Source: a virus
DNA: 37,811 bases
Strand: one strand, 5' to 3'
Virus record (IMG/VR): IMGVR_UViG_3300025154_000245
Span: 1 to 37,811 of that record
Numbering within the stretch: the stretch's first letter is position 1; each line of letters starts with the position of its first letter. Positions 1 to 37,811 of this stretch are shown piece by piece. The translations under genes and the position numbers were made by a program. The notes beneath the pieces are model-generated. The model made no database searches. It saw nothing but the letters and a program-made list of their open reading frames with translations, and had not been told where the DNA came from.

Positions 1-53
1 AACTCACTGAATTCCTGAACTTTTTAACTACTCGCTTATTTTCTGTTACTCCC

Positions 54-82
54 TTGACTTTTTCAAAACGCCGTGCTACGAT
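54..82 (+). promoter_or_regulatory. Sigma70-type promoter, extended -10
   Basis: TTGACT (54-59), a 17-base spacer and TACGAT (77-82). A TGC directly before the hexamer makes an extended -10. It lies about 30 bases before the first gene and would drive the left plus-strand operon. It shares TTGACTTTTT and TGnTACnnTAAT with the site at 13278, which supports a real phage promoter class. Bases 1-53 show nothing else recognisable. Confidence 0.6.
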
Positions 83-110
83 AATATAAAATTCAACAGG
101 AGAGAAAGCC

Positions 111-287
111 ATGACACCAAGTGAAGAAACATTGATCTACGTCCGAGGAATCGTAGCCGGCTTGCCGGAGCAGGACCAAGTACGAATAAAGGAGTATGCG
201 GAGAAACTCCGCGCCGTGGTCATTGAGTGCGGACCACTCGGCAACATAGCTCTCGCCCTGCTCGGAGCAGAGCTGGCAGTAGTGTAA
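111..287 (+). CDS. Small hypothetical acidic protein (58 aa)
   Basis: ATG at 111 follows AGGAGA at 98-103 with good spacing, downstream of the extended -10 promoter. The product begins MTPSEETLIY. It has a polar N-terminal two-thirds and a hydrophobic C-terminus (NIALALLGAELAVV). I do not recognise the family. Its position first in the operon, its good ribosome binding site and its codon use like its neighbours suggest a real early phage gene. The hydrophobic end could be a helix packing against a partner; it is too short and uncharged to call a membrane span with confidence. Confidence 0.6.
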   Translation: MTPSEETLIYVRGIVAGLPEQDQVRIKEYAEKLRAVVIECGPLGNIALALLGAELAVV

Positions 288-299
288 CAACAGAAAAGT

Positions 300-372
300 A
301 CGGCAGGGGCTCAGTAAGGTAGAGTGGTTCCTAATCGAGGGCAGGTCGCAGGTTCAAATCCTGCCCGCCGTA
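300..372 (+). tRNA. tRNA-like element with degenerate anticodon arm
   Basis: The span is 73 nt, a standard tRNA length without CCA. Acceptor strands 300-306 and 365-371 pair except for one A/C mismatch. The D arm (309-325) has a GCTC/GAGT stem and an AGTAAGGTA loop. The T arm (348-364) is perfect, with a TTCAAAT loop. The anticodon arm (327-343) does not fold normally: only 3-4 pairs form, and position 33 is not T in the best register, so no isotype can be assigned (AAT or ATC depending on register). Flanking GT/AC at 298-299 and 372-373 could extend the acceptor helix. This is either a decayed phage tRNA or a tRNA mimic. Confidence 0.5.
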
Positions 373-389
373 CACTTTAAGGAGGGGAT

Positions 390-713
390 ATGAGTGGAAT
401 TGAAGTTGCAACCGGACAATTGGTCAGCCAGTGCGGGCTGGTTACAGCTACTGTATCACCTATTAAACATCATACCGGCATAGACTGTGACGGATGCGGG
501 AAAAAGATGGAGCCGGCAGATTTCGTGCACGGAACGGGTAAACTTTTCTGTGTGGAATGTTCAGAGAAGCCGGAGGATGACGGCCGCATCCAGCAGCTAG
601 AAGCCGCGTTGGTGGAGATAGAGGCCATTGCTACCGATTACAAGAAAAACCCTGATGCTGTATGGCACAGGATTGCACAGATAGCCGAGATTGCTAGGGA
701 GGCGCTGAAATGA
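390..713 (+). CDS. Small zinc-ribbon protein (107 aa)
   Basis: ATG at 390 follows a strong AAGGAGGGG. Residues about 33-57 hold a CDGCGKK then FCVEC pair of CxxC knuckles, which should bind one zinc ion. The C-terminal half (about 65-107) is predicted helical and charged. The stop overlaps the next start as ATGA, so the two are probably translationally coupled. It may be a small regulator or adaptor acting early in infection; the sequence gives the metal site but not the partner. Confidence 0.75.
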   Translation: MSGIEVATGQLVSQCGLVTATVSPIKHHTGIDCDGCGKKMEPADFVHGTGKLFCVECSEKPEDDGRIQQLEAALVEIEAIATDYKKNPDAVWHRIAQIAEIAREALK

Positions 714-1006
714 ACCCATTCCACATGTTGATTGTCGGTATAGCCATAGAAGTCTGCGGAATCATCGTGCTGCTCGTTGGCGGATACATCACCGGAACAG
801 CCCTGCACCATGCCAAGCATCCGACCGCTTCTGGTGTTTACCGCAAGCTGCCGTTTGGGGTATACAAACATGTAAAACCAACGATGTACCTGCACGAATT
901 TAAGCGCGGAGAAGAGTACAAATTTATTTCGGCAACACGAAAGTTTGTGCAAAATGAAGATGGAATTTTTGTCGAGTTTCCACAACCGATTACGCGGAGT
1001 AATTGA
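710..1006 (+). CDS. Small single-pass membrane protein (98 aa)
   Basis: The ATGA overlap with the zinc-ribbon gene fixes the start. Residues about 6-31 form one hydrophobic segment (VGIAIEVCGIIVLLVGGYI). The remaining 65 residues are basic and soluble, probably cytoplasmic by the positive-inside rule. No family is recognised. Location in the early-type operon suggests an envelope-associated host-takeover or exclusion role, but this is only inference. Confidence 0.65.
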   Translation: MNPFHMLIVGIAIEVCGIIVLLVGGYITGTALHHAKHPTASGVYRKLPFGVYKHVKPTMYLHEFKRGEEYKFISATRKFVQNEDGIFVEFPQPITRSN

Positions 1007-1007
1007 A

Positions 1008-1070
1008 ATGAAACGCTGGCTAATCAACTCTGCTGCGCTGGCGTGGCAGGTGTGGGAGGTGCTGAGGTGA
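1008..1070 (+). CDS. Possible 20-residue leader-like peptide
   Basis: ATG at 1008 opens a 20-codon frame beginning MKRWLINSAA. Its TGA overlaps the GTG start of the next gene (GTGA at 1067-1070). There is a weak GGAG at 996-999. Such a peptide could serve only to deliver ribosomes to the next start. No function is claimed. Confidence 0.3.
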   Translation: MKRWLINSAALAWQVWEVLR

Positions 1071-1456
1071 TCACCCACCTGGCCCACGTCCCAATTTTCA
1101 ACCGCTCGGTTTTCTTCATAGGCAACTGCGAGGCTGCGGATGCCGAGGAGGCAGTCTATCGGTTGCGCAGGGCCCGAACCCAAGTCTCCTTCGTGCCCTC
1201 ATCGCATGGCGGCGTCCGGGACTGCGGAGGCGATATCTTTGTTTGGGTCAAGGACCTGAGCAAGGCGAGCATAGTTGCTCATGAGCTGGCCCATGCAGCA
1301 TGCTCAGTCATGGAGGTGTGCGGGGTCCCGCAGTGCCGAGAGACCGAGGAGGTCATGTGCTACCTGATCGGGTGGCTGAAGATAAATGTGCAGGATAAAG
1401 TCTATGCAAAACTCGAAAAGAAAACTGCTCTTCTCAGTAACAGCGAAGGATCTTGA
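1067..1456 (+). CDS. HExxH metallopeptidase-like phage protein (129 aa)
   Basis: I chose GTG at 1067 because it overlaps the upstream TGA as GTGA; an in-frame GTG at 1043 would add eight residues. Residues 72-76 are HELAH within IVAHELAHAAC, the zinc-binding and catalytic pattern of gluzincin-type peptidases. It is followed by an acidic helix ending CYLIGWL (about 105-111). I recall the same HExxH plus YLxxWL arrangement from a family of small phage proteins of unknown substrate. No signal peptide is seen, so it should act in the cytoplasm or virion. Peptidase activity is not proven. Confidence 0.65.
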   Translation: MITHLAHVPIFNRSVFFIGNCEAADAEEAVYRLRRARTQVSFVPSSHGGVRDCGGDIFVWVKDLSKASIVAHELAHAACSVMEVCGVPQCRETEEVMCYLIGWLKINVQDKVYAKLEKKTALLSNSEGS

Positions 1457-1763
1457 GGTCCAAGCGTTCTGCGCCGGCGGTCCGGGCGGACAGCACCAGA
1501 ATAAAACCGCTTCCGGCATTCGCATCATCCACCTGGAGAGTGGGGCGGTAGGTGAGAGCCGGGAGCACAAGAGCCAGCACCAGAACAAGAAAGCAGCCTT
1601 CGCCCGGCTGGTAGAGCACCCGAAGTTCAAACTGTGGCACAGCACGAAGGTCATGGAGATCCTGTCCGGCAAGACAGTGGACGAACTGGTCGCGGAGCAA
1701 CTGCGGCCGGAAAACTTAAAGGTTGAGGGGAAGAACCCCAAAGGCCAGTGGGAGGAGTTATGA
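1404..1763 (+). CDS. GGQ release-factor-like protein (peptidyl-tRNA hydrolase domain)
   Basis: Residues 25-37 contain GGPGGQHQNKTAS, the GGQ loop of class I release factors that enters the peptidyl-transferase centre and drives ester hydrolysis of peptidyl-tRNA. REHKSQHQNKKAAF follows, as in the RF catalytic domain. At 119 aa it holds only this domain; the codon-reading PxT/SPF region of RF1/RF2 is absent, as in ArfB or PrfH-like rescue factors. ATG 1404 has AGGA at 1392-1395; ATG 1386 is an alternative start. It overlaps the previous gene by 53 bases and the next by ATGA. Likely role: ribosome rescue or nonspecific termination during infection. Confidence 0.85.
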   Translation: MQNSKRKLLFSVTAKDLEVQAFCAGGPGGQHQNKTASGIRIIHLESGAVGESREHKSQHQNKKAAFARLVEHPKFKLWHSTKVMEILSGKTVDELVAEQLRPENLKVEGKNPKGQWEEL

Positions 1764-1936
1764 ACGAAGACAAGGATAAAGAAGTAATCTACAAATCGGA
1801 GGCATTGCGAATGGCAATTAATATCCATGCAGCAGGAAAGCAGCCGTCCGGCGTGGAGTATGCACCAGCGTTCACGCCCTCAGACGTATTGGACACCGCC
1901 AAACAAATCTGGGAGTGGCTTGACAATACTCCCTAA
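1760..1936 (+). CDS. Small hypothetical protein (58 aa)
   Basis: ATG at 1760 follows GGAGGA and overlaps the RF-like stop as ATGA. A GTG at 1748 is in frame but lacks a site of its own. The product is acidic and likely helical, ending in WEWLDNTP. It is the last gene of the left operon, and its final codons carry the -35 box of the promoter at 1920. No family is recognised. Confidence 0.6.
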   Translation: MNEDKDKEVIYKSEALRMAINIHAAGKQPSGVEYAPAFTPSDVLDTAKQIWEWLDNTP

Positions 1937-1947
1937 TCAGCTATACT
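1920..1947 (+). promoter_or_regulatory. Near-consensus promoter running into a terminator
   Basis: TTGACA (1920-1925), a 16-base spacer and TATACT (1942-1947). Initiation near 1954 would meet the intrinsic terminator at 1966-2004 after about 50 nt. It shares GACAAT and TATACTGAA with the site at 27093, which argues against chance. The layout resembles lambda pR'/tR', where late transcription depends on antitermination. Confidence 0.65.
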
Positions 1948-1965
1948 GAAATACCACCTTTCTCT

Positions 1966-2004
1966 AAGCCCGACCGTTTTCTCCTTCGGTCGGGCTTTCT
2001 TTTT
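1966..2004 (+). terminator. Rho-independent terminator
   Basis: An 11-bp GC-rich stem, AAGCCCGACCG (1966-1976) with its exact complement (1987-1997), a 10-base loop and a TTTCTTTTTT-type tail to 2004. It ends the left operon. It also lies just downstream of the promoter at 1920. Confidence 0.9.
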
Positions 2005-2006
2005 AA

Positions 2007-2034
2007 CCTCCAAAATTTGGAGGCTTCATTTTTT
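2007..2034 (+). terminator. Second hairpin with T-rich tail
   Basis: CCTCCAAAATTTGGAGG at 2007-2023 forms a 6-8 bp stem with almost no loop, followed by ATTTTTT at 2028-2034. It may back up the first terminator or act as a regulatory hairpin. It also holds a GGAGG that would be sequestered in the stem. Confidence 0.5.
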
Positions 2035-2067
2035 CCTTGTATCAAGATGTTATATTGTTGTAGCATA

Positions 2068-2083
2068 ATGGTATGGATACCAT
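2068..2083 (+). promoter_or_regulatory. Inverted repeat over a start codon
   Basis: ATGGTAT-GG-ATACCAT is a perfect 7-bp inverted repeat that covers the start codon at 2073. No Shine-Dalgarno sequence precedes this gene. It could be an operator, a hairpin controlling translation, or chance. Confidence 0.35.
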
Positions 2084-2660
2084 GCGAGGGGATACGAGCA
2101 CCGACTTCAGTGCTCTGGACGCAGAGCTGCTTGGGCAGCCGGGCGCACCTGTACAACCTTGGGAGGCCGAGTTGCCGGAGTATGAGCCTCCCCCTCCGCC
2201 CGGTGGCGCCGGCCTCCCAACCTTAACTTCCGAACTGGAACCTTACCAGCAACCACCAGCCTTCGACGGTCTCCCTCGCCCAGCCTCCACCAACAAGTGG
2301 GATCCGCGCTTCATAATGGACCTCGCCCTGGGCCTGGACGAGCTGGACACGATACTCACTCGCTACGGGCTGACCGAGCAGGAGTTTGAGTTGCTCTCAA
2401 CCATCCCAGCCTTTCGCCGGGAGTTGGCCCTGACCATCCGAGATGCCCGGGAGAACGGAGTCACTTTCGCTGGCAAGGCTCGGACACAGGCCGAGGGGTA
2501 TCTGGAGGTGCTGGACGCTTTGGTCTACGACCCCGGTACTCCGGCATCCACTCGGCTTGAAGCCATCCGCTCAACGGTGAAGTGGGGGAAACTCGAAGTG
2601 ACCGCAGGGGAGAAAGATGCAACGAATGCACAGCAAATCAATATCAGTATTAACTTCTGA
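2073..2660 (+). CDS. Putative small terminase-like packaging protein (195 aa)
   Basis: The N-terminal 75 residues are proline-rich and look disordered (YEPPPPPGG). Residues about 80-180 are helical, with a helix-turn-helix-like stretch: LDELDTILTRYGLTEQEFE, then PAFRRELALTIRDARENG. I associate this layout with short podovirus proteins annotated as small terminase subunits, which bind packaging sites on phage DNA and feed TerL. Against this, TerL is about 7 kb away. The start is uncertain: ATG 2073 and ATG 2082 are both possible, and neither has a clear ribosome binding site. Confidence 0.7.
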   Translation: MDTMRGDTSTDFSALDAELLGQPGAPVQPWEAELPEYEPPPPPGGAGLPTLTSELEPYQQPPAFDGLPRPASTNKWDPRFIMDLALGLDELDTILTRYGLTEQEFELLSTIPAFRRELALTIRDARENGVTFAGKARTQAEGYLEVLDALVYDPGTPASTRLEAIRSTVKWGKLEVTAGEKDATNAQQINISINF

Positions 2661-2679
2661 AACTACGGAGGGCCATACC

Positions 2680-3240
2680 ATGCGTCCAACTTTCCGCTCC
2701 TTTCTTCTCATCTCCTTCCTGAGTACCATCCTATGGACCTCCGTAGCCCTTGCGGCCAGCACGTGTGTAGATGTCGGGGCGAACGCTCCGGTAGGCATGT
2801 ACTACGCAAGCTCGGCTGGGCCGGTGCTGACTGGTGAGGAGGTGTTGCTGCTCTGCACGGCGCATACCGACGGCACGGTGAGTGTCACTTTGTCCGGGAC
2901 CACTGCACTGGACGCCATCATGATTAAACTGGCTGGGCAGTATGCCTGGCAACTGGTCAGTTTCCCTTCGACCGAGGGCGACAGCGGTGGTCCGGCCCCG
3001 ACCGACAACGCGGATCTGGAGATCACTGAGCAGATGACCGCAACCATCGGGCTCTCGCTGCTCGGGACCAACGGCACTGACTTTATTGATGCAACGACCG
3101 CCAAGGAGACCGTGTTCCTGAACAGCTTCCTCGGGCTCAATACGTATCGCATGGCTACATTGGCTAGGCCGTGGACGATCACCGCATCCAGTGTTGGCAG
3201 TGGTGGCAAGTTCTACCTGCTCTTCCGGAAGGCGCCTTGA
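2680..3240 (+). CDS. Exported hypothetical protein (186 aa)
   Basis: ATG at 2680 follows GGAGGG. The first 25 residues form a Sec signal: RPTFR, a hydrophobic core, then VALA before AST. The mature part is rich in Thr, Ser, Gly and Val and looks like a beta-sandwich; it ends WTITASSVGSGGKFYLLFRK. A Cys pair in the mature part (about 29 and 63) could form a disulfide. The fold resembles small head or tail beta domains, yet virion proteins normally lack signal peptides. It is the first of a block of exported products, and its partner is probably the next gene. Confidence 0.75.
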   Translation: MRPTFRSFLLISFLSTILWTSVALAASTCVDVGANAPVGMYYASSAGPVLTGEEVLLLCTAHTDGTVSVTLSGTTALDAIMIKLAGQYAWQLVSFPSTEGDSGGPAPTDNADLEITEQMTATIGLSLLGTNGTDFIDATTAKETVFLNSFLGLNTYRMATLARPWTITASSVGSGGKFYLLFRKAP

Positions 3241-3257
3241 GCTGAGGGGGTCTGATC

Positions 3258-5342
3258 ATGCGTAGATTTTTTACTGCTGTAGCCTCAACGCTGCTTGCTG
3301 TCCTCGTCTTGGCCGGCACTGCCGGTGCCATCCCGCCGGGGGTCCGCATTCAGGGTAATCAGTGCCCCGACTGGCTGCATCACAGGTCGATGTTCTGCAA
3401 CCAGCTTCTTTATGCACCGCTGACCACCGACCTATACTACAACGGGCGCAAATCAGCCACCTTCACCCGAGGCAGCGCCCGAGTCTTCGAGGACTGGGAA
3501 GGAAACTACGTCCGCACGACCAACACCAACGAAGCGGTATTCAAAGCTCGGCGGGTAGCGAACCTGCTTGCTGCGGATTCGAGCGAGGACTTCTCTGTTG
3601 CGAGTTGGGTGAAAACCACCACTACAAGTGTCACCGGAACAAATGTATTAAACTTTCCGGACGCTAATACATATATTTATCAGTCGCTATCAACAACTGT
3701 GTCGCCAATGGGGAGAACATTTGTCTTTCCCGTTGTGCTATCAGGCTCAGGAACAATCACGATAGGTATTTTTCGATACGGCGGAACAGGAATTTTCACA
3801 AAAACTGTAACCCTTACCAGTACCCCAACAAGGTATTCAGTTACAGCTGAGTTCCCAAGTGATGTCGCTGCAGCCGGCTATCAGGTCCGTTTAACAAGAG
3901 GGTCAGCAGATACTGCCACCCAAGTCACCGCCACCGACGCAATGTTGGAGGAAGTAACGGGGCAGAGCAACCAGAACCCGAGCGAGTACACCAGCACCCA
4001 TCAATACTACGGTGGCCAGACCGTCAAGGGTGTCCAATACCTCGACTACGAGAACGGCAACACGGTAGATGCCAACGGTGTTGTCACCGAGGCCCAAGTC
4101 GCAGCTATCCCCGCCGCAGACTTGCACGGTATTCTGTATGACGGCACTGCAACGAACAAGCTGGCTGGTGCTTTCAACGCCGTTGGGCCGGATATGCTGG
4201 GGAGTGAGCTTGCTTCAGGAACACTGGCGGTCGGCAAGCGATACCAGATTACAGCAAGGACGGATGCAGATTTCACCGCTGACGGCGCGGCTGATAACGT
4301 AGTTGGCACACAGTTCACTGCCACAGATACCACTGTAACCCTTGACGCTGGCGATAAGGTCAAGGAAATCGGCGCAGCCAACCTCGCAGGAACCTTCCAA
4401 ACTGGTTTAGGTGCAGGCGCCAAGAACACCGCAGCAGCAACCGCAGCTATCCCCGGCATGGCCGTTTCAGGAGATGCGGCAGGTGTACTCTCCATCGTCT
4501 CCGATGCTGCAGCTCTCGCCACGGCCAAGCTAACCCGGCTCATCCCGTCCGGTAAGGTATACAAGGCCGACAACAGCACCGGCGTAGCGGACATGATTAT
4601 CGACATGGCCGGGAACCTCAGTGCTGCTACCCACACGATAAGCCTATTTGCAAGGGGCGATTCCGCTGCTGACGATGATATCCAGTTGGGAGACGCTACC
4701 ACCGGAGTTGGTGCAGCAATCGACCTGACTGACGACTATGCCCTGAAAAGTTACACCTACACCGCCGCTGCCGCTGCAACGAGAATCATCGTCCCGGCTG
4801 GCGATACGGTGTACTTCACCTTGATGCAGAGCGCAGCATTAACCGTTGCCGACTCCCGCATCATCGTAGAGGGTGCCGCTGCTTCTCGGAGTAGAGATGC
4901 CCTGACCATCCCGGTTGCAGATGGGGTGAACTTCAGGCAACGGGAAGGGACTGCGAGCGTGGATATTACTTGGGGGTTTGGGAGTGCGAGTATTCCAGTT
5001 AGCGGGTCTTTCTCTATCCTGCAAAACAACACCACTGCAAATGTATTATATATTATCAATTCTGCTGGCAACAATTTATTGTATAGCTATGACGGAACTT
5101 CAAGCGCCTCACGAGCCATATCGGCATTTCAAGTTTCAGAAGCAGATGCACTAAAAGTTACCTGGTCAAGGTCAAAGAATAAGCTGCACAATTACTCCCT
5201 AGTTAACGGATGGGGGACAGTGGCGGAGTATGATGGTCAATTCACAATAAGCACATCATGGATTATCGGTAACAACTCAGCCTACCCCTTCGCCCTCAAA
5301 AACCTGCGTGTATTAGGCACCGCTGATCCGGGAGGTATGTAA
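3258..5342 (+). CDS. Exported tail-fibre-like or adhesin-like protein (694 aa)
   Basis: Residues 1-24 are a Sec signal (MRRFF, hydrophobic core, AGTAGA). CPDWLHHRSMFC follows. Residues about 50-100 (LYAPLTTDLYYNG, TFTRGSARVFEDWEG) resemble N-terminal parts of phage tail fibres with carbohydrate-binding beta domains. The rest is long, low in Cys and rich in Thr, Ala, Gly and Asp, with several probable beta modules. Base composition is AT-richer at about 3640-3910 and 4980-5290, consistent with modular exchange. Signal plus fibre-like content is unusual. It could be a surface-exposed exclusion or decoy protein, or a fibre whose N-terminus only mimics a signal. Confidence 0.7.
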   Translation: MRRFFTAVASTLLAVLVLAGTAGAIPPGVRIQGNQCPDWLHHRSMFCNQLLYAPLTTDLYYNGRKSATFTRGSARVFEDWEGNYVRTTNTNEAVFKARRVANLLAADSSEDFSVASWVKTTTTSVTGTNVLNFPDANTYIYQSLSTTVSPMGRTFVFPVVLSGSGTITIGIFRYGGTGIFTKTVTLTSTPTRYSVTAEFPSDVAAAGYQVRLTRGSADTATQVTATDAMLEEVTGQSNQNPSEYTSTHQYYGGQTVKGVQYLDYENGNTVDANGVVTEAQVAAIPAADLHGILYDGTATNKLAGAFNAVGPDMLGSELASGTLAVGKRYQITARTDADFTADGAADNVVGTQFTATDTTVTLDAGDKVKEIGAANLAGTFQTGLGAGAKNTAAATAAIPGMAVSGDAAGVLSIVSDAAALATAKLTRLIPSGKVYKADNSTGVADMIIDMAGNLSAATHTISLFARGDSAADDDIQLGDATTGVGAAIDLTDDYALKSYTYTAAAAATRIIVPAGDTVYFTLMQSAALTVADSRIIVEGAAASRSRDALTIPVADGVNFRQREGTASVDITWGFGSASIPVSGSFSILQNNTTANVLYIINSAGNNLLYSYDGTSSASRAISAFQVSEADALKVTWSRSKNKLHNYSLVNGWGTVAEYDGQFTISTSWIIGNNSAYPFALKNLRVLGTADPGGM

Positions 5343-5387
5343 GATGGGGAGCACTAATATTTTTAATATTCGTGGCAAGGAGGAACT

Positions 5388-5555
5388 ATGCCAAAGATAG
5401 AACCAAAGACCAAGCCAAAGGGCAAGGCAGTATCCCAGGCAACCATCAAAGCGCTCAAGGATATGCTCAAAGCAAAAGGGAAAGACGACAAGAAGCTGAA
5501 GGCCTCAACCGATATCGAGCTTGCCCAGGAACTCAAGGAGGTACTGCGTGCTTAG
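5388..5555 (+). CDS. Small Lys-rich protein (55 aa)
   Basis: ATG at 5388 follows AAGGAGGAA. Its N-terminal 40 residues are Lys-rich (MPKIEPKTKPKGK), then a short amphipathic helix (DIELAQELKEVLRA). It overlaps the next start by eight bases, and the next gene's AAGGAGG lies inside it. It has no signal peptide, unlike its neighbours. The basic character may suit nucleic-acid or anionic-surface binding; no family is recognised. Confidence 0.6.
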   Translation: MPKIEPKTKPKGKAVSQATIKALKDMLKAKGKDDKKLKASTDIELAQELKEVLRA

Positions 5556-5982
5556 TATCCTCATAACCGTACCAGAAGACACGATAGTTGAAGATCCCCT
5601 GTGGTCCAAAGAGCACGAAGGTGTGCTGTACGAGTTGGGCAGCATAGGAGCTGAATGGCACTCTGAGGACGGAATCAGCATCGGAACCATAGCCCACAAT
5701 GGCCGGAAGATGATTCAAGCGACCATCGAGTTGCCAAGTTCTGATCCGGTTACCCTGCTCCGTGGTTTGTTCCTGATCTACGGACTGGATTGGGAAGTGC
5801 TGGCATGTCAAGAGTGGGACGGGAAAACGGTGTACCTGCCGGTTCAGCCTGAAGTATACAACTATTTGCCTAAACGGCAGCTACTTGACGAAGTGGGGCA
5901 GCTTATCGACCTCACCCCGGAACCAGGTTGGGTTCCGATCCGAACGGGCCAGGGGAGTTGGAAAGATGCGTTTCCGGTTTAA
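5548..5982 (+). CDS. Hypothetical soluble protein (144 aa)
   Basis: I chose GTG at 5548 because AAGGAGG at 5535-5541 lies six bases upstream; a longer in-frame start at 5521 has no such site. The product begins with a beta-strand (LSILITVPED) and is mixed alpha/beta with several aromatic residues. No export signal or known motif is seen. It overlaps the preceding gene by eight bases and the next by 17, so it is made together with the exported proteins. Confidence 0.6.
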   Translation: MLSILITVPEDTIVEDPLWSKEHEGVLYELGSIGAEWHSEDGISIGTIAHNGRKMIQATIELPSSDPVTLLRGLFLIYGLDWEVLACQEWDGKTVYLPVQPEVYNYLPKRQLLDEVGQLIDLTPEPGWVPIRTGQGSWKDAFPV

Positions 5983-6559
5983 CTGCCTCCTGATAGCCGT
6001 AACCTGCCTGACTATATGGGCAGGCGGGCTTATCTGGACGGCACGGGCCGAAGTCGTGCAAGGGTCGTACTCCGAATATATTTGTGATAATGCTTGGGAC
6101 GTGTGGGCAATCAATGCCGGATTTTACAACAGGACGGAACGATATTACATCATCGCTCACGGCGCTCCGCAACTGTTCCGGCTGAACTGCGGCAGGCCAG
6201 ATATCACCCCGGACCAGATCAACGGTTACAACCTGGGGTTTTTCGCCGGGTGCGATGCCATGTGCAGCAATGCAGACCACACTTTTGCGGAGTCGGTGCC
6301 GGAATCGGTCGGCTATTGCAATATGTCAGAATCATCCTGCGATGGGTGCTGGATGATTCTGACAGCTTGGCAGGATGCGTTCTACCGTAACGTGGACAGC
6401 CTGGGGGCTGGGGCGGCGTACAACGCAGCAATGAACGCAGTTCCCTCCTGCCTGCCTTGTTTGAGGTATCACAAGAAACGGACGCCTGAGCAGGTGAACG
6501 AGACGCAGATTGTGATGACAACGATTATTGTTCCTTGGCTGATGAGGAAAAGAAAGTGA
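5966..6559 (+). CDS. Exported caspase/gingipain-like protein (197 aa)
   Basis: ATG 5966 starts a Sec signal (residues 1-28, ending WTARA). The mature part has YIIAHGAP with His65-Gly66, then GFFAGCDAM with Cys96, then HTFAES (105-110) and an Ala-rich helix near 146-157. A hydrophobic strand ending in HG, then a hydrophobic strand ending in C about 31 residues on, then FAE, is the layout I know from clan CD cysteine peptidases (gingipain C25, caspase-like). Nine further Cys in the mature part suggest disulfides. The C-terminus has a short hydrophobic run followed by RKRK. The peptidase assignment is an inference from motifs; the domain is short. Confidence 0.5.
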   Translation: MRFRFNCLLIAVTCLTIWAGGLIWTARAEVVQGSYSEYICDNAWDVWAINAGFYNRTERYYIIAHGAPQLFRLNCGRPDITPDQINGYNLGFFAGCDAMCSNADHTFAESVPESVGYCNMSESSCDGCWMILTAWQDAFYRNVDSLGAGAAYNAAMNAVPSCLPCLRYHKKRTPEQVNETQIVMTTIIVPWLMRKRK

Positions 6560-6657
6560 TTTACTGGATATTGCTCGGATACGGGCTGATCGCCTTTGTT
6601 GCCGCTGCCTATGCGCTGGGCTGCCAGATTGAAAATAAAAAAAGGAAGGGACGATGA
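6556..6657 (+). CDS. Single-pass membrane peptide (33 aa)
   Basis: GTG at 6556 overlaps the upstream TGA as GTGA, and its own TGA overlaps the next ATG as ATGA. Residues about 2-22 are one hydrophobic segment (ILLGYGLIAFVAAAYALG), then QIENKKRKGR. N-out, C-in topology is expected. The double coupling argues that it is translated. It could be an accessory to the exported proteins or a small holin-like peptide. Confidence 0.55.
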   Translation: MIYWILLGYGLIAFVAAAYALGCQIENKKRKGR

Positions 6658-7340
6658 AAACCATACTACTGATCATCACGCTGCTTCTGGCTGTAAACGC
6701 CAACGCCAAAGGCTACTGGCCTGGACCCGCAGAGCCGACCTCCGAACCGCCACCAGTCGTTAATCCGCCACTTCCGGACCCGGTGCAGACGATCACGATT
6801 GAGTATGGCACCAGGAACGTCTTCACCAACGAGGTGAACTTTCATTTCTCTAAGCCGATCAGTGAGTATGGGCGGTTCAATCTCAATACTGCCGGGAAGA
6901 AATACACCATCGAGGGCAGCTACAAGGACGCCAATATCGAGGTCCGCAACTCAGCCACTACCAAGAAGCTCGTTGTGATAGCTGGCCCCGCCTACGCAAC
7001 CAAGGGCGCGAGTGTGGCCTACCCTTCAATCGACCAGCTGACCAAGCCGGAAGCAACGTCAACTCCGGAACCACAGCCAGGACTCAGCCAGCACTTCCAC
7101 CACTGGAATCCAGCAGCGGTCTGGAACGGGGTCGGGCTTGTACTATGCCCTGACTCACCTAAATACAACTCCTGCACCTTCAACGGCGAGGCCATGACCT
7201 TGCACGGCGCGAAGGATAAAGGTAGGTGGGTATGGGCGCAGTACTCTAAAAACAAAGGCAAGGGCGGCATAATCATCTGTGACGGGACCAAATTTGAGGT
7301 CAAGGGTGGGAACGAAATGCAAAAGGGGGACTGCTGGTGA
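6654..7340 (+). CDS. Exported Pro-rich hypothetical protein (228 aa)
   Basis: Residues 1-18 are a Sec signal (MKTILLIITLLLAVNANA). A Pro-rich linker (about 24-47) leads to a beta-rich domain (TITIEYGTRNVFTNEVNF). Another Pro-rich linker follows near 135-145, then a C-terminal domain with four Cys (LVLCPDSPKYNSC, IIICDG, GDCW) that probably forms two disulfides. The mature protein is thus two periplasmic or surface domains on flexible tethers. ATGA/GTGA overlaps link it to both neighbours. No family is recognised. Confidence 0.7.
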   Translation: MKTILLIITLLLAVNANAKGYWPGPAEPTSEPPPVVNPPLPDPVQTITIEYGTRNVFTNEVNFHFSKPISEYGRFNLNTAGKKYTIEGSYKDANIEVRNSATTKKLVVIAGPAYATKGASVAYPSIDQLTKPEATSTPEPQPGLSQHFHHWNPAAVWNGVGLVLCPDSPKYNSCTFNGEAMTLHGAKDKGRWVWAQYSKNKGKGGIIICDGTKFEVKGGNEMQKGDCW

Positions 7341-7498
7341 ATCGCCTGAGAAAAATGGTGTTCGGATTTATCAGGAAGTATTTTTGGTCTGATTATAATC
7401 CGAATGAAGATTTTGGGTGCATGTATTGTGGCAAGCAGATGTTGCGTCGATATCTATACTGTAGCCAAAGGTGCCAAGATAAGGACGGGATGCTATGA
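7337..7498 (+). CDS. Small zinc-ribbon protein (53 aa)
   Basis: GTG at 7337 overlaps the upstream stop as GTGA, and the stop overlaps the next ATG as ATGA. The N-terminal 20 residues are basic (VNRLRKMVFGFIRKYF). Residues 28-46 hold CMYCG and CSQRC, a treble-clef or ribbon zinc site common in small phage proteins. It is cytoplasmic, unlike its exported neighbours. Its codon use is AT-richer than theirs. Confidence 0.6.
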   Translation: MNRLRKMVFGFIRKYFWSDYNPNEDFGCMYCGKQMLRRYLYCSQRCQDKDGML

Positions 7499-7698
7499 AA
7501 CTACTTATTATTTTTGGATTTGCCTTAATGCTGGCTGGCTGCGCAGACAGTAGCCGCAACCTTACGGTACACCTGCACGACAGCGCAACGCTGATGATTT
7601 GCGGGAGCACCATCAGCCCGGAGGTTATGAAGTCCAACACGGATGAGCGGGCCACGAACACACCTGAAGGTTCGCTTACTATTCCGATGATGCCGTAG
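7495..7698 (+). CDS. Small lipoprotein (67 aa)
   Basis: Residues 1-16 are a lipoprotein signal with lipobox LAGC, so Cys16 should be lipidated after signal peptidase II cleavage. The mature 52 residues are polar with one further Cys (MICGST). In phages such short lipoproteins are often Rz1-type spanins or exclusion proteins. No Pro-rich Rz1-like body and no embedded Rz frame are seen, so spanin is only one option. It is coupled by ATGA to the zinc-ribbon gene. Confidence 0.65.
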   Translation: MKLLIIFGFALMLAGCADSSRNLTVHLHDSATLMICGSTISPEVMKSNTDERATNTPEGSLTIPMMP

Positions 7699-7709
7699 GG
7701 AGGGAAATG

Positions 7710-7892
7710 ATGAACGCAGTAATGGGCGGGTGGATAACATGGGTCGCAGTTGCAGGGCTGGTATTGTTGGCAGTAGTCGATTTTTACAACGGTGAATACC
7801 AGAAGGCTATTGAGAAGCTGACGGCTGCGGGCGGACTTATCGGCATTGGGCGAAAGATTGAAAAAGGAAAGCTCGAAGGGGGCCAGCAGTGA
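7710..7892 (+). CDS. Holin-like single-TM protein (about 60 aa)
   Basis: ATG 7710 has GGAGG six bases upstream; ATG 7707 is in frame but closer. Residues about 7-24 form one membrane segment (WITWVAVAGLVLLAVV). An amphipathic helix and LIGIGRKIEKGKLEGG follow. A short hydrophobic N-terminus with a charged tail ending GIGRKIEK is familiar from phage holin-like proteins that work near an endolysin. The endolysin lies 1.2 kb downstream. A holin role is plausible, not shown. Confidence 0.6.
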   Translation: MNAVMGGWITWVAVAGLVLLAVVDFYNGEYQKAIEKLTAAGGLIGIGRKIEKGKLEGGQQ

Positions 7893-8311
7893 GTGAGTAC
7901 GACGGCCAGATAGACAAAGCGGTCTATTACCGGGACAGAATGAAATATGTCACTGCTCGCCGCCATGCGTTTCAGACCAGAATACACCCGAACCAGGATA
8001 TCTATGGCAAGTTTGTTACTCTGCTGACCTGCGGGGTGCTCCTGATCGAGGAAAGCTGCCCCTGGAACGGTGCTAATGTTGTGCCTGACCGGCCTTGCAA
8101 TATGCGGGCGTCTCTTATCCATGACGTACTTGTTGGCATGATCCAGGCAGGGATACTTGACCCAGCGTTCAAGACTCAGGTTGACCAAGAGTATTACGAT
8201 ACCTGCCGCGAAGATGGTATGTGGTTGGTGCCGGCGGTAACGGAGTTTTTTGGGGTGCAGTTCCATTCCTGGGACCGGAACCCGATTGACGCGATAAAGG
8301 TTGCACCATGA
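7889..8311 (+). CDS. DUF1353-like phage protein (140 aa)
   Basis: The GTG start overlaps the upstream TGA as GTGA. Residues about 42-105 hold an R-x3-S-x-IHDVL segment (NMRASLIHDVLVGMIQAG), then DQEYYDTCREDG. This conserved His/Asp pattern is one I associate with DUF1353 proteins, small phage proteins often near lysis or tail genes, with unknown function. The His-Asp and downstream Asp/Glu could bind metal. There is no signal peptide. Confidence 0.6.
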   Translation: MSEYDGQIDKAVYYRDRMKYVTARRHAFQTRIHPNQDIYGKFVTLLTCGVLLIEESCPWNGANVVPDRPCNMRASLIHDVLVGMIQAGILDPAFKTQVDQEYYDTCREDGMWLVPAVTEFFGVQFHSWDRNPIDAIKVAP

Positions 8312-8355
8312 ATATAAAACAATCAGCCCGCGAGTCTCAGCAGGCCGGGCGGTAA
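8308..8355 (+). CDS. Possible 15-residue coupled peptide
   Basis: ATGA overlap at 8308-8311, then MNIKQSARESQQAGR and TAA. It ends 13 bases before the next ATG, close to its ribosome site. It may only carry ribosomes between cistrons. Evidence is the overlap alone. Confidence 0.25.
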   Translation: MNIKQSARESQQAGR

Positions 8356-8368
8356 AGGAGCGGGAAGG

Positions 8369-8665
8369 ATGACTGACGAAGAGATCGAGAAAATAGGAGC
8401 CGTGTTTGCCAAGCAGATGGCGAATATCCAGGGACTTGGCCAGCATCCAGCTTGCGAATTTTGCCAAACCGAAGAGCGCCGCAAAACTCACCGACAGGAG
8501 CATGAGTTTGTTCAGGGACTCATGAAGATTGCCGACCGCTGGGAGGGTGTCAGGTGGGGCGTCCTGAGAGAGTTGCTGAAGGGGATTTCCTGGGTGTTGA
8601 TTACCGCAACAGTTCTTGGCCTCGTTTTCCTCGTCGCAAAGTCCGGAGGGGTTTCGCTGAAATGA
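8369..8665 (+). CDS. C-terminally anchored membrane protein (98 aa)
   Basis: GGGAAGG precedes ATG 8369. The soluble N-terminal part has one CxxC (CEFC, about 28-31) and a charged helix (HRQEHEFVQGLMKIADRW). Residues about 72-90 form one membrane segment (ISWVLITATVLGLVFLVA). Such tail-anchored proteins next to an endolysin are often holins, pinholins or antiholins. ATGA coupling to the next membrane peptide suggests the two act together. Confidence 0.6.
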   Translation: MTDEEIEKIGAVFAKQMANIQGLGQHPACEFCQTEERRKTHRQEHEFVQGLMKIADRWEGVRWGVLRELLKGISWVLITATVLGLVFLVAKSGGVSLK

Positions 8666-8748
8666 GAGATTACGAGAAAGACTATCTGATCCTCGGGTGT
8701 ATATTCGCTCTCCTGTGCGTTGCCATCGTGACGTGGATATGGGGATGA
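8662..8748 (+). CDS. 28-residue membrane peptide
   Basis: ATGA overlaps at both ends (8662 and 8745). Residues 8-27 are almost wholly hydrophobic (YLILGCIFALLCVAIVTWIWG) after a charged MRDYEKD. It is one membrane span and little else, resembling a mini-holin or antiholin partner of the preceding protein. Confidence 0.5.
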   Translation: MRDYEKDYLILGCIFALLCVAIVTWIWG

Positions 8749-8894
8749 GATACGGAATCTGCCAGCTCTGCGCTGTCTGCACCTGGGATATTCCAATGGT
8801 CGTGTTGCGCTGTAATGATCCTGGTTTCCCCTGGACGATGTGGTTTTTCAGGGGCAAGCACGTGCAGGAGTTGCACAGGTCCTTCAGGCCATGA
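8745..8894 (+). CDS. Small Cys-rich protein (49 aa)
   Basis: ATGA overlaps at both ends. The N-terminus has CQLCAVC (6-12) and another Cys at 23, enough for one zinc or disulfide-bonded site. The body is aromatic and basic (WTMWFFRGKHV). No family is recognised. The tight coupling in the lysis block supports translation. Confidence 0.45.
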   Translation: MRYGICQLCAVCTWDIPMVVLRCNDPGFPWTMWFFRGKHVQELHRSFRP

Positions 8895-9091
8895 TATACA
8901 AACTGTTTGCCATGGCTCCCTGCACAGCCTGCCTTTCTTGCGAAGAGTTTCTTCCCGGGTTTATCTCTGAGTTCAATGGGGTGCAGCAAGTGGGCGAATA
9001 TTGGGCCGGGAAATTAGATGTGATTGTGGCTATTGACAGAGCTATGCGGCACTGTCCGCAGATGGCCATAACATTTGAGGTGATGGAATGA
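8891..9091 (+). CDS. Small Cys-rich protein (66 aa)
   Basis: I chose ATG 8891 because it overlaps the preceding stop as ATGA; the stop overlaps the endolysin start in the same way. CTACLSC (11-17) is a second CxxCxxC-type cluster after that of its neighbour, and a further Cys is near 55. The rest is mixed and soluble. The two adjacent Cys-rich genes may be diverged duplicates or partners; no function is assigned. Confidence 0.5.
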   Translation: MIYKLFAMAPCTACLSCEEFLPGFISEFNGVQQVGEYWAGKLDVIVAIDRAMRHCPQMAITFEVME

Positions 9092-9471
9092 ATACGCCGT
9101 GGATTGAATGGCTGTTCTGGTTGACCATGAATCTCTATTTCGAGGCCAGGGGGGAACCGAAAGAGGGGCAAGTCGCAATCTGCCATGTGGTGATGAACCG
9201 TGCTTCTCGCCGGGGGCAAACGGTAGAGCAGGTTATCCGGGCCGCTAAACAGTTTTCTTGGTACAACGTCGGCACGGTCCCGGCGGTCACTGAGCCGATG
9301 GAATTGATAGAATGTGCGGCCTCTGTAATGGCTGCATTTGGGGAACGGCTCCAAGGGAAGACGCTGTGGGGATCTGACCACTACTTCAACCCTGATATCG
9401 TGCGACCGTCGTGGGCGGCGACAATGGCCAGGACATGCAGTGTTGGCAACCATGAGTTTTATCGGAGCTGA
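9088..9471 (+). CDS. Endolysin, SleB/CwlJ-type cell wall hydrolase (127 aa)
   Basis: Residues 15-31 read NLYFEARGEPKEGQVAI, the signature of the Hydrolase_2 (SleB/CwlJ) family, where the first Glu of EARGE (Glu19) is the catalytic acid for peptidoglycan glycan cleavage. NRASR and the QFSWYN stretch also match the family. At 127 aa it is a single catalytic domain without a wall-binding domain, as usual for phages of diderm hosts. Residues 4-14 are hydrophobic (WIEWLFWLTM) but directly join the domain, so a signal is unlikely and a holin is needed. It is coupled by ATGA to the Cys-rich gene. Confidence 0.88.
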   Translation: MNTPWIEWLFWLTMNLYFEARGEPKEGQVAICHVVMNRASRRGQTVEQVIRAAKQFSWYNVGTVPAVTEPMELIECAASVMAAFGERLQGKTLWGSDHYFNPDIVRPSWAATMARTCSVGNHEFYRS

Positions 9472-9474
9472 GCC

Positions 9475-9558
9475 ATGGCCGACGACGTTGCCCGGCGGCA
9501 GGCGTATCCCGGAGTACAGCGGTGTGTTGGGTGTCAGGAGGAGTTTGAGAGAAGGTAA
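9475..9558 (+). CDS. 27-residue peptide, possible TraR/DksA-like remnant
   Basis: MADDVARRQ followed by RCVGCQEEFERR recalls the two ends of phage TraR/DksA-type zinc-finger proteins with the middle removed, and has only one CxxC. TAATG links it to TerL. It may be a minimal peptide or only a translational bridge. Confidence 0.35.
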   Translation: MADDVARRQAYPGVQRCVGCQEEFERR

Positions 9559-11030
9559 TGAGTGAGTTTACCCTCACATACGATGTGCGAACATCGGCCC
9601 CTACGTTGGCAAGGTTTCATCGCTCTAACGCAGACTTCCGAGCTATATTAGGCCCGATCGGTGGCGGCAAGTCAGTAGCGTGTTGCGTCGAGATATTCCG
9701 GCGGTGCAAAGAGCAGAGGGTTAGCACCGATGGGTTTCGTAGATCCCGCTGGGTCGTGGTTAGGAATACCAAGGGAGAGCTGAAGGATACAACGCTGAAG
9801 ACGTGGTTCGACTGGTTTCCAGACAGTGGCACACCCGGGCAGGGAGTAGGATACTGGAAAGAAACCGCGATGACGTATTTCATTCACTACGGAGACGTTC
9901 GCGCAGAGATCCTGTTCAGAGCGCTTGATACTCCGGCGGACGTTTCCAAGGTGCTTTCACTCGAACTTACAGGGTGCTGGTTCAACGAGTGCCGCGAAAT
10001 AGTTCAGGAAATTGTGGAAGGGGTCCAGGGGCGGCTTGAGCGGTACCCCTCGCAGAAAATGGGAGGGTCTGATTACTGGTTGATGATCGCGGACACCAAC
10101 CCGCCTCAGTTGGGGTCGTATTGGTGGAAAATTTTTGAACACGTGCCGCTCGAAGATGACGATCCGAAAACCGTTGTTCTGTGCGATACGTTTAAACAGC
10201 CGGACGCGCTTTCTCCAGAAGCAGAGAATAAGGTAAACCTCGCGCCCGGGTACTATGAACGAAAAGCCCAGGGCAGAAGTAACGCCTACATAAACGTATT
10301 CATTCGGGCTAAGTATGCCTTGTCGCAAGCCGGGAAGCCAGTTTATTGGGACACGTTCAGGTACGACCGGCACGTTTCAAAAACTCCGCTATATATCGAC
10401 CCGTATCTGCCTGTAATCGTTGGACAAGATTTCGGATTAACCCCAGCAGGGCTATGGATGCAGATGCAGCATGACGGAAGGATCCATATTCTTCGGGAAA
10501 CTCCGGCGTTTGACATGGGGACGAAGCGGTACATCAAGAGCAAGTTTAACCCAATGCGGAAAACGACATTTCCGACAAACGAAGTCATTGTGGTTGGCGA
10601 CCCATCGGGCGTCCGCCGGGCCGACTCCGACGAGAACACTTGTTTCAAGGAGTTCAAAAACGCAGGCATCCTCGCAAAGGCCGCACCTACAAATGATCCG
10701 ACGACACGGATAAAGGCCCTCGATGATTTATTTGGGGAATATCCGGATTGCCGTCCGCTTGTTTTGATCGACCCGTCGTGCAAGAGTTTCATTCGGGCGA
10801 TGCAGTCAGATTACAAATATCGCCGGCTGAAGCTGTCAGTAGCAGAACTCTATGATGATAAGCCGGACAAGACCCATCCTTGCTCACATCTTGTTGAAGG
10901 CGGGCAGTACGGCGCGATGTTCTTGTCCAGTAAGAAATACGACCCGGCAGACTATCTCCCGGTAGAATCCGGATTCAACCCATTATTCATGCACCAACCT
11001 TACCGACCAGCCCAGAAAGAGGGGTATTAA
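9558..11030 (+). CDS. terL: Terminase large subunit (TerL)
   Basis: TerL is the ATPase-nuclease motor that packages and cuts the phage concatemer at the portal. Walker A is GPIGGGKS (32-39). The Walker B region ends LTGCWFNEC with Glu144 as catalytic residue. The RNase H-like nuclease has VGQDFG (Asp291) and VVGDPSG (Asp348), with a late Asp expected near 400. At 490 aa it is a full-length two-domain terminase. TAATG joins it to the preceding peptide, and it abuts the portal gene. Confidence 0.95.
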   Translation: MSEFTLTYDVRTSAPTLARFHRSNADFRAILGPIGGGKSVACCVEIFRRCKEQRVSTDGFRRSRWVVVRNTKGELKDTTLKTWFDWFPDSGTPGQGVGYWKETAMTYFIHYGDVRAEILFRALDTPADVSKVLSLELTGCWFNECREIVQEIVEGVQGRLERYPSQKMGGSDYWLMIADTNPPQLGSYWWKIFEHVPLEDDDPKTVVLCDTFKQPDALSPEAENKVNLAPGYYERKAQGRSNAYINVFIRAKYALSQAGKPVYWDTFRYDRHVSKTPLYIDPYLPVIVGQDFGLTPAGLWMQMQHDGRIHILRETPAFDMGTKRYIKSKFNPMRKTTFPTNEVIVVGDPSGVRRADSDENTCFKEFKNAGILAKAAPTNDPTTRIKALDDLFGEYPDCRPLVLIDPSCKSFIRAMQSDYKYRRLKLSVAELYDDKPDKTHPCSHLVEGGQYGAMFLSSKKYDPADYLPVESGFNPLFMHQPYRPAQKEGY

Positions 11031-13112
11031 ATGCTCACGACAACTGACGAATTGGCAAAACTCGGCACCCACCTGAAGAAGCAGCTTGATACCTTCATCG
11101 CGGATCGCAACTTGTGCGAGCTGCAGTGGCTGAAAAACCTACGGCAGCACCTGGGGAAATATGATCCGGAAGTGCTGGCTGCCATTCCGGCCGAGCGATC
11201 TCATGTGTATCCGAGAGATACCAGGGTCAAGATAAAGGGCGGTGTAGCCAAGATGATGGAAATGATGTTCCCGGCTACTGAGCGCAACTGGGAACTGACC
11301 CCCTCGCCGTCCCCCTCAATTCCAAAGGCGGCACTGCAGCAAATCATTGATCTGCTTAACTCACGCACTGACGAGCAGGGCCAACCTGTACCACCGACCA
11401 GCGAGGACATTGAGCGCGAGGTTACTGCCTTCGCCGCCAAGCGCGGGGAAAAGATGGAGCGGGAGATCGCTGATCAGCAGGCCGACCCTGGGCAGGACCA
11501 CCCGCAGATGTGTAAGCGGGTCACGCGCAGCGGTTATATTTATGGTTTCGGCGTGGCGGAGTGCCCATTGGTGCGGACCCAGACGGAGCGGGTGTGGGAG
11601 CTTGACCCGGCGACCGGTGGTTATGTGGCGAAGACAAAGACGATCAAGCGACCGTACGCGGAATACATCCGGGTTTGGGACTTCTACCCAGATCTGTCGG
11701 CTAAGAGCTGGGAGGATCAGGAGCTTTGCTTCAAAAAAGTTGTCATGACCCGGCACGACTTTCGCAAGCTCGCCGACCGGAAAGACTTCAAGGGGGCGGT
11801 CATTCGGGAGTATCTGCGCGAGAACGCTTCCGGCAACTATGTGGCCAAGACCTACGAGTCCGAGCTGCACCAGCTGGCCAAGACAGCCAATCTCGCCGAC
11901 CGGACGGCGCGGCGGTTCGAACTGTACCGTGCACTCGGATTCATCGATGCCCATACCCTGAAAGAAGCCGGGGTCGATGTGCAGGACGACGAACTGGATC
12001 AGGACATTCTGGCCGATCTGTGGTTCATTGACGACGTGGTGATCAAGGCGGAGAAAGCAGCGTTTGGCGAGCGGCCCTCGGATCAGTACCATGCGTTCAT
12101 CTACGCCGAGGACGAGGACTCCGGACTCACCGGCGTCGGGCTACCGGAGGAAGTACGGGATTCACAGATGTCGCTGTGTGCTTCGACTCGGGCGCTGATG
12201 GACAACATGGCGGCCTCCGCCGGGCCTATTACAGAGGTCAACACGTCCCTGCTGCCACGAGGGCGCAAGAGTATTGGCCCGGTCCATGCGTTCATGACTG
12301 TGGAGCGCGAAGGCGACGGGGCCGAGGCCAACTATCCGGCGCTGCGCCAACTGACCACCGACTCGCACGTGCAGGACATCCTGCCGATAATCTCCATGCA
12401 GCGGCAGCAACTCGACATTGAGAGCAACCTGCCGGCCTACACCATGGGCGCCATGCAGCAGCCACTCGGCGAAGCGTTTCGGACCACCAACAACATGAGC
12501 ATGATGATGGGCTCGGCCAACATGGTGACCAAGGACACCGTCCGGGCCTTCGACAAGTTCACGACCAGCTTGGTCGGAGCGATGCTCAAGTGGAACATGG
12601 AGTTCAACCCAAATGAGGAGTTGAAAGGTGACTACCAAGTCCGAGCCAAGGGTAATTTGTCCCTGGTGGCCAAGGAAGTGCGCGGCGCCGCTCTCGACCA
12701 GTTCGTCATGACCCTGACCCCGGAGGAGCGGGCCATCCTCGACACCTATGGGCTGCTGATCGACCGGCTCAAGGCCCGCGACCTGCCGGTGGACCGAGTG
12801 CTGCCGAAGGACGAGGCGGAGAAAGTTATTCAGGGCATGCGCGACGCAGCCTCGCAGGCCTCGCAGGTGGAGCAGGGGTTCACCCAGGCCAAGACCGCAG
12901 ATGTCTCTGCCAGTGCGAAGAAGCGTGAGATAGAGGCGGAGAACTTGGCTGCTTCCGCCGATGCCACCATTCAGGAGATCCTGTCTCGTATCGAGAGTAA
13001 CCTCGCGTTTGCTAAGTCAGCCGAGGATAAAAACCAGCTTGAAAATCTGAAAATGCTGCTGGAAACCGCAGTAAATAAGGGAGGGGGAAATGAGCAAGGA
13101 ACGCGAAGCTGA
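11031..13112 (+). CDS. Portal protein (head-tail connector, 693 aa)
   Basis: It starts directly after the TerL stop. The length, position and content match portal proteins of podoviruses. The N-terminal helix is followed by a KGGVAKMMEMMFPA core. Central alpha/beta parts include REYLREN and FIDDVVIKAE. A long helix follows (EVRDSQMSLCASTRALMDNM), then FRTTNNMSMMMGS. The C-terminal 100 residues are an Ala/Glu-rich coiled coil like the barrel extension of T7/P22 portals. Twelve copies should form the ring that docks TerL and later the tail. Confidence 0.88.
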   Translation: MLTTTDELAKLGTHLKKQLDTFIADRNLCELQWLKNLRQHLGKYDPEVLAAIPAERSHVYPRDTRVKIKGGVAKMMEMMFPATERNWELTPSPSPSIPKAALQQIIDLLNSRTDEQGQPVPPTSEDIEREVTAFAAKRGEKMEREIADQQADPGQDHPQMCKRVTRSGYIYGFGVAECPLVRTQTERVWELDPATGGYVAKTKTIKRPYAEYIRVWDFYPDLSAKSWEDQELCFKKVVMTRHDFRKLADRKDFKGAVIREYLRENASGNYVAKTYESELHQLAKTANLADRTARRFELYRALGFIDAHTLKEAGVDVQDDELDQDILADLWFIDDVVIKAEKAAFGERPSDQYHAFIYAEDEDSGLTGVGLPEEVRDSQMSLCASTRALMDNMAASAGPITEVNTSLLPRGRKSIGPVHAFMTVEREGDGAEANYPALRQLTTDSHVQDILPIISMQRQQLDIESNLPAYTMGAMQQPLGEAFRTTNNMSMMMGSANMVTKDTVRAFDKFTTSLVGAMLKWNMEFNPNEELKGDYQVRAKGNLSLVAKEVRGAALDQFVMTLTPEERAILDTYGLLIDRLKARDLPVDRVLPKDEAEKVIQGMRDAASQASQVEQGFTQAKTADVSASAKKREIEAENLAASADATIQEILSRIESNLAFAKSAEDKNQLENLKMLLETAVNKGGGNEQGTRS

Positions 13113-13281
13113 GTTGAAGGACTTGCTGGTAAACTTGAAACACCAGGATACTGCAGTGGCCATTATTGAGTTGCTCACTATTCGACGGGAACAGTACCGT
13201 GACCGGCTGGAAAAAGAGGAAGACCCGGTTGTCCGTGGAAAATCGCAAGAATGTAAAGCATTGTTGCAAATATTTGATTGA
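13090..13281 (+). CDS. Small helical head protein (63 aa)
   Basis: GGAGGGGG precedes ATG 13090; the gene overlaps the portal end by 23 bases. It is charged and helical (MSKEREAELKDLLVNL), with EEDPVVRGKSQECKALLQIFD at the end. I recall a conserved small protein of this type between portal and scaffold genes of podoviruses, function unknown. Its stop overlaps the -35 of the downstream promoter. Confidence 0.65.
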   Translation: MSKEREAELKDLLVNLKHQDTAVAIIELLTIRREQYRDRLEKEEDPVVRGKSQECKALLQIFD

Positions 13282-13307
13282 CTTTTTTTGTAAACTTTTG
13301 ATACAGT
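13278..13307 (+). promoter_or_regulatory. Promoter before the scaffold-capsid genes
   Basis: TTGACT (13278-13283), an 18-base spacer and TACAGT (13302-13307) with TGA just before it as an extended -10. It shares TTGACTTTTT and TGnTACnnTAAT with the site at 54. It would boost scaffold and major capsid expression. Confidence 0.55.
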
Positions 13308-13349
13308 AATGTAGACGAAACTGAATTTTGCGGGGAGGCAAAAGGACTT

Positions 13350-14255
13350 ATGGCAGACGAAATTGAAGACACTATGACCGACGAAGCCTTCGACCTTGCG
13401 TTCGACGCAGCGGCCGGAGACACGCCGAGTATTGACGACCCACCCAAGGCGGAGGCACCTCCGGCGCCTGCGCCGCCTGCAGCCGAGGACCCGCCCAAGG
13501 TAGAAGATCCTCCGAAGGTAGACGATCCACCCAAGTCCGAGGAACCTCCGAAGACCGAGGATCCTCCGAAGGCAGAACCACCTCCGGCCCCAGAGCCGCC
13601 CAAGGCCAAACAGCCGCCGGCCCCAACCGCCGCAGAGATTGCTGCCGCTGCCAAAATGGACACCGACAAAAAGGCTGCCGACGACGCAGCTGCGGCCGCC
13701 CGGAAAGCGACGGAGCAGTTCACTGCCGAGGAAGAAACAGCGTTCAAAGAGTTTGAGAAGGAGTTTCCTGACGGGCGCAAGGCCCTCGCCGCCGTTGAGA
13801 GGGTAGTAACTACCCGGCTCACCAACGAGTTCCGGAAGGAGCTCGACACCATCAAGCAGCAGTTCCAGCATCAGCTTGCCCCGGTGTCCGCAACTCTCGC
13901 CACCAATGCTTTTGACGCAGTAGTGCTTCGGGCGCATAAGGATGCGTATGAGGTGCTGCCAAAAATTGAGGAATGGGTCACGACCAAGCCTGCAATTATG
14001 CAAGCGGCGTTCAACCGAGTTCTGGATGGAGGGTATAAAGGCGCTGACAAGGACACCATTGAACTGATTGATTTGTACAAGAGCGAAACAGTGCAGCCCG
14101 CAGCACCCCCGCCGCCCACGCCTGAACAGGACCCAGAAAAGAAAAAGAAACTGGAGTCGATGGAGGGGGTGAAAGGTCGCCAGTCTTCCAAAAGCTCTAC
14201 AGCAGTAGACCCCGACGATTTTGATGGGGCGTTTGATAAATTCGCCGCGGCGTAA
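13350..14255 (+). CDS. Scaffolding protein (301 aa)
   Basis: It sits between portal and capsid, where scaffolds lie. It is acidic and has an extended Pro/Lys/Glu linker of PPK repeats (residues about 30-95). It then has a coiled-coil Ala/Lys/Glu region (100-175) and a helical domain, with a second Pro-rich linker near 250. Both ends carry a related motif: EAFDLAFDAAA (about 12-22) and DDFDGAFDKFAAA at the very C-terminus. In P22- and phi29-type scaffolds the C-terminal helix binds coat protein, so this end is the likely capsid contact. It is removed or exits before maturation. Confidence 0.85.
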   Translation: MADEIEDTMTDEAFDLAFDAAAGDTPSIDDPPKAEAPPAPAPPAAEDPPKVEDPPKVDDPPKSEEPPKTEDPPKAEPPPAPEPPKAKQPPAPTAAEIAAAAKMDTDKKAADDAAAAARKATEQFTAEEETAFKEFEKEFPDGRKALAAVERVVTTRLTNEFRKELDTIKQQFQHQLAPVSATLATNAFDAVVLRAHKDAYEVLPKIEEWVTTKPAIMQAAFNRVLDGGYKGADKDTIELIDLYKSETVQPAAPPPPTPEQDPEKKKKLESMEGVKGRQSSKSSTAVDPDDFDGAFDKFAAA

Positions 14256-14287
14256 CCCGGCGCGAAACCCAGCCAGAGGAGGAAACC

Positions 14288-15289
14288 ATGGCAAGCATCA
14301 CATACGGAGACATCTCTCCGGCAGTAGCAGCAAGCGCCTCAGTCGAGATGCTGAAACGGGGCCAGCCCCTTTTAGTCATTCAGCAGTTCGGCCAGGCCAA
14401 GCCGCTTGGCAAGAACCAGACCAATACCCAGAAGTTCCGGCGCTACGAGCGGCTGTCCGCAGCCACCGTCCCGCTGTCCGAGGGTGTCACGCCATCCGGC
14501 AGCTCGCCGACCAAGACCGACTACACCGCCACCCTGGCGCAGTACGGCGACTTCCTGGAGAACACCGACGTAATCCAGGACCTGCACACCGACCCGGTCC
14601 TGCAGGAGTTTTCGGCAATGATCGGCGAGCAGGCGGCGCTGACCGTCGAGACCGTGGCCTTCGGTATCATCAAGGCCGGCACCACGCTGTACTACGCCAA
14701 CGGCACGGCCCGGACGGATGTCAACACCCCGTTGACCCGAGACCTGCAACGCAAGGCCATTCGTGGCCTGAAGAGGCAGCTGGCGCGTCCCTTCACCAAG
14801 AAGATTGCCAGCACCCCGAACTTCGGCGCTGAGTCGGTACGGCCGTCCTTCATCGGTCTGACCCATCCCGACCTGCAGCCAACTATCGAGGACATGGAAG
14901 GATTCAAGGACATGGCAGACTATGCCGGCCCCTACTACGAGGGTGAGATTGGTGCGGTGGGCGATGTCCGTTACATCCTCTCCACCATCTTCGAGTCCTG
15001 GGCTGACGGTGGCGGTACGAAGGCCGGCTCCGGCACGACCATGGTGTCCACCAGCGCCACGAGTGCCGATGTGTACCCGGTCCTCTACCTGGCCCCTGAC
15101 GCTTTCGGTGTCGTGCCCCTCAAAGGCAAGAACGCCATCACCCCGTCTGTCCTCAATCCCAACGTTCCCCGCGGCGGCGACCCCCTGGGTCAGCGTGGCT
15201 CTGTCGGTTGGAAGACGTACTTCACCGCTGTCATTCTGAATCAGGCCTGGATGGCCCGGGTCGAGTGCGCGGTACCTGAACTGTCGTAA
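14288..15289 (+). CDS. Major capsid protein, N4-gp56 type (333 aa)
   Basis: GAGGAGG precedes ATG 14288. SITYGDISPAVAA, the QFGQAKPLGKNQ stretch, FRRYERL and the ALTEGVTPSG-like VPLSEGVTPSGSS are typical of N4-gp56 family capsid proteins, which have the HK97 fold. The E-loop region is near residues 50-75, and the A-domain end is WMARVECA. At 333 aa it is in the family range. The strong ribosome site, upstream promoter and downstream hairpin fit the most abundant virion protein. Confidence 0.93.
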   Translation: MASITYGDISPAVAASASVEMLKRGQPLLVIQQFGQAKPLGKNQTNTQKFRRYERLSAATVPLSEGVTPSGSSPTKTDYTATLAQYGDFLENTDVIQDLHTDPVLQEFSAMIGEQAALTVETVAFGIIKAGTTLYYANGTARTDVNTPLTRDLQRKAIRGLKRQLARPFTKKIASTPNFGAESVRPSFIGLTHPDLQPTIEDMEGFKDMADYAGPYYEGEIGAVGDVRYILSTIFESWADGGGTKAGSGTTMVSTSATSADVYPVLYLAPDAFGVVPLKGKNAITPSVLNPNVPRGGDPLGQRGSVGWKTYFTAVILNQAWMARVECAVPELS

Positions 15290-15294
15290 TCACT

Positions 15295-15316
15295 GAGGGC
15301 GGCGGAGTCCGCCCTC
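15295..15316 (+). terminator. Hairpin after the capsid gene
   Basis: GAGGGCGG (15295-15302), a 6-base loop and CCGCCCTC (15309-15316) form an 8-bp GC-rich stem, followed by AACTACTTCTTT. The T tract is weak, so partial termination or mRNA 3' end protection fits better than a full stop. Confidence 0.5.
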
Positions 15317-15342
15317 AACTACTTCTTTAGGAGAATGCAATC

Positions 15343-15873
15343 ATGATGGAGCAAACTGCAAAAACAGGATCAGTAGCCGTTGTGGCGGCAGCCGCGGTGA
15401 ACGTGTCCTTGGGGTTCGTCCCGAGCTATGTTCGGGCGGTCAATGTCAACAACCTCGCTTTCTACGAGTTCTTCAGTGGGATGGATGATGGGACCTCCTT
15501 GGATACTGGCAACCACGCCGACACCCAGATCTCGGTCAACGCTGCGGACTCGATTTCTGAGTACGCCGGCCGGGCTGCCGGGGCGTCCATTACTGGTACC
15601 GCTGCGGTTACCGCCGCGAGTGCCACTGTCACTGGGACCAGCACCAACTTCCTCGGCGAAGTCGCAGTCGGCGACGTTCTGACCATCAATGGTGAGATGC
15701 GGACCATAGCAGCCATTGCCAGCAAGACTTCGCTGACGGTGAGCGAGGCATATGACGAGACCGCCACCGGTGCGTTGATTTATGAGCTGGAAGGTAAGGC
15801 TCCCGGGTTTACCCTGGGCACCGATATCTGCGACACTGCGTCCGACGTGGTTCGCTGGCTGGCCATCCGCTAA
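15343..15873 (+). CDS. Capsid decoration-like protein (176 aa)
   Basis: AGGAG precedes ATG 15343 (15346 is also possible). It is almost all beta. Residues about 86-145 carry a repeated phage beta domain: GTAAVTAASATVTGTSTNF, VGDVLTINGEMRTIA, and TSLTVSEAY. This module is found in phage decoration proteins and fibres. Directly downstream of the capsid gene it is best read as a head decoration or stabilisation protein on the capsid surface. Confidence 0.6.
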   Translation: MMEQTAKTGSVAVVAAAAVNVSLGFVPSYVRAVNVNNLAFYEFFSGMDDGTSLDTGNHADTQISVNAADSISEYAGRAAGASITGTAAVTAASATVTGTSTNFLGEVAVGDVLTINGEMRTIAAIASKTSLTVSEAYDETATGALIYELEGKAPGFTLGTDICDTASDVVRWLAIR

Positions 15874-15917
15874 AACCTTATCCAGGCGGGCGGGAGCCCT
15901 GCCGATAGGAGGAAACC

Positions 15918-16622
15918 ATGAGAGTACGTGAAGTGAAGTGCCGACGACTTGTGGCGGAGACGATTGAGAACCATGCAGGCGCAGGGGCGCGCATGAACGG
16001 CGCAGTTTCGTTGCAGGGGGCCAGCGACGGCCTTTTGATTGGCAGCGGAACTTCGTCAGCGAAAACGGCCCTCGGGGCCGCGGCCGGCAATGCGAAGTCG
16101 TATTTCCTCGATGCAACCCACACCACCGGGGATATGCGGGGCGAGTATCTGCGCCTGTATTTCTCAGGTGCCGGTGGGTCCGGCGAGGCCGTGCGGATCT
16201 TCTCGACCATCAATGACGTGGAGGTAGCAACCGGAGGTACGGTCAACGGAGCGCATATCTCCATTGGCACTGCCGGGGCAGATGCAGCGGTATCCGGGGC
16301 GGCCAACGCTCTGCGAGCCACCTTTGGCATTGCTGCGTTGTCCACCGATATCGGAGGCACTTGTGCTGTTATTCAGGTGGATACCGACATCGCTACTGAG
16401 GCGACGGTGCCGACGAACTTCGCTTTCCTCCGGTTCACCAATACCGGGGCGAAGAAGTCCAACGCCCTGCTGAACGTGCCGGCTCCGGTTGCCGAGGCGA
16501 ACGGCCTGTTCTGCGCCCATGTTACTGATGCCATGACCCATTCACTGCGGTTCGTAGATGCCGCTGGGACTGAGTATCATCTTATGTGCACAACCACCGT
16601 CACCAACAGGACGGAGTCGTAA
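15918..16622 (+). CDS. Structural protein, probably head-associated (234 aa)
   Basis: AGGAGG precedes ATG 15918. It begins with a basic segment (MRVREVKCRRLVAETIENH), then an all-beta Ala/Gly/Thr-rich body, ending SLRFVDAAGTEYHLMCTT. I recall this C-terminal pattern (VDxAGTxYxxM) from phage head proteins encoded just after the capsid gene. Surface fibre or decoration function is likely but unproven. Confidence 0.55.
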   Translation: MRVREVKCRRLVAETIENHAGAGARMNGAVSLQGASDGLLIGSGTSSAKTALGAAAGNAKSYFLDATHTTGDMRGEYLRLYFSGAGGSGEAVRIFSTINDVEVATGGTVNGAHISIGTAGADAAVSGAANALRATFGIAALSTDIGGTCAVIQVDTDIATEATVPTNFAFLRFTNTGAKKSNALLNVPAPVAEANGLFCAHVTDAMTHSLRFVDAAGTEYHLMCTTTVTNRTES

Positions 16623-16816
16623 TGGATTTGCAGAAAGAGCGAGCCAGTCTGGTTGCGCAGCGGGACAATGCTTTCGCTGTGTATCACCAGGCCATCGGCG
16701 CAATCAGTTTGCTTGATGCCTTGATTGCAGAGCAACCGGAAGACGCCCTTACTGTAGAGGACGTTGGGAAGTTGCTCGGTGCCAAGGAGATTGGGCAGCC
16801 AGCAGTGAACGAGTAA
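16622..16816 (+). CDS. Small coiled-coil protein (64 aa)
   Basis: TAATG overlap with the preceding gene. Residues 2-37 are a strong helix (LQKERASLVAQRDNAFAVY), and a short acidic C-terminus follows (EDVGKLLGAKE). This resembles small phage proteins that trimerise by coiled coil. No family is recognised. Confidence 0.6.
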   Translation: MDLQKERASLVAQRDNAFAVYHQAIGAISLLDALIAEQPEDALTVEDVGKLLGAKEIGQPAVNE

Positions 16817-16834
16817 AGTTCAAGTCTTGACCAT

Positions 16835-16858
16835 GTGGGGGAGGAATACGTCCCCCAC
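16835..16858 (+). other. Strong intergenic hairpin
   Basis: GTGGGGGA and TCCCCCAC form a perfect 8-bp stem (16835-16842 with 16851-16858) with an 8-base loop. Outer CTTGA (16826-16830) and TCAAG (16862-16866) can extend it. No T tract follows, so an RNA processing or stability element is more likely than a terminator. Confidence 0.5.
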
Positions 16859-16890
16859 TTATCAAGGCCTGAAACAAAGGAGGAAGCACC

Positions 16891-17148
16891 GTGTACATGA
16901 AGAAGATGATGAGCATTGGAGCAGCCAGCAACGGGTACATCGTTGAGTGCCACGCCTCAATCAAGCCGGAGAAACAGAAGGAAAGCAAGGCCGTGTGTGA
17001 CTGCTACCCTGGCTCCAGTGAAAAGCAATACGTAGCGGCGACCGCCGACGAGGCCGTGGCCCTGATTACCAAGCTCATGCCACTGCTCGATGAAACCTAC
17101 TCCTCGGAAGAGGAGTTCGACTCCGCCTTCGATAAGGCGGCAAAATAA
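16891..17148 (+). CDS. Small protein sharing the scaffold C-terminal motif (85 aa)
   Basis: GTG at 16891 has AGGAGG six bases upstream; ATG 16897 would be too far from it. The body is mixed with three Cys (IVECHAS, AVCDCYP). Residues about 52-68 form a helix (ATADEAVALITKLMPL). The last residues, EEEFDSAFDKAAK, closely match the scaffold's DDFDGAFDKFAAA although the codons differ. This suggests that it binds the same capsid surface, perhaps as an assembly or decoration factor. Confidence 0.6.
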   Translation: MYMKKMMSIGAASNGYIVECHASIKPEKQKESKAVCDCYPGSSEKQYVAATADEAVALITKLMPLLDETYSSEEEFDSAFDKAAK

Positions 17149-17167
17149 CAAACGGGGAGAGTAACAA

Positions 17168-17536
17168 ATGGACGATCTGGACATGGCCTTCACCGAGACT
17201 GTACCGCCGGTGCAAATGCCGAAGGAGATTGATCCCGAGTACGACCGGGAGAACTGGCCCACCATCATGATTGATATGGAGGACGGCAAGCCGAACTACG
17301 AGTTCTTGTCGGTCCATGGCACCCTCAAGAACGGAGAGCCGTTTGACCACGACCTGAAGGTCATGCGCGGGGTCAATGTGCAGGTGCCCCCTTCGGTGGT
17401 CAATATGCTGCGCACCGCAGTCAGTGCCCACTACACGCAGCGTAAGGACCCAGTGACCGGGACCAACATCATGGACAGGTCAGATCGTTCGTCTATTCCC
17501 TGGCGCCTGGTGCGTGGAGGGAAGTACATTGACTAG
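17168..17536 (+). CDS. Head protein of unknown role (122 aa)
   Basis: GGGGAGAG precedes ATG 17168. It is acidic at the N-terminus (MDDLDMAFTETVPP), then has beta strands and a helix (PPSVVNMLRTAVSAHY), ending WRLVRGGKYID. I recall similar proteins between capsid and connector genes of N4-gp56-type phages; their role is unknown. It overlaps the next gene by eight bases if that gene uses TTG. Confidence 0.55.
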   Translation: MDDLDMAFTETVPPVQMPKEIDPEYDRENWPTIMIDMEDGKPNYEFLSVHGTLKNGEPFDHDLKVMRGVNVQVPPSVVNMLRTAVSAHYTQRKDPVTGTNIMDRSDRSSIPWRLVRGGKYID

Positions 17537-18206
17537 AGCTGAGATGCTCGCCGAGTTGCGGGATGTTCTCAATGCAGCCGGTACCGATGTCACCTGGGCG
17601 GATACTCAGCTTCTCGGCTATCTCGCCGAGGGGCAGGACAAGTTCTGCGAGGAGACCGGGTATTTCGTCGATAAGACTAACTTCAGTATCACGTTGCAGA
17701 CTGGTGTCAGTAGCTACGATATCCCTGATCGAGTTATTCAGGTTCTGGAAATCTGGGACGGTACTCGCAAGTTGGAGAAGCTCCTGACCGGCGAAGTATT
17801 TGAAGGTACTCTCGCAGACGGTGATCCTGCGCGGTGGACTACGGATCAGGAAACAGGCACCATAGAGTTCGACCGGGCGCCGACCGCTACTGAGAACGGA
17901 GACGAGTTCACCCTGCGGGTGTGGCGGTACAGTCAGTACGACCTGGCCGGTGACGGGGCAGCGCCAGAAGGTGGTGGCGATGCTCCCGATGCAGAGCCCG
18001 AGATCCCGAGTCGCTTTCAACGGGCTTGTATCGAGTGGGCCGCCTATAAGGCGTTCAATCACCACGATATCGAAACTCAGGACCCGGTGAAGGCTGTTGA
18101 CCATCTTCGCTCCTTTGAGCTGTACGTTTCTGATGCACGGACAGCGTTCCGGCGCTACCACAATATCGAGACCCGAGTCGGCTGCGACCCGGCATACGCC
18201 ACATGA
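17529..18206 (+). CDS. Head-tail adaptor (225 aa)
   Basis: I chose TTG at 17529: GGAGGG lies seven bases upstream, and the protein then begins LTRAEMLAELRDVLN, the usual start of these adaptors. A GTG at 17514 is in frame but would place its own site inside the gene. The N-terminal helix and central beta part (FSITLQTGVSSYDIP) are followed by a helical C-terminus (ACIEWAAYKAFNH). The layout fits gp6/gp11-like adaptors that bind below the portal ring and receive the tail. Confidence 0.72.
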   Translation: MTRAEMLAELRDVLNAAGTDVTWADTQLLGYLAEGQDKFCEETGYFVDKTNFSITLQTGVSSYDIPDRVIQVLEIWDGTRKLEKLLTGEVFEGTLADGDPARWTTDQETGTIEFDRAPTATENGDEFTLRVWRYSQYDLAGDGAAPEGGGDAPDAEPEIPSRFQRACIEWAAYKAFNHHDIETQDPVKAVDHLRSFELYVSDARTAFRRYHNIETRVGCDPAYAT

Positions 18207-19447
18207 AGCACGACCGCGGCCGAACGACACTACACCCTTGGGGGCGGGGCATGTGCAACCGCTCTCCGGGCAACACTCTGCCCGAGGACACTGTGGCCAA
18301 CGCAGTCAATGTGGACTTCGGCGCCGGGGACCGGCTTGTCGGGCGTAAGGGCGTCTCAACCAAGGTCTACGCCGGTGTTGAAACGAAGAAAGGTTTCTCC
18401 TGCCCGGTCGGGGTGTTCTTCATCGAAGGCCCCTCGCTGAAGCAGCTCAATGCGAACAACACTGCCGCCACGCTCTACACCGGGCTGACCGGCACTGAGT
18501 TCGCCTTCTGGCATCACCTCGGAGTTGTCTATTTCAGCGACGGCGTCGTCAGTTTGAAAATCGTGAGCGGAGCAGTTGTACCTTGGGGGCTGCCGGTACC
18601 GACCGCGCCGGTACTGTACGCCACCTCTGGAACGCTTACCGCCGGAGTTTATCTGGCCGCGGTCTGCTGGGTTGGTTCAGACGGAGTGGAGTCCGGGGCC
18701 TCGACGGTGACGTATATCACAACCGAAGCTGACTGGGGGATCATATTCAGCCACCTGCCCCAGCCGACCACTGGGAGCCCAGCCTACCTGCGGCTGTATC
18801 TGAGCACTCCGAATGGCAGCGAGTTGTATCACGTCGCTGATGTAACCCCAGGCACGGAGAATTATACTGTCTCTGCCCCTGGGTACGACGACGGCATGCT
18901 CTTGGAGTCGCTGTTTGTTTCCCCGGCGCCGGCAGGGCGGATCATCCGGGTCCACAACGGGCGGGCGTTTATCGCCGATGCTGACGGATACGTCTGGCAC
19001 TCAGACCCGTTCGAGTATGATCGCTTCCGGCTCGGGTCCAACTTCCTCATGTTCCCCGACCAGGCGGACATCATGGAGCCGGTGAAGGCAGGGATCTTCT
19101 TCGCCTACGGCAACGTGACCGACTTCTACGCTGGGGACGTGACTGAGGGGTTCGATGTCCGGCAGGTCGCGGCTTACGGTGGGGTCTACGGTACCGGCAA
19201 GAAAGTGCCGAACTCGGGCGATGTCTGCTGGCAGTCGCAGACCGGCATGGTTGTGGGTGGGGCTGACGGGCAGTTGCGCAATCTGGTCGATACCCTCGTT
19301 GCTCCCGGGACTGCCAGTTCCGGTGCGGCGATTATCAGGGAGCAGGACGGAATGCGGCAGTTTATCGTGAAGATGGACAACCCGGAGGTTTCCCGGTTTG
19401 CGGCACAGGATTTCATGGACTTTGAAGTAGTCAGAAAAGGAGCCTGA
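18203..19447 (+). CDS. Tail hub / stabilisation protein (414 aa)
   Basis: The ATGA overlap with the adaptor fixes the start. The mostly beta protein has NTLPEDTVANAVNVDFGAGDRL near the N-terminus, where tail proteins of the P22 gp10/T7 gp12 kind place their portal-contact region. It continues with beta-propeller-like strands (FWHHLGVVYFSDGV, GRIIRVHNGRAFIADADG). Position right after the adaptor supports a tail tube or hub role, plugging the portal until DNA ejection. Confidence 0.68.
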   Translation: MKHDRGRTTLHPWGRGMCNRSPGNTLPEDTVANAVNVDFGAGDRLVGRKGVSTKVYAGVETKKGFSCPVGVFFIEGPSLKQLNANNTAATLYTGLTGTEFAFWHHLGVVYFSDGVVSLKIVSGAVVPWGLPVPTAPVLYATSGTLTAGVYLAAVCWVGSDGVESGASTVTYITTEADWGIIFSHLPQPTTGSPAYLRLYLSTPNGSELYHVADVTPGTENYTVSAPGYDDGMLLESLFVSPAPAGRIIRVHNGRAFIADADGYVWHSDPFEYDRFRLGSNFLMFPDQADIMEPVKAGIFFAYGNVTDFYAGDVTEGFDVRQVAAYGGVYGTGKKVPNSGDVCWQSQTGMVVGGADGQLRNLVDTLVAPGTASSGAAIIREQDGMRQFIVKMDNPEVSRFAAQDFMDFEVVRKGA

Positions 19448-19449
19448 AT

Positions 19450-19953
19450 ATGATCATCGAACCGTACAAAATAGGGTTTGTCTACCTGCTCCAGGCGTAT
19501 GACCGGAACGGCCGACTGAAGTGGGAGGAAAAGCTCTACAACCTAATCCCATCCGCCGGGCTCGACTACATCGTGTCCGCTGCCATGGCCGGAGGCAGTC
19601 AGTTCTCCACTTGGTATATCGGGCTGTCCGAGACCGCCTACGCACCGGTTGCCGGGGAGACCATGACCACGATCATGACCAACGCGCCGGAGTGTACCAA
19701 GTATTCAGGTGGGGTGCGGAAGACCCTCACTCCGGGAGCAGTAGCCAGCGGGCTGTACTCCAACACGGCGTCGCCGGCAGAGTTCGTTTTCACCAGCAGC
19801 GCGACGATCCGAGTCGGCTTCGTCTCGACGGTGGCTACGCACAGCAGCACGTCCGGCTTGCTGATCTCCGCTGTTCAGGCTCCGTCCCCAAAAGTCATGG
19901 CGACCGGGGAGACCCTGAAGGTCACCGCTGGTATCCAATTAACCGCCGCATAA
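19450..19953 (+). CDS. Tail fibre-module protein (167 aa)
   Basis: It begins with a short strand region (YKIGFVYLLQAYDRNGRL), then the module STWYIGLSETAYAPVAGET, YSGGVRKTLT, FVFTSSATIRVGFVST and GETLKVTAGIQL. I know this layout from phage tail-fibre-associated beta-sandwich domains, often encoded as several small neighbours. The following two genes look like the same module, so these are probably partners or variants in a composite tail tip. Confidence 0.62.
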   Translation: MIIEPYKIGFVYLLQAYDRNGRLKWEEKLYNLIPSAGLDYIVSAAMAGGSQFSTWYIGLSETAYAPVAGETMTTIMTNAPECTKYSGGVRKTLTPGAVASGLYSNTASPAEFVFTSSATIRVGFVSTVATHSSTSGLLISAVQAPSPKVMATGETLKVTAGIQLTAA

Positions 19954-19965
19954 AGGAGAAGTGCA

Positions 19966-20370
19966 ATGAGTATTGCCAACGCAACGGAGACTTTGCTCCT
20001 CAACTGGCTGTTTGATGCAGCGGTTGTCGTACAGCCAACTGCCTGGTACCTGGGCATTCACGACTCTGCTCCTGCGGATACAGGCATTGGGGGGGAGCAG
20101 GACGATACCAGTGATACCAACTATACGCGGGTAGCGTTGACCTTTGGGTCTGCTGCTGCTGATGGAGTTATTTCCAACACGGCAGCGGTCACGCATACAC
20201 CTGCGGTTGCTGCCGCTGATTTCACCGTAACGCATGTATCCATCTGGGACGACACATATACCAACGGCGGGAATTGCTTGTTTACCGGGGCACTGGCTGT
20301 GTCGAGGACCATTAACAATGGTAGCCCGCTCTCGTTCGCCATTGGCGACATCAACGTAGCTCTTGACTAA
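19966..20370 (+). CDS. Tail fibre-module protein (134 aa)
   Basis: AAAGGAGAAG precedes ATG 19966. AWYLGIHDSAPADTG, YTRVALTFG, ADFTVTHVSIWDDT and PLSFAIGDINVAL match the same beta-sandwich module as the preceding gene, without its N-terminal part. It probably arose by duplication. It is expected in the virion, on the tail. Confidence 0.62.
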   Translation: MSIANATETLLLNWLFDAAVVVQPTAWYLGIHDSAPADTGIGGEQDDTSDTNYTRVALTFGSAAADGVISNTAAVTHTPAVAAADFTVTHVSIWDDTYTNGGNCLFTGALAVSRTINNGSPLSFAIGDINVALD

Positions 20371-20381
20371 GGAGGCCCTTC

Positions 20382-20825
20382 ATGTCTTTTAAAAGTAGCA
20401 CAGGTACTCGCAACGCCCTCCTTACCGCCCTCGCTGCGGAGTTGGACGGCGGGCTGATCAAGATTTACGACGATGGCGCAGCCGAGCCGGCCAGTGCCAA
20501 CGACGCCGTCCCCGGCGGGTCCACCTTACTGGTGACCATCTCCAACAACTCGACCGGGACCGGGATCACTTTCGCCGCCCCTGCGAGTGGGATCATGCAA
20601 AAGGACGCAACGGAGACTTGGTCCGGGGTCAATGCTGCATCCGGCACCGCACTCTGGTACCGGTTCATTGCTGCCGGGGACACCGGGGCGTTGTCTACGA
20701 CCGAGGCTCGGGTACAGGGGTCCGTCGGCATTCTCAACGCTGATCTGTTGCTCGCCAGCACTTCGCTGACCGCCACTGAGGAGCAGCGGATTGACTACTA
20801 CGCCATCGGCATGCCGACGAACTAA
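20382..20825 (+). CDS. Tail module protein (147 aa)
   Basis: AAGGAGG precedes ATG 20382. It begins FKSSTGTRNALLTALAAEL, then GGLIKIYDDG, and ends RIDYYAIGMPTN. This is a familiar phage tail-associated beta protein whose helix-plus-sheet start often precedes receptor-binding genes. It is coupled by TAATG to the Kelch-like gene. Confidence 0.6.
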   Translation: MSFKSSTGTRNALLTALAAELDGGLIKIYDDGAAEPASANDAVPGGSTLLVTISNNSTGTGITFAAPASGIMQKDATETWSGVNAASGTALWYRFIAAGDTGALSTTEARVQGSVGILNADLLLASTSLTATEEQRIDYYAIGMPTN

Positions 20826-21763
20826 TGCCTTACTGTTTCTGGAATAATCACGTGCTGCAGGAAGAGTCGGATTGCTATTTCACTCTGATAGTAACCGGTA
20901 GAGGCTTTGCTATGGGCGGGTATGCTACGTCAGTAGCGTCGGCTGAAATTGATGGGATGGAGTTTTCGTCCGACTCCGCTGTGAACCCTGCAGCAGCTTT
21001 GTCTTTAGCGCGGACTGGTACCGCCGGAGTTAATTCAGATGTTCGAGGATATGCGCTGGGAGGTATTAGCAACACCAGAGAAATAGATGGGTTTGAATTT
21101 GCTACGGAACTGGCAGTAAATCCAGCAGCGCAGTTAGCTGTCGGTCGGCAGAATCTCGCATCGGTCAATTCTGCGATAACTGGATACGCCATAGGAGGGG
21201 CAGTAAGTGTCACGCCTTCGAGCGAAATAGATGGCATCACCTTCGCGACGGAATCATCGGTAAATCCAGCGGCTACCTTAGGAACTGCCAGGTATTGGAT
21301 GAAGGGGGTCAATTCTGATGCAAAAGGGTATGCAGTGGGCGGGAACGGGCCGTCTGCGGAAATAGATGGTATTGATTTTGCGACGGAAGCCGCAATAAAT
21401 CCGGCCGCAACATTAAGCACAGCGAGACTTGAGGCGGCGGCGGTCAACTCAGACGCAAAGGGATACGCGATGGGAGGGAATGCCACCAGTCCGCAACTAT
21501 ATACTCAGATAATTGATGGGATTATATTTTCCTCCGAAGCTGCTTTTTTATCAAGTGCGGTACTTTCATTAGGAAAGACGTACGCTGCCGGAGTGAACTC
21601 TGTTGCAAAAGGCTATGCGCTTGGCGGCGCCAGCGCTGGCATGGTTTATGAGGATAATATTTGCGGCATTGAGTTTTCCGGGGAGGCGGCGTTTAACTCT
21701 GCAGCCAGTCTAAGCGTAGCCAGGACAGGAGCGGCCGGCTGCCAGTCCGGGGGTATATTATAA
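20825..21763 (+). CDS. Kelch-like six-repeat propeller protein (312 aa)
   Basis: From residue 26 there are six repeats of about 45-51 residues with the frame GYAxGG, IDGxxFxTE, NPAAxLxxAR and VNSDAK, as in Kelch or related beta-propellers. Repeats 5 and 6 are more divergent. Six units are enough to close a six-bladed propeller. The short N-terminus (24 residues, three aromatic) may attach it to the preceding tail module. Bases are AT-richer than in neighbouring genes, consistent with horizontal exchange. Probable role: receptor or glycan binding at the tail tip. Confidence 0.65.
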   Translation: MPYCFWNNHVLQEESDCYFTLIVTGRGFAMGGYATSVASAEIDGMEFSSDSAVNPAAALSLARTGTAGVNSDVRGYALGGISNTREIDGFEFATELAVNPAAQLAVGRQNLASVNSAITGYAIGGAVSVTPSSEIDGITFATESSVNPAATLGTARYWMKGVNSDAKGYAVGGNGPSAEIDGIDFATEAAINPAATLSTARLEAAAVNSDAKGYAMGGNATSPQLYTQIIDGIIFSSEAAFLSSAVLSLGKTYAAGVNSVAKGYALGGASAGMVYEDNICGIEFSGEAAFNSAASLSVARTGAAGCQSGGIL

Positions 21764-22314
21764 TGGACATCACCACCACCGAAATCCTCTCCGAGTTCGA
21801 CAGGCGGTTCTTCGCTATCCCTTTCGGCAACTCGGACTTCCAGAACCGCAAGTTCGTTATGGAAGCGCAGTACACCCCGGAGCGAGCGTATCGCGCCATT
21901 GGGCTCCGCTTGGCTGACCGGCTCCAGGCCTTGAACGAGGCCCGGTTCAATCTCCAACGGCGCGAGGTGGACATCGAGGAGCTGCAGGAGAAACTCGCCG
22001 GAGAACTGCCAAAGTTCGAGCGGCGTCGGTTGGAGATCGATCTTGCTGAGAAGCAGTCCAACGCCAACTACACCGCCAAGATGGTCAACGACGCCCTGGT
22101 GGAGGTGGATACTTTGTGGGGGGAGATTCAAAAATTCCCTGAGTTCACCCGCGAGCAGTTCGAGTCTGCCGAGCAGCAGCACTTCGAGATCCGGCTCAAG
22201 CGGCAAGTGCAGGGGCTGACTGGGGCGGCTGACTCTCTTGACCTGATCACCACGAACAACGGGGAGTTCGCCAAGATGCTGGAGTTCACCAAGACCAAGC
22301 TGATTGAGCCATGA
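21763..22314 (+). CDS. Helical tail-associated protein (183 aa)
   Basis: TAATG coupling with the Kelch-like gene. The N-terminus reads FDRRFFAIPFGNSDFQ. Residues about 52-125 are a long coiled coil (RLQALNEARFNLQRREVDIEE). It ends in a helical segment. I recall it as a conserved podovirus protein near receptor-binding genes. It may be a trimeric chaperone or stalk for its neighbours. Confidence 0.58.
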   Translation: MDITTTEILSEFDRRFFAIPFGNSDFQNRKFVMEAQYTPERAYRAIGLRLADRLQALNEARFNLQRREVDIEELQEKLAGELPKFERRRLEIDLAEKQSNANYTAKMVNDALVEVDTLWGEIQKFPEFTREQFESAEQQHFEIRLKRQVQGLTGAADSLDLITTNNGEFAKMLEFTKTKLIEP

Positions 22315-22315
22315 C

Positions 22316-24160
22316 ATGGGAATCACTCCCGACGGAGACCGAAGCAAGAAATGGCTCTGGCTGGCGCGGAAGAAACTTGCGCAGTGCCGCGAGGATGGGC
22401 TACTCGGCAAGACCATTAAGCATGACGGGTTCACCATCAGGGTAGCCGATGTTGAGGGTAATGCCGTAGGAAGAGTGACGGCGCCGATGGGTGCCGTTGT
22501 CATTTGTACCGGACCGGACGCCAGCTTCGACAATCGTGCCCTCATTATGGAGGCGGATAACTGGCTGGGTGCGTTCGGCGCTGTCGGCAATCTCAACACC
22601 CTGTACCGCCCTGATCAGCCCACCGGCTGGACCAACTATATCCACGACACTAGCGCGGAGGATCTCGCTGCCCTCGGCTACGAAGCGGCGCCGTGGGTGC
22701 CGACCAGCCCGCTCAACGTCTACCCGCCTTCCAAACTGCACACCTACACCTACGCCGACCTCTACTTCAACACCATGCCGACGCCGGTTATCCTGCCGTT
22801 CCGCGACGGTGAGGCGTACTGGGCTGCCGTCAGCGGGGTCGTATGGAAAGACGCGCAGTACCACTCTCTGGCCGAGGCCTTTGTCAATTATTACGTCGGC
22901 AACGGGTCCGCGCTTGGCAACCGGGTGTCCTATTTCGACCAGAATGCCTTCGGTGACGCGACGACGGTCTCCTACCAGATTATGCCCTCGACCGGCGCAG
23001 CTCTGGTCATGCACCACATCGGTCTCTACTACGCCACGGTAGGCTCACCGGCCCGGGTCCGGCTCGCAGCTTCTTACTTCATCGGCAATGACAAGGTACT
23101 CACCTCCTACGCATGGTACGGCGATGACGGGGCGACGGACAGTTGGGTCGATGTGGTCGCCGGGCTCCGCACCATAATCAGCAATCCGTCTTCCTACACC
23201 AGTTCCGCAAAACCGCTTGGGCAATACGCCTTTTCCACCACGCTGAACGCTGCACCGACGCTGCTGAGTTGCACCGACCTGACGGCAACAGGCTGGTCCG
23301 GCGGGCCGTATGACGATCAGGCATGGTTTGCAGCCAACCCAGGAGAAGTCCGATGGAAGCTGTTTTACACGATCCACACACCTGGGTTGGCTCCGGTCAC
23401 CGTGAACTCGGATTACTTTCTCTCCACGCTGGACACCATGGCCGGTGGTGCGATCCTCAGCGGACCGACTGACTGGGATCTGGCTCGGCTGACGATGTAT
23501 CAGCTCTTCCCAAGCCCGAACCAGAATTGGCTGGTGCCCTACGACTCAGTCATGTTCCATGACGGCAATGATGTTGTCTACACCTGGACCAGGAAATACG
23601 GCGGGTTCAGCTTCAACTCCGCCCCTACTGGGATCACTTCCGAAGCAATGACCATGCCGGCGGAGACCGCGGTGGACGGAGTGCGGCCGACAATTTATTT
23701 CTGCGGCACCTTCGACAGTGTTGATATGTTCCTCTGCGTCTGTGAGCAGATGGCGTTCTCCGGCCCCTACTCCGCCCCGGTCTCCACTGGTCACGAGGTC
23801 ATGGCGGTCTACTACGGCTCGCCGTTCACCTCCTGGACGAAGTTTGCGGATCCGGCGGTAGGGCTGCATCTCGTCCATGTGCGGCCAGTCTCAGTCGAGC
23901 CCGGGGATATTAAGCTGCTCGGAGTGCTGGAGGATGAAGTAACTCCAGGATACAACTTCGCCTTCTTCAACCACACTGCAGGTGTGGGGGCCTGGGCCAA
24001 GCTGGGGAGGCTGCCGGTCGATGTATCACCGTATTATAATTGGGGGGTTGGTCTTTTTGGCAATGGTATTCTTGTAAATAAAATGATATCATTTATTAAC
24101 CAACCATCAGCACTGCCGCAAATGCCGGTTGGACCCTACAGCATGTATGAGCAGCCATGA
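22316..24160 (+). CDS. Large tail protein, unknown (614 aa)
   Basis: ATG 22316 lies one base after the preceding stop; an in-frame TTG at 22304 would add four residues. It has a short helical N-terminus (KKWLWLARKKLAQCREDG), then a long beta-rich body with many Tyr and Trp and no repeat I can see. Residues 26-60 include a strand pair (FTIRVADVEG, RVTAPMGAVVIC). Bases 24030-24110 are sharply AT-richer than the rest, so the C-terminal 30 residues may be a recent replacement. It is likely a tail spike or fibre core protein. ATGA couples it to the next gene. Confidence 0.6.
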   Translation: MGITPDGDRSKKWLWLARKKLAQCREDGLLGKTIKHDGFTIRVADVEGNAVGRVTAPMGAVVICTGPDASFDNRALIMEADNWLGAFGAVGNLNTLYRPDQPTGWTNYIHDTSAEDLAALGYEAAPWVPTSPLNVYPPSKLHTYTYADLYFNTMPTPVILPFRDGEAYWAAVSGVVWKDAQYHSLAEAFVNYYVGNGSALGNRVSYFDQNAFGDATTVSYQIMPSTGAALVMHHIGLYYATVGSPARVRLAASYFIGNDKVLTSYAWYGDDGATDSWVDVVAGLRTIISNPSSYTSSAKPLGQYAFSTTLNAAPTLLSCTDLTATGWSGGPYDDQAWFAANPGEVRWKLFYTIHTPGLAPVTVNSDYFLSTLDTMAGGAILSGPTDWDLARLTMYQLFPSPNQNWLVPYDSVMFHDGNDVVYTWTRKYGGFSFNSAPTGITSEAMTMPAETAVDGVRPTIYFCGTFDSVDMFLCVCEQMAFSGPYSAPVSTGHEVMAVYYGSPFTSWTKFADPAVGLHLVHVRPVSVEPGDIKLLGVLEDEVTPGYNFAFFNHTAGVGAWAKLGRLPVDVSPYYNWGVGLFGNGILVNKMISFINQPSALPQMPVGPYSMYEQP

Positions 24161-24918
24161 GCCTGACAAAACAGATCGGAGAAATAGTCGTAGCCCCTGC
24201 CATTCCTGGTGATCCTGGGTACCCGGGCCAGCCCTACATTCCGCCCTACTGAACTACCGGAGGAACCACGGTCTGTGGTTACGTTTGGTACACAGGAGAC
24301 GGGGGGAGCGGGATACCTATCTGGGATGGAACCGGAGGATACGGTGGCGGAGGCGGTTCCGGGTTCTGGGCCTGGGAATGTTGGGAAGAAGGTGATGCAG
24401 TGTGCTACCCGGCGCAGCCTGAAATACCGGCTATCCCACCCACTCCGCCAACGCCGGAAGTGATTATCCAGAACCTGAATATTGGCTGGAACGCACACTC
24501 TCGCACCGTGGATAAGCTCGGGCGCGGGGAGTATCTGCAGTTTACTTTCGGCACCGGCAGCCGGGGCGTCGTCGGTATCGCACTGGCGTATCTGGAGGGA
24601 GGGCTGCCTGAGCAGCACCTGCACGGGCTCGTCATCGATGTGACTGGGATCAAGGTCTACGAGGCCGGAGTAGTCAAAGAGACAATCGAGACAGTGCAGG
24701 TGGTGGACACTGTCATCCGAATTTACCGGCAAGAAGAGGACAATTCCATTGTCTACCATGTCCAGAACGCGGCGGGTGGGAGCACCGCGGTACAAAGTAC
24801 TGCACCGCTTCTCTCCAAGCTGGCGAAATATTACGTCTACTCTTGGCTCTACATGGGCGGCGACGTGGTGCCGGAAAACGACTACCTGGAGGGCGAAGTC
24901 CAATTCGCGGAGGCGTAA
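24157..24918 (+). CDS. Tail protein with in-frame UGA; candidate selenoprotein
   Basis: The ATG overlaps the upstream stop as ATGA. From 24157 to the TAA at 24918 the frame is open for 252 codons except one TGA at 24250-24252 (codon 32). The N-terminal part (MSLTKQIGEIVVAPAIPG) and the downstream part (CYPAQPEIPAIPP, IIQNLNIGWNAHSR) both match what I know of one phage tail-protein family, so they are one gene. The region after the TGA is plainly coding (VCGYVWYTGDGG). UGA32 lies eight residues before Cys40; Cys75 and Cys83 have the same spacing. A SECIS-like hairpin follows. Readthrough as Sec, a nonsense mutation or a sequence error are all possible. GTG 24400 could restart a shorter product. 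Confidence 0.75.
24255..24290 (+). promoter_or_regulatory. SECIS-like hairpin after the in-frame UGA
   Basis: The upper stem AACCAC/GTGGTT (24264-24269 with 24275-24280) closes a GGTCT loop. The lower stem TACCG/TGGTA (24255-24259 with 24286-24290) has one G-T pair, with an internal loop between stems. The apical loop starts 17 nt after the UGA. From memory, the E. coli fdhF SECIS has a GGUC loop about 18 nt after its UGA. The bulged U of fdhF is not evident here. Confidence 0.5.
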
Positions 24919-26124
24919 ATGCAGGGAACAGGCACACTGACAGCATACGCAGGTCAGTCGATAACCTTTCAAGGTACCGGCCAAATACTTTTCTGGGGGG
25001 CGAACTTCTCCGGGGACGGCACCCTGTCCGTACCCGGGCTGCCAGGGGAGGTTACGTTCTCTGGCGAAGGGGAGCTGTACGCCTACGCAAAGCGGGCAGA
25101 CGGCGGCTCTGTAGAGCTTTCAGCTCTGACAAGCATTGGATCTGACTATGAGTACAAAACCGGCTATGCCGAACTCTCTGCACTCACTACGGAAGCGCGT
25201 GGAGGGTCCTACGTTCCCGCTACCGCGGTTACCGGTTATGGCAATATCCAGCCGCTCGTCTCCGCTGGCCACATGGTCTGCACCCACATCATGACTGGCG
25301 ATGCGGACCTCTCCGCCCTGGGCTCCCTCGGAGCTGACTACCGGTACGGCGTGTCCAGTGATGATCAGAACCTCGGCGCCCTTGGCAGTCTCGGACACAG
25401 CGGGTACCCAGGTCAGTGGTTCATGACAGAGCATCTCTACGCGGTGGACGCCACCTCACTGCAGTCCGAGCTGGTTCTTGTCATTACCTCGGAAGGCACC
25501 ATCACATCAGTCATGACCATGACCCGCGAGGTTGCGCTGGAAATGGTCTCTAATATGGAGGGGTCGAGCGTCTTCTCGTTCCTTGGCACCTTCAGTCTCA
25601 GCATGCTCTCCGATGTGCTTGGCTGGTCGCGCAGTCTGATCACTCTGTCCGGCCGACCGTCCATGGACGACTCCGGGCAGGTGTGGTGCGTGAACATGGA
25701 CACCGGAGCCTCCAGCCAATATGAGCAGTATGGGTTCAACGACTTCTTCGAGCGAGACGGCTATTTCTACGGCATCGCTGAGGACGGCATCTACCTGCTG
25801 GAGGGGACCCAGGACGTTGGTGAGGACATCGGGACTTACATCGACTTCGGCACCAATGATCTCGGTGTCCCGGGCCGGAAGAAAGTGCTTAATGTCCATA
25901 TAGGGATGTCTGACACGACGGATGCTACGTACCTGCGAGTCACTACCGCCGGAGACACGACCACCTACCTGATCGAAGCATGCCGACGGGGGGAGACCGG
26001 CTGGCGGGCGAAGGTACCGCCGGATGTGCAGGGCTGGGACTGGCGGCTTGAGCTGATCGGGACCGGGGAGCTTGATCTTGACGGGGTTACATTCTACCCG
26101 GCTAAATTATCCAGGAGGTTGTAA
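24919..26124 (+). CDS. Tail structural protein (401 aa)
   Basis: ATG directly follows the TAA of the UGA-containing gene. The N-terminus has short Gly-rich beta repeats (FQGTGQILF, FSGDGTLSV, FSGEGELYAYA), then ELSALTSIG / ELSALTTEA / LSALGSLG / LGALGSLG repeats. The C-terminal half (from about 170) is mixed with FFERDGYFYGIAEDGIYLL. This composition is typical of podovirus tail proteins placed before the ejection genes. It probably forms part of the tail tip with the preceding product. Confidence 0.62.
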   Translation: MQGTGTLTAYAGQSITFQGTGQILFWGANFSGDGTLSVPGLPGEVTFSGEGELYAYAKRADGGSVELSALTSIGSDYEYKTGYAELSALTTEARGGSYVPATAVTGYGNIQPLVSAGHMVCTHIMTGDADLSALGSLGADYRYGVSSDDQNLGALGSLGHSGYPGQWFMTEHLYAVDATSLQSELVLVITSEGTITSVMTMTREVALEMVSNMEGSSVFSFLGTFSLSMLSDVLGWSRSLITLSGRPSMDDSGQVWCVNMDTGASSQYEQYGFNDFFERDGYFYGIAEDGIYLLEGTQDVGEDIGTYIDFGTNDLGVPGRKKVLNVHIGMSDTTDATYLRVTTAGDTTTYLIEACRRGETGWRAKVPPDVQGWDWRLELIGTGELDLDGVTFYPAKLSRRL

Positions 26125-27092
26125 TGTCCACCGCATCTGACTTTATCAACACGATCATCGCCAACGCCCTGACCACGGCGACGGCTAACACCGAAGCCGC
26201 CTCGGACGCCGCGGACGACCTGATCGCCTCCAACGCAGGGTTCTGGCTGGCACCGCCGGACTCGCTCTCTGGGTTCACGCCGGCCGCAGTGGAACCTGAG
26301 ATCCCGGATGTCGCAGATACGCGGATCGATTATCGTGCCGAGCTGGATGAGTTGATCGCCCTGCTGTCCGGGCAGTTGGCGGACTTCTTCAATACCTACT
26401 ACCCGCTGGACTCCGATGCCTTCGATGAGGCCACCGCCTGGCTGATTGACACGATCACCAACGGCGGGACCGGGATCAATACGGATGTCGCTGCTCAGGT
26501 ATGGCAACGCAACCGGGACCGCCTGGCCACCGAGGGGCGCACGAAAAAAGCGCAGATTGTTACTGGCTACGGGGCTAAGGGCTATGTAATGCCGGCCGGG
26601 TCCATGCTGAAGAAAATAGAGGAAGTTGACTTCGCCAACCTGGCGGCCAACGGGGCGTCCTCCACATCGCTCGCGGCCAAGGAATTTGAGATCGAGATCG
26701 ACACGATGAAGTTCGCCGTAGGTGAGGCGCTCAAGTCTCGGTTCTCAGCGATGCAGGCGGCGGCAGATTATATCAGGGCGGTGGCCATTATGCCGGCGGC
26801 GGCCAAGAGCTATGCTGAGTTGAACACCGACGCCAAGGCCCGGATGATGAGCGCAGCCGCTAACTGGTACGAGGCCCGGCAGAGCCGCGACCGGATGATC
26901 TTGTCAAGCAAGCTGGCCGAGCTGGGGTCCAGGGACGGCATCTACACGCATCGTCGGGACAACGCCACCAAGAACAGCCAGGTGGACGTGCAGGCCCTGG
27001 CCGCTGCTGCGGATGTTTTCGCCCGGACCGCCTCGGCAGCGTTGTCGAGCCTGAACAGCATCGTCAGTACCGGGGTCAGCGCCTTCGAGTAA
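26124..27092 (+). CDS. Helical tail or internal virion protein (322 aa)
   Basis: TAATG overlap. The protein is Ala-rich and almost wholly helical (TTATANTEAASDAADDL; AAADYIRAVAIMPAAAKSY), with an amphipathic C-terminal coiled coil ending STGVSAFE. The centre has QVWQRNRDRLATEGR. I recall similar helical proteins next to ejection proteins, where they line or plug the tail. Assigning it as a T7 gp14-like internal protein would go beyond the evidence. Confidence 0.6.
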   Translation: MSTASDFINTIIANALTTATANTEAASDAADDLIASNAGFWLAPPDSLSGFTPAAVEPEIPDVADTRIDYRAELDELIALLSGQLADFFNTYYPLDSDAFDEATAWLIDTITNGGTGINTDVAAQVWQRNRDRLATEGRTKKAQIVTGYGAKGYVMPAGSMLKKIEEVDFANLAANGASSTSLAAKEFEIEIDTMKFAVGEALKSRFSAMQAAADYIRAVAIMPAAAKSYAELNTDAKARMMSAAANWYEARQSRDRMILSSKLAELGSRDGIYTHRRDNATKNSQVDVQALAAAADVFARTASAALSSLNSIVSTGVSAFE

Positions 27093-27121
27093 TGGACAAT
27101 TAATTTTCGACAGTGTATACT
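27093..27121 (+). promoter_or_regulatory. Sigma70-type promoter before ejection genes
   Basis: TGGACA (27093-27098), a 17-base spacer and TATACT (27116-27121), each one mismatch from consensus. It shares GACAAT and TATACTGAA with the site at 1920. Initiation near 27128 gives a short leader before ATG 27146. Confidence 0.72.
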
Positions 27122-27145
27122 GAAGTTACATTGGAGGTGTGAACG

Positions 27146-28369
27146 ATGGCATTGAGAGCAAACGACCCTTATGCAAACCGGACCTGGCTCGACTTTATCG
27201 GAGACATGCGGGCGAACGCCAAAGAGAACAAGGATCCTCTAGCCCCGCGCCCAGTAGATGCCCCGGTGGCGGCATCCGGCCCGGAAGAACGGGCGTCGAT
27301 CCGAGGGATGCGCCTTGCGCCAGCATCCGCCGCAGCTCCTGCCCCTTTGGTGGCGCAGCCTGTTGCTACTGAGGCACCTGCGACATCGCTCCGACTCATG
27401 TCCGGCAGGCTAGGCGAGACTGATCAGCAGATGCCGCTTGACACTGGCGCCGCCCCAGGTACTGGCTTTATCCTTGATCAGTCCACTGGGCGCAAGGTGT
27501 GGTTCGACGGGCAGAATATTGGCATGAACCGGCCGCGCACCGGGCAGCCGTTTACTGCCCAGCCGCAAGGACTACGCCAAACAGCAGGGGCGCGAGGGCA
27601 GTATAACTTCGAAGGAACCGCTGCGGATGCGGACAAGTTCTTCGCTCCGGTCTACAACACCAGTCGCATGACCGTTGCCGGTACCTCCGGAGGCGGTGTT
27701 CCCACTGTGCCTGCATCCAGTGTGGCTTCGGAGCCGATGGGCGACACCTTCGGTGATCTTCTGGTCCAAGGGCTGCGCACTCGGCGGGATCGCACCTACG
27801 CCAACATCGCCAACCAGGAGCAGCAGGCCGCTCTCACGGCCCGAGGGCAGGACGTGACCATGCGCGGGCAGGACTTCACCGCCGCCGATGCGACCGGGCT
27901 TCGTGCTCAGGCTGCGGAGCGCGATGCGGCGCTCAATGCTCAGACTGGTGCGCAGAGGGCGTTGTACCAAACCCAGGCCGACCAGGCCAAGGCCGAGACG
28001 GACCTGTTCAACCGCTACCAGGCGGAGACTAATCCGACGGCGAAGGCCCAGCTCCGCGAAGAGTATCAGCTCCTGACTGGCAAGTCCCGGGAGCAGGCGG
28101 CAAAGGTCCACCTCGGCGAGCTGGATGAGATGACCAGTGAAGGCATCCGGCAGGTTCCTTACGCCTCGGTGGTTGACCCCTCCGCCCCCGGCGGGCTGCG
28201 AGTGCTTCGCGGCGGTGCTGACTTGGCTGGGGCGGTGAGCCCACTTCAAGCTGAGCTTGGTGCTCTGACTCCGGAGCAGCAGACTGCGCTGCGAACTTCC
28301 TTTGGGAACTGGAAAGATGTAACTCCTGAAGAGATCCGTGCCAAGATTGCCGAGATGAGGAAAAAGTAA
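27146..28369 (+). CDS. Internal virion / ejection-type protein (407 aa)
   Basis: GGAGGTG precedes ATG 27146. Residues 1-150 are Pro/Ala-rich and look disordered (ANDPYANRTWLDFIGDM at the start). The middle has DKFFAPVYNTSRMT. The second half is Gln/Ala-rich helix (ALTARGQDVTMRGQDFTAAD; QTQADQAKAETDLFNRYQ). Size, low complexity and position just before the giant gene fit proteins packed in the head and ejected with DNA. The stop abuts the next ATG. Confidence 0.65.
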   Translation: MALRANDPYANRTWLDFIGDMRANAKENKDPLAPRPVDAPVAASGPEERASIRGMRLAPASAAAPAPLVAQPVATEAPATSLRLMSGRLGETDQQMPLDTGAAPGTGFILDQSTGRKVWFDGQNIGMNRPRTGQPFTAQPQGLRQTAGARGQYNFEGTAADADKFFAPVYNTSRMTVAGTSGGGVPTVPASSVASEPMGDTFGDLLVQGLRTRRDRTYANIANQEQQAALTARGQDVTMRGQDFTAADATGLRAQAAERDAALNAQTGAQRALYQTQADQAKAETDLFNRYQAETNPTAKAQLREEYQLLTGKSREQAAKVHLGELDEMTSEGIRQVPYASVVDPSAPGGLRVLRGGADLAGAVSPLQAELGALTPEQQTALRTSFGNWKDVTPEEIRAKIAEMRKK

Positions 28370-31300
28370 ATGGCGACGTTCGATGAGCTGCTGAACGCTT
28401 CCCAGCCGACCGAGGCCCAGGCCATGACCGGCTCCTTTGATGACTTGGTGAACACTGCCCCCACCGGCCTCCGCCCCCTGAGTGAGAAGCGCGGCGGGTT
28501 CGTCGCGTCGGTGAAGCGGACTGTCGGCCAGGGTGTTCAAGGTGCGGGGCAGCTTGCCGCCGACATCGTTCCAGGCGTAGGGCAGGACAACGCCGTCACC
28601 CAGTACGGGCGGGAGGTCATCGAGGCTAATCCGACTGAGGTCCAGAAACTTTCCGATATTCCGGAAAAACCACTCACTGCCGTTACCGAGGCAACCGGCA
28701 ACGCCGTCGCGTCCATGGCTGGGATCATCGGGCTTCGTGCTCTGGGGCAGGGCATCACCGCCTTATCGCCGGCTACTGGCGTGGCTGCACCGGTGGTCGC
28801 CGGGGTTGGGCAGCTCATCTCCTGGCTCGGGCCGACAGCCATCGCCGCCCTGCCGTCCTACGGTGGCATCAGGGATAAACAGATCGTAGACAGTCCGGAG
28901 GCGCAGACCTCAGCCAAAGACAAGGCCGTTGCCGCTCTGGGCGCCGGGACGGTAGGCTTCATTGAGCAGAGGTTTGGCCCGCAGAACTGGGGCGCTGCTG
29001 TGCTGACCAAGGAGGGCAGGGCCAGGCTGGCCAAGATGTTCTCTGGATCCTCCCGGCTCGGAGCCGTGGGTAAAGGACTTGCGTCCGGAGCCGCCATCGA
29101 AGGGGCGGAGGAGATCGTCCAGAATCCTGTCGAGCAGTTGGCCTCGTACCAAGACCCTCGCACTCCTGAGAATATTGAGGAGACTGTATTCGGCGGGGCT
29201 ATGGGCGCCATCGGTGGTGGTGTGATCGGCGGCGGGGTGGGTGGAGTGTCGTACCGGTCCCAGAAGACCAAAGATACTATCCAACAGCGCACCCTGGCGA
29301 ACCTGATCGAGGGGGCGGACATCTCTGTCGAAGGCGGGGTTGCGACGATTGCCAGAGGGCAGGAGCTGCCGTTCTCCATGCCAGTCGAGACTCTGGCCGC
29401 GCACCTGGCCGACGGCGGCGCCATCGATACCCTGACCCGGGAGCAGAGGTACGGGGAGCGAGGGGCTGGGTTTGCTCGGACGACCGGGCCAGCCGAGGTA
29501 GGGCAGGAGGATGCAGAAGCGCAGGCTTTTGGTCGCGAGGCCCTGGCCTACAACCAGGAGCGCAATCAGGTTGGGCTCCGCCGCTCGGCTGCCGGACGCA
29601 CTGACATGATGACGGAGCTCTCGCCAGAGACTGAGCTTTCCAGGTATCAACCCACCGTCGCCCGGCCGGACTACGCCGGCAGGACCGGGCCGGCCACCGT
29701 CAGTCAGGAAGAGGCAGAGGCCCTCAGCTTTGGGAGGGAAGCCCGGACAGTCAATCAGTTGCGCAATGAGCAAGGTCTTCGCCGGGCAGCGGCCACCACT
29801 GGCGCTGTAACTCCCGAGGGCACTCCGCTGGCCGAGGCGCCGCTCAGTACCTACGAGCCCACCGTCGCCCGGCCGGACTACGCAGGCAGGACTGGGCCGG
29901 CCACCGTCAGTCAGGAAGAGGCAGAGGCCCAGGAGTTCAAGCGCGAGTCGCTGGCCTACAACCAGGAACGCAACCGCACTGGCCAGCGCCGAGACTTCCC
30001 GGGAAGGGAGACAGCACAGGTGCCGCAGGAGCAGACACCGGAGGAGGCCCTGCTCAATTCATACCAGCCCGAGGTCCCGGGCGCCGTACCGCCGCCCATT
30101 GTCCGTTCGGACGGCAAGCCATTCGCCACTCAGCGAGCAGCGGAGTCCGCGGTGAAGCGGTTCAAACTGGCTGAAGGAAGCTACGAGATCCAGAAAAACA
30201 AAGACAGGTTCACCGTTGTGCGCAAAGGTGCGCAAGAGGTAGCTGAGCAAGAGGCCACCGCCGAGGATATCGCAGCGGCTCAGGCCGACTATGCCGCTTT
30301 CCAGAAGCAAGAGAGCAACCTCGCCAAGCCGCCCAAACCGCCGAAGGAGAAGCCAACCGCCCCTAAAACAACTGGGGTCAAGGTCAGGTTCACCGGTACC
30401 GGCGGCGGGCCGCAGGTGGTTGAGGTGGTGCGCAAGGAGCCGGCCCAGCCCGGTGACCTGCCGGGTGAAGAGTTCTACACAGTGGTCAATACCCAGACCG
30501 GAGAGAGCGGGGTCGTCTCCGCCGAGGACATTACGCCGGTCAAGGGGCAGGAAGAGGCCTTCACGAATATCAGTAACGCAGTTGACAAATCCTCCGAGTC
30601 GCAGTATTCTGTAAATGAAGGGAGTTACAATAGTCGTGACTTCAAGAATTACGACTTCGGGGAGGATACCAGTGAAGAAGCGAAAGCTGCGATTCCTGTA
30701 CTGCGTAAGGTACTCGTTCGCACCAAGACCGGTGCGCAAGAAGGTAGCACCATCACACCGCGTAAAGTTGCGGGGATTGTGCAGTCTGCGGTTGATCGGA
30801 TCGCTTCCGCGTTCGGTCGGCGAGTTGTGTTCTTCGCGTCATCCGATCCGGCGGCACTACTTCCGAACGGCTTTATAGACAAGAACGACCCGAAGACCAT
30901 CTACATCAACACTCAGTCTGGGTTCTCACCCACGACCATCCTTGGCCACGAGATCCTGCATGCCATGAAGGAAGAGCGGGCCGGGCTGTACAACATGCTC
31001 CGCGCCGCCGCGGTAGATAAGAACCTCAAGATCAACGCCTTCGAGGCGTACCGCAAGAAGCTGGAGCAGAACAAGTATTTCCAGGACCGGGAGATCACCA
31101 AGGAGGATGTCTACGAAGAGATGATCGCCGACTTCATGGGCGACGCCTTCTCCGATCCGGTGTTCTGGGAACAGCTCGCCACCGAGCGTCCGTCGCTGTT
31201 CAAGCGGATGTCCACCTACGTCGTTACCTTCCTCAACAAACTGATAGCGGCCCTCAAGCAGCAGAAGAACTTCCAATCCTATCAGTTCTTCATCGATGTC

Positions 31301-34300
31301 CAGAAGATGCGCGATGTCGCGGTCAAGGCCATGGCACAGTATGGCGGGGCCGAGGCGTTCATTGGCATGGAACCTACGGATATTCGGTTTGCGGCGCAGG
31401 CTGCTGCCAAAGCTATTTTCTCAAAATTGGAATCCGTTGCAACCTCAGCCTTCCAAGGCATGAAGGCGCAGTCCGTCGATCCCTTCCTTCTGAAACAGGG
31501 CGTGAAGAAGATCGAGATGGATGCTGTGGGCCTTCCTGAATTTCTCGCCGGGAAGAAACCGACCGACAAGGTGAGCCGTGAAGAGCTGATGAACTTCGTG
31601 CAGGCCAACGCGATTGAGCTTGAGGATGTGTTGTTGGGGGAGCCGCAATTTGAGGTGATGCGCCAATCTGAGGCGGTACGCAGATTCCCGGAAACGGCAG
31701 GGTGGTTCAGCGAAGGGCGAGAGTGGCTCGCTGTGGACAGGGGAGTACCGCTCTTTGAAATCCCAGACGTGACGACGAAGGAGGAAGCTCTCCGCGCTGC
31801 AAAGCAGATGTACCGCAACGATCTTGATGAGGACCGTGCGGACGTAACCCACTTCTCCCAGTACACCGAACCGGGGGCGGATGAGGGGAGCTACAGGGAG
31901 ATGTTTGTTACGGCTCCGTCCAAAAAGGCTGAAGTTCCGCCCTTCAAAAACGGTAAAGAGTATTACGAGTCTGGACAGTACGCCAAAGACTACGCAGACT
32001 TAGGAACATCGTGGGCGAAGCTAAATGCTTACCAACGAAAACTCGTTGAAGAGGCTTACCGAGAGGCGTCCCCCGCCTACATGCTGCAAGAACGTGGCGA
32101 ATGGCAAGATGGCCACTCCCAGTACAACGACATCAAGAACCCCATAGTCCGCATCCGCTTCAACACCGTGACCACGGCAGACGGCAAGCGCATTTTAAGA
32201 ATTGAGGAGATGCAGGGGCCGAGCAAAGACAATCAGGCCAAGATGCCTGCCTACCTTGTTGAAAATTGGCGACAACTCGCAGTCAAGCGTATCCTCGCCT
32301 ATGCCAAGGAGCAGGGGCTTGACGGGGTAGGGTTTGCGACGAAGCCGGGGATGAGCGCCGGGGAGACTCAGGCGGATAGGTATGATCTGAGTAAACAGGT
32401 GGATCGAGTGGACTACTACAAACGTCCAGATGGTCGGTACGACATAGAGGTGCTACGCCCTGGCCGTGGCACTGGGGACGAAGAAGGCATTGGCGGCCCA
32501 TTTGCCGCTGAGGCGTTGGAGGGAGTCGTTGGAAAGGAACTGGCCAAAAAAATAATCAACGATTCAGGTGAAAAGTTAAACTCCGGGTGGAGCCGGATGG
32601 CTGGCCTCGACCTGAAAATAACAAGCACCGGCCTTGTCAAGCTCTACGACCAAGACCTCCCCCGGATGCTGGAGGCTTACGGCAAGGGGAAGATGGGGGA
32701 AGCGGAGATTGCAACTGCGCCAGTAACGCAGGCGCAGAAGGACGCAAAGGCCGAGGGGCGGTTCTATAAAACGCAGGCCCTCCCCTACCTCCCCCTCACC
32801 GACAAGACCCCGGCAAGCTACCCGATGTTCTCCATCGCCGACGACGCCCTCGATCTCGGGCGAAAAAAGGTAAAAGAAGCCGCCTCCTCACTCGCCAATC
32901 CGAAGTCCCGGCTGCATGATCTGTACGTGCAGTATGCTCCGCAGTGGCTGTCCGTCACCCCGCTGCTCACCCTGGTCCAGACCTTCGGTAAGAAGTTCCC
33001 GCAGGTGGCTGAGTTCGCCCGGCACATCGACCGCGTGGTCGCTGTTAAGAACGACATTGTCAACAAGTCGAAGGAGCTGCATGACGAGGCCCTTGCCCTG
33101 GCCAAGGACGGAGTCGGGGAGAAAGTGCTCAACTACGCCATCGGCATCTCCTCGTTCAACCGAATGACCCCTTGGAAACCCTTGATGGAGCAGGACTGGG
33201 TGCCGAAGACCGGCACTGCCGGGGAACGGCTCAAGCTGGCCAACGTCGCGTGGAAACGGGCCAAGATGGACGAGGCCACCGGCCTGAAGCTGCACGAGGC
33301 CTACAAGCAGGCCCGGGACGCTTATGAGGCCCTGGGCACCGACGCGATGAAGACTGCCTACGAGGCCATGGTGGACGACCTGCACCGGGTCCGAGAGCGG
33401 GAGAAGAACAACCTGCTGTCCTTCATCGAGCAGGCATCGGTCGGCAACGCCGCTCTACGCCAGCAGCTCATGGCCCGGTTCAACGCTACCTTCAGCGAAC
33501 TGCAGGGTGCCTACTGGCCCCTCGCCCGCGTCGGTGACTTCACTCTCTCCTTCACCGAGAAGGACGGGACCAAGGTGGTCAAGCACTATGCCACCACCAA
33601 GCTGCGCCGGCTGGACCGCGAGCAACTGATCGAGGACGGCATACCCGCTGAGGCAATAACTGAGGGGACCAAGGACAAACGGACTCGGCAGGAGACCGCC
33701 ATCCCGCGGGAGCTGATGTCGCAGCTTATGGCCGCGGTTGAGGCGGAGAAAATGAAGGGGGTGGACCCGAAGGACGATGCTGCCATGGCCGCCGCGCTTG
33801 CAGACACTCAGGATGTTGTCAATGACATGAACCAGATCTGGCTGCGCTGGCAGCCGGAGACCTCCGCGCTCAAGAACTCACTGCGCCGCAAGAACGTGCG
33901 TGGGTTCTCGGAAGACATGATGCGCAGCTACTTGGATTATATGTCCCGGCATGCCAGCAATATCGCTTGGACCGAGCAGGGCCGTAAGATCGAGGCTACG
34001 CTCAAGAGTATGACTGAGGACATCAAGGAGGCCAAGGCCGCCGGCGGTGCCGATGTAACCATGCAGCAGAATATCCTGAACGATCTGCGCGGCCGGGTGC
34101 AGGCAATCAGGGAAGCTCGGGTCGGTCCGGTTGCTTCGGGCCTTGGCAAGCTAGGCACTGCTTACTACATGACCTCGCCCTCCATCGCCCTGGTGCAGAT
34201 GAGCCAGTTGGCGGTGATCACCTACCCCAACATGGCGGTCAAGTTCGGCAAGCTCGGGCTACGTGCGGTGACCAAGGCCCTGGCCGCCGGGACCAAGGCG

Positions 34301-35782
34301 GCGTTCTCTAAGGATTTCACAATCAAGGCGATCTTTGCCGATGATGCAGTCAACGACGTATTCGACCGGCTGCATGCCGTGGTCACTGAGAAGGATCGAG
34401 CACCGAGGGAAGACGGCCGCCCGCCGCAAGGGCTTAATAAGAATCTTGGAGACGACCTCTTTACCAGAGAGGAGAAACTCGAATGGATTGCCAAACTGAC
34501 CCCCTCTCAGAAGCAGCTCCTCGCCCTCCGAGAAGCGAACGCTCGCAACCTGCTCGACATCTCGGCGGCGCATGAGGCCTACGAGCTGACTCAGGGCAAG
34601 GACCCCAACGGACTGATGAGCAAGGCCTTCCGCTACGCCATGCTGCCCATGCAGCTCTCGGAGCTGGCCTCCCGCAAAGCAGCGGTGCTCGGCACCATGG
34701 ACCTGGCTACGCAGGAGAAGAAGGATTTCTTCGAGGCGATGGACGACGTGGCCTCGGTGGTCAATGACACTCTCTACTCCTATGCCAAGGAGCACAAGGG
34801 CTCGGCGTTGCAGGGCGGGGCGGCCCGGGTTCTGCTCCAGTTCCAGCACTACCGGATCATGACCATCATCAGGCTGATGTCGCTGTTCAACAACTCGGTT
34901 CGAGGGGAAACGCCGGAGATGAAGTCGGCGGCCCGGAAAGAACTGATCGGGATCCTCGGCATGACCGGCGCCCTGGGCGGGACACTCGGACTGCCCCTGG
35001 CCGGGGTGATCTTCGCGCTCTCCAACGCCCTGCTGGGTGACGACGACGAGCCCATCGACAGCGAGCTGATGTGGCGCAACTGGTTACGGGATAACTTCGG
35101 CGAGACCTTGGGCAACGTGCTGACCACCGGCGTACCCTACCTCGTCGGCGCCGACCTCTCTCGCCGGGTCGGCATGGGTGATATGTTCGGAATGCAGCAG
35201 ACTCCGCCGCCCGGGTACCACGGTGCGAAGCTGTTCACTTGGTGGGCCACCAGCCTGCTCGGCCCGGTCGCCTCGGTCGGACAGTCCGGGTTCCAAGGGT
35301 ACGACGAGATCGTCAACAAGGGCAACTACATGAAGGGCCTTGAGGTTGCAACGCCCAAACCGATCAGGGACGCTCTGAAGGCAATCCGCTTGGGCACCGA
35401 GGGGCTGAAGACCAGTTCGGGTAAACGGCTGTTGTCCGAGGACGCCATCGGCGTAGATGAGCTATTCCTGGCGGCGCTGGGGTTCAACCCGGAGGAAGTG
35501 TCCCGGGCACAGGCGGCGGAGCGCAGTTTGAACAAAATGTCCACTCTGATCTCTGAGCGGCGGGGGCGGATCATCCGCGATGCGGCGAGGGGGATCTTGG
35601 AAGGCGACACCCGGGAAGCCATGCAGGCTGTGCTGCGGTTCAACTCCCGGATGCCGCGCTACTCCATCAAGGGCGGGGACATCAAAGGCTCGGTGCGTAA
35701 AATTATCTCTGGGGAGATAGGGGACGCCGGGCTCAGAGATCGTCAGGTTGCTGCTCAGTACGAGATTCCGAGTTATCTGTAA
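28370..35782 (+). CDS. Giant ejection-type polyvalent protein with zinc-peptidase motif (2470 aa)
   Basis: The N-terminus repeats a short motif (TFDELLNAS, SFDDLVNTA). Hydrophobic helices follow, then a Gly-zipper (275-293), suited to membrane insertion. Three imperfect 67-69-residue repeats start near 372, 439 and 508 (TGPAxVxQExAEA). A metallopeptidase-like region holds HEILH at 860-864 with EEMIAD near 916 as a possible third ligand. Residues about 1020-1450 resemble phage large-polyvalent-protein domains (IEEMQ at 1278, RYDLSKQVD). The rest is long helices, with a membrane-like stretch near 2190-2223. It is probably carried in the virion and injected with DNA, like T7 gp16. Its stop overlaps a convergent gene. 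Confidence 0.82.
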   Translation: MATFDELLNASQPTEAQAMTGSFDDLVNTAPTGLRPLSEKRGGFVASVKRTVGQGVQGAGQLAADIVPGVGQDNAVTQYGREVIEANPTEVQKLSDIPEKPLTAVTEATGNAVASMAGIIGLRALGQGITALSPATGVAAPVVAGVGQLISWLGPTAIAALPSYGGIRDKQIVDSPEAQTSAKDKAVAALGAGTVGFIEQRFGPQNWGAAVLTKEGRARLAKMFSGSSRLGAVGKGLASGAAIEGAEEIVQNPVEQLASYQDPRTPENIEETVFGGAMGAIGGGVIGGGVGGVSYRSQKTKDTIQQRTLANLIEGADISVEGGVATIARGQELPFSMPVETLAAHLADGGAIDTLTREQRYGERGAGFARTTGPAEVGQEDAEAQAFGREALAYNQERNQVGLRRSAAGRTDMMTELSPETELSRYQPTVARPDYAGRTGPATVSQEEAEALSFGREARTVNQLRNEQGLRRAAATTGAVTPEGTPLAEAPLSTYEPTVARPDYAGRTGPATVSQEEAEAQEFKRESLAYNQERNRTGQRRDFPGRETAQVPQEQTPEEALLNSYQPEVPGAVPPPIVRSDGKPFATQRAAESAVKRFKLAEGSYEIQKNKDRFTVVRKGAQEVAEQEATAEDIAAAQADYAAFQKQESNLAKPPKPPKEKPTAPKTTGVKVRFTGTGGGPQVVEVVRKEPAQPGDLPGEEFYTVVNTQTGESGVVSAEDITPVKGQEEAFTNISNAVDKSSESQYSVNEGSYNSRDFKNYDFGEDTSEEAKAAIPVLRKVLVRTKTGAQEGSTITPRKVAGIVQSAVDRIASAFGRRVVFFASSDPAALLPNGFIDKNDPKTIYINTQSGFSPTTILGHEILHAMKEERAGLYNMLRAAAVDKNLKINAFEAYRKKLEQNKYFQDREITKEDVYEEMIADFMGDAFSDPVFWEQLATERPSLFKRMSTYVVTFLNKLIAALKQQKNFQSYQFFIDVQKMRDVAVKAMAQYGGAEAFIGMEPTDIRFAAQAAAKAIFSKLESVATSAFQGMKAQSVDPFLLKQGVKKIEMDAVGLPEFLAGKKPTDKVSREELMNFVQANAIELEDVLLGEPQFEVMRQSEAVRRFPETAGWFSEGREWLAVDRGVPLFEIPDVTTKEEALRAAKQMYRNDLDEDRADVTHFSQYTEPGADEGSYREMFVTAPSKKAEVPPFKNGKEYYESGQYAKDYADLGTSWAKLNAYQRKLVEEAYREASPAYMLQERGEWQDGHSQYNDIKNPIVRIRFNTVTTADGKRILRIEEMQGPSKDNQAKMPAYLVENWRQLAVKRILAYAKEQGLDGVGFATKPGMSAGETQADRYDLSKQVDRVDYYKRPDGRYDIEVLRPGRGTGDEEGIGGPFAAEALEGVVGKELAKKIINDSGEKLNSGWSRMAGLDLKITSTGLVKLYDQDLPRMLEAYGKGKMGEAEIATAPVTQAQKDAKAEGRFYKTQALPYLPLTDKTPASYPMFSIADDALDLGRKKVKEAASSLANPKSRLHDLYVQYAPQWLSVTPLLTLVQTFGKKFPQVAEFARHIDRVVAVKNDIVNKSKELHDEALALAKDGVGEKVLNYAIGISSFNRMTPWKPLMEQDWVPKTGTAGERLKLANVAWKRAKMDEATGLKLHEAYKQARDAYEALGTDAMKTAYEAMVDDLHRVREREKNNLLSFIEQASVGNAALRQQLMARFNATFSELQGAYWPLARVGDFTLSFTEKDGTKVVKHYATTKLRRLDREQLIEDGIPAEAITEGTKDKRTRQETAIPRELMSQLMAAVEAEKMKGVDPKDDAAMAAALADTQDVVNDMNQIWLRWQPETSALKNSLRRKNVRGFSEDMMRSYLDYMSRHASNIAWTEQGRKIEATLKSMTEDIKEAKAAGGADVTMQQNILNDLRGRVQAIREARVGPVASGLGKLGTAYYMTSPSIALVQMSQLAVITYPNMAVKFGKLGLRAVTKALAAGTKAAFSKDFTIKAIFADDAVNDVFDRLHAVVTEKDRAPREDGRPPQGLNKNLGDDLFTREEKLEWIAKLTPSQKQLLALREANARNLLDISAAHEAYELTQGKDPNGLMSKAFRYAMLPMQLSELASRKAAVLGTMDLATQEKKDFFEAMDDVASVVNDTLYSYAKEHKGSALQGGAARVLLQFQHYRIMTIIRLMSLFNNSVRGETPEMKSAARKELIGILGMTGALGGTLGLPLAGVIFALSNALLGDDDEPIDSELMWRNWLRDNFGETLGNVLTTGVPYLVGADLSRRVGMGDMFGMQQTPPPGYHGAKLFTWWATSLLGPVASVGQSGFQGYDEIVNKGNYMKGLEVATPKPIRDALKAIRLGTEGLKTSSGKRLLSEDAIGVDELFLAALGFNPEEVSRAQAAERSLNKMSTLISERRGRIIRDAARGILEGDTREAMQAVLRFNSRMPRYSIKGGDIKGSVRKIISGEIGDAGLRDRQVAAQYEIPSYL
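29651..29930 (+). repeat. Near-identical direct repeat inside the giant gene
   Basis: Bases 29651-29723 recur at 29858-29930, 207 bases apart, with about two mismatches. Both encode PTVARPDYAGRTGPATVSQE and on. A third, more diverged unit precedes them at about 29481. The DNA identity suggests recent duplication or gene conversion. Confidence 0.85.
30582..30610 (+). promoter_or_regulatory. Promoter-like site inside the giant gene
   Basis: TTGACA (30582-30587), 17 bases, TATTCT (30605-30610), followed by GTAAAT. It resembles the sites at 1920 and 27093 in its TTGACAA start. It lies in coding sequence and no good in-frame start follows nearby, so function is doubtful. Confidence 0.3.
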
Positions 35783-35993
35783 CTGCGACGCTTCGCGGGA
35801 AAAAACCTACCTCGAACAAGGTCCCGCAACTCTCGCACTTGGCAGGAGCATGCCGGTTCACATCCGAGAGAACGTCCTTCGGACACGTTTCGAGGCCATA
35901 CTCCCTGAGTAAGCACTCCCCACCCTTGCTCTGGAACTCAGCTTCTCTCCCGCATCGTGGGCACGGAACCATTACGGTGTCAAACATTCCCAT
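35733..35993 (-). CDS. Small zinc-ribbon protein (86 aa)
   Basis: ATG 35993 has GGAG just upstream, inside the end of the preceding minus-strand gene. It has CPRCG (11-15) and CESCG (53-57), a split zinc ribbon, with another Cys pair between (ECLLREYGLETC). It begins MGMFDTVMVPCPRCG, a start I know from small phage zinc-binding proteins. Its 3' end overlaps the giant gene's 3' end by 50 bases on the opposite strand. Confidence 0.7.
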   Translation of the reverse strand: MGMFDTVMVPCPRCGREAEFQSKGGECLLREYGLETCPKDVLSDVNRHAPAKCESCGTLFEVGFFPRSVAVTDNSESRTEQQPDDL

Positions 35994-35995
35994 GG

Positions 35996-36673
35996 TTATT
36001 CTCCCTTTGATGCTTGGTAGTCCAGATGGAGCGCTGTAGCGATTGTCCGTGCTGCGATTCTTGATACTGTCTCAGCGATCAAGTACGGTGCGCCGTAATA
36101 GTTGGCAGCTTCTGGAGTAAGTTCCTGCGTGATGCTGCCGAGAGGGCTATCCGTTACTAACGCACCACCCGGACCATACCAGGCTTTGCCTGTAGCAGGC
36201 TGCTTGTTGTCTACGGTGTCGGTTCGCTTTCCCTTCATGAGCCGCAAAGGTGCTCCGCAGTCATGGCATTGTATCATCCAGCCGTGGTTTGTTTCAGGGT
36301 CTACGCTCTTTGTCCGTAAATGCGCACACAGAACGGGCTCGTCATCAGCGTCCGAGGGAGGTACATGCCCCCAAGAATGCGTCGGTTTATCATCTGCCTT
36401 TGGCGGATCTGTGTGCGAAAGCGACCCGAGAGCTACGAGTGCAACATGCATTCGGTGAACCGTCCCCTCTGGCAGCCCTGTGGAAAGTAAGAAGTTGCGT
36501 ACTCCCTTGTGGTCTGTTGTTGCTCCGAGGCCGTCGAGGATGTCTTTGATCTGTTCGTTGACGCACCATAAAGGATGGTCATCGTCTAATGAACCAGCGG
36601 GCTTATCCTCCGCTTTTGGAGAGAACATCGCCGCTTGGTAGTCAGCGCTGGTCTTGGCGCATGCGTCGCACAC
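35996..36673 (-). CDS. Hypothetical Cys/His protein (225 aa)
   Basis: GTG 36673 begins VCDACAKTSADYQAAM. Residues about 115-142 have CAHLRTK and MIQCHDCGAPLRL, a zinc-ribbon-like set. The frame stays open upstream of the GTG and reads GYCCENGIGKPGG, which looks like real Cys-rich coding without a start codon (see the frameshift finding). The C-terminal 60 residues are helical (AETVSRIAARTIATALH). It belongs to the minus-strand early-type cluster. No known family. Confidence 0.55.
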   Translation of the reverse strand: MCDACAKTSADYQAAMFSPKAEDKPAGSLDDDHPLWCVNEQIKDILDGLGATTDHKGVRNFLLSTGLPEGTVHRMHVALVALGSLSHTDPPKADDKPTHSWGHVPPSDADDEPVLCAHLRTKSVDPETNHGWMIQCHDCGAPLRLMKGKRTDTVDNKQPATGKAWYGPGGALVTDSPLGSITQELTPEAANYYGAPYLIAETVSRIAARTIATALHLDYQASKGE

Positions 36674-37050
36674 ACCGCCAGGTTTACCAATACCATTTTC
36701 GCAGCAGTAACCAGTAGGATCCCTGCGTACACCTGCCCCGCCGCATTCTCCCGCAGGTACTTCTCCTGCCCCTCCCTCCTGAGTAGTACCATGGCTGCCG
36801 TGTAGTTGATGGCACCGAGCAGGTCGCGGATGGCGCGTTCATCGTCCAGGCAGTTTAGTGCTTCGAGGAGCTTCTTGCTTGCTTGAAAGAACGGGCCGCC
36901 GGGTCCGCTCTCTCTGGACTTTACCATGATAGGTTGTTCAAGGATGGGTTTGCCGTTGGCATGGCGTTCCTTTCCTTTCCCCGTTGCTGCTTGCGCAAGG
37001 GCCTCCTGCAGGACGTTGGCCAGTGGTTCGTATCCGAGTTCTACGTTCAC
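36586..37050 (-). CDS. Conserved phage hypothetical protein (154 aa)
   Basis: GTG 37050 follows AAAGGAGGA. Residues 22-95 read GKGKERHANGKPILEQPI, then FFQASKKLLEAL, then AIRDLLGAINYTAAMVLL. This HANGxP...LLGAINY layout recurs in phage and bacterial proteins of unknown function. From about residue 115 on, the sequence looks non-coding (CATHAPRPALTTKRRC) and overlaps the next gene by 88 bases, so the true product may end or shift frame earlier. Confidence 0.62.
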   Translation of the reverse strand: MNVELGYEPLANVLQEALAQAATGKGKERHANGKPILEQPIMVKSRESGPGGPFFQASKKLLEALNCLDDERAIRDLLGAINYTAAMVLLRREGQEKYLRENAAGQVYAGILLVTAAKMVLVNLAVCATHAPRPALTTKRRCSLQKRRISPLVH

Positions 37051-37061
37051 GATTCCTCCTT

Positions 37062-37400
37062 TTATTGGTAAATTTCTCTCAGTATATCCCTGAGCTGTTC
37101 TATAGCTTCACGGTTTTCATGTTCGTAGATAGCCCGCTCAAGAAGGAGCATCTTGTGGCGAAACTCTCCATAAATATCGTCGCGAAGCTCAGCAACAATA
37201 TTTCGTTTCATCTCAGGTAAATTTTCTGGAAGACAATGCACAGTAACCCCCCAAGTCACGCTTATATCGTATTCGAGAGCCCGGGTAGGAGTATTAATTT
37301 CTACTACCTTCTCCGAAACATCGAGTAATGGAACTGGGGTAAGAATTGCATACTGCCTGCCGGTAAGTTTTGCTGCTACTGAATTAATAAAATTACTCAT
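37062..37400 (-). CDS. Hypothetical protein (112 aa)
   Basis: ATG 37400 has GGAGG-CGGGGG upstream and overlaps, as ATGA, the stop of the frame-corrected ThyX-like gene. It begins MSNFINSVAAKLTG. The N-terminal 60 residues are beta-like, and the C-terminal 50 are a charged helix (HKMLLLERAIYEHENREAIE). No family recognised. It is likely soluble. Confidence 0.6.
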   Translation of the reverse strand: MSNFINSVAAKLTGRQYAILTPVPLLDVSEKVVEINTPTRALEYDISVTWGVTVHCLPENLPEMKRNIVAELRDDIYGEFRHKMLLLERAIYEHENREAIEQLRDILREIYQ

Positions 37401-37796
37401 AACACCCCCGCCTCCTCGAACTGCCGGCGGAGATCCACCGCCAGGCGAACGAAGTCAGGATGCGCCGACGGGGCGCACCGCAGTTTGAAAATATGACTCC
37501 ACTCGGCCTACGCCCAGTATAGACAAAAACTTCCCGAGGGCGTACTGGCTGATGTGCGGCGGAAGTACGTCCATGTTCTCATAATAATCAGTCCGCACCA
37601 CAAAATTCGAGTGCTCCGCCATGGCGAGGTGGCCGGCGCTGATCAGTTTCTTGACGAACTTCTCGGCGCTGTCCGGGGTGATCTTGTCCTCCGATTTGTA
37701 GCAGGTTCGGCCCGCTCGTTCAATAAACTTGACAGCACCTTCGTAGTCCGTCGGCACTGCGCCCAGAAACTCAACTGATGGTTTTATGATTTTCAT
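37397..37796 (-). CDS. ThyX-like protein, shortened and frameshifted
   Basis: ATG 37796 follows GAGGTGG. The first 68 residues are like flavin-dependent thymidylate synthase ThyX (VEFLGAV, RAGRTCYKSEDKIT, ISAGHLAMAEHSNFVVR). The direct frame ends after 113 aa at 37455. Shifting +1 in the T run (plus-strand A's at 37488-37491) continues as KLRCAPSAHPDFVRLAVDL and ends with ATGA overlap at the next gene, giving 132 aa. This is shorter than the usual 200-plus. The RHRx7S active-site segment is missing between the two ThyX-like ends, so catalysis is unlikely. Repurposed or decaying gene. Confidence 0.55.
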
Positions 37797-37811
37797 TTTG
37801 CCACCTCATTG

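Follow-up and report, generated by a model that had tools for sequence, protein, structure and literature searches.

The window, that is, the whole stretch of DNA analysed, comprises the 37,811 bases of an IMG/VR virus record and has podovirus-like gene content, including a terminase match, an SU10-type portal and adaptor, an N4-gp56-like capsid and an Hc3 head-closure protein. Relatives of this phage have Pseudomonas aeruginosa as their host, and no prophage relative is detected in two scans of a collection of genome contigs. A related capsid is encoded by Pseudoalteromonas phage vB_Pun_Y3, and a homologue of the gene described below is not recognisable in the two vB_Pun_Y3 proteins that were read. 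The window also contains a single ORF of 2470 codons at 28370-35782, of which the first 1000 residues are nearly without a profile match and which occupies a place similar to that of proteins annotated in related phages as giant virion-associated polymerase or DdrB-like. A fragment of a ThyX (thymidylate synthase complementing) gene lies near the end of the record at 37455-37796, a tRNA match of 36.8 bits with an irregular anticodon arm and without UCA in the loop, perhaps a degraded tRNA, is reported by Rfam at 300-372, and a short protein resembling a release factor and containing an RF-1 (GGQ) domain (PF00472, 1.7e-18) is encoded at 1386-1763, for which a link to stop-codon handling is a possibility. 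The features of the locus are as follows.

24157 to 24918, plus strand: candidate selenoprotein gene for a virion structural protein of 253 residues including Sec32, by phrog_26502 match and homologues.
24250 to 24252, plus strand: in-frame UGA at codon 32, the proposed Sec codon; kept in the relative L001, TGT (Cys) in the relatives L017 and L018.
24255 to 24290, plus strand: hairpin of the bacterial SECIS type by folding, with 14 pairs in a two-part stem; conserved in L001, lost in L017 and L018.
24270 to 24274, plus strand: apical loop GGUCU by folding, 17 nt after the UGA; E. coli fdhF has this pentamer too.
24274 to 24276, plus strand: codon TGT of Cys40, in register with Cys75; it overlaps the last base of the loop.
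24379 to 24381, plus strand: codon TGT of Cys75.
24403 to 24405, plus strand: codon TGC of Cys83, the conserved partner of position 32, in a C[YV]PA motif.
24909 to 24921, plus strand: GGAGG Shine-Dalgarno-like sequence, TAA stop and ATG start; the split point of the family gene, which is an unbroken 669-aa ORF in L017.
24919 to 26124, plus strand: C-terminal half of the family protein as a separate gene of 401 aa, with a phrog_26502 match at 5.4e-26 over profile positions 389-615.

The frame at 24157-24918 starts with an ATG that overlaps the stop codon of the preceding gene (ATGA) and comprises 254 codons, namely 253 residues and TAA. The first-pass annotation of this DNA had reported a single TGA at codon 32 and cysteines at positions 40, 75 and 83, all of which are present; its count of 252 codons for the joined frame is corrected to 253 including the UGA. 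It had also stated that TGA serves as a normal stop elsewhere in this phage, and TGA indeed terminates 18 of the 38 likely genes of the window. The frame is matched by phrog_26502, annotated as 'virion structural protein', at 2e-07, and the gene order agrees with this match as well. By annotation of its relatives, the product is a candidate virion structural protein. The dN/dS ratio downstream of the UGA (codons 33-253) is 0.20, indicating purifying selection at the protein level. UGA32 is thus located inside one conserved coding frame, which is a criterion for bacterial selenoproteins.

RNA folding reproduces the two-part hairpin with a GGUCU loop that had been proposed downstream of the UGA. 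The hairpin has a free energy of -16.7 kcal/mol (z -2.2), and 3 of 200 shuffled sequences fold equally well. When the 1183 TGAs of both strands are ranked by fold energy, UGA32 is the 21st, and no other is followed by a 6-bp stem that carries exactly GGUCU as its 5-nt loop. The loop and its spacing had been described as close to those of E. coli fdhF, and the same GGUCU is found there 18 nt past the UGA (the fdhF matches came from 5,368 E. coli genomes). E. coli-type SECIS elements have a bulged U below the loop, and no such U is evident in the hairpin of the window. The published constraints on bacterial SECIS elements are a loop of 3-9 nt with G in its first two positions, an upper stem of 4-16 bp, a distance of 16-37 nt from the UGA and a minimum free energy of at most -7.5 kcal/mol (PMC13188914). 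The hairpin has a loop of 5 nt starting with GG, an upper stem of 6 bp, a distance of 17 nt and an energy of -16.7 kcal/mol, so that it lies within every published limit; the first-pass annotation had placed its distance from the UGA in the range of bacterial SECIS elements. However, a loose version of this model passes 706 of 1182 TGAs (60%) and is hardly selective in this DNA, so that the hairpin alone proves nothing and the comparison between relatives decides. An Rfam search gives no SECIS match, and a scan of the collection of viral contigs with the exact SECIS pattern finds a single contig, that of L001.

On this contig, IMGVR_UViG_3300009285_002272 (L001/L003), the protein has 74% amino-acid identity to that of the window and its gene has a UGA at the same codon; the loop and stem of the window are kept as well. 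About a third of the third codon positions differ between the two records in neighbouring genes, indicating that L001 represents an independent genome and not one error copied. In codons 33-45 the two sequences show no synonymous codon change, with a pS of 0.11 as compared to 0.48 before and 0.76 after this segment; the signal is modest, with a chance of about 0.02 at the rate of the gene itself. Loop and 3' arm of the stem are identical in the two records, and the 5' arm carries two Gly-to-Glu changes (GGA to GAA) with the fold retained. The window and L001 are the only two UGA-bearing genomes in the collections searched.

When the joined frame was compared with 50,697 phage records by tblastn, no match was obtained at E 1e-5. 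Homologues were reached through the neighbouring gene and the profile, and through alignment-based scans; a scan with an alignment of four sequences yielded L017 (IMGVR_UViG_3300025030_000431) and L018 (IMGVR_UViG_3300025000_000718), which are 52-53% identical over the length. In both, the gene is uninterrupted and codon 32 itself is TGT (Cys), as seen from L017 ...SPYIPAYC-AEVTGTVCGMVWY... and the window ...QPYIPPYU-TTGGTTVCGYVWY.... Among the distant homologues, KPP25 (PAYC), Rollin (PAYC), L013 (DAYC) and L019 (PAHC) have Cys at the UGA site. With the UGA entered as X, MAFFT places the Cys of KPP25, Rollin and L013 there in four modes, and aligning the fused protein over its whole length gives the same result for all four homologues; one MAFFT run with L013 placed the AYC motif wrongly, owing to the long insert of L013. 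A single homologue, ctwe8250, has no Cys at the site, and it lacks the second conserved Cys as well. Trp is found at the site in none of the homologues. Residues 33-81 are conserved as protein between the UGA and Cys forms, and the N-terminus is contiguous with the remainder of the protein in all Cys homologues. The suggestion that position 32 is equivalent to a Cys is therefore borne out by the two close and four distant homologues, and the alignment, which had been named beforehand as a possible refutation, leaves it standing with a Cys codon or UGA at the site. In the tree, the two UGA proteins are sister to L017 and L018, within a family that otherwise has Cys except for ctwe8250. This result indicates that Cys is, by parsimony, the ancestral state.

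The hairpin is present in both UGA forms and absent from the close Cys forms, in a comparison of two against two sequences. L017 and L018 keep Val39 and Cys40 but encode them by GTA TGC instead of GTC TGT, so that the GGUCU loop is gone. The stem is also broken in the Cys forms: 71% of the cells pair over the four sequences, and several pairs that the two UGA forms share are lost in the two Cys forms. The Cys sequence folds otherwise and more weakly than the UGA forms. Judged from these sequences, Cys appears to have given way to Sec at this site, with a bacterial-type SECIS arising alongside.

The UGA forms are also distinguished by the split of the gene. The family protein has about 650 aa. 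L017 reads through the split point in one ORF of 669 codons, whereas in both UGA genomes a stop codon, TAA in the window and TAG in L001, directly precedes an ATG with GGAGG. Insertion of Sec is usually inefficient, and a start of its own would therefore protect the C-terminal half from loss at the UGA.

The cysteines suggest what Sec32 may pair with. In the stretches examined, KPP25 and L013 each have two Cys and no more, one at the UGA site and one just ahead of the Pro-rich segment preceding GWNA. The latter corresponds to Cys83, and the KPP25 pair is Cys27 and Cys88. The first-pass annotation had taken Cys75-Cys83 as a repeat of the spacing between positions 32 and 40. The sums of the positions are equal for the two possible pairs, both in the window (32+83 = 40+75 = 115) and in L001 (32+81 = 40+73 = 113), which is two residues shorter between the strands. 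Equal sums are expected of two cross-strand pairs in an antiparallel hairpin. In an AlphaFold2 prediction with four rows, strands 31-45 and 70-84 fit this register, with a pLDDT of about 30 in the hairpin region; the AlphaFold2 models are poor overall, with a pLDDT of 41 and 45. The remainder of the protein gives weak PDB matches to lectin/SPRY sandwich folds, a hint at most with such models. The most likely arrangement is that a selenenylsulfide between Sec32 and Cys83 is formed beside a disulfide between Cys40 and Cys75 in a β-hairpin of the stalk of the virion protein. The role of Sec32 would then be structural; a redox role is possible, with nothing pointing to it.

These observations are very probably explained by UGA32 encoding Sec. 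Because UGA is the leakiest stop codon and its readthrough can be stimulated by hairpins, a near-cognate tRNA, for Trp or another amino acid, might decode it in a programmed manner without selenium, with the hairpin as a mere stimulator. Such readthrough would account for the genuine full-length coding downstream of the UGA, but it is improbable, since the homologues have Cys and never Trp at the site, loop and spacing agree with the signal of SelB type in fdhF, and the hairpin is found in the UGA versions and not in the close Cys versions. It is still less probable that UGA32 is a real stop, such that a 31-residue leader peptide is produced and the remainder is made from an internal start. 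TGA is a normal stop in this phage, and an ORF of 172 aa could begin with the GTG at 24400. Against this stand the difference in the first possible internal start, which is this GTG, codon 82, in the window and an ATG at 3166 in L001, the conservation of residues 33-81 across UGA and Cys forms and the joined N-terminus of every Cys homologue.

A sequencing error or a pseudogene is suggested by the fact that TGA is one base away from TGT and TGC. This is scarcely to be believed of a codon that recurs in the separate and diverged contig L001 and is followed by a sequence with a dN/dS of 0.20. The least probable explanation is a suppressor tRNA encoded by the phage or a general recoding of UGA. 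As a suppressor, the Rfam match at 300-372 was discarded, because ARAGORN finds no tRNA, this sequence included, and because the match has an irregular anticodon arm with no UCA in the loop; general recoding is opposed by the 18 of 38 likely genes that end in TGA. A match to tRNA-Sec or selB is likewise not found in the six phage records searched, most of them fragments, so that the host must supply both. P. aeruginosa, which relatives of this phage infect, has sel genes.

According to the Sec explanation, host SelA, SelB, SelC and SelD would decode UGA32 as selenocysteine in a virion structural protein, directed by the bacterial-type SECIS directly downstream with its GGUCU loop 17 nt past the UGA. 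Sec32 would take the place of the first Cys in a pair conserved among homologous phage proteins, and the Sec32-Cys83 selenenylsulfide would span the β-hairpin with the Cys40-Cys75 disulfide as a second rung. These bonds would stabilise an N-terminal stalk ahead of a lectin/SPRY-like domain. Sec and SECIS would have been gained together in the lineage of the window phage and L001, and the gene would have been split in the same lineage, with its own start for the C-terminal half perhaps as a safeguard. As a whole, this account, with ancestral Cys, Sec32 inserted by host machinery and SECIS, a Se-S bond and a split gene, is considered highly probable. The broader proposal that a tailed phage uses Sec in its virion as half of a structural Se-S cross-link, derived from a Cys-Cys pair and a new SECIS, and depends on host selenium for assembly, is somewhat less certain, but likely. 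If so, virion production is tied to the Sec pathway of the host, and close relatives in this family provide a natural comparison between the Cys and Sec forms of a single phage protein and a view of how a SECIS is born. In-frame UGAs annotated as stops in phages would then merit re-examination.

Known bacterial selenoproteins are mostly cellular redox enzymes. The first-pass annotation knew of no well-described virion selenoprotein in a tailed phage, and a search of an open-access literature collection likewise found no phage selenoprotein. The words 'phage' and 'virus' are both absent from two reviews of prokaryotic selenoproteins (PMC13188914, PMC9312934). A link between tailed phages and Sec is provided by Basilisk-like Bacillus phages, which carry tRNA-Sec genes (PMC6145125); what is encoded there is the tRNA and not a selenoprotein, whereas the records of the window phage and its relatives give no tRNA-Sec match. 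The glutathione peroxidases of poxviruses are viral selenoproteins of eukaryotic viruses. They share virus-encoded UGA-Sec with the candidate of the window, but differ in the type and location of the SECIS and are homologues of enzymes captured from the host. The phrog_26502 proteins of Pseudomonas phages KPP25, phiR18 and Rollin belong to the same family by profile and gene order and share the N-terminal PAY-Cys motif and the second Cys with the window protein, but have Cys in place of the proposed Sec and are encoded as 620-670 aa in a single gene, not in two. Selenoproteins of the E. coli FdhF type share with the window an in-frame UGA, a hairpin directly downstream within the bacterial SECIS limits, GGUCU at 17 nt (18 nt in fdhF) and Cys homologues of the same protein. 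The candidate described here differs from them in that it is encoded by a phage and annotated as a virion structural protein, and is not a recognised oxidoreductase.
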